The notes under the pieces were generated by a model. It was given only the letters and a program-made list of their open reading frames with translations. It was not told the origin of the DNA and made no database searches. A DNA stretch of 48,745 nt from a virus. The translations under genes were made by a program, and so were the position numbers. Shown here piece by piece: positions 1-48,745 of the stretch. Where the stretch lies: the IMG/VR virus record IMGVR_UViG_3300023109_000037, positions 1-48,745 of that record. One strand, written 5' to 3'. The stretch's first letter is position 1, and each line of letters opens with the position of its first letter.

Positions 1-1948
1 TTTCTGCAACCCTATTAATCGCAATATTAGTATCATACAAAATGTCATATCTTAAAGCGTCTATTATAAATCCTGTATCTCTAGAACACTTTGCTCTACG
101 TGTAGGATCACTAAAGTCAAAATTATACCAATCACTGCCGGTATCAGGGTTGGTAACATTTGCATCTGTTATTTGATCGTCAATCCATGTTAACAAATTA
201 GAAATCACAGTTGATCTGTTACTTAACAATGTTTGTTCTGCAGTAGTTGCTGTTGTGCCTATTTGCAATGTATCAGGCATACTTAAAGATGTGTTTGCTA
301 AGTCACCTGGAACAGTTACACTTTCTGTGCCATTTAAGAATATGAAAATGATAAGATCTATCAGTTGTTCTGCTCTTGTTTTTGTTGTATTATTTGCAGC
401 AACACTTGGAATTTGCGTGATGCGTCTTTTCACCTCTAACATAGCCGCTAAAGTAGGATTCTTTTGACCTGTATTTGTTACTGTTGTATATGCACTCGCT
501 CGCAAATATGATATACCCGTGTAAACAGAATTAAAGTTTGTATCAAGTGCAACATCGTTTACAATAGCATCAACAATTAAACCGACATCTCTGTTACATT
601 TAGCCACGTTATACATAAATTTAGGAACAAGTGTGTTATTACCTGAACCGATATCCGCAAACGTAATTAATTGACTAAGATCTGAATCTGTTGCCAATCT
701 TATATTGTTAGTATCAACTTTAAGAACATAGTATACTTGTCCGTCAGTTAGTGCGCTAGGTAAGGTGTCAACCTCACGAACTTTAACAATTTGCCCATTC
801 TTCCATCCGTGATTCGCTATGTATACTGTGTGTGTTGTTGTGCTAGTTCCGTTAGAATTGAAAATAGGAAGCGCACTGCCACCGATACCAGTATCAGTAA
901 AATCTAAAGAGGATACAATCTTTTCTACTGAATAGTGTATTGTATCGTTATCAACTAAAAAGGCATCTCCGTATTTTGGAGGAGTTGTTGATGTTATTTC
1001 GATATTGGATCCGAAAGGAGTTGAAGATGCTGTCACAACACCTTGGTATAATGATTCAGATCCACCTGTTGCCTTTAATCCGTAATTACCAAATGATGCG
1101 TTCGAGTTTGTCAATGAACATTGTCCACCGCTTTCACATAAAACAGCATGATCACACGAAACAGTGAAGATAGAAACTAATTGCGCATACCCACGATTTA
1201 TAATATGAACACCTGTGCCGCCAGCATTGATTTGAGTAAACGAGTCAGATACCATCGATCTCAATCCTGTAGTTAAACTACCGTCAATCAGCATGCCTGT
1301 TGCAGTTGTATTGAACGCTGTGCAGTTTTCAACATAAGGACTTGTTACAATTTCTTGAGGTGTTTGATTATCTTGTAATGCTACAGGAGGAAATGATACA
1401 CATGCAGGTTGTCTTTTATCAGCAGCCTTATTCAAACCTATAAATGTAATATTAGTTATGTATGATGCATTTTGTACATAAAACAAATCATTTGTTGTTG
1501 TTAAACCTGTAACTTTTGTTGTTCTTAAGTTATCGCCGACAATAGAAACATTTTTAGGAACAACAACACCACCCATGGGGTTTTGTGAAGTTGTTTGATT
1601 TTGTAATGTATATACACCACTTTTAACAAAAACAGTTGTCCCTGATGTTGCGATTGCAAGCGCTGCTTCGATTGATGCAAATGATGATTCAAGCGTCAAC
1701 CCATCGCCGGCTGTATCATTACCTGATTTTGACACATAAAGCACATTATCGACTTGTGATGTTTGAGTGACATCAACAATAGAATAATTTCCTTGATCGT
1801 CTTCTTTACGAATAAACATTTTGCCATCATGTGTATTGATGGCAATTTCACCTAAAGCAAGTTCGTTAGTTTCTGCAACATTAGTAAGTGATGGCACTTC
1901 TCCTGCAGTACTGGACGTCTTATGTTTAATTCTTACATTGGTTGTCAT
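1..1948 (-). CDS. Beta-helix tail fibre-like structural protein, cut by the left window edge
   Basis: I translated this frame by hand from the ATG at 1948; it stays open to the window edge for about 649 codons, so the C-terminus is missing. Residues 1-60 resemble the short N-terminal module of phage fibres and tropism determinants (an RIK start, then ELALGEIAINTHDGKMFIRK). Residues 65-300 look like a right-handed parallel beta-helix of the pectate-lyase/DUF1565 type, beginning LYVSKSGNDTAGDG and passing through FVKSGVYTL. A domain at about 370-440 (HGWKNGQIVKV, then GQVYYV) recurs in other genes here. Two CxRD motifs follow, near 451 (KCNRDVGLIVDA) and 620 (KCSRDTGFIIDALRYD). A near-consensus late promoter (CATAAATA) lies just upstream, overlapping the stop of the preceding gene. 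By analogy with marine T4-like phages it is probably a host-contacting fibre or baseplate decoration; the exact role is unknown. Confidence 0.85.
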   Translation of the reverse strand, partial: MTTNVRIKHKTSSTAGEVPSLTNVAETNELALGEIAINTHDGKMFIRKEDDQGNYSIVDVTQTSQVDNVLYVSKSGNDTAGDGLTLESSFASIEAALAIATSGTTVFVKSGVYTLQNQTTSQNPMGGVVVPKNVSIVGDNLRTTKVTGLTTTNDLFYVQNASYITNITFIGLNKAADKRQPACVSFPPVALQDNQTPQEIVTSPYVENCTAFNTTATGMLIDGSLTTGLRSMVSDSFTQINAGGTGVHIINRGYAQLVSIFTVSCDHAVLCESGGQCSLTNSNASFGNYGLKATGGSESLYQGVVTASSTPFGSNIEITSTTPPKYGDAFLVDNDTIHYSVEKIVSSLDFTDTGIGGSALPIFNSNGTSTTTHTVYIANHGWKNGQIVKVREVDTLPSALTDGQVYYVLKVDTNNIRLATDSDLSQLITFADIGSGNNTLVPKFMYNVAKCNRDVGLIVDAIVNDVALDTNFNSVYTGISYLRASAYTTVTNTGQKNPTLAAMLEVKRRITQIPSVAANNTTKTRAEQLIDLIIFIFLNGTESVTVPGDLANTSLSMPDTLQIGTTATTAEQTLLSNRSTVISNLLTWIDDQITDANVTNPDTGSDWYNFDFSDPTRRAKCSRDTGFIIDALRYDILYDTNIAINRVAE

Positions 1949-1978
1949 TTATTGATCGCCTTGTATATGATACAATTA

Positions 1979-1986
1979 TATTTATG
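1979..1986 (-). promoter_or_regulatory. Near-consensus late promoter for the left-end fibre gene
   Basis: The minus strand reads CATAAATATAATTG, one mismatch from TATAAATA, 31 bases before the ATG at 1948 and overlapping the stop codon of the 645-residue gene. Confidence 0.5.
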
Positions 1987-3919
1987 GTGCGCCGTAAGTT
2001 CCGCCATCTATGGTCGCTATGTGAACCCAACCATTATCTGCAGTAAATTGGTCAGAGTCAAATTCAGCAACACCTTGATTATTTTTCCAGTTTTGTACAA
2101 AACCAGCATTTTGATCATCAAGTATAGGTGCAGAATTATTTGATGCTGTTGCAATTCTTGCTTCAACAGTTACATGATCACCTTGACCTGAACCCCCTTG
2201 CCCGTTTGCGCTTCCGATGATAATTGAAGAACCGTTTCCTGAACCACTGAATACTGGTGGAACTGATGAATCATATGTCCCTAAAACGCTTACATCTTTT
2301 ACATATTCTCCAAGCAAATCATCAACGTCTTGAGTCAATTTAGTTGTGATTGTTAAGTTACCTGTGCCATCCCAAGTTATGGGTGAAGCCTCCCATGCGC
2401 CTCCTGTGCCAGTATACCCACCTGATTGAACACCGCCAGTTAGTGTAATTTGACGACCAGCAACTGCCGTTGTCCCGCCTAGACCATCAATATCATTTTG
2501 CGTTAATACAGAACTATCAAAACCCGTTGTGGTTGTTGCGTTACCGGTAACATTGCCTTCAACATCTGCAACAAGAGTGCCCGCATTACCTGTAAATACT
2601 TGAGCATTAACACCGTTTGTCGCTTCTGGTATTAATACAAATTTGTGATCAGAATCTCTGAATCCAAAAAATCCGTGTTTTGCGCCTGAATCGTTGTATT
2701 TAAATTTAATACCACGATCTAAATTATCATCTGTTGTATCATCACCCAACTCAATCACAGGATCTTTAATTGTAACTACAGTTGAGTCAACCGTTGTAGT
2801 TGTTCCAGTTACCTGCAAGTTTCCAGTAATTGTTGTATTTCCGCCAACAGTTAAGTCGTCTTGAACAGCAACCGTACTTTTTGATGCACCTATTGTAATA
2901 GCATCTGTTGTCGCAAATAAGTTTACAGGGTTTGTTGCAGTTTGTAACACATCTGCATCACCGCCGCCTGTTGCGCCTGAGTGTAAGTCGTGATCACTGC
3001 CGCCAACTTGTGTTGACAATTTGAAACTGTTTCCTACACCATTTCCTGCATCAAATTGAGAGAAAATGACATAATATGTCGTTGCAGGATTTAACCCATC
3101 TAAGGCTGTTCCTGTTCCTCCATGTGTGTATGTTACTGCATCACCATCAGTGAACCCATGATTATTAATTTTTATTAGATTAGTAGATAGATTAACAATT
3201 GATGTATCAGATGCATCAAATTGATGATATACCTTAGGGGTAACTTGCTCAATGGTATCATCATCTATTTTAATTTTGTTAAGACCTGAACCAAGAGTCA
3301 CAGTGCCAAATGCAACATCGTCATCTACAGCAAGTTGCTGTTGCAGACCTATCGTAAGAACATCTGTGGTTGCATTAAAAAGTGTTGTAACACCCTGAGT
3401 TCCTGTGACAACAAGCGTTGATGATGCCTCAACGACACCTGCGTTTGTGTTATCAGAAACATTTATTCCTCCAGCAACACCATCAACATATCCTTTTGTT
3501 GCGACTTGATTAACAGGGGATAGAGCAGTAGGAGAAGGCAACCCTGTAATTGTTGCGGTGCCATCAGATATAATGTTTCCGCCACTGAATGTTAATCCGG
3601 TAGCAGATAAAGTAATAGTGTTTCCTGTAAGAGCTAAGTTCGCACTAGCATCACCTACATTAAGTGCGCCTATTCGACTATCGCCGTCAACGATAATTGC
3701 TGAACTTGCAGTTAACGTGCCTGCATCGTGATCTAATAAATTAGTATAATATTGACCACCTACAGGTGTTGAAGCAGCTGCTGCGCCATCACCCGTACCG
3801 ATATATAATTTATCTCCGCCAGGGCCTTGTAAGAACGAATATGCTAATTCACCCTCTTTTAACACACCCGGATCTGGTTGTCCTACGCTAGATGATCTTT
3901 TTAACTTTATAGTACTCAT
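1982..3919 (-). CDS. Tail fibre-like structural protein (645 aa)
   Basis: Residues 1-45 form the same sort of N-terminal module as the next gene downstream (STIKLKRSSS, then GELAYSF and KLYIGTGDG). Residues about 248-330 carry the recurrent HGFTDGDAVTY...TTYYV domain. Residues about 355-435 match a segment I recognise from cyanophage fibre proteins: a VGGNTTITGNLQVTGTTTT repeat, then DPVIELGDD, DRGIKFKYND and KHGFFGF. The repetitive Thr/Gly/Val-rich composition fits a beta-structured trimeric fibre shaft. Its ATG overlaps the stop of the 78-residue gene by one base (TAATG), implying coupled translation. A side fibre or baseplate-attached fibre is the best guess; no enzymatic motif or S74 chaperone is present. 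Confidence 0.85.
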   Translation of the reverse strand: MSTIKLKRSSSVGQPDPGVLKEGELAYSFLQGPGGDKLYIGTGDGAAAASTPVGGQYYTNLLDHDAGTLTASSAIIVDGDSRIGALNVGDASANLALTGNTITLSATGLTFSGGNIISDGTATITGLPSPTALSPVNQVATKGYVDGVAGGINVSDNTNAGVVEASSTLVVTGTQGVTTLFNATTDVLTIGLQQQLAVDDDVAFGTVTLGSGLNKIKIDDDTIEQVTPKVYHQFDASDTSIVNLSTNLIKINNHGFTDGDAVTYTHGGTGTALDGLNPATTYYVIFSQFDAGNGVGNSFKLSTQVGGSDHDLHSGATGGGDADVLQTATNPVNLFATTDAITIGASKSTVAVQDDLTVGGNTTITGNLQVTGTTTTVDSTVVTIKDPVIELGDDTTDDNLDRGIKFKYNDSGAKHGFFGFRDSDHKFVLIPEATNGVNAQVFTGNAGTLVADVEGNVTGNATTTTGFDSSVLTQNDIDGLGGTTAVAGRQITLTGGVQSGGYTGTGGAWEASPITWDGTGNLTITTKLTQDVDDLLGEYVKDVSVLGTYDSSVPPVFSGSGNGSSIIIGSANGQGGSGQGDHVTVEARIATASNNSAPILDDQNAGFVQNWKNNQGVAEFDSDQFTADNGWVHIATIDGGTYGAP

Positions 3920-4155
3920 TAGAATGTGCCCCCTTCAAGCACAGTTGAACTTGTGTCTAAATCGGTTGTAGCTGTCCATTTGCCGACACCAGTTTCAAGA
4001 TTTTGTTTATACACTAAAATTGCACCATTAGTCAATCCTGAAGCATCTACATCAAACAAATCTGATAAATGGATACTTCCTGCTGTTCCTCCAACCTGAT
4101 AATTTGTGACTAATAATCTATTTGTTGGTGTTACGGTAGCTTTTATACTCGCCAT
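3919..4155 (-). CDS. Small structural-type protein (78 aa)
   Basis: This short protein begins MASIKATVTPTNRLLVTNYQ and contains HLSDLFDVDASGLTNGAILVYK, followed by KWTATTDLDTSSTVLEGGTF at the C-terminus. The segment around NGAILVY...KWTATTDLD resembles a module often seen near the N-terminus of marine phage fibre proteins, here encoded as a free-standing gene. It sits between the Ig-like protein (one base away) and the 645-residue fibre (one-base overlap), so it should be made together with them. A connector or adaptor for the fibre is a plausible inference from position only. It is kept as a real gene because of its precise fit in the gene chain. Confidence 0.75.
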   Translation of the reverse strand: MASIKATVTPTNRLLVTNYQVGGTAGSIHLSDLFDVDASGLTNGAILVYKQNLETGVGKWTATTDLDTSSTVLEGGTF

Positions 4156-4156
4156 T

Positions 4157-4543
4157 TTAAATCCTTGTCATTCCTGGTGTGACTGTAACGGTTCCCTGAA
4201 CTACACGATCTGTTTTACTATTTTGTGCAACAGGTGCTGTAATCTCGACATCATATAAATATCTACCAGGTTCGAGAGAAGTTGTGCCTGCATGTGTTAC
4301 TACATTAGGTTCAGTACCTGTAGTATAATCGTCTTTAGGTAATACCAATGTAATCTGACCTGACACATCGTTGTGTGAGGTTTGAAAAGTTGTTGTTGCT
4401 GTTGATGATGCATAGTTTTTGCGCATCTGTGAAGCAACTGTATAACCTGTAAGATCAACAGGTACGCCAGATGGATCGGATAAATCAATTGTGGCATCAA
4501 AGTCAGCGCCTTGATCTATTGTTATATTTGCTCTAATAGCCAT
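4157..4543 (-). CDS. Small Ig-like/baseplate-type structural protein (128 aa)
   Basis: The frame can be extended 5' to a TTG at 4555, but the GGAG at 4549-4552 lies six bases before the ATG at 4543 and is the likely ribosome-binding site, so I start there (protein begins MAIRANITIDQGADF). The sequence pattern of a QGADF opening, DLTGYTVASQMRK, GQITLVL, LEPGRYLYDVEI and a final VQGTVTVTPGMTR is a beta-sandwich type common in marine T4-like phages and similar to the N-terminal domain of upper baseplate proteins. It is the first gene of a leftward unit driven by the palindromic late promoter at 4570-4581. It is probably a virion structural component; no specific T4 counterpart is assigned. Confidence 0.82.
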   Translation of the reverse strand: MAIRANITIDQGADFDATIDLSDPSGVPVDLTGYTVASQMRKNYASSTATTTFQTSHNDVSGQITLVLPKDDYTTGTEPNVVTHAGTTSLEPGRYLYDVEITAPVAQNSKTDRVVQGTVTVTPGMTRI

Positions 4544-4569
4544 CATTTTCTCCAATTAATGTTAATTAG

Positions 4570-4577
4570 TATTTATA
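4570..4577 (-). promoter_or_regulatory. Late promoter, leftward
   Basis: The minus strand reads TATAAATA, the T4-type late promoter element recognised by the phage sigma factor gp55. It lies 27 bases upstream of the ATG at 4543 and shares a perfect 12-base palindrome with the rightward promoter. Confidence 0.75.
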
Positions 4578-4581
4578 AATA
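4574..4581 (+). promoter_or_regulatory. Late promoter, rightward
   Basis: The plus strand reads TATAAATA, 33 bases before the ATG of the rightward gene at 4615. An AGGA ribosome-binding site follows at about 4606. Together with the leftward element it forms TATTTATAAATA (4570-4581). Confidence 0.75.
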
Positions 4582-4614
4582 ATATAAACACAACCTTCTC
4601 AATAGAGGAAAAAC

Positions 4615-7101
4615 ATGGCAATTTCTAAATACACAAGAATAGGTTTGAGGGCAGATAAGAATTTAGATGATCTTCTAAATGCACCAGCCGCCTTAGCAAA
4701 TGTTCTTGACGACTTTACGCTAGGAGAAACATTTGTTCCCGGTGATTTAACTGTTATCAACGGATTAAGCACAACAAATGTATTTGCTTCAGATTTAGGT
4801 GAAATCGTAGACATCGATGTATCATTCACATCAGTATCTTTAGATGAATCAGGCAATACTATTGTAGGATTACCTGCTCCTCTAGAACCTGCAATAAGAG
4901 TGAAAGATACTCTTGAAGAGAAGTTAGTGCTTACTGGTAATCCAATATCATACTTTGGTGGACCTGGGCCCAAAACATTTGTGGTACCCTCTTCTGAACT
5001 TGATGCAAACTGCGGGCAACTAACATCACCAACTGTGTCAGCAGATGATGTTTTTGATACAACAAATGCCAATGGTAACTTAATACTACCAAACGATTAC
5101 TGGCTAGACGGCAGATTTGCATTCTCAGATGTATTCCACCCATCACTACAAGATTCTTTTGGTGGTATTTGTTGGGATGGGTACATGACATACAGATCAA
5201 AAGATAATCAAAACTTTTTTATTTCAACGAATGCATTTTACATATTTGAAATATATGATGATGCTACAACTACGTGGACAACAATACAATCACTCACACA
5301 AGAAAGCGTTGATGTAGTAACAACAGGTGCTGTATCAAATGCAGTTGCTATCACTGTAAGCGATTCTGATTTTGCAAAAGTGTTTGTTGGAATGAAAACA
5401 ACAATCAACTCAGCAGAATTCGAAATTACTGAAACTAATCAATCGACAAACACAATTACATTCATCCCGGCAGGAAGCGCAGTAGATTTCACATTACTAA
5501 ACGGCGCAACAGTGACTTTGAATTGGACAATAGGTGAAAATGTATTAAGGGGACCTAATTATTTCCCTATACAAATTCCTTATGGTACAGGAAAAAGATA
5601 CAGATTAACAGCATGGTATCCAAAACCTGATCAATTTGCAGTCAATAAAGTTAATAACACTGGGGGATTGCTCACCACTTACGGTCCTTTTGGGTTATTG
5701 TTTGACGGGACTGCTAGCGATGAAACAAATCAAATTTTCGCTGATTGGTACCCACCAGAATCAAAACCTAATGATCCTGGAATAACGCCTGCAAATTATA
5801 CATATGAAAATTTTAAAAGAAATAAGTTGGGTGCAGGAAAAAAGGACACGACCACATCTATAGAAAATGAAAGTCCTGTATTTTTAGGATATGAGCCGAA
5901 AAAAGAATCTGACGAAATTACTGATGTAAACTTCGGCGGTTTACCTAATAATTTAACACTTACATGGAAAGGCGACAATACATTCTACGGAGCACCGTCA
6001 CAGTTTTCAATAAGTTCTTTAGACATCAACGAAGGGGACATTTTATTATTTTCAGGATTAAGGGCAGCAGGACAATATTATCTTCGTGTTGCCGAAACTC
6101 GATCAAGCGGGTATATTTTCACGAACGCATTTTTACAGAATGATATGTCAGCGATCATGACAACTTTAGGGTTCAGTGTTGATGATGATATATCATTTTT
6201 TGTTATAAAACCTAAAGGTTTAGTGTGTATTTTAACAGAGACAGTAAGTGATGGGCCTACAGCAGCAGATGCATCACATTCACACGCAGGTGATGTGATT
6301 TTAAATTCGGTAAATGAGTTCAAAGATATTGATATAAGAAAAGGCGACCTCGTTTTGAATCTTGGGGCAACTACAGGTCCTCAATACTTTAGAAGAATTT
6401 CAACTGACATAGATCGATCAACAGCAACAGATGTTGCATTTGATTCAACACCCATATTCGCTGGAGATACTAGCACAACTCATGCGGGCGGGTATATTTT
6501 GATATATGCGCACAGAGGTTTGTCTGATCAATCGCTGTCGCAACAATGCGTAGGTGTGTACGGAAAAGAAGTAACAGCAAATGCAGTTACTGGCGATACA
6601 CAAATTACAATCTCATCAACGAGTGGCGTGACTGCAACAAATGCACCTACAGTCGGTGATTATGTACAGTTTGGAACAGTTGTGCCAAACGCAACAAGAG
6701 TTGCTAGCGTTGATAGCGCAACACAAATAACATTGTCAAATCCATTGGCTGCACCATTAAATGCAGCATCAACTTTAATTTTCATTAAAGACGCAAATGC
6801 AGTTGTAACCGATGGCGTTGTCGAAAGCAGAGAAGTTTGTATCATTCCTTTAAACACTGCGCCGCCCTTTGCTGGCACCGATACAGGATTGCAAACAACA
6901 TCAACACATCCACACCTTGTTATCACGGGTGATTTTGAGGTAACGGGATTGCAAATAAACACAGCAACTGTTAATAATCTTTCTGCAACATCAGGTACTA
7001 ATAGCAGTTCAGGTGCAACAGCGAATGAAGGATTGTTGTTAAAGAAACCTACAGGTGACGGATCAACTTTACAGCAATATTGGCTATTTGTAGATAACTA
7101 G
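4615..7101 (+). CDS. Virion structural protein of cyanophage/marine T4-like type (828 aa), encoded opposite to its neighbours
   Basis: The N-terminus (MAISKYTRIGLRADKNLDDL) resembles a structural protein that I recall from T4-like cyanophages; I know of no T4 counterpart. A central region is beta-rich and aromatic (YWLDGRFAFSDVF, WDGYMTYRSKDN). A domain at about residues 655-730 (GDTQITISSTSGV, VGDYVQFGT, ITLSNPLAAPLN) is a type often found in phage fibres. The extreme C-terminus is a compact QQYWLFVDN. The gene has its own rightward late promoter at 4574-4581 and ends 10 bases from the stop of the convergent 457-residue gene. It is the only complete rightward gene in the window. The role is probably fibre or baseplate decoration; this is inference. 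Confidence 0.85.
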   Translation: MAISKYTRIGLRADKNLDDLLNAPAALANVLDDFTLGETFVPGDLTVINGLSTTNVFASDLGEIVDIDVSFTSVSLDESGNTIVGLPAPLEPAIRVKDTLEEKLVLTGNPISYFGGPGPKTFVVPSSELDANCGQLTSPTVSADDVFDTTNANGNLILPNDYWLDGRFAFSDVFHPSLQDSFGGICWDGYMTYRSKDNQNFFISTNAFYIFEIYDDATTTWTTIQSLTQESVDVVTTGAVSNAVAITVSDSDFAKVFVGMKTTINSAEFEITETNQSTNTITFIPAGSAVDFTLLNGATVTLNWTIGENVLRGPNYFPIQIPYGTGKRYRLTAWYPKPDQFAVNKVNNTGGLLTTYGPFGLLFDGTASDETNQIFADWYPPESKPNDPGITPANYTYENFKRNKLGAGKKDTTTSIENESPVFLGYEPKKESDEITDVNFGGLPNNLTLTWKGDNTFYGAPSQFSISSLDINEGDILLFSGLRAAGQYYLRVAETRSSGYIFTNAFLQNDMSAIMTTLGFSVDDDISFFVIKPKGLVCILTETVSDGPTAADASHSHAGDVILNSVNEFKDIDIRKGDLVLNLGATTGPQYFRRISTDIDRSTATDVAFDSTPIFAGDTSTTHAGGYILIYAHRGLSDQSLSQQCVGVYGKEVTANAVTGDTQITISSTSGVTATNAPTVGDYVQFGTVVPNATRVASVDSATQITLSNPLAAPLNAASTLIFIKDANAVVTDGVVESREVCIIPLNTAPPFAGTDTGLQTTSTHPHLVITGDFEVTGLQINTATVNNLSATSGTNSSSGATANEGLLLKKPTGDGSTLQQYWLFVDN

Positions 7102-7111
7102 ATAACCAACC

Positions 7112-8485
7112 TTAAGAGTCAAAAATTGCATCTGTGTTGGTCAATAACAAATAGAACGGTTCCCCGTTAATGTCAACTTTAACTTTATGTGTCCAGTTAT
7201 CGTTGACTACAGCATTACCGCTATTTACTGAGTTGGCGACTGTTCTAATACCAGAAGGGTTTGTCGTAATCAAATGCGCATCCTTACCTGTATTAAATAT
7301 CAAATTTAAAACTCTTGCTGATTGATTAGGTTCAACAGTTTTGATCACGGGTTGATTTGTTGCAGAATTTAATGTTTCGGACGAAGAAATCACCCATGGG
7401 TTTGTGATATCAGAAAACGCTCTTTTAGATGATATTGTTCCATCAGGATTAGGTGCAATGATATACAATCCGGGCAATGTCTGTTCTGTCGCAGATACGC
7501 CTAATACTAAATTTTGATCATTAGTAATATTAACCGCACCATTAATATTCATTGTTTGGTTAAATGAATTGGGTTTATAAGACACAATATTACGTGCCTC
7601 TTTATATGAGAATATGTCAATTGTTTGAAAGTATAGATTATCTGTTCCTGAAACGGATTGAAATTTCAACAATCCACTCTGTTGAGACCTATCAAAATCA
7701 TCACCATCTTCTTCATTATCTGAATTAGCAGTATTGTACAAGATGGACATAAAAGAAGAACCATCATTTAAAACTGGACGTGTTGCCGAAAAATTGCTAA
7801 TATTTTCAAACCGAACAGGATCTCTTCTGAGAAACTTTTTAGTTAACAATGAAGTAAAAAATGACCAGGGTCTCACAGTTTCAACTTTTGCCGTATTAGA
7901 GTTACCTACACTTGACCCAACATCTTGTGCTATAAACTCTGACCCAATAGAATACGCAACACCTGATGTTCCTGCTAGTGTATTCCAGTTTGCTTGTGTC
8001 ACAGACCCTAAATCTGTTATTCTATATTTTCCTAGAGCGGGAACATCTTGTAACACAGAAACAGTTTTTTGATTTGTTGAAATATCATACTCGTATAATT
8101 GAAATCTAGATCGTGCATCACTTTGTCCTACATAGTGATAAGAAACATCAGATGAGTCCCCCGAGTTATTTAGCGTAAAAACCACTGTACCATTTGAAAA
8201 TGGTATGACTCCAAATTGATTTTGAGGTATGACTATGTAATGGAATTGAGATGCATTATCGCCTTCTGAGTACAACACTTCGCTAGAAGATGCGTATGCA
8301 TCTTTTGATGCAGTAAACTGTTTCGCTCCATAATCTAATTCAATTATTGTTTGCAAATTTGATGTGAACAGCGCTATATCATCTGAGATACCTTCACCTG
8401 CAAGGTTATTCATGATTCCCCTTGCGGACAATCTTCCTTGAGATTCAAATAAATTTGATGTTTGTGCAAATCCTAAAGCTGCCAT
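7112..8485 (-). CDS. Structural protein of unknown role (457 aa)
   Basis: The N-terminus (MAALGFAQTSNLFESQGRLS) then RGIMNNLAGEGISDDIALF suggests an alpha-helical start before a beta-rich body. Residues about 152-201 contain a module YRITDLGSV...W...VAYSIGSEFIA that also occurs near the C-terminus of the gp7-like protein. It is the last gene of the giant-protein block, 11 bases downstream of the leucine-rich-repeat gene, with an AAAGGA ribosome-binding site before the ATG. Its 3' end meets the rightward 828-residue gene. No signal peptide, membrane segment or enzymatic motif is visible. Likely virion-associated from context. Confidence 0.8.
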   Translation of the reverse strand: MAALGFAQTSNLFESQGRLSARGIMNNLAGEGISDDIALFTSNLQTIIELDYGAKQFTASKDAYASSSEVLYSEGDNASQFHYIVIPQNQFGVIPFSNGTVVFTLNNSGDSSDVSYHYVGQSDARSRFQLYEYDISTNQKTVSVLQDVPALGKYRITDLGSVTQANWNTLAGTSGVAYSIGSEFIAQDVGSSVGNSNTAKVETVRPWSFFTSLLTKKFLRRDPVRFENISNFSATRPVLNDGSSFMSILYNTANSDNEEDGDDFDRSQQSGLLKFQSVSGTDNLYFQTIDIFSYKEARNIVSYKPNSFNQTMNINGAVNITNDQNLVLGVSATEQTLPGLYIIAPNPDGTISSKRAFSDITNPWVISSSETLNSATNQPVIKTVEPNQSARVLNLIFNTGKDAHLITTNPSGIRTVANSVNSGNAVVNDNWTHKVKVDINGEPFYLLLTNTDAIFDS

Positions 8486-8496
8486 TCTGCGTTCCT

Positions 8497-11400
8497 TTAA
8501 CTATTAAGGTTTATAGTCCAATTTTTCGATCTTAAAAACTCGAGGAATGCGCCTGCAACAGTGTCAGATGCAAGATCACTTTCGCTCACCCTTGGGTTAC
8601 CTGTCAAATTGACTGTCACTCTTCTACTGGATTGTGTATTATTTTCCCAGTTTATTTTCAAATCTTCTAGTACTGCTATAGCAGCGCCTCGAGTCAAGTT
8701 ATTATTTTGAAGTTTTAATTCTGTTAACTTAGTCAACATTTGTATAGATCCTGATGTATACCCAGTAAATACATTATTTGACAGTTGAATTTTTTGTACT
8801 TTTCTGCAATTATTGAAACTAGGTATAACACCTGAAATAAAATTATCTTTCGCACTAAATAACCATACGTTAGGAAGATTTAAAGATGATATTAATTGGA
8901 AACTGTTTTCATCGAGAATAACCTGTGAAACAGAATTATTATTTAGCGATAATGTCCCACCGAAGTTATTTCGTATCAAATCTAACTTATTCAATCTTGA
9001 TGAATTGCTGAAATCGGGTAATGTCCCTTGTAATTGCGTATTTTTCAATTCAAAAGTGTATATATTAGTTAAATATTGCAAATTAGGCAACTTGCCTCTA
9101 ATATTTGTACCTGATGATTTTGATTTACCTTCACCGTGTAATGTGAATGTGGATAATTTAGCACCTACAGGCTGAAATACGCTTGATGTGCCTTGTTGCT
9201 CTGCATTACTTTGCGACTGCGCTAAAACTCTTCTGACAGGTCTAACAACAAATGGTGCCTCTTTAAGGAATGACACAACTTCACCTGATGTAAAATCTAC
9301 TCCTAATCCTTCCAAAGCACTTTGTGAAGAAACCGTTGATGACCACACAACTCCAGATTTGCCTCTAATTATAATTTTTTTAACTTCAAAATCCCTGTTG
9401 TATGCAGAAATCCTAATATGATATTTTCCTGCTTCTTGAATAACAAATTTAGTGATTGGAGAAAATGGTAAGGTTTGGTTGTTGACTAGATCGAAATACC
9501 CAGTGAAATTTGCAGATCCGTCTGAATTCAATTCACTTGGCGTTTCAGTTCCGTCAAGTTCATCAAAATCACCTTTAAACAATTTCATGTTACCATACTG
9601 CACAAATCCTGGGTTACTGCCCGCTGACAATGTGAAAGTAATGCCATACTTATCTAAGTTTGCTGCTGAAGCATCAGCATCGCAGTTATGAGGATCCTGA
9701 CTCAAAACATAATTTATACGACTTTGTGGGTTTCCTGCTTGGCTGGTGGACAAGGGAGTATAGGTATCATTGAATGAATTTGAAAATTCTATATGCATAG
9801 CAGGTCCAAATGTGACAACACCATCTCTCTTGTATACAGTAATCGTTCCCTTCATTGAGGCAGGATGTGTAGAGCACTGATAATAATAAGTTTCTGCATT
9901 TGCATTACTCGGAGTGCCGAACAACCTTGAATCAAATGTTACTGTTGTTGCTGCACTCGCCGAAATTATTACATTTCCCGCTCCATCTGTTATTTCAAGA
10001 GGGTGCGAACCACCCAAGGCGGACACATTAAAATTAACCACATCTCCGTGCAACAAATCAATGGCCGGGTCAGCACTGGTTATTGCGCCGTTTCTATCAA
10101 TAGGACTAGATGAAATATCAAATACATAATCAGTTGAACTGTTGGTTCCTGATATTGTATAGTTATATGTAATCTCATGTTGAGTTAAATTATAAGTAGT
10201 TGATAAATCACTATCAACAGACAACTGAAATGTACTTGGTGTAGCGTTTTTGACATACAATATTTTAGGCGAGTTGCTGGACGAGGTATATCTTCTGTTC
10301 GGATCAAGATTGTACAAAGCGAAATTATTTGGTGTAGTAAGACCTTGAGTATCAAAAGATGTTTCATCATAATCATACTCTAATGCCATTCCATTCTTGT
10401 ACACATGATTCGGTAATGCAATTGTATTAGCATCAGGATCTATATTTCGTACAGGTATGTCAGTATAAAAAGAAGCAATATTTTCAGATACGTGGTTGTA
10501 TGATCCGAATTGCTTTACTTCTGAACCTTGAATTTCATGAATTGAATTAGCACCTATCTCTGCCTCTAATACATATGCGCCGATATCTAAGTCCAATGTT
10601 TGAACGATGCCGTTATGTCCAGACAATTGCCCAGCTGGGTCAACACCCGTACCTTGATATGCTGTAGCATACGTCTGCCCGGCATCGATGCGAAACGGCA
10701 ATGAAAAATCTTGCGTTACTTTTATGTATCCTGAAGGCAGTAATGTCAAAGGTGAACTTGAATTTATTGATTTCCATCCGGTAAGTCCTCCAGAAAAGTC
10801 GCCGTTTTGAGTTGCCTCAGTACTGGCAACAGTTTCAAACGCTTGCGCACCACCTGGAGCAAATCCTGAAATTGTTGTTTGAACGGGATTTTTAGTTGGC
10901 GTGTTAGTATATGTTGCGTTATATGTTGGCGTTAATGCAAATTCATTATTACCTTGTGTAATATCGTTATCAGCATTAGTGGGTTTGTACATACGATACA
11001 ATACTTCTAACTCTTTAATAGAAGGTATATACCAATCGTTATATGTCAAACCTAACTCTGAATCAGAAACATTATATGCATCTGCGTATTTTGCTGCTCT
11101 AAAATCAGTATCGTTTGAGGCCGCTTCAACAGCAGTGTTATCATCACCTTCAATGTTGCTGTATGCGCCGCCTAATATTCCGCCGCTATCAGAATCATAT
11201 CTAGGCAAATTAGTAGTGGCTGAGTTATCTGCTACAACTAAATAAAATTCATTGCCTGTACCGTCTTCCATTGATCCTGAATAAAATCCGCCTCCATATG
11301 CACTACCAATTGATCCTGGAGTGGGATTATCAATAGGAACATAAGAATTCCCGAAGAAATTATCAACCCCTACTGTACTCGTATACAAACTTCCTGTATT

Positions 11401-13146
11401 TGTAAAAATACGTAGGTTTGTTGTTCCAGTGAATGTTCCTGAATTCATTCTTCCTGACATTCTAGTATTAGTTAACCGCAATTCTCCTAAACTCGGAAGA
11501 TTGTTAAATGTTGATGAAATATTGCCTGTAACTTGTGAGTCATTAAAACTAAGTATCTTGAGGTCAACACACCCAGTGAAGAAGTTTGAAATATCAACAT
11601 TAGCATAAGAATTATTATTTGTGTGATAATATTCGACTAAATTTGCTTTACCAGATACATTAATAGGCGCAACCCTATTATAGCTCAAGTTTATTGACAC
11701 GAGTTCAGGCGAGTCAAGAGTAATCGTATTACTCACGCCGACACTACCTGATGATGTTTCTATTGAATTTAATTCATAATTCGCATAACAATCCAATGAT
11801 TTTAAGGTCAGAGACTCTTTAATTTCATACGGCAAAATACCAAATCTTTGCCTTCTTATATTATAACTTTCTATAGTTAAAGGATTAACTCTAGGTGCTA
11901 CAGCATTAAACCCACCAATCATTGGCCAGACAATTCCTGTTAACGGGCGATCGCCTTGCATTTTAAATGATTTTAACGCTGAAGGTCCAGTTGTATTTGT
12001 GCCACTCACCTTTAAAGTTCTTAGGTCTATAGGTGTTGAGTCTCTAAAAGCACCGCTTATATCCAACACTTCAACTGAACTTGGGATCTTTGCATTCAAT
12101 TGCACATTTGCAACAATACCGCTTTGCGACAAAGGATTACCCGCAACATTTATATTAACTAGCGATGAAGTGTGTCCCGATATGTTTCCACCGCAAATCT
12201 CGAAAAAATCAGGCAACACTGACAATAAATTACTTGCAACATTAATCTTTTGAATGTTTTTCACCTGCACCGCAGGGAACGTATCCATGTTTATCGGCTG
12301 CGGCTCATCATTCGATTTTATAAACTCTAATTCCAAAATCTTATCAGGTCGATAATAAATATCTATGCGTCTATCAGTAGCAAACCTTGTATTAAAACTA
12401 GCGACATTAGTTGCAGCACCTCTTGCTCCATTAGATATTACTTCAGTATCCTGATCTAGATCGTAAAATAAAACGGTAGGAACTATGGGAGGATTATCTA
12501 CAGTTACTTTGTATTGCAATCTTGCTTTACTAAACGATCCATAAAATGAAAACGGGATATTTCTCATAGCAAAAACCTCACGATCTGTGCCATTTATATT
12601 GATTACAACCTTATCTGTAGGTTGCTCCGCTTCAAATCGTTTCGGTGTAAAATCTTTAGACAACATCAAATCATTTAGTTTCAATATCGCATCGTTATTA
12701 TTATCTCCAACAACAAGAACGTCTGCGCCATAAAATATAGGACCATTTTCAACAAATTGTGACCATGACGAGACACGACTCGTTGAAATGTCTGACTTCA
12801 CTAATTGATGACTAACTTCATCAAGGTAAGTATATTTTATAGATCCTGCTCTAAATTGATTATTGGCACGAATGTCAAAATCTAATCCTTGTTTAAAATC
12901 TTTTTCGTTTTGTAACTCAGCGTTTAAAACTCTTAATCCGAGTTTTATTTGATATGTTTGTTTTTCTTGATCTACGTCAAGTCCTGACAGCATATGTAAC
13001 TGAAGTCGCCCAAAACCCTCAACATCAGATAATCCTCGTATGTGATTTAAATCATTACGATCTAAACCCAAGTTCCTCAATGATTCATTGACGTTGTTGA
13101 CATCACCTAAATTATTAGAAACTCTTAAACCTGTATATATAGTCAT
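8497..13146 (-). CDS. Giant leucine-rich-repeat tail protein with DUF1566-like and cupredoxin-like inserts (1549 aa)
   Basis: Two leucine-rich-repeat regions, about residues 298-600 and 1330-1549, have plant-like repeats (for example LQGTLPDFSNSSRLNKLDL and NVFTGYTSGSIQMLTKLTEL). Between them, residues about 612-770 look like a DUF1566/Fibrobacter-paralogous-domain unit (GNEFYLVVADN, then NDWYIPSIKELEVLYRMY). Residues about 900-990 carry a variant of the NHVYKNGMALEY module. Residues about 1005-1106 look like a cupredoxin with candidate copper ligands H1048, C1091, H1094 and M1098 in GGSHPLEI and YYYQCSTHPASMKG. The N-terminal 290 residues probably anchor the protein to the baseplate. The start overlaps the upstream stop by one base (TAATG). 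The domain set fits a receptor-binding or surface-sensing fibre; that role is inferred. Confidence 0.88.
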   Translation of the reverse strand: MTIYTGLRVSNNLGDVNNVNESLRNLGLDRNDLNHIRGLSDVEGFGRLQLHMLSGLDVDQEKQTYQIKLGLRVLNAELQNEKDFKQGLDFDIRANNQFRAGSIKYTYLDEVSHQLVKSDISTSRVSSWSQFVENGPIFYGADVLVVGDNNNDAILKLNDLMLSKDFTPKRFEAEQPTDKVVININGTDREVFAMRNIPFSFYGSFSKARLQYKVTVDNPPIVPTVLFYDLDQDTEVISNGARGAATNVASFNTRFATDRRIDIYYRPDKILELEFIKSNDEPQPINMDTFPAVQVKNIQKINVASNLLSVLPDFFEICGGNISGHTSSLVNINVAGNPLSQSGIVANVQLNAKIPSSVEVLDISGAFRDSTPIDLRTLKVSGTNTTGPSALKSFKMQGDRPLTGIVWPMIGGFNAVAPRVNPLTIESYNIRRQRFGILPYEIKESLTLKSLDCYANYELNSIETSSGSVGVSNTITLDSPELVSINLSYNRVAPINVSGKANLVEYYHTNNNSYANVDISNFFTGCVDLKILSFNDSQVTGNISSTFNNLPSLGELRLTNTRMSGRMNSGTFTGTTNLRIFTNTGSLYTSTVGVDNFFGNSYVPIDNPTPGSIGSAYGGGFYSGSMEDGTGNEFYLVVADNSATTNLPRYDSDSGGILGGAYSNIEGDDNTAVEAASNDTDFRAAKYADAYNVSDSELGLTYNDWYIPSIKELEVLYRMYKPTNADNDITQGNNEFALTPTYNATYTNTPTKNPVQTTISGFAPGGAQAFETVASTEATQNGDFSGGLTGWKSINSSSPLTLLPSGYIKVTQDFSLPFRIDAGQTYATAYQGTGVDPAGQLSGHNGIVQTLDLDIGAYVLEAEIGANSIHEIQGSEVKQFGSYNHVSENIASFYTDIPVRNIDPDANTIALPNHVYKNGMALEYDYDETSFDTQGLTTPNNFALYNLDPNRRYTSSSNSPKILYVKNATPSTFQLSVDSDLSTTYNLTQHEITYNYTISGTNSSTDYVFDISSSPIDRNGAITSADPAIDLLHGDVVNFNVSALGGSHPLEITDGAGNVIISASAATTVTFDSRLFGTPSNANAETYYYQCSTHPASMKGTITVYKRDGVVTFGPAMHIEFSNSFNDTYTPLSTSQAGNPQSRINYVLSQDPHNCDADASAANLDKYGITFTLSAGSNPGFVQYGNMKLFKGDFDELDGTETPSELNSDGSANFTGYFDLVNNQTLPFSPITKFVIQEAGKYHIRISAYNRDFEVKKIIIRGKSGVVWSSTVSSQSALEGLGVDFTSGEVVSFLKEAPFVVRPVRRVLAQSQSNAEQQGTSSVFQPVGAKLSTFTLHGEGKSKSSGTNIRGKLPNLQYLTNIYTFELKNTQLQGTLPDFSNSSRLNKLDLIRNNFGGTLSLNNNSVSQVILDENSFQLISSLNLPNVWLFSAKDNFISGVIPSFNNCRKVQKIQLSNNVFTGYTSGSIQMLTKLTELKLQNNNLTRGAAIAVLEDLKINWENNTQSSRRVTVNLTGNPRVSESDLASDTVAGAFLEFLRSKNWTINLNS

Positions 13147-16100
13147 TACTGCTCTCTTGAAGTTACCGTCATCTGTACATCTGCTGTCGAATTAGGTCCT
13201 GTGCTTGCAACAGGAACTGCTTTAAAATAAATTGCTTTATTGTTATATAATCCAGGAGTCAAAAACTCTCTATCAGCACCGAATATGTTTTCCAATCCAA
13301 ATTTTACAGCTTCATTTTCGCCCACATAAAATGAATACAATGTTAATCCATCAGAAATAGGGTTACCTGTTGATGTGTCATATTTAACACTTGTTAAATC
13401 ATTCGTATTAATGAAATTTGAAGGACTGAACACATGTGATGTCAACGAGTCTTTCTGAATAGATATATTAGATGTTTCATTCCCAGTAACATTAAATAAC
13501 CCATCGTCCGTAGTCCCAATAAAATTAGGAACATGTGATGAAGCAGTCGTAGCTGTAAATTCTTCAACAATAATATTATTTATTCGAGCGTTTGACTTCA
13601 TTGCGATAAACAAATATAGAGGTTGAATATTGAACCTATATATTTCTGTAACCTCAAAGTCTTTGCTGGGATCAATTGCACTTAATATATTAGCAGATTT
13701 CAAGGTTATAGTTTTTGCTTGAATACTGGTCGCATGATATTGATCATCATATGTAGCGGGATTGCTAGGATTTGAAGGATTAATCAAGAAGTCATCTAGT
13801 GTCGCACCGCCACCTGTTTTTGAAATAAATGCTATGAATTTTGTATCATCGCCAACTTGAACGGCAATTGGAATAGAAGTGAATACATATCCTGTAGCGT
13901 TTCCTGCAAACCCTAGTTCAGCAACATTCAATGTACGATCTGAAATGGGTGGGTATGCACCAGCATTAGAAGATGTGAACACAACTCTGAAATCGGAACC
14001 TGCCTCAACACCAACAGTATCAATTGAATCTATTGCATAATCTATTGCAGAGACAACACCCTCTACAACCCCAGCGCTTCCGGAAGTTCCGTTAAAGGGT
14101 CTGTCAGTTGAAGAAATTCTATAATCTTGTTCAAATCTTGTGCCGTCACCCGGATCGCTTTCAGTGAAATCGACATCTTTTTGAACATCTCTGTCTTGTG
14201 ATTTGTTTGCCCATTCAACGTGAAGGTGATCATGCACATCAAATCCGGGAATATTATGTATTGTCTCACCTTCTGCGAATGTTGTTGGGTCAGTGGGGTA
14301 AACTTTAAAATTATCATAAGATCCAAACCTTAAGGCGCCAACAGGAGTAGGAGTTCCGTCAACATCAACATTTTCAGTTACTATGTTAGGTTCATCACCT
14401 ATAACGCCAATTGCAAAATCAGCAAAGAATTTATTGCTTCCATCAACTAATCTAGCATTAGGGTTCAAGAAATGAATTTTAAATTTGTTTTGATTAATGG
14501 GTGTTGTAGATGCAACTACACTTCTATACCCTGATACTCTAGCGGTAAAACCTTGTCTTGTTAAACCAGTATCAGTGGGGTGCATATCGTATATGCCACT
14601 TGATTGAGTTGTATCTTCGATTCTTTCTCCGATGTCTATAGATCTTAATTCATAATCATTCCTTCTCAAAATAGATGCGAGGTTGGCAGAAGTTTCTGAT
14701 GTCTGACTGTCAACATCTGGATTGAGGTAAATATTATAAAAACCTTCTCTGATAACTTTTGCGTTTTTGTCGAATGGCGAAAATGTATCGGCAGTAGTGT
14801 TTTTTAATGATATTTGATTCAAAGATAAAACATCAAAGGTAATATTCTTTTCAAATCTTTGACCTGCACTTAAACTCACAGATTTTGTCCCGTGTTGTCC
14901 GTCAGGTGTAACATTAACTTTTAGAACATCTATTCTTACAGGTTTTGTTGAAAATGCAGATAGAGTTAGTGGATATATTTTTTTGTTATTGACTATACCT
15001 TCATTAACATCATCAGGATCAAACAGTGCTGTACTTTGAATCAATTTTTTAGGATGTAATGCGACAACACTACCTCTAATAGCAGGATTTGTAAATGTTT
15101 TTGTGTCACTTGTAACACTTGTTAAACTTGTTGTTCCTTCGTCACCGCCATCAATATAGTATGATGACCCATACTTGTAGATAAATGTAGGTTGTAGCAA
15201 ATTAGACGTTTGATTATTATATAAAACATATCTAAATTTAAAGTCAGCATTTTGCAATACAGGTTTCGGTAACTTGTTTTCAATTATTAAAGTATGCATC
15301 AACACCCATCGTGCTTCCCCGCTACCGATTGGAACATACGCATAAAATTTTGCTCCAATTGCACCGTACCATGAGTATTCTATTTTATACATAGTAACTG
15401 TTTCAGGTTTTAATATATGACCTGATGGGCCTGTGCCGTCTAAAGGATCCCCGTTCCATTTGTCTCTTGGTATTTTAAGAGTGTACATAGGTTTTGAGCC
15501 GTCACGACTCGGAGGGACTTCTTTTGTCTGCGGTTGAAAATCTGTACCAGGGATAAGATCCATTCCATTAGGATCTTCTAAAACATCGATGGGGATTGCA
15601 GCAGTTGACCTACGAACAATATTTAACTTTGTACCCTCAACTTGAAACATATATTGATCAGTATCGTTTGCGCAACCCCATTCAATTTTATCTGCTAAAG
15701 ACGCAGGGTTGTTACGCAATCTTAATCCAAAGGTGAATCCTGATACACGACCAGGTTGATACCTAAATGATTTCCTACTTTCGAGAACACCTATTGATGT
15801 GTTTTCATCATCACCACCCGGACGAGTTATTTCAGGACTACAGTATGCTGAAATTTGCTGATATTGACCTACCGCAGGAATAGGATTTGCAGTCAATGTT
15901 TGCGTCTTGAATGGGAATGTGGTGAATTTATCAAATCCTGTTTGAATTGTGTATTTAGGATATTGATCAATATCATTTTGAATTTTGTAGTAAAAACCTG
16001 TCCACTTTTCTATTTCATCCATGGCCACTTGAGAACTTGAATTAGTGTCAGATGCATACAGCACATTGTGAAAATCTACCTCGTCAAAGAATCCGCCAGG

Positions 16101-16802
16101 GGCATCAGGTCTCCAACTATTGATAGTGATTTGTATTTCTTCTCTTTCACTGTTAACAATCTGTAAGCAATGAGGCAAGAAGTTCGCTTCAGCAAATGAC
16201 GAATCAACATCTTTCCATACCTCATACAACCACCTACCTAATGCTATAAATCTGATGTATTTACCAAAATTAGATGTTGGTGATATAATTTCCGTTGATG
16301 ATTGAGGATGATCAGGCCATCGATATTGCGTAGGGAACGACTTTAAATATAATGCTTGCTCGTCAGTCGCTTCGTGGAATTCAGCAAATCCTCTATTGCC
16401 GTATACGGGATGCGCTCTAGTGTACCATTGCGTAGGAAATTTACCTTCACCTACAGTATAATAATTCCAATTCATGTCATCGTACCCATAAGTAGACACA
16501 TCTGCGAACAAACTTAATTGTTCTTCAGCACGATTGACACCTAACAATGTAGAACTTACTTCGGATTCGTTTGCGAATTGCTCGACAACTGGAATTGCAT
16601 CTTCAGGATTCTTATTACTAACAATATTTGATAGAGAATTGCTGGCAAAATTAAATGCAGCAATAGAAGATGCCTCTTCAGTAACCAAAGGGTTACCCGC
16701 TGCGTCTTGAAGTGGCGTACCCTTTGTATCTACTAATTGTTGATATACTTTTACTGGAGGTGATGGTACCTTATCAAATCCAATCTTTACCTGTCTTGGC
16801 AT
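13146..16802 (-). CDS. Giant structural protein, paralogue A (1218 aa)
   Basis: This protein is related to its upstream neighbour. Both share EVSxxLLGxxR...FADVxTY (here about residues 81-106), FRYQPGRVSxxTFG (about 346-360), an SWYGAIGAKFYAYVPIGSG block followed by GEARWV (about 477-500) and YGSSYYIDGGDEGT (about 544-557). The second half (about 600-1218) is beta-rich with no family I can name and ends in a KAVPVASTGPNSTADVQMTV segment. The ATG directly follows the stop of the 1423-residue gene (TAGATG), and its own stop overlaps the next start. The RYQPGRV and SWYGA blocks are characteristic of large cyanophage virion proteins. Likely a fibre or baseplate-attached structural protein. Confidence 0.85.
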   Translation of the reverse strand: MPRQVKIGFDKVPSPPVKVYQQLVDTKGTPLQDAAGNPLVTEEASSIAAFNFASNSLSNIVSNKNPEDAIPVVEQFANESEVSSTLLGVNRAEEQLSLFADVSTYGYDDMNWNYYTVGEGKFPTQWYTRAHPVYGNRGFAEFHEATDEQALYLKSFPTQYRWPDHPQSSTEIISPTSNFGKYIRFIALGRWLYEVWKDVDSSFAEANFLPHCLQIVNSEREEIQITINSWRPDAPGGFFDEVDFHNVLYASDTNSSSQVAMDEIEKWTGFYYKIQNDIDQYPKYTIQTGFDKFTTFPFKTQTLTANPIPAVGQYQQISAYCSPEITRPGGDDENTSIGVLESRKSFRYQPGRVSGFTFGLRLRNNPASLADKIEWGCANDTDQYMFQVEGTKLNIVRRSTAAIPIDVLEDPNGMDLIPGTDFQPQTKEVPPSRDGSKPMYTLKIPRDKWNGDPLDGTGPSGHILKPETVTMYKIEYSWYGAIGAKFYAYVPIGSGEARWVLMHTLIIENKLPKPVLQNADFKFRYVLYNNQTSNLLQPTFIYKYGSSYYIDGGDEGTTSLTSVTSDTKTFTNPAIRGSVVALHPKKLIQSTALFDPDDVNEGIVNNKKIYPLTLSAFSTKPVRIDVLKVNVTPDGQHGTKSVSLSAGQRFEKNITFDVLSLNQISLKNTTADTFSPFDKNAKVIREGFYNIYLNPDVDSQTSETSANLASILRRNDYELRSIDIGERIEDTTQSSGIYDMHPTDTGLTRQGFTARVSGYRSVVASTTPINQNKFKIHFLNPNARLVDGSNKFFADFAIGVIGDEPNIVTENVDVDGTPTPVGALRFGSYDNFKVYPTDPTTFAEGETIHNIPGFDVHDHLHVEWANKSQDRDVQKDVDFTESDPGDGTRFEQDYRISSTDRPFNGTSGSAGVVEGVVSAIDYAIDSIDTVGVEAGSDFRVVFTSSNAGAYPPISDRTLNVAELGFAGNATGYVFTSIPIAVQVGDDTKFIAFISKTGGGATLDDFLINPSNPSNPATYDDQYHATSIQAKTITLKSANILSAIDPSKDFEVTEIYRFNIQPLYLFIAMKSNARINNIIVEEFTATTASSHVPNFIGTTDDGLFNVTGNETSNISIQKDSLTSHVFSPSNFINTNDLTSVKYDTSTGNPISDGLTLYSFYVGENEAVKFGLENIFGADREFLTPGLYNNKAIYFKAVPVASTGPNSTADVQMTVTSREQ

Positions 16803-19800
16803 CTATTGTTCTTCCCATGTCAATCCTATTGCAATGTCGTTTCCATCCTCTTTCGCTGATTGATCTGAATCAACTGCGAAGTACAATGTTTCTGGTTCAT
16901 CTGTTAATGGGTATGAAAGATATTCTTTATTATAATCAAAATATGTATCAAGATCAACTTGCTCAGTGCCGCCAGGAGTTAAATACAATGTTGCAACATT
17001 CGCTCCAGTATTGGGAATAGGTACAACTGAATTATTAATCACATTAATCGATGTCAATGTATCTGCTAACGGAACTTCATTCGCAGTATCATTATTACCT
17101 GCAAGGTAAACATCACCATCAGAATCTTTTGTATATCTAGGATCAGGTAAAAATTCACCGCCGTTATTCAGAGTAATTGTGTCATTGAATGATTGCAGAA
17201 CTTCAAAATAATATTGTCCTGAAATTTTATACAATCTGCCAAAAATTGTTTCGTTATCAACAGCACCTACAAGACCTTGGAACCATCCAAAGATTGATTC
17301 GCCGTTTAACAAATATGTTAAAGCACCACCGCCAGTTTCAGTAACTGATAAAGGAAGATTCGAAGGTGATACACTATACTCAGCATTAAGTGTAAGCGTA
17401 ACACTAGCGCCAGGAATTGTCAATGATTGGAATACAGGAGTTCTTTTCATTCTTAATCTAACAGGAGATGACCCTAGATTAGCAGACGACATCTTAGTAG
17501 GATAAACCTGTACTCTGTTACGAACAGGATTACCTTCAACTGTACTGAAAATGAAATCTTTTGTTTCTAGTCCGTAAACCAAATCAGCACGATCAGGTAT
17601 CAATGTTATACCTGATCCTTGAGGTGCTTTAGAGAAATATAAGGTATCGCCATCGACCCAAACAACTTTAATACCTGTATCAACAGGATTGTTTGTTTTT
17701 AGTTGAGCACCCATAAAGTATTCGAGCGTCCTTGTGTTTCCGCCTAAAGTTGTCATCGGAAGCGGTCGAGGGTTTACAGAATCATCAGTTTCAGTTGATG
17801 TTACTGTGTATTGCGCATTCGACCCGATTTGAGCACTTGCATGAATAACCCACTGCTTTCCATATGCAGGCACAGTATCATTATTATTATGGCTGTACAG
17901 ACGAACAGTACCACGGTCACCACCATCAATGTAGTATGAAGCACCATATTTAACAATGTGATGACTCTGTGATGTTCCGTATGTGTGAGTTGCTGTTTCA
18001 CCGTCACCCAATGTATCAGGTGAACCACCGCCCCATACGTTGTATGTGATCGGCAATGTTGCGTTACCAAGAGATGCGATCTTCAACTGATTAGATGCTC
18101 TTAGGTGATGTACTCGCACCCATCGTGCTTCACCATTACCGATTGGAACATACGCAAGGAACAATGCACCTACCGCACCATACCACGAGAACTCAATTTT
18201 AAGCATCGTTACTTTAGTGAAGTCGAAATCATATTCCGATACTGCATCTTTCCAAATGCCATCGTCATCTAAAACTTCCATGCCCGGACGAACAATACCT
18301 GTAGGACCTGTTGCTAAGTCGCTATATACTCTTTTAGATGTATTGCCATCTAACTTATCATGACTGAATCGTGAACGAGGAACACGATACTCGTAAACAC
18401 CCCAATATTCTGGTTTAACATTATTCTTAATCCAATTAATATACTCGGGTACAAAATTCAATGTATCATATTGTTGACGGATTTTCGTAATCTGCTCAGA
18501 GTTAGTCGGACTTAATGATGTGTCAATGTGTCCTATATATGTCGCTGTCCCATCATTCAAAATACCAGATGAAGAATATCTGTATGGCCATTGCATACCC
18601 GTTGGGAAAGGATCATTATTCGCTTGATATAATTGAGCACTTTGTGTTCCGTCATAATTTTGAATTGTAAACACTGTGCGATTCAAGTCACGATCAATCA
18701 CAGGTTGACGATAGTGATCTGCATTGTAGATGACATCACCTATAAATGGTACGACAGTTTCGATCAATATTTCTTCAGCGTTATCGATGAAGTTTCCGCC
18801 TCTATAGGCATATACAGGATTGCCGTCTTGATCTTGTAACGAGAATTCGCTTCCTGTGGGACCATACACACGACTTACATTATAAATTTTGCCGTATGAT
18901 TGCTGTTGTTTGTTTACAACAGCGCCAGTGCTTGCAGGAGTGAAAGACGCAGCATCACTTATATCTGCTGTGCTACTTGAAGTTACAACTCTAACTTTTT
19001 GCCCAAAGGTTACTCCACCCTTAGTCAACTGGAATATTGTCGGATTAGAATCATTTGATGGAACAGAAACATACGCTTTAACCTGTTCAACTTCCTTCAA
19101 CATATTAGGATCATTGATAGCAGCATGAGTCATCAACAACCCATCTCTAAACACAACTAAGTTTCCTGCAAATCCACGATCACCTAAGTTTACACCTTGT
19201 TTTGTTTCACGAGTAAAGTTATTAGCTAATACCGTATGCAAATCTTCAAGGGTTCCAACGGTAGATGATGAATCTGATAAACCAAATCCGAAAAATAGCG
19301 GATCAGTAAGATCTTCTTTGATCCACTCTTTTAGGTGTAAGTGCTTGCTTATTTCATCAGGAACACCGCTGCCATCTGCTTGAGTGAAAATAGATAAACC
19401 TGATCCTTTATAATACATTGAAGCATTATAGAGAGTTTCTGCGTTTCCGTTACCTATAATATCGTTCTGATAACCTTGAATAATGTATTCCATATCTCGA
19501 GCACACTTGTATCGAATATTATCATAGAATTCATTTAATACATTAGCCTCAATAGCAGTCAACTGGAATGTACTTGTGGTTGCAGCATTAGTAACTGATG
19601 CATTTTCAGCGTAAGGATAATATTGACCTGCACTGAGAGCGACAGAAGTAGGACTTAATACTAACCCAACAAGGCGTGTAAGATCTACATCATCAGGAAT
19701 AAAGTTAGCATTTAGATTTTGATCGCTGAATGTATATGTTTGATAAAGTGATTTATCTGCTACATTATTATACCCAGATCCGCCGTTATGGTCAAATGTT

Positions 19801-21074
19801 GAAACGAAATATGAGTAGTAATGTTTCCTAACATCAAACAACACATCAAATTTATTTCTGTCACCGAATGTTATAGTACCGCCTGATCCTGCGTATGGTG
19901 CTGTCCCGTAAAGGTTTACAGGTTCAACTTTAGATCCGCCTGCGTTATACACATCACCGAAAAAAGTAACAGGAATGCTTGCTAGCGCATTAAGACCTAT
20001 GTCTACAGTTGTCCAAATTGCATTACTAGTTCCTACTAAGGTTCCTAATTCGGTTCTGACTTCTTCATATAATTCTTTTTCATTTTCTGCATCATCAAGT
20101 ACAGCAGTTGTATAATTTTTAGTATTAACTCTTGTGTGTGCGTTACTGCCCCACTCAAGATCTTTAACCATAAATTCAACCCAAAACTTAACATCTCTGT
20201 GACATTTGCTTCTGTAAACTTCTTGTTGAGCAGTGGTTAACGCACTCCAGTAAGCTTGGAATGAACCGCCATTTGTTGTAGCAGCAGTAAATGCATCCTT
20301 AGCGATTTCAATTATATTTTCAGTTATTAATGTACGTTCACGAGCAAAATATTTACCTTTTAATGCTTTACCCTCTTTACCTACAACACGATAATCATCA
20401 GTTTGTTCGTATGGGATCGCTTCATCGCCGCCATTAGATTTACGTAAATTTTCAGTCGTTAAACCAAATGGTGATGATGGGAACTTAAGTAACGATTGCG
20501 TTCTTCTGACAACAGAGAAGTTATCTTTCTTGCCTGATTGTTTTGTCTCCCAATAGTATCCGTCAAAGTTATCAAAAATACCATATTTACGAATGACGGG
20601 ATTTCTAGCAAAATCAGAATCTGATACAGAACATTTAACACCAAATGTAGCAGCAGATACACGACCTGGTTGATATCTAAAGAATCTTTTGGATGTCAAT
20701 ATTGCTTTTTTATCACGAGGTGATTCAACAAGCGCACCCGCTTCGTTCGGCAAGTGTTTAATGCCATAACCCTGTTCTTTGTCAATATCAGTGCTGTAAT
20801 ACTGCGGAAAGGACGACCATTCTGATGGGTTGACATCGTAAGTGTTAACATCAGCAAAAATGCCTAGAGCAACTTCAGATCTAGGAATACCTAGAAGTGA
20901 CAATGACACTTCCGATTGAACTTTATTTTGTTCAACTACAGGAATAGCAGTTTGATCACTTGCGAGAACAACGGGTATCGATTTCGAGGCAGGTTGTTGC
21001 CCAGGAGCAATCGGGGTCGTTCTTCCTACATTGACTACCCTTGTGTTGTTGTTAATGTTCGTTAAGCTAGACAT
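16803..21074 (-). CDS. Giant structural protein, paralogue B (1423 aa)
   Basis: The four blocks shared with the next gene lie at about residues 55-80 (EVSLSLLGIPRSEVALGIF), 131-145 (FFRYQPGRVSAATFG), 962-986 (EFSWYGAVGALFLAYVPIGN) and 1042-1057 (KYGASYYIDGGDRGT). Relative to paralogue A there is a much larger insertion (about 800 residues instead of about 110) between the second and third blocks. That insertion holds two CxRD motifs, near 291 (KCHRDVKFWVEFMVKD) and 524 (YKCARDMEYIIQGYQND), resembling those of the left-end fibre gene. The start lies three bases after the upstream stop. A possible internal late promoter sits about 285 bases upstream. Function unknown beyond a likely virion role. 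Confidence 0.85.
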   Translation of the reverse strand: MSSLTNINNNTRVVNVGRTTPIAPGQQPASKSIPVVLASDQTAIPVVEQNKVQSEVSLSLLGIPRSEVALGIFADVNTYDVNPSEWSSFPQYYSTDIDKEQGYGIKHLPNEAGALVESPRDKKAILTSKRFFRYQPGRVSAATFGVKCSVSDSDFARNPVIRKYGIFDNFDGYYWETKQSGKKDNFSVVRRTQSLLKFPSSPFGLTTENLRKSNGGDEAIPYEQTDDYRVVGKEGKALKGKYFARERTLITENIIEIAKDAFTAATTNGGSFQAYWSALTTAQQEVYRSKCHRDVKFWVEFMVKDLEWGSNAHTRVNTKNYTTAVLDDAENEKELYEEVRTELGTLVGTSNAIWTTVDIGLNALASIPVTFFGDVYNAGGSKVEPVNLYGTAPYAGSGGTITFGDRNKFDVLFDVRKHYYSYFVSTFDHNGGSGYNNVADKSLYQTYTFSDQNLNANFIPDDVDLTRLVGLVLSPTSVALSAGQYYPYAENASVTNAATTSTFQLTAIEANVLNEFYDNIRYKCARDMEYIIQGYQNDIIGNGNAETLYNASMYYKGSGLSIFTQADGSGVPDEISKHLHLKEWIKEDLTDPLFFGFGLSDSSSTVGTLEDLHTVLANNFTRETKQGVNLGDRGFAGNLVVFRDGLLMTHAAINDPNMLKEVEQVKAYVSVPSNDSNPTIFQLTKGGVTFGQKVRVVTSSSTADISDAASFTPASTGAVVNKQQQSYGKIYNVSRVYGPTGSEFSLQDQDGNPVYAYRGGNFIDNAEEILIETVVPFIGDVIYNADHYRQPVIDRDLNRTVFTIQNYDGTQSAQLYQANNDPFPTGMQWPYRYSSSGILNDGTATYIGHIDTSLSPTNSEQITKIRQQYDTLNFVPEYINWIKNNVKPEYWGVYEYRVPRSRFSHDKLDGNTSKRVYSDLATGPTGIVRPGMEVLDDDGIWKDAVSEYDFDFTKVTMLKIEFSWYGAVGALFLAYVPIGNGEARWVRVHHLRASNQLKIASLGNATLPITYNVWGGGSPDTLGDGETATHTYGTSQSHHIVKYGASYYIDGGDRGTVRLYSHNNNDTVPAYGKQWVIHASAQIGSNAQYTVTSTETDDSVNPRPLPMTTLGGNTRTLEYFMGAQLKTNNPVDTGIKVVWVDGDTLYFSKAPQGSGITLIPDRADLVYGLETKDFIFSTVEGNPVRNRVQVYPTKMSSANLGSSPVRLRMKRTPVFQSLTIPGASVTLTLNAEYSVSPSNLPLSVTETGGGALTYLLNGESIFGWFQGLVGAVDNETIFGRLYKISGQYYFEVLQSFNDTITLNNGGEFLPDPRYTKDSDGDVYLAGNNDTANEVPLADTLTSINVINNSVVPIPNTGANVATLYLTPGGTEQVDLDTYFDYNKEYLSYPLTDEPETLYFAVDSDQSAKEDGNDIAIGLTWEEQ

Positions 21075-21077
21075 ATT

Positions 21078-24000
21078 TTATCTTATCCTTCCGGTTGCGA
21101 TTACAAAGGTATCTTCTACCTCTATTGTTCCACCCACTCCAGGTGTTGCACTATTTTCTGGTCCATTGCCAACATCAACTTGTGCGTTTGCATTTAACCA
21201 CTTAATTGTAACTGTTTTCTGTTCTTCAGGTCCTGTAACTGAATGAATTATCCCGTATGTTTCAGCTGCAGGGTTTGCTCCTGCCCCGTCTGGGGAGAAA
21301 TTAGTATGAGGTGTTGAACCTGATAGTGTTAATTTAATTTTTCTTCCCTGATACAAGTATTTATAATCAGTAACAGCTACAGTGTAGTTTGCATATGTAA
21401 GGCCATCTTCACTATCAACATAAGGCGCACCCCAAACTGCAGGATTCGCTATATCATTTTGAATTATGCCTGCTTTAACATATGCTTTTACTGAAACTGA
21501 CCAACCAATACCTATATGATCAGGATCACCCTGTGATGCAGCAAAATCACCATTCTCGTCTGTATGGAAAATAGTGTTTGACCCATTTTGCATATATTCA
21601 ACAGTGTAAGGGTAACCAGACACTTTCATCTTTCTGACTGAATCAGCAGGAATGGTGAACTGGAATCCACCCTCTGATGGCGGATTACTTGAATCATCAC
21701 CTTTTAGCATATCAAGATATAGTGATCTCGTAAAGGTGTGATTGTCGCCATATGCAGCACTATCTGTGCTAGGTGAATTCACCCCATCTTTGATGATATT
21801 AACACGTCCTTGAGAGCTACCTTGAATTGCGTTTTGTCTTGTATCATATAGTTGAATTTGATTAATTGCAATTGCTTGCACATAATAGGTTTCGCCGTCA
21901 GTGAATGCGCCAAGAGATCCGTCATTCTGACGATACACAACAGGGTCACCGTCTGAAAATCCATGCGCTGTTGTTGTTGTTACAGTATCACCGTTTTCGT
22001 TGAAGTTGCTGTGACTTGTAGCGTCTAATGTTGCAACAATAGTATTTGCGGTTTCTCCTGTAGGCGCACGTAAATCCTCAATCCATATTGACTCTTCGCC
22101 GCCATCAGTTTTCTTGATTGCGAATAACTTATAGGTTACAGGATCAACACCAGCGACTTCAGATAAATCATATAGTTCACCATTTTCTTGATACTTCAAG
22201 AATCCTGAAGCGAATGAGGAAATGGGATCATTGATAACCGATTCAGTCAAGTCAATATTAATTGAATCAAACTCTGAATTATATGCATCAGGATTAGGCA
22301 AGAATTCACCTGAAGGTCCTGTAAGAATATTAGGACTAGTAACAAGGAATCTAGAACCAAACATGACTAAACCTGGACCACAATTAGAAATAATGTTCCC
22401 TTGTATCACACCTTTATTTGTGACAGATACGTCAACACCACTTTGTGGGAAGTTCTCGAATCTAGTAGAAGAAATAAATGTATTCGACCCACCCTGCGCA
22501 AGCATTGGTGCATAAACATATCTATCTGTCACTAATGAATCTACAACTTCTGATGAAGTTATTTTGAAATCTTGTGAATCGGGAACAAAAATGCCTCCTC
22601 CAATAACACTTTTGATTCGCACTTTATCAACAAGTACGGATTCAGTGTTTCTCCCAAAGTTAATAGCATAGTTCTTGCTTTCAGTTGTTGAATCATCAAA
22701 CAATACAGTATTAACAGCATTCCCGTCAATATCAATACCAACAATACTAGTATTGACCACACCTTCTCCACTTATAATTCTATTTGTTGATGCAGAATCA
22801 GATCCGTTGTATCCTGACCAAGGCAATTTCGTAAATTGTGTATTATACGCAAATCCTTGTACACTAAAGTTGCTAGGAATAATAAGATTTGATACGATAT
22901 ATCCTTTGGGATTTAGCTGCAAGGCAGTTCTGCCTGAATTTGCATTTGTGATTATTGCTGTATTGATTCTGCTTGTATCGTTGTGCGAGATCCAAACACC
23001 TTCACTCTCGACAGTTGAAGCTATAATTGAATTTGATATTACTACGTCAATATAGTCACTTTGTGCAGGAACAACCGGATTTTGATATTCAACATCCGTA
23101 ATAGAAACATCAAACCAACCCCTTTGAGGTTGAGTTGGGGGCGGAGCAATAGGTTTAAAGTGTACAGTTTTTTCAGGTAAATAAGAATTGTCTTCTTGAT
23201 TTTTATTTGAATGATTAACAACATCGTCTGTATAATAATCAATCCAGAAATTATTTTTCAGATCGCCTGGACCTAAGACAGCAACTAATTTAGGTGCGCC
23301 TGCTAATTGCGGGTCGATTGTATTGATTTGTGAAATCTTTCTATAAATTGCTAACCCACGTCCAGGAGATACTCCGACTGCGGGTGTTCCTTCGCTCAAT
23401 TCATGTGTGAATGATAACTTAACAAAATTTTCTATACTAAATGCTTTTACTAATTTTTCTCGATCATCGAGTAAATATTCAGATACTGTTCCGACAAATC
23501 CTGCGGGAACACTGATGTTTATGGAAACATCGTTTGACTTTTCAGATATTTGTCCTGTGCTTAAATTCCATTCACACACTGAATATGTTAATCGTTGATA
23601 AGGTGCAGGACTAACAACAACAGGTGTTAAGGAATGTGTAGTTCCTGTCCCGCCTTGAAGTAAATTTCTTGCAGTAGTACTTCCTGCATCAGCAAATGTT
23701 GTTGCAAGAGATATTGAATCAGTGGATGCATCGATCACATAATATGTAGTGCCATCTTCTAAATTTCCGATAACAGTGCTTGTCCCAGAATTGTATATAA
23801 CTGCATCACCTGTCTGGAATGCATGTCCTGTCATTGCGATACTGTTAGTATTTACATCAACATCATCAATACCAAAAGAAGGTGATGCTCCAGCAGAAAC
23901 GTCAGCAACAAAAGTGAAACCCTCTGATGAGACAACCGGATCATTAAGTTGACTTGTCATTGGTGTTCGGCCTGCAGGATCTGCGCCAAAAATTCTTACT

Positions 24001-24719
24001 GCTTTACCTGCTTTATATGCATCAAATCTTCCTGTTTGATCACGTTTGGTCGCATCAGCTGATAACCCAGGAATAGAGCCTTCAGTTTTAATTCTAATTT
24101 TATTTGTTACCCCACCCTCTACATCTACTGCATATCCAACAGTATCAAAATAACTATCAACAACATCACCCTGATCAAATGAAGTGCTAAAATCATTGAA
24201 GAATCTTTGAAAATTCTCTTGTAAATATTCTTCTACTCTTGTATCAGTATAATACTTATTTGTTCCTTCGATTAAGTATGAGGTTGTAATGTCAGTTTGA
24301 GCGCCGTCTGTATCGTTTTGTCTTATTTGAAATATAAGTTTACTATTTGCGCCATCGGCAACATATTTAACGAACCCGCCACCGTCTTTAATATTATTAA
24401 GATCGTGTAAATCTGTTGCAATTGCAGGTTTAGATGTTACGTTTGTCCAATCAAGGTAATAAGCAGGAAGTTGCCCGCCCAATTTACTTGCGTTTAACGG
24501 TGTTAAACTGTCGTCAGTATTATAATCAGTCGCATGTTGATTTAGCGCTGTAACAATGCCCGCTCTCTTGCTAAGAAACGTATTATCATCAACAACAATT
24601 GTTTTGAGGTCACCAAATGTGATTTTTACTGAAGTGTTGTTAGAATCATCAGTAACAGCAAATAAATCATTATCTGATAATGATGTTGTTGATATTAACT
24701 GACTAAATTTTATTGCCAT
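21078..24719 (-). CDS. Beta-helix fibre-like structural protein (1213 aa)
   Basis: The N-terminus (MAIKFSQLISTTSLSDNDLF) is typical of marine phage fibre proteins. Residues about 585-800 have the short-strand pattern of a parallel beta-helix (INTAIITNANSGRTALQL, VLVDKVRIKSVIGGGIFV, GVIQGNIISNCGPGLVMFG). Two copies of a recurrent domain flank it, at about 289-366 (GHAFQTGDAVIYN...TTYYV) and 910-998 (AHGFSDGDPVVYR...ETYYV). It heads the leftward giant-protein block and has its own late promoter (24757-24764) in the 61-base gap upstream. A polysaccharide-binding or depolymerising fibre is possible from the beta-helix, but no catalytic residues can be assigned from sequence alone. Confidence 0.85.
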   Translation of the reverse strand: MAIKFSQLISTTSLSDNDLFAVTDDSNNTSVKITFGDLKTIVVDDNTFLSKRAGIVTALNQHATDYNTDDSLTPLNASKLGGQLPAYYLDWTNVTSKPAIATDLHDLNNIKDGGGFVKYVADGANSKLIFQIRQNDTDGAQTDITTSYLIEGTNKYYTDTRVEEYLQENFQRFFNDFSTSFDQGDVVDSYFDTVGYAVDVEGGVTNKIRIKTEGSIPGLSADATKRDQTGRFDAYKAGKAVRIFGADPAGRTPMTSQLNDPVVSSEGFTFVADVSAGASPSFGIDDVDVNTNSIAMTGHAFQTGDAVIYNSGTSTVIGNLEDGTTYYVIDASTDSISLATTFADAGSTTARNLLQGGTGTTHSLTPVVVSPAPYQRLTYSVCEWNLSTGQISEKSNDVSINISVPAGFVGTVSEYLLDDREKLVKAFSIENFVKLSFTHELSEGTPAVGVSPGRGLAIYRKISQINTIDPQLAGAPKLVAVLGPGDLKNNFWIDYYTDDVVNHSNKNQEDNSYLPEKTVHFKPIAPPPTQPQRGWFDVSITDVEYQNPVVPAQSDYIDVVISNSIIASTVESEGVWISHNDTSRINTAIITNANSGRTALQLNPKGYIVSNLIIPSNFSVQGFAYNTQFTKLPWSGYNGSDSASTNRIISGEGVVNTSIVGIDIDGNAVNTVLFDDSTTESKNYAINFGRNTESVLVDKVRIKSVIGGGIFVPDSQDFKITSSEVVDSLVTDRYVYAPMLAQGGSNTFISSTRFENFPQSGVDVSVTNKGVIQGNIISNCGPGLVMFGSRFLVTSPNILTGPSGEFLPNPDAYNSEFDSINIDLTESVINDPISSFASGFLKYQENGELYDLSEVAGVDPVTYKLFAIKKTDGGEESIWIEDLRAPTGETANTIVATLDATSHSNFNENGDTVTTTTAHGFSDGDPVVYRQNDGSLGAFTDGETYYVQAIAINQIQLYDTRQNAIQGSSQGRVNIIKDGVNSPSTDSAAYGDNHTFTRSLYLDMLKGDDSSNPPSEGGFQFTIPADSVRKMKVSGYPYTVEYMQNGSNTIFHTDENGDFAASQGDPDHIGIGWSVSVKAYVKAGIIQNDIANPAVWGAPYVDSEDGLTYANYTVAVTDYKYLYQGRKIKLTLSGSTPHTNFSPDGAGANPAAETYGIIHSVTGPEEQKTVTIKWLNANAQVDVGNGPENSATPGVGGTIEVEDTFVIATGRIR
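21358..21365 (-). promoter_or_regulatory. Possible internal late promoter
   Basis: The minus strand reads TATAAATACTTG inside the 3' part of the beta-helix gene, about 285 bases before the start of paralogue B. The match to the T4 late consensus is good, but the bases also encode a Tyr-Lys-Tyr stretch, so chance is possible. Confidence 0.35.
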
Positions 24720-24756
24720 TGAATTACGCCTTTATAAAATTATTTGATATAATGTT

Positions 24757-24764
24757 TATTTATA
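24757..24764 (-). promoter_or_regulatory. Late promoter, leftward
   Basis: The minus strand reads TATAAATA within the 61-base non-coding gap 24720-24780, 37 bases before the ATG at 24719. It probably starts a separate transcript for the giant structural block. Confidence 0.75.
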
Positions 24765-24780
24765 ATTGTTTAGAGTTAGT

Positions 24781-27201
24781 TTAAGGATAAGAATATGGAA
24801 TACCGCTTGGTCGCCCGTCATTCCTGTCTCCACCGAGCTCAATGACATCAGTAAATAGCGGCTTATATTCGTTATTAGCTTTGCCGATCACCGTATCAAA
24901 TGTGTCATATTGGTTAAGCGTAGCACCCAGATAATTTTCATATTCAGTGTTGGTGGCACTTTCACCGTATTTTACAATTAATCCTTTCCCGGCTGTACCG
25001 CCAGTTGCTGTATGTGATGTACTGCCATACTTACCATACGCATCGCCGCCATCACCGCCAAACCCACCGCCGCCGCCGCCGCCGCCAAAATCAGTGGTGT
25101 TTACATCAATATTAGTACGTTGATTACCTTTAAGGCCTGTGCCCTTATCATTGTTTTTTGCTACAAAATCTCGACTTGCGAAACCGGTCCCAGAATGCTT
25201 ACCGTCTGCGACTGTACGAAATGATTGCACAGGATATTCCTGATAAAAATCACCGGCAAAATAAAAGGTTGTTGCTACAGTCGCTGTTTGTCCTCCTGCG
25301 CCTCCAGGTTTCCACCCGTTTCTATTTAATGTGTGTTGAGTATGATTACTGTCCCATAAAGCTTGATTGTCAAATCCTGTATAATTATCAATTTTTCTAT
25401 ACCATAGCTCATCTTCTTCAACCCCTCGGCCTATGAAACCAGAATAAGGATTACACCAAGTGCCTCCAGATTGTCCTGATAATACACATGCTCGCAAATT
25501 AGATTTTCCGTCATATGTGTGAACCCAAGGCCCGCCATCAATAATACACTGGATGTCAACAAGATACTTTTCTTCATTCGAAGAACCAATGCTTTTACCT
25601 GTCGTATACATTATCTTATCACAACCGGGATGCTTGGTTGTAGCAGCATTCTGGTTAAACGGACCCTTGGGATTTCGCAGAACCCGAGCCGCATTAGCAG
25701 TAGAATCCCAACCCTCCTGTGTGTAACCATCTTTTGCTCTGAGATATAGGTTTTTACCACTTGGGAAGCGATTAGTTATATGCCAAACTGAGTCAGGGTG
25801 CCCACTATAATCCCTCATGTCATCAGGTGGACTTGCAGTTGATTCACTTGAACTTTCTAGTTTGTACAATCCAAGTGCAACACCACCACCGGCGCCGCCT
25901 TGCGTAGGATTACCAATCCCGTCAAATGCAGCGTCATGGTCTGAACCTATACCTGACTTGGTCGCAGACGAAAAGCTAATTTGATGCCCGCCACCTATGT
26001 ACCCGTTTCTGCTTAGCATATCCTTACTACCCCACCCGGCGGGTGCTCGCACTCCTTCGACAGCTATATCTCCGCCTGCTGTTTGCATAAATCCGCTTCC
26101 GCCAGAGCCGGCACTGCCACCAGCGCCACCGCCACCGCCGCCGCCAACAACTTGAATAATCCCATCAACATCACCTTTACTCCATCCTGCAGCGCCTCCG
26201 CCGCCTCCGCCCATAAATAAGCATCGCCCATTATACGTGGACTTACCTGTCGGTTGCTTAGTATAAAGATATAAATGGCCTTTGTGTTGGATGAAGCATC
26301 CGTGGCCTCCGTGTTGCCCATCACGCAAATCAGACGCATGATCTGCCACTGCATTGCCGCCATTGCCACCCTTTCCTATAGCATGCACACACTCAAACAT
26401 CAATTTTAATGTCATGTTCGTAGGGAATCCGTATATCGCAAGAGCAGGGTGGGCTGCATCAGTGGAATAAGCACGAAGATTTTTGATGTATATCCGAAGT
26501 TCTGTAATTATGTTTTCATTGTCAGCGTACTCAGATATTTTTAACATCTCGTCACGTAGATCTACTCGATCTTTTAAAGCGCCTTGGAAATCTAATGTTG
26601 TTCCATATTTGATTGCATCAGCCTTTATGAAACCGCCTGTTGGCACAACAAGTTCAGTTCCGTAGAAATCACTAAAAGATATTTCCCCTGAAGTTGGGAT
26701 TGATAAATTTCTACCTCGTCTTAACTTAACTCTATGTTTATTATCAGCAGTGCCCGGAATATTTTCAAATGCTGTCTGTTCGATATGAACATCCCATAAA
26801 GTAACATCTCTGCCTTCTTGTAACGGAATAATTTTATTTCCGCCAGGAGCAAGACCTGTTGTGATTATTGCATCTCCGGTTCCGTCCGCTATCACTATAT
26901 TATCCGTCGCATTGGTGTAAATCAATGTATAAAACAGTTCTACATTTCCATTTGCTCTTACAATGGCGTAATTTCCGTCTGCCAATTCTCTCTTATAACT
27001 TCCTTGAAAGTCATGCGTCTTGACTTCAGTTCCCTGAGCATTTCTATAGAACTCAGACATCGAATGAGGCCTGTCCTGTCGATCTGCAAACTGTAGTGAA
27101 ATAGAACTTGTTTCGTTGGTGCCTCTAAGGTTGAGATCTGGAGTATCGGCAGTAGTTGCTGGATCTCCGTCCGGGCCGCCTTCTGTTACAATTCTTGGCA
27201 T
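24781..27201 (-). CDS. Polyglycine-rich tail adhesin-like protein (806 aa)
   Basis: The N-terminal half contains two related segments, SMSEFYRN (about 47-54) and ISFSDFYGTE (about 174-183); FYG motifs of this sort are common in phage tail proteins. Residues about 277-443 and 706-740 are extremely glycine-rich, with runs of six to eight glycines (MGGGGGGAAGW, VVGGGGGGGAGGSAG, DFGGGGGGGGFGGDGG). In T4-like phages such as S16, the gp38 adhesin builds its receptor-binding domain from packed polyglycine II helices with variable loops between them; this protein has the same general composition, with six cysteines in its body. The gene appears richer in G+C than its neighbours and contains a CCG trinucleotide run. 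It directly follows the S74 fibre gene with an 8-base gap. Most likely a receptor-binding fibre tip. Confidence 0.82.
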   Translation of the reverse strand: MPRIVTEGGPDGDPATTADTPDLNLRGTNETSSISLQFADRQDRPHSMSEFYRNAQGTEVKTHDFQGSYKRELADGNYAIVRANGNVELFYTLIYTNATDNIVIADGTGDAIITTGLAPGGNKIIPLQEGRDVTLWDVHIEQTAFENIPGTADNKHRVKLRRGRNLSIPTSGEISFSDFYGTELVVPTGGFIKADAIKYGTTLDFQGALKDRVDLRDEMLKISEYADNENIITELRIYIKNLRAYSTDAAHPALAIYGFPTNMTLKLMFECVHAIGKGGNGGNAVADHASDLRDGQHGGHGCFIQHKGHLYLYTKQPTGKSTYNGRCLFMGGGGGGAAGWSKGDVDGIIQVVGGGGGGGAGGSAGSGGSGFMQTAGGDIAVEGVRAPAGWGSKDMLSRNGYIGGGHQISFSSATKSGIGSDHDAAFDGIGNPTQGGAGGGVALGLYKLESSSESTASPPDDMRDYSGHPDSVWHITNRFPSGKNLYLRAKDGYTQEGWDSTANAARVLRNPKGPFNQNAATTKHPGCDKIMYTTGKSIGSSNEEKYLVDIQCIIDGGPWVHTYDGKSNLRACVLSGQSGGTWCNPYSGFIGRGVEEDELWYRKIDNYTGFDNQALWDSNHTQHTLNRNGWKPGGAGGQTATVATTFYFAGDFYQEYPVQSFRTVADGKHSGTGFASRDFVAKNNDKGTGLKGNQRTNIDVNTTDFGGGGGGGGFGGDGGDAYGKYGSTSHTATGGTAGKGLIVKYGESATNTEYENYLGATLNQYDTFDTVIGKANNEYKPLFTDVIELGGDRNDGRPSGIPYSYP
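25067..25086. repeat. CCG trinucleotide run in the adhesin gene
   Basis: Six CCG units plus CC, encoding the run of eight glycines near residues 706-713 of the adhesin-like protein. Gain or loss of units would stay in frame and change the glycine-run length. Confidence 0.9.
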
Positions 27202-27209
27202 TATCGTTC

Positions 27210-28751
27210 CTATTTATTCTTCAAACTGTCTACTTCTTGTTTTAGTTCTTTAATTGCTTCAATAAGCAGTGCTATAGTATTATCATACCTAACCGCTTTA
27301 TAGCCTTCATCAGTTTCATAAACCGCTTCAGGTAAAACTTTTTCTAATTCTTGAGCAATGACACCCGGGACCCTTCCCTTCTCAGGTGTATCGATATAGT
27401 TAAACGTGTACCCACCAATCTCACTCACTTTATCAAGAGCATTTTCAATAGGTTCAATATTTTCTTTTAATGAAATATCTGATGTACTGCCGTATGCAGT
27501 GATGTCGCCTGTTGCGATGAAATTACCTGAACTATTAGCAAACCTAAATTTGCTGGTACCGGTTTGATTTTGTATGTAAACATTATCACCTTTCATTATG
27601 ACATTAGAATAACCGCTTCCTGAAGCAGGAGTAGCGTCAGAACCTGCATTAATAACAAGGTTATGCAAACCGCAACTAATAGATGCTTCAGTGTTAACAT
27701 CAGAAGCTGTTGAGCCAGTTGTGTATTGTTTTGTAAAACTTATTTTAGTGCCTATATCAACAACAAACCCATTCCCATTAAGCACTGATCTAGATGTATT
27801 AGAGTTCGGATTCTTCTTCAAGAAATAATTGTTAAGATTAACACTACTCGACCCAATCAAATGCCCGAATTTATCAATATTTAAATCTTGTATAGCAGTG
27901 GTGGTGGTATTGTTTACACTGGCATTATCATCTTTATCTCCGGCAGCCGGTGTGTAGTGATCTATTATCACATCTGCAGCAGTCGATGTGGCAGTTGTAA
28001 CCAATCCGCCGCTGGCCGCAACTGCAAATGATTCGACACCAGCATCAAAAATTGAATCATCAACAGTAATTGCTGAGTATACTGTTCCTTCAGATCCATC
28101 AAAGCTAATAGATCCTACAAGATTACCTCCAACATCTACCGGCACCTGGTCCGCAGTCTGCCCGCCAAACTGAACAGTTAATGAAGTCTGTAGTGCAGTT
28201 GCAGTGTCACAATTAGCAGTAATCGAAGCAGGTAGAATATCATCGTCAATAACAATGTGATCTCCAGTTACTATACCCATCAAACCAGTATTTGCATCTG
28301 GTCTTTTAATTCTAAGTTTAGAGGTGGCGGCCTGAGCAACCATATTGATTGCGTTTATTTCAAACTCTTCGTGTCCATCCAATGGGCCCATGAAATATGT
28401 CTTTGTAAGAGGATCATCAAAATCAGTTCCATTGTAGAAAACTATTGTATCATTTTTACCTGTACTTGCAGTAGATATTCTTAATTGTTGTTTAATGTCA
28501 ACAGTGTCAAAATCTAAATCAAGAGCATTTATACCAGCAGGAGGAGTAATTTTGCTTGTCTGGATACCGATAGCAGTGTCTTGAGTAATCAAAGGTCCGG
28601 TCAAATTAACGCCAGTTAAGGCATCATTATTCTGCTCTGTTCCGCCCATAGTAACAACATTTTCCAAAGAGTTTATGATACTGTTAGTTCTATCTAACCA
28701 TACACTAAAATTATTTGATGTTAATACTTGATCTAAATTACGAATTGCCAT
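27210..28751 (-). CDS. Tail fibre with C-terminal S74 intramolecular chaperone (513 aa)
   Basis: The last 99 residues form a Peptidase_S74 (endosialidase-type) intramolecular chaperone: TSDISLKENIEPIENAL at about 423-439, GGYTFNYID, a GVIAQELEKVLPEAV motif, and a closing helix IALLIEAIKELKQEVDSL that should trimerise. In this family the chaperone folds the trimeric fibre and then cleaves itself off before the serine of the SD motif; here that is S424-D425. The preceding 420 residues are beta-rich and repetitive (HYTPAAGDKDDNASVNNTT and similar), as in fibre shafts. The start overlaps the end of the 66-residue coiled-coil gene by 14 bases. Likely a receptor-binding side or tail fibre. Confidence 0.9.
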   Translation of the reverse strand: MAIRNLDQVLTSNNFSVWLDRTNSIINSLENVVTMGGTEQNNDALTGVNLTGPLITQDTAIGIQTSKITPPAGINALDLDFDTVDIKQQLRISTASTGKNDTIVFYNGTDFDDPLTKTYFMGPLDGHEEFEINAINMVAQAATSKLRIKRPDANTGLMGIVTGDHIVIDDDILPASITANCDTATALQTSLTVQFGGQTADQVPVDVGGNLVGSISFDGSEGTVYSAITVDDSIFDAGVESFAVAASGGLVTTATSTAADVIIDHYTPAAGDKDDNASVNNTTTTAIQDLNIDKFGHLIGSSSVNLNNYFLKKNPNSNTSRSVLNGNGFVVDIGTKISFTKQYTTGSTASDVNTEASISCGLHNLVINAGSDATPASGSGYSNVIMKGDNVYIQNQTGTSKFRFANSSGNFIATGDITAYGSTSDISLKENIEPIENALDKVSEIGGYTFNYIDTPEKGRVPGVIAQELEKVLPEAVYETDEGYKAVRYDNTIALLIEAIKELKQEVDSLKNK

Positions 28752-28938
28752 TGTTTTCTATCTCTTCTATTCTAAGTTTTAAGTTCTCAATACAAGTTTC
28801 TAATTTTTCTACTTTCAAAAGTAAATCAGAAAATTCTTTTTCTTTCCTTCTACGTATGCGAGACGCTTCATATGCAGCCGCATCACCATTCAGTAAAGCA
28901 CTATTGCCGGAACGAACAAAATTATTTGAATTCATCAT
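28738..28938 (-). CDS. Small coiled-coil protein (66 aa)
   Basis: Residues about 26-63 have a strongly charged, heptad-like helix (KEKEFSDLLLKVEKLETCIE continuing into NLKLRIEEIEN), preceded by a basic RIRRRKEK patch. The ATG overlaps the stop of the 1817-residue gene by four bases, and the 3' end overlaps the S74 fibre start by 14 bases, so it is firmly embedded in the translated gene chain and is not a chance frame. It may be a fibre-assembly or attachment factor, or a scaffold that oligomerises through its coiled coil. No homologue is named. Confidence 0.75.
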   Translation of the reverse strand: MMNSNNFVRSGNSALLNGDAAAYEASRIRRRKEKEFSDLLLKVEKLETCIENLKLRIEEIENNGNS

Positions 28939-31900
28939 GTCAATGCTATCGCTCTATAATCGTTTACATGCGGATAAACATTTGACCCGAGAGTGCTTGA
29001 AGTGTGTCTCAATACAATTTTAATCTGGAACGCATCGTATTCTAATGGTGTTGCTGCTTCAGTATATGTATGCGTAAACTCACGATAATCTTTCATATTA
29101 GCAGCAGAAGAATACAAATCAGGATCTGAATTTACAAGAAGTTCCCAACTAGTAAATTCATTAGGATCTTGAGGTCTCAAGAATCTTGCATACACATCAA
29201 CTTCTGTTCCTTCTGGTCTAAACGCTGATAATATAACTCTCAATCCTGTTGCAGGATACCCTGGTTGCAATACAATTTCCTTAGACACATAATTTGATGT
29301 TGCATCAGGCACATTACTTATCCTGTAGTCGTAAGCCTGCATTGTTGTTAACGAATCATCAATCAATGGAGATACAAATCTGTAATTGTTATTACTCATT
29401 TTCAATCTGAATCTAAATCTATCAACAACATTTCCCGGCACATCATCAAGGATATTTTGTTTGGACGGTATAGATCTAGGTTCCTTTGTTAGGAAGTTTG
29501 TCTTATTATGACTTACACCTTCGCCAATAGCGTTATTTGCTTCATCAAATGATGCTGTGTTTTTAAACAGTGATAATTCAGTAGATGTTCTCAAAGTATT
29601 CTGTTGTAAAACAAAAGGTTGCATATACGATACTGGAGCATTAAATATTTCAGTTATTCTTGCAGTTGCACCTGAGATCGATCCTGTAAGTTTAGATTCA
29701 TCTGATCCTGTATTGAAAGTGTATCTTTTTGTTTGTTTAGATGTACTTTCTTTTACATGTAGTCGAGATCTATCTTTTCCATCGAAATGTGTCACTTTAC
29801 CGCCAACACCAATTGTCACTGTCACTGAAGTGTTGCTAGGAAATGGCGGTTGTTGGTCGAGAGTAAGAGCATGTGTATTACCCGTACTCGTAATATTTTT
29901 TACCTCGGTTACATGTGTTGCTCTTCCTGTTGAGTTGATAACAACTAAATCACCAATTTCAATATCAAATCCAGTAGCAACGGTACACGTAACTCGCCCG
30001 TTAGTAAACGCACCAGCATAATTAGTATCAAGTAACTGATATGCATATTCATCGTTTATAAATGCTCCAACAGACGTATCTTCATCTAATCTGAAGAACT
30101 CCATATCATTAGGTACAAGATCAATATGGCCCGGCGAGGTACTAAATTCAGTTTTATATAACTTAAACTTAATATCCTCATTTTGATATGACTTCCACGC
30201 CTTGTTGTTCGTTGATGTGAATAGCATACCAGAACCCCAGTCAGAAGTAATCTGAACACTGTCATCTGTGATACTATTCTCTCCAACTTTTGCTGTCCAT
30301 ATAAAGTAATCAGGATCTGTGGCATCAGGAACAACTACAATTGCATATTCATCACCGACTTTTAATCGCACAGGATTATCAAATACTACTGAAGTTGCAG
30401 TTTGTGCATTACCTGAAACATTTATTTGACCCCAGTCAACATGCTTTTCACCGTAATCAACAACTGCTGCAGTAGGATACCCATTTAACACTTCACGGAT
30501 TTGTACTGTGATACCATTTTTTCTTGATGCAGGTGATTTCTTTTTAAACCACAAATCAATTTTATCTGTGTACAAGCAAGAGGCATATTCCGCTTGCGCA
30601 GGTTGAACCTGGAATGTCTGCGCCAAAGGATCTGACCCACCGAAAAAAGCAAACCAATTTCGTGTCCATGTAAAAAATGGTATGGTTCTAACAGCCGCTG
30701 TAGGCGTTGGAGATTGAGCAGGCGGCGCCGGAGGCGGCGGAACAAACTCACGAACTTCACGATCAGTTGCGAAAGTTGATGATCCTATATCGAAATCAAC
30801 GGATCTTATTTCACTTGATAATGCAGATTGTCCGATTGCAAAATTATATGCTCTATATGTTGTCTTTGCAATAGATGTTCCTGCTGATTCAATGCTGTTG
30901 AATTGATCAGAATCCGATATAATCATATCTGCATCACCGACCAAGAATGTTGATTCGGGAAGATGGAAAATAGCGAACAATCTTCCAAACTCGTCAGTTA
31001 ATACAGCATCACCCTTTTCACCATTAGGCGAAACATCTGAAGGTTTAATACTTCTTCCTTGAACATCGATCTCATACACAATACCAGGTATAACAAATGT
31101 CGAAACCGGAATTTCATCAAAATAGAAATAATGTCTCGTATTTGGTCGCAATCCTGCAACTGCAATTTTTACAACTTTGGAATTCATAAAAGGCTTCATC
31201 GACAAGTCGGTTATGTATGTTCCCAAGTTTTGTTTTGTGTTATATATCGTAGAGTCTAACGACTGGGTTGTAACCGTGTTCGTAATTGTAGTTACTCTAA
31301 AATCGCCGTCCATCGTTTCAGTACTAGACGTATTATCTGAAATATTTGTTGTTAACGGCATTAACTCTTGTATATTATCAACAAGGTCAGTTACAGGTGT
31401 TGCTATATCAATATCAATTGTAACGTCAGGGTTTTGAGTCACATCATACTCTGCATCAAACCTGGGCTCCATTGATAGTGTGCCCTTGTAGCTATAGAAG
31501 TTGGATGCCAAGTTTCTGAAACTTGTTGCATATTCCTGTTCTAGCAATGTCTGTCTTGATACAAATGAAAGCGATATAATATCGTCATAAGATGAAACAT
31601 TTGATGATGTTGCAGAATCAATTTTAAGATCAATTGGGAATTGAGTCACAGAAGGAGTAAGAACTTGTTGTCCCCAATCGATAAATGCTCTGTGTTCAGG
31701 ATGTGTTATATCAGCAATGCGACTATCTTTAAACTGATCAACTAGAATACCATTCTTGAATCTATTATTTCCTGACCCATCAGGGATAAACATATCCTTT
31801 GTTTTTGATTCTAATAACGACAATGAAACTATATCAACTAAACGATCAACTCTTTTTTCAATCTTTTCAATTTCTTTCATCGTATAATTTTTAGTCGTAT

Positions 31901-34388
31901 TCTTTTCAACTTTAAGTGAATTCATCGCCGCTTTAGATAAATTACTTCCAGGAACAAATATATCTGCCAATCCAAATACGGCTGAATTCACAACTTTGCC
32001 TGGGTTATCAGCAGGTTCACCTTTCGTTATTACAAATGTTTGTGATTTGTCAATACCAATTTTGTCAATTCGAGGCAGATAATATTCCTGATCTGACATA
32101 ATGTGCGTATTGTTCGCAACACCCGATGAGGATGATAAGTCACCTAAATCTAATGATTGATAAGTAACTGTCGAAGCACCTGCCTTTGTGGCGATATATT
32201 GAGCAGTAGGCTGGGCATAGGGTCTAAAATCAACACTATTCAATGGGTTATAAGTTTTACCATTGCGAGCCGTATAAGGTACCAACAAGTCAGCAACTTC
32301 AGATATGCCTGCATAGCTATTATGTGTTAAATATGTTTGGCCGGCTGCTTTGCCCAAATTTGATCTTTGTAAAGTAGTAAAGTTGATTAGCAACTGGTAA
32401 TTAGATTCAGGGCCCAATGATTCTCCGGACTTGGCAGTTACATATGACAATCCATAGTATGTGTCATTTTGGTTTCTTGTCAGAAGTATTTTAGATGTAA
32501 CATCCTTTTCATCATCACCATCAACTAATAACACTTGGTGAATCTTGAGTGCATTAGGAATACCTAATGATGCAAAATTATTTGCTACACTGAAATTAGT
32601 GCTGACCCATATTTTATTTGCTGTCAGTGTGTCTTGTTGTGAACCTGTGATAGTCGCTTTGTAATATATTTTTTTGATATAATTGTTTGTGGTGTCGGCA
32701 AGATTTGCAAATGTGACCCTAATTCCGCCACTATATGGGACACAGTTACCTTTAGCAATTTTACCATTTTTAGTTAGTCCTATAACAAGCCCATTGCCTA
32801 CGACAGGATTTATAGATAGGGGAGTGTTAGTTTCGGCTGGTATATCGAAATTGCCACTGGGAGAAAGTCCTGCAGCGCCACCAAAGATCTTCGTTTCTGT
32901 CATAGTGTACGATAAGTTACTAATAGAACTTATTGATCCCCGACCAGTGTCAAATATTTGTGCAGCATTATTTGCTTCTATAATATTCGAAGAACCAACA
33001 TCTGTTTTACTTGATGCATTGCCGAATTTTGCAATTGTTGTATTTCGTTGAGCATTTACTTTATTAATAGCAAATACATAAATTCTTGCTGTGTCATCAG
33101 ATACTATTTCTACGTTGCGAACACGACAGGTGCCGACTAAGGTAGTTCCGTTTGCGGCATACAAGTTGTACTCTTCAGTTGCGAATTGGTCGACATTCTC
33201 AAAAGTTTGAGTGCCGTTTGACCCTGATATATCAACTTCAAAATATGACCCGTATTTCACACCTGTAGATTGCTGCTCTTTTTTATTGATTACAGTGGAG
33301 GGGTCAATTTTTAATCGAGTATTACCTATGTTGTTAATCTCGTATCCGAATGCATATGCTTTACCTGCACCGACAACAGCATAAAAGTTTCCGTTGACAT
33401 CTTTTTCGGTTGCAATATCGAGGCCGTTAACAACATAGCTACCTGATTCGTCATCAGTTCTTTTTGCCAATTCTTGTTTAATTGACTTAAATTCTGTGTC
33501 ACCACGAACAAATACTGGTTCTCCTCGCTCAATTCTAATTAACGCAAAGAATGATTCTGGTCGTGTTGCTGTATTATAAACGGCAAGTTTCGGTTCAAGT
33601 TTTAATCTATCTGCGCCAGGAGCGTTTTGATTATTGAATCCTTGAGCGTTATCAAGAAGAGTTGAATCTAAAGCAGAGTCAACGATTGATTCCTGAATGT
33701 CAAATCCGACAGAAATATCTTCAGGTGTCGTATTGTATTTTGATGCGATAACAAGTTGTGATGCAACAAAATTAAAATGTCCACGTTGATAAATGATACC
33801 ATCGGTCACTCGAACACCTAATGATTGTCCGACATTATTGATTACGTCTGCAGAAGTTACTGTCGCAATTTCTGTAACTTCTATTGTCTCGTTGGCAAGT
33901 TCAACTTCTCTTGTTACTTTTAACGTCTCACCTGCGATAAATTGCTTAACCTCAAAACCTTCAGTTGAAAGAGATGATTGCAAATATTTAACAAAGAATG
34001 TTTTAAGATTTGGCGCATCTGATTCAAAACCATTTGCACCAGCGACTATTTTCGCTTTTAGGCCCGACCCAGAGCCGGTGATAAAATATGACACATCATC
34101 CGTTGAAGCATATATAGTTAAATCATCAATACCTGATTGATCTCTAACTTTAACGAATCGAATATCTTTATCGATAGTTGGGTTAACACCTTCAATGATC
34201 GTACCTTCTTGGAAAATGTTGTTACCAAATCTTTCTATTTGATTTTGAAGGATCGATTGTAATTGTGTAAGTTCCCTCGCTTGAACGGCCCGTGCAGGTT
34301 TGAACAATACACGGATGTATTGCTTTTCAATGTTTTCATTGAAATCGTCATGATACGGTGCTGTATTTAAATTTGTGCTAATACCCAT
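28935..34388 (-). CDS. DUF4815-type large baseplate/fibre structural protein (1817 aa)
   Basis: Residues about 14-70 carry the DUF4815 signature (YIRVLFKPARAVQARELTQL, then QSILQNQIERFGNNIF). A proline-rich hinge FVPPPPAPPAQSPTPTA lies near residue 1216. After it comes a block known from marine T4-like structural proteins: SDPLAQTFQVQPAQ, KIDLWFKKKSP, VQIREVLNGYPTAAVV and GMLFTSTNNKAWKSYQNEDI. The protein sits right after gp8, where T4 encodes gp9, gp10 and gp11, which connect wedge and fibres; a similar outer-baseplate role is inferred but homology to those proteins is not visible. It starts 17 bases after gp8. It is the longest gene in the window. Confidence 0.85.
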   Translation of the reverse strand: MGISTNLNTAPYHDDFNENIEKQYIRVLFKPARAVQARELTQLQSILQNQIERFGNNIFQEGTIIEGVNPTIDKDIRFVKVRDQSGIDDLTIYASTDDVSYFITGSGSGLKAKIVAGANGFESDAPNLKTFFVKYLQSSLSTEGFEVKQFIAGETLKVTREVELANETIEVTEIATVTSADVINNVGQSLGVRVTDGIIYQRGHFNFVASQLVIASKYNTTPEDISVGFDIQESIVDSALDSTLLDNAQGFNNQNAPGADRLKLEPKLAVYNTATRPESFFALIRIERGEPVFVRGDTEFKSIKQELAKRTDDESGSYVVNGLDIATEKDVNGNFYAVVGAGKAYAFGYEINNIGNTRLKIDPSTVINKKEQQSTGVKYGSYFEVDISGSNGTQTFENVDQFATEEYNLYAANGTTLVGTCRVRNVEIVSDDTARIYVFAINKVNAQRNTTIAKFGNASSKTDVGSSNIIEANNAAQIFDTGRGSISSISNLSYTMTETKIFGGAAGLSPSGNFDIPAETNTPLSINPVVGNGLVIGLTKNGKIAKGNCVPYSGGIRVTFANLADTTNNYIKKIYYKATITGSQQDTLTANKIWVSTNFSVANNFASLGIPNALKIHQVLLVDGDDEKDVTSKILLTRNQNDTYYGLSYVTAKSGESLGPESNYQLLINFTTLQRSNLGKAAGQTYLTHNSYAGISEVADLLVPYTARNGKTYNPLNSVDFRPYAQPTAQYIATKAGASTVTYQSLDLGDLSSSSGVANNTHIMSDQEYYLPRIDKIGIDKSQTFVITKGEPADNPGKVVNSAVFGLADIFVPGSNLSKAAMNSLKVEKNTTKNYTMKEIEKIEKRVDRLVDIVSLSLLESKTKDMFIPDGSGNNRFKNGILVDQFKDSRIADITHPEHRAFIDWGQQVLTPSVTQFPIDLKIDSATSSNVSSYDDIISLSFVSRQTLLEQEYATSFRNLASNFYSYKGTLSMEPRFDAEYDVTQNPDVTIDIDIATPVTDLVDNIQELMPLTTNISDNTSSTETMDGDFRVTTITNTVTTQSLDSTIYNTKQNLGTYITDLSMKPFMNSKVVKIAVAGLRPNTRHYFYFDEIPVSTFVIPGIVYEIDVQGRSIKPSDVSPNGEKGDAVLTDEFGRLFAIFHLPESTFLVGDADMIISDSDQFNSIESAGTSIAKTTYRAYNFAIGQSALSSEIRSVDFDIGSSTFATDREVREFVPPPPAPPAQSPTPTAAVRTIPFFTWTRNWFAFFGGSDPLAQTFQVQPAQAEYASCLYTDKIDLWFKKKSPASRKNGITVQIREVLNGYPTAAVVDYGEKHVDWGQINVSGNAQTATSVVFDNPVRLKVGDEYAIVVVPDATDPDYFIWTAKVGENSITDDSVQITSDWGSGMLFTSTNNKAWKSYQNEDIKFKLYKTEFSTSPGHIDLVPNDMEFFRLDEDTSVGAFINDEYAYQLLDTNYAGAFTNGRVTCTVATGFDIEIGDLVVINSTGRATHVTEVKNITSTGNTHALTLDQQPPFPSNTSVTVTIGVGGKVTHFDGKDRSRLHVKESTSKQTKRYTFNTGSDESKLTGSISGATARITEIFNAPVSYMQPFVLQQNTLRTSTELSLFKNTASFDEANNAIGEGVSHNKTNFLTKEPRSIPSKQNILDDVPGNVVDRFRFRLKMSNNNYRFVSPLIDDSLTTMQAYDYRISNVPDATSNYVSKEIVLQPGYPATGLRVILSAFRPEGTEVDVYARFLRPQDPNEFTSWELLVNSDPDLYSSAANMKDYREFTHTYTEAATPLEYDAFQIKIVLRHTSSTLGSNVYPHVNDYRAIALT

Positions 34389-34405
34389 TTAATTTACTCT
34401 TTCCT

Positions 34406-36076
34406 TTAAAAGTCGAAAATAAGTTTTATCTTTTCTTTAGAATTTTCAGTTCTTGTGATTACGTCAAAGTCGATAAAATGCAACAATTCACCCGTGTATG
34501 CGCTATATGGTTGTTGCTGTATGTCATTAGGATCGTCATCAATATTTATATCCCCGACAAAGTTTGATGTAGGAGATTCTAATGTTGTTTTTATTTCTAT
34601 CCCACCTTGTTGAAACTTGTTAGCGTAAGCGCCTGTTGAATCAGCAAGGTGTAATATAGTATCAGTTCCGCTATATTCTATTTCATGAATAATGCCGGTT
34701 ACAGTTTGACCACCTATCTCTTGTATTACAAAATTTCCCACTGAAGCTTGTAAATCAGATAATACTGCCGCTGGACTCTGTTGAACAATCAATTTAACTC
34801 TATTGTCAAATGTTTCAGGAAGTTGATCATTTGCAAAAGTGGGATTTTTAACCAACCCAACTTTAGTATAAGTATTCGTATTCGGGATTGCATTTAAAGC
34901 ATCAGAGTAAAATGATGTTACTGTAGCGACCCTACTCATAAACAACTCATGCACAGGGTCTGCGCCATGTCCGCCCCTAGGCGATACAACTGTTTTTATT
35001 TTTGTTTGTATTAAATTCAACGCCGGGGGTTGTTTTACGACTGCTTCAGCGTATGTATAACCAGAACCCTTTGTTCTGAACTTAATATCCATGAGAGTGC
35101 CTAAATTGTCCAATATCCCATAAGCGATTGCCCTTGTACCTATAGGCGATTCGGGAACTGACACATCGATTTTAGGTACGATTTCGACAGCTGTTTCGAT
35201 TAATGATTGTAAGTTTTCTGTAGAAGGAACTGTCAAAATCAATGTTCTGTTTTGCGTTTGATCTGCTCCACCAGGAATAACACTATCTATAATATCATAT
35301 ACCTCACCTGTAGTAATAGATCTCAAATACATGTTGTTGTAAGCGCCCCTATCGTTTCGCACAACTGATTCACATTTGATTTGCAATTCTATTTCACCTT
35401 CAACAACACTATTAGATACAAGTTTAACTTCTGCAACTGTAGGAGCAGTGCTTGACCCTATTAAATAAGGTTTAAATGCTCCGGCATCTGTTTGTTCAAC
35501 AATAATATTACTAATTCCCTGTATCGCTGTATTAGCAGGACTCGTATCGCTTGCGCTTTCCACATAAGGCAAAAATTTTGATGTTCCAAAAAGCAAATAT
35601 TCTGCAGGAGGAACATTGAACATATATTTCCATATATACCCGTCACCTAGCGTTACTTCAAAGTTTGCGTCTGATTGTATATTTGCCGTAGAAGGTGTTT
35701 TAGTTGACGGCGCACCCCCGTTGTTTGAAATACACTTGAATACGTAATAATCAGTTTCGTTTATAGTGCCAGGAAGAACTGTAACATAAAAGTTTTTTGT
35801 ACTCATGTCGGCATCGTCATCAAACGCATCGTATACGGTGCCTGTTGTCCACGGATTGATATTGAACATATATCGAACATCATCGTCTGTAACTTTATTG
35901 CCGAATAGCACCCTACGTTGAAATTCACGTATGTCTTTTTGAGTATTACGGATAATAGAGTCCCGAGTTACCGATGACCCCATGATATAGTAACTATTTC
36001 CTGTACTCGTTTTGAACGAATCAACAAATTCATCCGCAGATTCGATTCTAAAATTTTCAGTTACAACCTTTGCCAT
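34406..36076 (-). CDS. gp8: Baseplate wedge protein gp8 homologue (556 aa)
   Basis: The motif GDGYIWKYMFNVPP at about 144-157 closely matches the GDGYVWEYLFEIPP segment of T4 gp8, and a cysteine-containing YYVFKCISNNGG precedes it as in T4 (YRCLDVPD). The N-terminus has the expected F..E.ADEF..SF pattern. T4 gp8 is 334 residues, so this version is considerably longer, with extra beta-rich sequence including a GSGYTYAEAVV module near residue 337. Its own late promoter lies 27 bases upstream. In T4, gp8 dimerises and binds gp10, gp7 and gp6 in the baseplate wedge. The position following gp6 and the gp7-like gene keeps the T4 order 6-7-8. Confidence 0.88.
   Translation of the reverse strand: MAKVVTENFRIESADEFVDSFKTSTGNSYYIMGSSVTRDSIIRNTQKDIREFQRRVLFGNKVTDDDVRYMFNINPWTTGTVYDAFDDDADMSTKNFYVTVLPGTINETDYYVFKCISNNGGAPSTKTPSTANIQSDANFEVTLGDGYIWKYMFNVPPAEYLLFGTSKFLPYVESASDTSPANTAIQGISNIIVEQTDAGAFKPYLIGSSTAPTVAEVKLVSNSVVEGEIELQIKCESVVRNDRGAYNNMYLRSITTGEVYDIIDSVIPGGADQTQNRTLILTVPSTENLQSLIETAVEIVPKIDVSVPESPIGTRAIAYGILDNLGTLMDIKFRTKGSGYTYAEAVVKQPPALNLIQTKIKTVVSPRGGHGADPVHELFMSRVATVTSFYSDALNAIPNTNTYTKVGLVKNPTFANDQLPETFDNRVKLIVQQSPAAVLSDLQASVGNFVIQEIGGQTVTGIIHEIEYSGTDTILHLADSTGAYANKFQQGGIEIKTTLESPTSNFVGDINIDDDPNDIQQQPYSAYTGELLHFIDFDVITRTENSKEKIKLIFDF
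34543..34550 (-). promoter_or_regulatory. Possible internal late promoter
   Basis: The minus strand reads TATAAATA within the 3' end of gp8, about 155 bases before the start of the 1817-residue gene. It also encodes Asn-Ile-Asn-Ile, so chance is possible. Confidence 0.3.
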
Positions 36077-36102
36077 TTAAAATATTTCCTAAGAGTTTGT
36101 AT

Positions 36103-36110
36103 TATTTATA
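36103..36110 (-). promoter_or_regulatory. Late promoter, leftward, for gp8
   Basis: The minus strand reads TATAAATAATAC in the 38-base gap between the gp7-like stop and the gp8 start at 36076. The spacing of 27 bases to the ATG fits other late promoters here. Confidence 0.72.
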
Positions 36111-36114
36111 GTGG

Positions 36115-39069
36115 TTATGAATTGAAATCAACAATATTTTCATTACTTGCTTCTACTAATAATGCAAATGCTGTTGGAATAACCTTTGCATTAAGGCCCA
36201 AATCAGAACCATTTGTGTCTGCAACAAACACAGAACCTACATCGTATGTGATGCCAGAAGTATTTGCGGCTGCATTCCACCTAAGTTGGATTTCAGCAGG
36301 TGTTCCGCTGTCACCTATACTAACAATTTGATACCGTTCGTTTTGAACAAGACTTCCTCCAGGAATCAGATATTCTAATTGAGAGTAACCCACACCATCG
36401 GCGTTTGCATCATCTGGATCGTACTCTTCAATATGCAATAATTCAATTGTGGTTTCAGTTCCTGTGTCAGCAAATAAGAATAAGTCGTAAGGTGTTCCGT
36501 TATATGTAACAGATGTTTCTAGTGTTATTGCATCAAAATTTATTTTTTCTATCAGTTGATCTAATCTTTCCACTACTGCTTCGGCAAGATCATTAGCATT
36601 GCCTGCTGCATATCTAATAAATGCCAAATAATCAGCGTTTGTCACATCATTAACAAAATTTTCACTATTGGCATCGCCAGCGACACTACCAAACTTTCTG
36701 CCTCCAGAATCATCTGTATTTAACAAGGTTGATAGTTGTGCTGCATTTAAACTGTCTTGTGATTCAAGAAGCATAGCGTACCCTACAGTTTCTAAATTCA
36801 AACCGAAATGTCTATACACCAATCTTTGATCTGTTATTGATTGATCTATTGCGCCATCAATGCTTGGTATCAATTCATCAACTGTTGAGATTAATGGCGT
36901 TCCGAATAACTTAGTTCCTGCAACATGCGTTACATTCTTAACTGTTTCTTCATATTTTGAAACATCTAAAATAGTTGACACATCGTATGAAAATTCTTGA
37001 TAGTAATAATTATCTCTTATAAACCTGTTGTTGTCAGATAAGTGTGATGCTTTAGTAACCCAACTGCCGTCTGTATTACCCATTCCATTAACTACAATTT
37101 CACCAAGGCCAACTTGTTGATTAAATTTTGGACTATCCTCGTCAATGTTAATCAATCTAACAGTTTCGCCGGTTTTGTATCTATAACCTGATTTTGTAAC
37201 ATCAATAGTTTTAATTTGACCTGATAGATAATTTGCATCACCAGTCACAATCGCATTACCACCCGAAGGATTTTCTTTTGTGAATGATACCGACCGAACA
37301 TTTATAGTACGACCTTTAAATGATACTGCACTACTATCACTTTCGTTATCGAAAGTATATATGCTTAGTGGCTGGAAAAAGAAAATATTATCTTCCCTAC
37401 GAACAAACTGCGCTCGAACAATATGAGGTATGAGCAAACCAGGATTGACAAAACTGCCATCAGGGTTCTGTGACAAATCTTCAATCATGATTTGTTGTTC
37501 CATGATCTCACCTTCAGAGATAATGAAATCATTTTGATCAAATGTGACAGCAAAGTTCCCTTTCCTCAAATCGAAGATCGGGGGATTTCTCATTATAACA
37601 CGTACATTGTTTTTATAGTCTATACCCGAACTGAGAACCTTTATTTCTTCAATGCTTCCCAACTCAAGTCTCGTCACACCTAGAGCATCTTGAATTTTAG
37701 TTGATATGTTATTAGGATTAATACGCCCGCCCATATTAAAGTTAGCAGAATCTAAAGGAACAGATAAATAGTCTTGTATGAGGTCCGAGAAAAATGCAAC
37801 ATTTTCTGAGTTATTCAATGATCCTATTTCAAAATCTGCTGAATCATTGTATCTTGTAGCATTAACAACATCTAATGTTACTGTGTGTGCATCACCTGGT
37901 CTTGTGACAGTCGCTTGTGTTCTTGGGTTATTGTATTCTTCTGTTGGTTCAACAAAATCTTGTTCATTGACAGTATTCACACCTGTCGTGTCTCTTGCTA
38001 CAAGCGCACCTGCAGTATATGGTGCACTCAACGTCTCGGGTTCAGAGTCAAGATACACAATAGGATGTTCATATGCAACAACAACACCTGAACCATCAAA
38101 TCTTTTATTTGGTATCACAACACCACGAGATGTGAATGATACCGCAGCTGCGGTTACAACATCAAATGGTTTTATGTCAACTTCATCTCCTGACAGAATG
38201 AGAACTTGAGTTGATTTGTAAATAGTGGTCGAAGGGGAATCTGTACTGTAACCCCAACCAGGGTTTTTTAACACCCAGTCAACAACACCCGTAGGAATAT
38301 CAGAAACTTCTCTTATTCTTGCAGTTGCATTTACACCTGTATTGTCAGAAATTAATTTTAAATTATCGCCAATTTTATTGTCTGCAGTTGCATCTCTATT
38401 AATGACATTAGTTGAGGATATTGATCCGTAAATAAGTTTTCCGGGATAGATAACATCGCCTGTTGTACGTGTGACCTTTATACCATCATCCGTTATGAAT
38501 CTTCCAAACACATTTGATATAAATCCGACAGGAACTATACAACCGTTGATGTTAAAGAAAAGCATTTCATCAACAAATGCTGATGCCCCTGTTGTATCAC
38601 CCTCAATCACATCTCCCTTTTGAATAGGAAACCCGTCAATTTTTGTGACAGGAAGAAACTCGATGAATGTCGAGAATGCCCATTCAGAATCAGATAGTGA
38701 TAAAATAGAGGACGCAGGATAATATGTTTCAATTTCAACTTTGTAGAATAACTTAAATAACAATTCAAGCGCTTCTGGAGTACCTTTACTGCGATACAAG
38801 TCGGCAATGTTCTTAACAAGGAAAGGTATATCGTCTAATGTTTCATTAACAAAAGGAAGACCACCCAAATACTTCTTTTTATAATATTTTAAAAACCCTT
38901 CTAATGTGGTATCAATGTCACGTATTTTAGAAAAGTTTCTTTCGCTTGTGTTATCAAGATATTGATAATACTCTTTAACGAACTCAACAAAGGTTTGACC
39001 TTCTTTTGCGTAATGATCAGGTATTTGAGTGGGTATATTATCCGATATACTTGAAGGTCTATATTCCAT
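36115..39069 (-). CDS. gp7: Baseplate wedge gp7-like protein (984 aa)
   Basis: This gene lies between gp6 and gp8, as gene 7 does in T4, and its length (984) is close to T4 gp7 (1032). The N-terminal region is conserved in marine T4-like phages as I recall it: FVEFVKEYYQYLDNTSERNF, YLGGLPFVNETLDDIPFLV and SKGTPEALELLFKLFY. Three related beta modules occur in the body (GWGYSTDSP near 270, GIDYKNNVRVIM near 481, GYRYKTGETVRL near 628). A separate module at about 912-963 (RYQIVSIGDSG...W...ITYDVGSVFVADTNG) also occurs in the 457-residue protein. Assignment to gp7 is by position, length and overall pattern, not by a diagnostic motif. The start overlaps the gp6 stop by one base. Confidence 0.75.
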   Translation of the reverse strand: MEYRPSSISDNIPTQIPDHYAKEGQTFVEFVKEYYQYLDNTSERNFSKIRDIDTTLEGFLKYYKKKYLGGLPFVNETLDDIPFLVKNIADLYRSKGTPEALELLFKLFYKVEIETYYPASSILSLSDSEWAFSTFIEFLPVTKIDGFPIQKGDVIEGDTTGASAFVDEMLFFNINGCIVPVGFISNVFGRFITDDGIKVTRTTGDVIYPGKLIYGSISSTNVINRDATADNKIGDNLKLISDNTGVNATARIREVSDIPTGVVDWVLKNPGWGYSTDSPSTTIYKSTQVLILSGDEVDIKPFDVVTAAAVSFTSRGVVIPNKRFDGSGVVVAYEHPIVYLDSEPETLSAPYTAGALVARDTTGVNTVNEQDFVEPTEEYNNPRTQATVTRPGDAHTVTLDVVNATRYNDSADFEIGSLNNSENVAFFSDLIQDYLSVPLDSANFNMGGRINPNNISTKIQDALGVTRLELGSIEEIKVLSSGIDYKNNVRVIMRNPPIFDLRKGNFAVTFDQNDFIISEGEIMEQQIMIEDLSQNPDGSFVNPGLLIPHIVRAQFVRREDNIFFFQPLSIYTFDNESDSSAVSFKGRTINVRSVSFTKENPSGGNAIVTGDANYLSGQIKTIDVTKSGYRYKTGETVRLINIDEDSPKFNQQVGLGEIVVNGMGNTDGSWVTKASHLSDNNRFIRDNYYYQEFSYDVSTILDVSKYEETVKNVTHVAGTKLFGTPLISTVDELIPSIDGAIDQSITDQRLVYRHFGLNLETVGYAMLLESQDSLNAAQLSTLLNTDDSGGRKFGSVAGDANSENFVNDVTNADYLAFIRYAAGNANDLAEAVVERLDQLIEKINFDAITLETSVTYNGTPYDLFLFADTGTETTIELLHIEEYDPDDANADGVGYSQLEYLIPGGSLVQNERYQIVSIGDSGTPAEIQLRWNAAANTSGITYDVGSVFVADTNGSDLGLNAKVIPTAFALLVEASNENIVDFNS

Positions 39070-40823
39070 TATGCGGGCCTTGTGATTACCGTTGTATCTT
39101 GTTGACGTATTCTAAAGATTCGATCCTTAGGACTTCTGAAATCTTTAACCTTAGGTTCAACAGAAATTTCAATTGCGGTGCCTTCGAATGATGCTACAAT
39201 CAAATCTTTTAATATGATTTCCCCTGTACCGTAATTCACTGTACCTAAATCTTTCTTATATACAGATCGTAAAATATCATTTGATATAATCGCTTGTACA
39301 ATGCCTTTACCATTATCCTGTAATTCAACAACTGTATTATCAATCGTGAATCGAGTCGATGTTACACATGGCTTATAGTCAGTCAATCCGTTTGTTGCAT
39401 TGAATGGATATGGTTTGAGCAATTCTTGTTTAAATTCGAATGTAGGACTTTCAATAGCATTCAATTGTGGTTTATAATCAAACATAGGTTTCATTGATAC
39501 CGCAACTGAAACGATTGCATCATTTGCCAAGGATAACTGATACGTCAAATCTGACGAACCTAAATTAGCGGCAAATTTATTTAAGTATGTTTGCGAATAT
39601 GTAGTCAATGCATCTCGAACGAGTGATTCTAAACCTGCTGAAGTTGTCAACATTTCGTTTCGATCATACAAAACATTAATCGATGTCTTCGCATACATGA
39701 ACTTCGCTTCTTGGAATATGGGTTCAATCGATAAAGGACTTTTCGTTTTAATATAATCTTTGTATAATGCTAGTTCAGTTGAAGCAGCACCATCACGACC
39801 TTGTACATCAACAGCGATAATCACACGACCATATTGTGGTGGGTTTGCTTCGTCACCACCAAACACTGAAATATTTTCAATCTCGGGAAATTGTGTCTTA
39901 AGCAATACTTCATAATCACTAGCAGTTACAGCACGATCCTGAACCTGAAACGCTTTAGGCGCAAATTGTTTTATTGATTCTAATGATTCAGCATCTGCGC
40001 CGCCTACGGATAATCCTACAGGAGTCACAACAATAGCACCTGCTCCTAATGCTCCTGCATTCGTACTAAACGATTTAACACCATTTGCTTGTTCACCAGA
40101 ACATACACGATACGATATTTCTACTCTATCAGTTGCAGTTGGTTGATACCCAAATACTGTTTGTCCAAATTCTATAGAATACTTATCATTTAATTCTGGT
40201 TGTAAATAGAATACCCTATCATTTTCAACAACACCAAATATACCTGTAGCATAACGATATTCAACATCATTTACAAATACACGAACACTACGTGTATCAA
40301 TTGATGAGTTTGACAATAATGGATTATCAATATCTAATACTTCAGATATAACACGACCTTCATATATAGCAACATCTGAAACTTCAAACACATTCGAATT
40401 TGCTTCTAAACGAGTTGCCACATGTGGTTTATTCGTAATAAACGTATAGGATATATTACCACATCTACCTAAGAAAGATGTTCCACGAGGTATATTAAAC
40501 GCATTACTTTCTTGATTATTCGTAATACGAAGTGATACAAGTGCCGCTGCTGAACGTCTAGAGCGTGGTAAATAATTTAATTCTTTTGCATGAGATACAA
40601 CACTATTCTTTAATTGTGCGGAATCAAGAAATGTTTCCCCTAACGTCAAATTATAATACTGCATATTACTATACGTATTATACGCCAATAGATCAACAAG
40701 GATATTCATGTTTGATCCTTCAAAATCAAATCCTTTGAATTGATCTTGATTACGTAAATGCGTTAACAGGTCAGCTTTAACTGCCGTAAAATCAAGGTTA
40801 GTGTATGGTGCTATTTTTGCCAT
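39069..40823 (-). CDS. gp6: Baseplate wedge protein gp6 homologue (584 aa)
   Basis: The N-terminus (LDFTAVKADLLTHLRNQDQF, then FEGSNMNILVDLLAYNTYSN) is characteristic of gp6/gpJ-type baseplate wedge proteins, in which gp6 dimers form the ring that joins wedges around the hub. T4 gp6 is 660 residues. Later segments include APKAFQVQDRAVTASDYEVL and VIIAVDVQGRDG, common in this family. It is three bases downstream of gp25, its functional partner: gp25 and gp6 form the conserved core of contractile injection baseplates. Its stop overlaps the start of the gp7-like gene (TAATG). Confidence 0.9.
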   Translation of the reverse strand: MAKIAPYTNLDFTAVKADLLTHLRNQDQFKGFDFEGSNMNILVDLLAYNTYSNMQYYNLTLGETFLDSAQLKNSVVSHAKELNYLPRSRRSAAALVSLRITNNQESNAFNIPRGTSFLGRCGNISYTFITNKPHVATRLEANSNVFEVSDVAIYEGRVISEVLDIDNPLLSNSSIDTRSVRVFVNDVEYRYATGIFGVVENDRVFYLQPELNDKYSIEFGQTVFGYQPTATDRVEISYRVCSGEQANGVKSFSTNAGALGAGAIVVTPVGLSVGGADAESLESIKQFAPKAFQVQDRAVTASDYEVLLKTQFPEIENISVFGGDEANPPQYGRVIIAVDVQGRDGAASTELALYKDYIKTKSPLSIEPIFQEAKFMYAKTSINVLYDRNEMLTTSAGLESLVRDALTTYSQTYLNKFAANLGSSDLTYQLSLANDAIVSVAVSMKPMFDYKPQLNAIESPTFEFKQELLKPYPFNATNGLTDYKPCVTSTRFTIDNTVVELQDNGKGIVQAIISNDILRSVYKKDLGTVNYGTGEIILKDLIVASFEGTAIEISVEPKVKDFRSPKDRIFRIRQQDTTVITRPA

Positions 40824-40826
40824 CTG

Positions 40827-41234
40827 TTATCTTACCCTATCTAGGATTATATTAAATGAAGTCGGAGTATCAGTATTTATTAATCGAAACACAATTGTTA
40901 TATTCACTTCATGTGTGTCTACATCCCCTATAACATCAACACCTATTAATTGACATCGTGGTTCATATAGTTCAATTGTATCTGTTATGATTGACTCAAT
41001 TGTAGTTATTGTTTGTTCGGTCACATTCTCGAATAACATCTTACGTACATCACAACCTAATTGTGGTTGAAATAGACGCTCGCCTTTATTCGTGAGTACC
41101 AAATTTGTAATACTCTCAATAACCGCTTGTTCGTTTACTTTACGTGCTAAATCTGCCCTACCAGGAACGATTGTCAGATCCTTATGAAAATCTGATGCAG
41201 TAATCGTTGTATTATTTAAAGGTGAAAATGCCAT
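40827..41234 (-). CDS. gp25: Baseplate wedge protein gp25 homologue (135 aa)
   Basis: Length matches T4 gp25 (132 residues). Diagnostic segments are NLVLTNKGERLFQPQLGCD at about 44-62 and the EPR triad at 91-93 (ELYEPRCQLIGVDV), both conserved in gp25-like proteins of phages and type VI secretion systems. The protein joins the wedge core with gp6 and gp53 near the sheath attachment site. Databases sometimes label the family as lysozyme-like, but it has no established hydrolase activity. A near-consensus late promoter lies in the 35-base gap upstream. Confidence 0.92.
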   Translation of the reverse strand: MAFSPLNNTTITASDFHKDLTIVPGRADLARKVNEQAVIESITNLVLTNKGERLFQPQLGCDVRKMLFENVTEQTITTIESIITDTIELYEPRCQLIGVDVIGDVDTHEVNITIVFRLINTDTPTSFNIILDRVR

Positions 41235-41258
41235 ATACTTATGTCCGGGTTTATATAT

Positions 41259-41266
41259 TATTTATG
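41259..41266 (-). promoter_or_regulatory. Near-consensus late promoter for gp25
   Basis: The minus strand reads CATAAATAATAT, one mismatch from TATAAATA, 25 bases before the gp25 ATG in the gap 41235-41269. Confidence 0.45.
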
Positions 41267-41269
41267 TTA

Positions 41270-43522
41270 TTACTCAGCCTTCTCTAATAGATAAGGTTGT
41301 CCACGCCAAAAGAATGTACCTCCCTTTCCTATTTCATTATATGCAGCATTAAACGCTGATGAGAAATCATCATGCACATCATAACTAGATTGTGCTTCTA
41401 TAATACTATCAGATGGAACATATGTTCCTGAATTAATTTGATCTAATGCTTGTTGACGTACTTCTGAACTTGGATTAATACCTAAATCTGATGCCGCTTT
41501 ATCAATATCAGAAGTATTAACTATTCCATCTGGCGTAGTTTCGTTAACTATACTCACGCCATCTTCGCCCGATCTACCGCCTTCTAATTTCCCTTCGGCA
41601 TCTAATTGATTACGTATGGCATCGATCTCTGCATTTTCTTCATCAGATATACCTAATACGCCAGACGAGTTTTCATCAGCAACAACCACACCACTATCTA
41701 ATGCTTCAGCATTCAATGCAGCGACTTCATCAGAAACGGCACCTCCGCCATCAACATTTGTATTCGCAACTTTAACAACCCATGCATCTTGTTCATGTAT
41801 AACAAGTGCTTTATCAATTGCAACAAATGCTTCAGCGTCAGATATACCCACCGCATCAGTGAATCGACCTTTCTTATTTGTTAATACTATCTTATCTTGT
41901 ACTACACCAATACCCTTAACACCTGCACGGGAAGCGGCTATAATGTTTTTTGAATAATTTAAAGCGGTTGGTTCCTTCACTTTAATAACAACAAAACTAC
42001 CTTTCTTCTGTTCCTTAATCTCTGTATCATGCTTAAACGCTTCAACTACAGTTACATCCTCTCCTAATTGATCAGACATATCTAATACTTGTGTCCATAG
42101 TTTACTTTTCGTATTCAACCATGCAGGACCTGGTGTTTCAGTATCCTTACCATCTTTACGTACAGTGGTTTGCATGTCATCACCTTCGAATACAATAGGT
42201 CCTACGCCACCTGTTATCTCTGTAGATGTGTTTAAATCTTTTACATATTTTGCTAGTGAATCTTTTAAATCACATGCACCTGTTACTTTAGGATACTGTT
42301 TCATTAAGTCAATGTCAAGAGCATCTTGCCCTGTACGTATTTCTATTAAGTGTGCAACCGCTAAATCATTCACTTTCGAACTAGTTTGTTGTTGTTTTTT
42401 ACGTATTTCTTTCTTCTTCTCTTCAACTTGTTCCTTATCCATACGTGTAGCGCCACGCTTAACTGCTTGTTTTGCGTTCTTTGCACTCTCACTTTTCATA
42501 ACTTTACGTGTTACTTTAATACCAGCAACGATTTGTATAAGTCCTTCGAGTGGTTTCTCTCCTGCTTTTTGTATACCTTCAGCAATCTGACACAGTTTAA
42601 ACATCAATAAACCCAATATCTTCGGTGTCATCTTCTCAAAAAATCTTGACATATTCGCAATTAACTTATCAATACCATCCATTATACCGTTTTTATTCTT
42701 ATCAGATGTGAAATCATTAATGGCTTGTGATGCTTTGCCTATAGAGTTTTGTATAGCATTCGGTAAACAACCCAAAGAACTAGTAATAGATGTGGCAGTT
42801 TTCTGTACTTTCGAGAAAACTTTGTCAACAATTTTCTTCAACTGACCTGCAATTGCCTCTAGAGCTAGTTTTGCTTCGATGATTCCACTCTTCAATATTT
42901 CTTTTAACGAATATTTACTTAAGTCAAATAGATCTAATTCATTCAACGATTTAACTTTACCTTGTAACGTAGTCAATAAACCCCCTATAGCAGTTACGAG
43001 TAAAGCAAACGTGGCACATGAACCATCCGCTAATGTCTTACCCATATTCTCATCAAAGAAATCATTTAATGATGATAACACAGATATAGTAGGAGCAGAT
43101 AGAGCACTACCTGGATTCCAATTCGTCACATCAATCGATATTTGACCGTTCTGTAATGATTCAATGCTTGTTGCATCTTCGGGATCTGCATCAGGACCGG
43201 GTGGTGTAGGTGTCATTGTAGCACCATGTTCCATTACAAACATGGCAACTTCCCCTGCTGTTATTGGATTCAAGGCATGACGTTCAGCTAGTTTAGGAAA
43301 TTCTTCTTTAAATTGATCATACGTATATGCACTAGGTATTTGTTTTGTTCTCATTGCATCAAGTTTATTATTCAACATACCTGTTGTTGCTAATAACATC
43401 GCTTGATTTAAGTTTTTCTCTGGGTCATTGAGATTCGAAACATCTTCGGGGGTTAATATTGCATCAAATGGATCATTAGCTGTTAATACATCCAGTGCAA
43501 AATTCGTTGGACATTGTGCCAT
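41270..43522 (-). CDS. Hub-adjacent structural protein with helical region and possible inactive M15-like domain (750 aa)
   Basis: I do not recognise a T4 counterpart. Residues about 150-350 are helical, partly hydrophobic (LLMFKLCQIAEGIQ near 305-318, CATFALLVTAIGGLLTTLQG near 169-188). DKNKNGIMDGID at 274-285 has the spacing of an EF-hand calcium loop. A very charged helix (KEQVEEKKKEIRKKQQQ, about 363-379) follows. Residues about 475-560 resemble the layout of M15-type peptidoglycan peptidases (VTVVEAF, KGSFVVIKV, AGVKGIGVVQDKIVLTNKKG) but lack the zinc-binding His and Asp. The C-terminus AFNAAYNEIGKGGTFFWRG resembles a short tail seen in other phage structural proteins. It sits between gp5 and gp25 and overlaps the gp5 stop by one base (TAATG), so a hub or spike-associated role is inferred. 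Confidence 0.82.
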   Translation of the reverse strand: MAQCPTNFALDVLTANDPFDAILTPEDVSNLNDPEKNLNQAMLLATTGMLNNKLDAMRTKQIPSAYTYDQFKEEFPKLAERHALNPITAGEVAMFVMEHGATMTPTPPGPDADPEDATSIESLQNGQISIDVTNWNPGSALSAPTISVLSSLNDFFDENMGKTLADGSCATFALLVTAIGGLLTTLQGKVKSLNELDLFDLSKYSLKEILKSGIIEAKLALEAIAGQLKKIVDKVFSKVQKTATSITSSLGCLPNAIQNSIGKASQAINDFTSDKNKNGIMDGIDKLIANMSRFFEKMTPKILGLLMFKLCQIAEGIQKAGEKPLEGLIQIVAGIKVTRKVMKSESAKNAKQAVKRGATRMDKEQVEEKKKEIRKKQQQTSSKVNDLAVAHLIEIRTGQDALDIDLMKQYPKVTGACDLKDSLAKYVKDLNTSTEITGGVGPIVFEGDDMQTTVRKDGKDTETPGPAWLNTKSKLWTQVLDMSDQLGEDVTVVEAFKHDTEIKEQKKGSFVVIKVKEPTALNYSKNIIAASRAGVKGIGVVQDKIVLTNKKGRFTDAVGISDAEAFVAIDKALVIHEQDAWVVKVANTNVDGGGAVSDEVAALNAEALDSGVVVADENSSGVLGISDEENAEIDAIRNQLDAEGKLEGGRSGEDGVSIVNETTPDGIVNTSDIDKAASDLGINPSSEVRQQALDQINSGTYVPSDSIIEAQSSYDVHDDFSSAFNAAYNEIGKGGTFFWRGQPYLLEKAE

Positions 43523-45273
43523 TACGATTCTCCTCCAATAGTACCTTGCGGATTCGTGTTACCAGGATTAGGTATTGCTGGGTTTGTATTAACAACCTTA
43601 TATCCACCCTCACCTTGTGCTTTAGGAATATCGTCTAATGTGGGTTTAAGTGTAAGCACTATATCAGGATCTCCCGTATTTTCTAATTCTGTATCTTCGT
43701 TCTTACGTGTCGTACTCGCAATGACTGCTGTAATTGCTGCTGGTGCCAAGTTCTCTGTATAAGTACCTGTTGGTTCATTATATGCGGTTGCTCCGCCACC
43801 TGCCATATAGACATAATCATCAATATACCAATTAGATGCATCTAAATGTCCATTTGCATTTGTACCTATACGCATATCTTGTTTTGATTGTAAATCCATT
43901 GTTGAATTTCTAGATGATATTTTCATTTGTTGTTTTGATGACATGTATATATCTTCGTTGCTAGATTTAATTGCTATTTTCTCCATCGCATTCACATGCA
44001 ACTGTTTTTCAGAGTGTATATTTAAATTATCGCCTGCTGTTGCTATACGCATACCTGCTGATGACTTAATATCAAAGAAACCCGCTGAGTCGTCAATCTC
44101 TTGACTGTCAGGCGATGATTCTGCAGGGGCTCCTTTCGTTTCAATACGAATATTATTTGCACTTTGTATATCAATTGATCCCAAATGATGTGTGTCTGCT
44201 TCGACTTGTATATCTTCAACTGCTTGATTTGGTTTTACTTCAGTGGTGACCTTTAAAGAACCTGATGTCATATCGATTCTATTATTACCACCTGTAGCAT
44301 ATAAGTAGATTCCATTATTACTTGATTCAAGCGTTGTTAAATCAATTGATTGTATTTTTAACTTGCTCTCAGTAAGAATGTTCATATTATCGCCAGAGTT
44401 AATGAACATAGGACCTTCTGTTCTATGTGTAGTCGAACCTCGTGTATTAATTGATGTATCGCCACGAACCGTTAAACTAAAGTTCTCACATTCAATGTCA
44501 AGATCGTTACGGAAATACATTCTTCCGTTATTGTCAACTTTTAATGTATAATCTTGTCCAACAATCGTATTGACATCTCCATCGATCTGTTCTACCATAC
44601 CACCTGCAACCATATTCTGATGTCCTGCAGATGTTTTAATTAACATATCACCATCTTCATTGAATTGTATAACAGTTCCTGTATGATGCATTATTTGTAT
44701 TAACCCATCATCACCTTCTGTTAATAATACATAACTCTGATCATCACGAGATGAAAATACACGATTATCAAGATCACGTTCTGGTATTGCCGCTGTTTCT
44801 TCTGTGTGTTGTCTTTCTGCAGCATCGATTAAATCACCTTCTTTCTTACGAGTCGCAGTATTCGCAACAACCAATCCATCTAAATCTTCTAATCCTTCAC
44901 CAATCATTGCAGAGTGTAAAGGCAACTTGCCAAAGTCATCTACATTTACGGGAACGTCTGTTGATCCGTTACCTTCCGTCCCAGAAGGAGCCTGCGAGTT
45001 ATAGCCTGGGATACGACCCAAGACAATAGGATGTTGTGCTTCCCGCCCATCAAGAAACGCACCCAATACCCATTCACCAACTAAGGGTACAACTGATACT
45101 GCACCATACGTTCCATCAACCACAGGCGCCCACGGCAAATCCTCGTGATTAATAACAGATGAATCCATATCGTGATAACCCAATGCTTTAACTTTAACAC
45201 GACCTAAGTTTTGTGCATCCTCACGTGCTACTACGTATCCAATAAAATGTTCGAATTGTCCAATGCCTGCCAT
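43522..45273 (-). CDS. gp5: Baseplate hub spike gp5 homologue lacking the lysozyme domain (583 aa)
   Basis: Residues about 1-110 form the gp5/VgrG OB-fold (GRVKVKALGYHDMDS, LPWAPVVDGTYG, GEWVLGAFLDG, HPIVLGRIPG). From about 190 to 520 the sequence has the short-repeat pattern of the triple-stranded beta-helix spike (GTVIQFNEDGDMLIKTSAGH, MFINSGDNMNILTESKLKI, KQMKISSRNSTMDLQSKQDM). T4 gp5 (575 residues) has a lysozyme domain between these two parts; here only about 80 residues connect them and no such domain is visible. The gene overlaps by one base with the gp27-like gene before it and the 750-residue gene after it. In the virion a gp5 trimer sits below the gp27 ring and punctures the outer membrane. 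Confidence 0.9.
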   Translation of the reverse strand: MAGIGQFEHFIGYVVAREDAQNLGRVKVKALGYHDMDSSVINHEDLPWAPVVDGTYGAVSVVPLVGEWVLGAFLDGREAQHPIVLGRIPGYNSQAPSGTEGNGSTDVPVNVDDFGKLPLHSAMIGEGLEDLDGLVVANTATRKKEGDLIDAAERQHTEETAAIPERDLDNRVFSSRDDQSYVLLTEGDDGLIQIMHHTGTVIQFNEDGDMLIKTSAGHQNMVAGGMVEQIDGDVNTIVGQDYTLKVDNNGRMYFRNDLDIECENFSLTVRGDTSINTRGSTTHRTEGPMFINSGDNMNILTESKLKIQSIDLTTLESSNNGIYLYATGGNNRIDMTSGSLKVTTEVKPNQAVEDIQVEADTHHLGSIDIQSANNIRIETKGAPAESSPDSQEIDDSAGFFDIKSSAGMRIATAGDNLNIHSEKQLHVNAMEKIAIKSSNEDIYMSSKQQMKISSRNSTMDLQSKQDMRIGTNANGHLDASNWYIDDYVYMAGGGATAYNEPTGTYTENLAPAAITAVIASTTRKNEDTELENTGDPDIVLTLKPTLDDIPKAQGEGGYKVVNTNPAIPNPGNTNPQGTIGGES

Positions 45274-46760
45274 TATGATGTCTCACTCGTGCCTTTAGGT
45301 TGTTCTTCTATAGGTGGGCTGGATGTCCCTGGTTTATTGGGTTCCGTACCACCGCCTCGTAATCCTTTCGTATATGATATACGTTGATGCCATTCACTAT
45401 TCGCTATAGTATGTGTAATTGATAAAAGAATTTGATTCCCACCAAAATATACATCTGGTTTTGCAAAATCAGTCATAGACGTTACAGCAAACTCTCTAAT
45501 CTCAACATGAATACAATCTCCAATCTTCAATGCATCTCTTCCTTTAATATCTCCAGACATCATTGATTTTCGTAGATGATAACTAAACACAGGTTTCGTA
45601 CTCATCGTTTCCTTATAGAATGGATACTCTCTATCGTGATTCATATCCTTATCGTAATCTTCACCAATATTCTTATAATCTTTGAATATGTATCCTTCAT
45701 CAACATGTGTAGTGTCTCCCACTGTCTGTTCAATAAACTTAGATGAATTAACCAGTTGTGGTCGCTCTTCCACGTTGTTGTATCCAAGGAAGTTGTCTTT
45801 GTAATGGAAATAGTAATGCGTAATGTCTCGATTCGATAGGTCAACTTCAGATACTCGCTTCGTATACGCTTGCTTTCGTATCGCTTCGACTGTGTTGAAT
45901 GAGGGGAATGTGCCTTTCGATATGATGCTCATCGCACGGTGTTGACCCGCAGGAGAATTGTCATTTGGACCGTCAGCATACACAAATCGATTCGCCTCAT
46001 CAATTAAATTTAATCGATTCTTTTCTATAAGGTATTCTGTGGTGCAAAAATAGAATTTGTCTCGTCCTTCATAAAATACGAAAAAACTGCTTGAATTTTT
46101 TTCGCTATACGCTCGTTTGCCTAAGAATATTATTGCTTCCTCGGGAGTCATGCTTGGAATTACTATAGTATACTTAGAGTCTGTGGGTTCTATCTCTATC
46201 TGTTTGTCATGTAAAGCAAGAATAGTTCCGTTGTTATCCTTTTGTGGCGTTGAATCTTTTGTTAAATTTAAATAATATTCTTCATATATAGCCTTTACCA
46301 TCTCACTTATCGTCATGTTTCGATACGCTTGACTTATGCGTTTCGTGTCTGCGAATACTTTTGATGCGGATGTAAAGAAGAGTCTGTATTGTAATCCTGT
46401 TTCTTTTGTCTGTTGAAGTTTATCTATCTCTTCTATTGCGTATATAAAATAAGTTTCTTTTTTCGTTTGAGAAGGATCGTTGAATGTGTTGTAGTCGTTG
46501 TATTCTATATGTAGATACTCTTCGCCTTTGATTTGAAAGAATTTATTTTCTGACCTTTCAGAAGCGGTGGGATAGATTAAACCATAAGGATCCGCTATGT
46601 CAATGTATCCTTGAATGTATGGCGTGAAAGCGTTTTCGGAAATTGAAATCGAGATGTAGTTAGACAGAATATCTATCGAATCGTTTGTCTCGTGGGACAC
46701 GATTAAGCATTTTGATACGTCAATGTATCCTGCGTGAGGTGTTTTTGTCTCGTTAGTCAT
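45273..46760 (-). CDS. gp27: Baseplate hub protein, gp27-like (495 aa)
   Basis: The opening ISISENAFTPYIQGYIDIAD, then EEYLHIEYND, fits the first tube-like domain of gp27/gpD hub proteins. YFIYAIEEIDKLQQTK and LQYRLFFTSASKVF follow, then IPSMTPEEAIIFLGKRAY and FVFYEGRDKFYFCTTEYL, as in the central part of T4 gp27. The C-terminal SITHTIANSEWHQRISYTKG parallels the T4 VIHELSNNNSVTHLYMF stretch. It is longer than T4 gp27 (391). Adjacency to gp5, with a one-base overlap, supports the assignment because gp27 and gp5 form one hub complex. The 5' end overlaps gp53 by eight bases. Confidence 0.75.
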   Translation of the reverse strand: MTNETKTPHAGYIDVSKCLIVSHETNDSIDILSNYISISISENAFTPYIQGYIDIADPYGLIYPTASERSENKFFQIKGEEYLHIEYNDYNTFNDPSQTKKETYFIYAIEEIDKLQQTKETGLQYRLFFTSASKVFADTKRISQAYRNMTISEMVKAIYEEYYLNLTKDSTPQKDNNGTILALHDKQIEIEPTDSKYTIVIPSMTPEEAIIFLGKRAYSEKNSSSFFVFYEGRDKFYFCTTEYLIEKNRLNLIDEANRFVYADGPNDNSPAGQHRAMSIISKGTFPSFNTVEAIRKQAYTKRVSEVDLSNRDITHYYFHYKDNFLGYNNVEERPQLVNSSKFIEQTVGDTTHVDEGYIFKDYKNIGEDYDKDMNHDREYPFYKETMSTKPVFSYHLRKSMMSGDIKGRDALKIGDCIHVEIREFAVTSMTDFAKPDVYFGGNQILLSITHTIANSEWHQRISYTKGLRGGGTEPNKPGTSSPPIEEQPKGTSETS

Positions 46761-47328
46761 TTAGAATTGTCTTCATCTCATCAATAATTTGTCGCACGTA
46801 TATGTCAGAAATTAATTTGATTGTGCGTTTCTTTTCATTTTCTTGTATTTCATAGTCATAGTATCGCATCGGAAGGAACTCGCCTGCCGCAAACTTAGGA
46901 CTCTCTTGTGTCTTTCTTCCTACTTGAATATCCTCATTGTATTTTGAGAAATAAAATATAATATTTTCGTTTGTGTCGCCTGCCTGTGTCCATTGCAAAA
47001 CTTGTTGAGAAGTTAAATTTGGATTGTTTAAAGCAGTTTGTGCTTGATCACGATATTTGTTTATAATAAATGTATCAAGAGGACCTGACTCCTTGAAAAA
47101 ATCACAATAAGGATCTATAATATCGTTTGCAAGCATGACCAGCCACGATAATTTTGCATCGCCATAGTAGTGATAGGCAATCATTTCTATCGTATCACCT
47201 TCTACAACTGTATATGGAACAAAAGCGTAAGGATCACCTTTAACTTTTTGTAATACAGCGGCACGTCTTGAGATGTCAACGACTGTTTTGTTGTTCCAAA
47301 TTGTTGTTGGGAATGACTCAAAATACAT
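46753..47328 (-). CDS. gp53: Baseplate wedge protein gp53 homologue (191 aa)
   Basis: Length is close to T4 gp53 (196). The first residues (MYFESFPTTIWNNKTVVDIS) and the LysM-like segment at about 38-75 (PYTVVEGDTIEMIAYHYYGD, then LSWLVMLANDIIDPY) are characteristic. In T4, gp53 clamps neighbouring wedges together around the hub after wedge assembly. It overlaps gp48 by one base upstream (TAATG) and the gp27-like gene by eight bases downstream. Confidence 0.92.
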   Translation of the reverse strand: MYFESFPTTIWNNKTVVDISRRAAVLQKVKGDPYAFVPYTVVEGDTIEMIAYHYYGDAKLSWLVMLANDIIDPYCDFFKESGPLDTFIINKYRDQAQTALNNPNLTSQQVLQWTQAGDTNENIIFYFSKYNEDIQVGRKTQESPKFAAGEFLPMRYYDYEIQENEKKRTIKLISDIYVRQIIDEMKTILND

Positions 47329-48458
47329 TATTCGCCTCCACCTGCTTCATTAGGTTGTTTATCTACTCCACCCTCGCCTTGTCCTGATACCTTTGCGCTA
47401 TTTTCTGCAGCAGCATCTTCAATATCCGTGACTGTATCTTCTCCAAGTGTAATTTGTTTTGCATCGGCAACAGGTGCAAGTCCTTCATATTCACCATATC
47501 TATAATCTTGTCTGGTATGAATTTGACTTTCTGTTGTATTCATCGAGCAACGAATCACGGATGCTGTTCCGCCTTTATTCAATACAACACCTTGAGGTGT
47601 ATAGTCAATATTAAATTGATTGACCATTAAATATTTTCCAGGTTTGAATATTGTTTTTAAGTTTCCTGATACGCCAACTAACTTAACGTCAATTAATGCA
47701 GGATATGATAACAAACCTCTTGATAAACTGTCTGCGATAGCTCCGGTAGCGGAAACCTCTTTGAAGTCTGGGTGAATATAATATTGAATAAGTTGAATAA
47801 TTTTATCTAATTCTTTTTGTTCTTTTCTGTTAGCAGGTGATAATAACCATTCAAAGTTATGAATTTTTAGATCAACACCTTCAAAGACGAGCGTTGTTTG
47901 TGGGTTCATTGCTGTTCCTACAGCACTACCCAAACCTTGCTGAATTTGAGGACTGACCTTACCGAGACCTGCTCGCATTAAATATAATCCTGTGTCGATA
48001 CCTGCACCGATAGAATTACCAAATGCCGCACTTATATTAGCAAAATCCATAGATCCTAACGCACTACCCATGCTCTGACCAGCAGCAAATCCTCTCTTAG
48101 CAAAATCACCAAAACCTGAAGCACTAAATCCACCTGATGCCATATCAGCACCTAGGGCGCCTAATACACCTAATTGTGACCCACCAACCTCTAAACGTGA
48201 CGAATCAACAATATTTTGCGGCATTGGCAATGCAATTGATGCAACCAATCCTTGAGGTTTTTCACCTTTACTTACTGAAGAATATTGATACTCATAGAAA
48301 TCTAACTGAATATAATGTTTGCCGAGATCACCCGGAAACCTAAGTATTTCAACACCGCTATTTTTCTTTTTCGAGATTGCAGTTTTCTCGTTGGCGGTTG
48401 CACCTTTAGTGCTTTTATTTTTTGGTCCGGGTCTCCACCCTGGTGATCCTGGTTTCAT
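47328..48458 (-). CDS. gp48: Baseplate tail tube cap gp48 homologue (376 aa)
   Basis: Length matches T4 gp48 (364). The N-terminus is basic and Pro/Gly-rich (KPGSPGWRPGPKNKSTKG), followed by LRFPGDLGKHYIQLDFYEYQ and LVASIALPMPQNIVDSS, a pattern typical of gp48/gp54-type tube-initiation proteins. A Gly/Ala-rich stretch follows at about 110-175 (SGFGDFAKRGFAAGQSMGSA), then FEGVDLKIHNFEWLLSPAN and a tube-fold-like C-terminal part. In T4, gp48 and gp54 sit on the hub and start tube polymerisation; the alternative assignment here would be gp54. It is the first leftward gene after the promoter at 48497-48504, with an AGGA ribosome-binding site nine bases before the ATG. Confidence 0.8.
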   Translation of the reverse strand: MKPGSPGWRPGPKNKSTKGATANEKTAISKKKNSGVEILRFPGDLGKHYIQLDFYEYQYSSVSKGEKPQGLVASIALPMPQNIVDSSRLEVGGSQLGVLGALGADMASGGFSASGFGDFAKRGFAAGQSMGSALGSMDFANISAAFGNSIGAGIDTGLYLMRAGLGKVSPQIQQGLGSAVGTAMNPQTTLVFEGVDLKIHNFEWLLSPANRKEQKELDKIIQLIQYYIHPDFKEVSATGAIADSLSRGLLSYPALIDVKLVGVSGNLKTIFKPGKYLMVNQFNIDYTPQGVVLNKGGTASVIRCSMNTTESQIHTRQDYRYGEYEGLAPVADAKQITLGEDTVTDIEDAAAENSAKVSGQGEGGVDKQPNEAGGGE

Positions 48459-48472
48459 TTACTTTTATCCTG

Positions 48473-48480
48473 TATAAATA
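48473..48480 (+). promoter_or_regulatory. Late promoter, rightward, for gp4
   Basis: The plus strand reads TATAAATAC, 37 bases before the gp4 ATG at 48518. It faces the leftward promoter at 48497-48504. Confidence 0.75.
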
Positions 48481-48481
48481 C

Positions 48482-48499
48482 ATAAAGTGATAACTTTAT
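48482..48499. repeat. Inverted repeat between facing late promoters
   Basis: ATAAAGT at 48482-48488 and ACTTTAT at 48493-48499 are perfect inverted repeats around GATA. They lie where both transcripts should begin, so they may place a small hairpin at both mRNA 5' ends or simply reflect promoter symmetry. Confidence 0.7.
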
Positions 48500-48504
48500 T
48501 TATA
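48497..48504 (-). promoter_or_regulatory. Late promoter, leftward, for the baseplate operon
   Basis: The minus strand reads TATAAATAAAG, 38 bases before the gp48 ATG at 48458. It should start the transcript for gp48 to gp5 and beyond. Confidence 0.75.
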
Positions 48505-48517
48505 TGAGTAATGTATA

Positions 48518-48745
48518 ATGCCTTTGATGCAAGGAAAATTTAAACCTCGACACCCAGAGAAGTATAGAGGTGATTCGACAAATATTATTTATCGTAGTGG
48601 ATGGGAATTAAAATTAATGTCCTATCTTGATAAACATCCTGGCGTATTATTATGGAATAGTGAAGAAATTGTTATTCCGTATCGTTCACCTATTGATGGA
48701 AAGATGCACAGATATTTTCCTGATTTCTATGTAGAAATGATAAAT
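48518..48745 (+). CDS. gp4: Head completion protein gp4 homologue, 5' part only
   Basis: Seventy-six codons are visible before the window ends. The sequence GKFKPRHPEKYRGDSTNIIY, then RSGWELKLMSYLD, SEEIVIPYRSPIDGK and HRYFPDFYV aligns closely with T4 gp4 (GKFRPKNPDKYMGD, RSSWELRYFNWLD, SEEVVIPYLSPVDGK). The family has a TnsA-like nuclease fold; E30 and D69 are the expected first acidic residues, and the lysine part of the site would lie past the window. In T4 the protein finishes DNA-filled heads before tail joining. M4 would align with the T4 start, but the GAG upstream is better placed for the ATG at 48518. Confidence 0.9.
   Translation, partial: MPLMQGKFKPRHPEKYRGDSTNIIYRSGWELKLMSYLDKHPGVLLWNSEEIVIPYRSPIDGKMHRYFPDFYVEMIN

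Follow-up and report, generated by a model that had tools for sequence, protein, structure and literature searches.

Known cupredoxins and metal sites of marine phages

Cupredoxins are best known for carrying electrons and as domains of enzymes. The best described of those considered here, amicyanin and plastocyanin (PF00127), are free electron carriers, whereas the domain analysed in this study sits inside a phage structural protein, encoded in a 48.7-kb record of a marine virus of bacteria (IMG/VR record IMGVR_UViG_3300023109_000037, positions 1 to 48,745; hereafter, the whole of this stretch is called the window). The likeness lies in the fold, as modelled for a homologue, in the order and position of the His, Cys, His, and Met residues, and in a ligand loop that joins the final pair of strands. 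A cupredoxin is also known from the same phage groups, since a list of genes carried by 10 cyanophage genomes includes petE, encoding plastocyanin (PMC3037559). However, petE is a metabolic photosynthesis gene, whereas the window-type domain is part of structural proteins.

A metal site in a tail adhesin has a precedent of another kind. Iron-binding HxH tail fibres are described for T4 (gp37) and alterophage R22Y, and for marine phages a role of such fibres as receptor bait has been put forward (PMC11705849). They share with the window protein a metal site in a tail adhesin, which is a candidate site in the case of the window protein, but they carry repeated HxH motifs and differ in fold, metal, and ligands from a single His/Cys/His/Met site in a cupredoxin.

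Among phage proteins, the C-terminal domain of the cyanophage gp9 baseplate wedge-tail fibre connector (PHROG 677) belongs to the same family as the window domain (P0001, E 1.6e-12), and the cupredoxin domain forms the gp9 C-terminus in many cyanophages. The gp9 copies that we read keep the ligands, as the window domain does. Nevertheless, the gp9 proteins seen have about 220–490 aa with the domain at the C-terminus, whereas the window protein has 1549 aa with the domain in its interior, and outside the cupredoxin domain it has no gp9 match. Among isolates, the window domain scores highest against PHM1_104 of cyanophage P-HM1 (37.6% identity, E 8e-10), a large protein whose gene adjoins gp13; no similarity between it and the window protein is reported outside the domain. 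In the open-licence literature, searched by titles and abstracts, no report was found of a cupredoxin, plastocyanin-like, or copper-binding domain in phage virions, an absence that is not proof. The fold is old, and the new part appears to be a recurrent virion module with an intact predicted site, of which the window copy is one family member.

A cupredoxin domain within a putative tail adhesin

Genes neighbouring the domain match PHROGs for baseplate wedge, hub, tail-lysozyme, tail, and virion structural proteins, which marks this as the part of a T4-like phage genome that encodes the tail structure. The features discussed below are as follows, all on the minus strand.

8497..13146, minus strand: 1549-aa structural/adhesin protein with a cupredoxin domain (open reading frame; baseplate/tail gene cluster; orthologue)
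10870..11052, minus strand: Lcl_C/DUF1566-like stretch, residues 699-759 (YNDWYIPSIKELEVLY; Pfam PF07603, E 6e-7, 30.1 bits, cut-off 34.9)
9829..10134, minus strand: cupredoxin domain, residues 1005-1106 (PF00127, 21.1 bits; family profile; homologue model and PDB fold search)
10003..10005, minus strand: His1048, putative first copper ligand, in a His-Pro pair (its column aligns with the first His of amicyanin/plastocyanin)
9874..9876, minus strand: Cys1091, putative thiolate ligand (translation, family conservation, alignment to amicyanin/plastocyanin)
9865..9867, minus strand: His1094, putative second His ligand (translation, family conservation, alignment to amicyanin/plastocyanin)
9853..9855, minus strand: Met1098, putative axial ligand (spaced x3 from His1094, where most relatives have x2)
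8695..8820, minus strand: C-terminal leucine-rich-repeat-like stretch, residues 1443-1484 (Pfam LRR_8, E 5e-5, 23.5 bits, cut-off 27)

The 1549-aa protein looks like a multi-domain tail adhesin with leucine-rich-repeat-like stretches, an Lcl_C/DUF1566-like domain, and then the cupredoxin, and its gene neighbourhood suggests that it is a virion component. Its Pfam matches to Lcl_C, LRR_8, and Copper-bind (residues 1057-1104) are sub-threshold but plausible. In the phage collection, the protein has no full-length relative and its residues 1-70 have no match; as a whole, it has no PHROG match. One orthologue was found, encoded by a single gene on contig L010 (L010:4807-9384) and 34% identical over residues 1-1547, and the Lcl_C, LRR_8, and Copper-bind matches are common to both proteins in identical order. 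The Lcl_C/DUF1566-like stretch (10870-11052), also present in L010, is a possible host-binding domain.

Translation of 9829-10134 yields residues 1005-1106, which contain DLLHGDVVNFNVSALGGSHPLEITD and, further along, YYYQCSTHPASMKGTITVYK. An earlier sequence-only reading had placed H1048, C1091, H1094, and M1098 in this region and had described a Cys-x2-His-x3-Met spacing between those of amicyanin (x2-x2) and plastocyanin (x2-x4), and the translation confirms both.

Evidence for the cupredoxin fold

When isolated, the window domain scores 21.1 bits against Pfam PF00127 Copper-bind, whose gathering cut-off is 21.2, and it scores 16.0 bits inside the full protein; the cut-off is passed by the homologous domain of contig L084 (24.1 bits) and by the L010 domain (22.8 bits). 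A family profile, in which the window domain is itself a row, has a sole match in the window at 9835-10101 (E = 4e-19). Neither of the NCBIfam equivalogs for amicyanin and plastocyanin proper (TIGR02657 and TIGR02656) is among the matches listed for the window domain, and the best homologues reach 20-25 bits, far from the respective cut-offs of 110.2 and 87.85.

Against the PDB, a nine-member family profile picks up plastocyanin (E 1e-6) and amicyanin (E 5e-6), and with a 96-member profile all 52 matches at E<=0.01 are cupredoxins or cupredoxin-containing enzymes. In the profile alignments, the His, Cys, His, and Met of the family are superposed on the copper ligands of amicyanin and plastocyanin, an alignment that suggests that the four residues cluster in space. 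A control profile lacking the ligand loop (last ~17 residues cut) finds no cupredoxin in the PDB; thus, it is largely the ligand loop, together with its adjoining strands, that supplies the sequence evidence.

Structure prediction was most informative for the L084 homologue, which is 34-46% identical to the window domain depending on the alignment. The cupredoxin fold is a Greek-key beta-sandwich with about 8 strands; the L084 model, built from a 96-row alignment in which the window and L010 are represented, has nine strands (pLDDT 96.8, pTM 0.89), and all 50 of its listed PDB fold matches are cupredoxins, with TM (query) of 0.47-0.62 and with plastocyanin, rusticyanin, and nitrite reductase at the top. 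Strands E86-92 and E99-105 of the model, its last two, flank the Cys-His-Met loop. When the window domain itself is modelled, from 30 homologues, the pLDDT is 73.9 and the top PDB matches are weak and mostly Ig-like (TM ~0.3-0.4), and these matches were not used; against BFVD, a giant-virus blue copper protein ranks second (rmsd 3.1). A cupredoxin fold, as the sequence-only reading had proposed, is what prediction returns for the homologue: by homology and modelling the fold is well supported for the family, and the window domain, as a member, probably shares it.

Conservation of the four ligands

The orthologue from L010 retains all four ligands in its cupredoxin region, AHPLQ...YRYRCQNHSSMVGTITV, with the commoner x2 spacing before Met; HP...YRCQNHSSM stands at the equivalent position despite a protein identity of 34%. 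Homologues at roughly 30-46% identity likewise have the ligands in common with the window domain. A close-relative search with the bare window domain found no viral-contig relative, and the homologues were reached via cyanophage copies, by searches with short patterns. Because some of these patterns contained ligands, ligand-free copies are under-sampled in the counts that follow, although many of those counted are second or third copies that came with contigs retrieved on account of a different one.

The collection holds 423 instances (281 distinct), reduced to 134 non-redundant copies at <80% identity. His/Cys/His is retained in 123 of the 134, with Met as the putative axial ligand in 116 and Gln in 7. 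Conservation at the ligand positions is 0.92-0.96, against a median top-residue frequency of 0.40 over columns. The invariance of Cys, His, and Met in one alignment (A3) was not used as evidence, since its rows had been picked for C..H..M. Hence, the metal-type ligand set that had been noticed in a tail protein is real and under constraint, but it is not the isolated oddity that it had seemed and belongs to a recurrent marine-phage module. Similarly, the x3 spacing is an exception: among the 123 His/Cys/His copies, Met lies at x2 in 114 and at x3 in 2 (the window and L175), so that the family norm is the amicyanin-like x2-x2 and the window shows a minor variation.

Where another letter stands at the Cys column, the second His is absent as well in all nine copies and the first His in six of them (Fisher p 4e-14 and 1e-8, values that ignore kinship and are not true probabilities). 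A metal site predicts all-or-none loss, and the joint loss of Cys and second His fits this prediction. In the family alignment, there is no second conserved Cys that could form a disulphide.

The site differs from the standard one. The residue after the first His is Pro in 120 of the 128 copies having that His, including His1048-Pro1049 in the window, whereas it is Asn in the solved amicyanin and plastocyanins shown. The backbone NH after the first His gives a hydrogen bond to the copper-bound sulphur, which Pro cannot provide, and we predict that spectrum and potential may differ from those of plastocyanin. Gln, in turn, is the axial residue of stellacyanin, and Met-to-Gln substitution is familiar in copper proteins. 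The seven Gln-for-Met copies (L019, L022, L024, L037, L044, L061, and L164) read CHxHTGQG or CHTHTNQG and offer a natural series for copper-site tuning.

Spread among phages and bacteria

With the window domain as query, 197 phage records are found at E<=0.1, nearly all of them cyanophages; at E<=0.001, other family queries find 326 (gp9 type), 159, and 24 phage records in overlapping sets. Three single-query scans of IMG/VR found 93, 233, and 160 relatives. Isolates other than cyanophages include Pelagibacter phage Baldr and Methylophilales phage Melnitz, in both of which the protein is annotated as a tail fibre. Genomes may carry several copies (four in P-HM1, two in Syn9), and the annotations seen for the phage proteins are hypothetical, tail fibre, virion structural protein, and baseplate wedge tail fibre connector. 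The domain is also present in the small-genome cyanophages P-SCSP2 (37 kb) and P-GSP1 (45 kb) and thus is not restricted to large T4-like phages. Taken together, several hundred sequenced marine phage records contain structural proteins with a cupredoxin fold and an intact ligand set. In cyanophages S-H9-1 and S-BM3, the domain lies within proteins annotated as subtilisin-like or S8 peptidases.

Among bacteria, marine Flavobacteriaceae are the main carriers of the module, which forms the C-terminal end of the protein in several. Contigs L264, L268, L270, and L271, from marine Flavobacteriaceae/Bacteroidetes, encode it: in L264 it closes the reading frame after seven DUF285 repeats, in L271 it also ends the reading frame, and in L268 it follows a signal-like N-terminus. 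These copies raise the possibility of exchange between phages and bacterial surface proteins.

Possible roles of the metal site

Our favoured explanation, which we consider probable, is that the domain is a cupredoxin with intact ligands in the style of type-1 copper, used as a marine-phage virion module and most likely serving as a copper-locked beta-sandwich in an adhesin. Marine phages would build the cupredoxin modules of this family into baseplate, tail-fibre, and other virion proteins, where the beta-sandwich may act as a spacer or binding module. The metal, most likely copper, would be acquired from the host or from sea water and would link the Cys-His-Met loop, which joins the final strand pair, with the His of the loop opposite. 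A loop stiffened in this way could keep the exposed end of the module rigid and thereby provide a contact surface for a fibre subunit or for the host. A structural or adhesive role, without electron transfer, is preferred because many unrelated virion proteins, as well as repeat-domain proteins of bacteria, contain the module, and because the window holds no hint of an electron-transfer partner.

The copper might instead be used chemically, for copper or redox sensing or as bait for a host metal-uptake receptor (a copper "Ferrojan horse"). The complete ligand set under clear constraint and the position of the domain in tail and baseplate proteins are consistent with such a use, as is the bait proposal for iron-binding HxH fibres (PMC11705849), but no redox partner is seen in the window, and the occurrence in many unrelated structural proteins, in four P-HM1 copies, and in bacterial proteins suggests a general module more than a bait. 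We regard chemical use as unlikely; a redox or copper-sensing role in particular is possible but unsupported. It is also quite unlikely that the site is real but purely structural and occupied by zinc or iron instead of copper. Conserved ligands do not by themselves identify the metal, and the Pro in place of Asn beside the first His departs from classical blue copper; yet a cupredoxin fold with His-Cys-His-Met has the ligands of type-1 copper, and the change from Met to Gln in seven copies is one known from copper proteins such as stellacyanin.

One may argue that the domain is a metal-free beta-sandwich of cupredoxin descent in which the conserved residues serve folding only, since some copies without all or most of the ligands still have the domain and many phage beta-sandwich modules are metal-independent. 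However, Cys and the second His are lost together in nine of nine cases, and few positions are as conserved as the ligands (92-96%, against the median top-residue frequency of 0.40), which makes a metal-free module distinctly improbable. A chance CxxHxxxM resemblance in an unrelated beta-rich domain would agree with the weak model of the window domain itself and with the loss of the cupredoxin match once the loop is cut from the profile. This is extremely improbable given the conservation in the orthologue and across the family, the high-confidence cupredoxin fold of L084, and the L084 and L010 scores above the Pfam cut-off.

Under the favoured copper-locked module, the presence of an unlabelled domain in hundreds of marine phages implies that their particles may routinely contain copper or a metal like it. 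Copper is scarce and tightly complexed in sea water. If the modules are metal-loaded, these particles would be copper carriers in that environment, and copper, like iron, would have to be considered among the things that may influence phage stability and adsorption. A bolder reading, that marine phage particles are copper proteins in which copper of the baseplate or fibre recognises the host or triggers infection through redox change or exchange, seems to us rather unlikely.

Other observations in the window

Two further genes of the window deserve mention. An 828-aa gene at 4615-7101 lies on the plus strand within a cluster that is otherwise on the minus strand, and its L010 counterpart (10594-13188) is in opposite orientation too. 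By eye, its beginning, IGLRADKNLDDLLNAPAALANVLDD, is similar to that of the 1549-aa protein, perhaps reflecting a docking motif in common. In addition, the gp6-like baseplate protein (39069-40823) is closest to those of Sinorhizobium phages phiN3, phiM12, phiM19, and phiM7 (~40%), compared with 31% for cyanophages; thus, the host may be an alphaproteobacterium.
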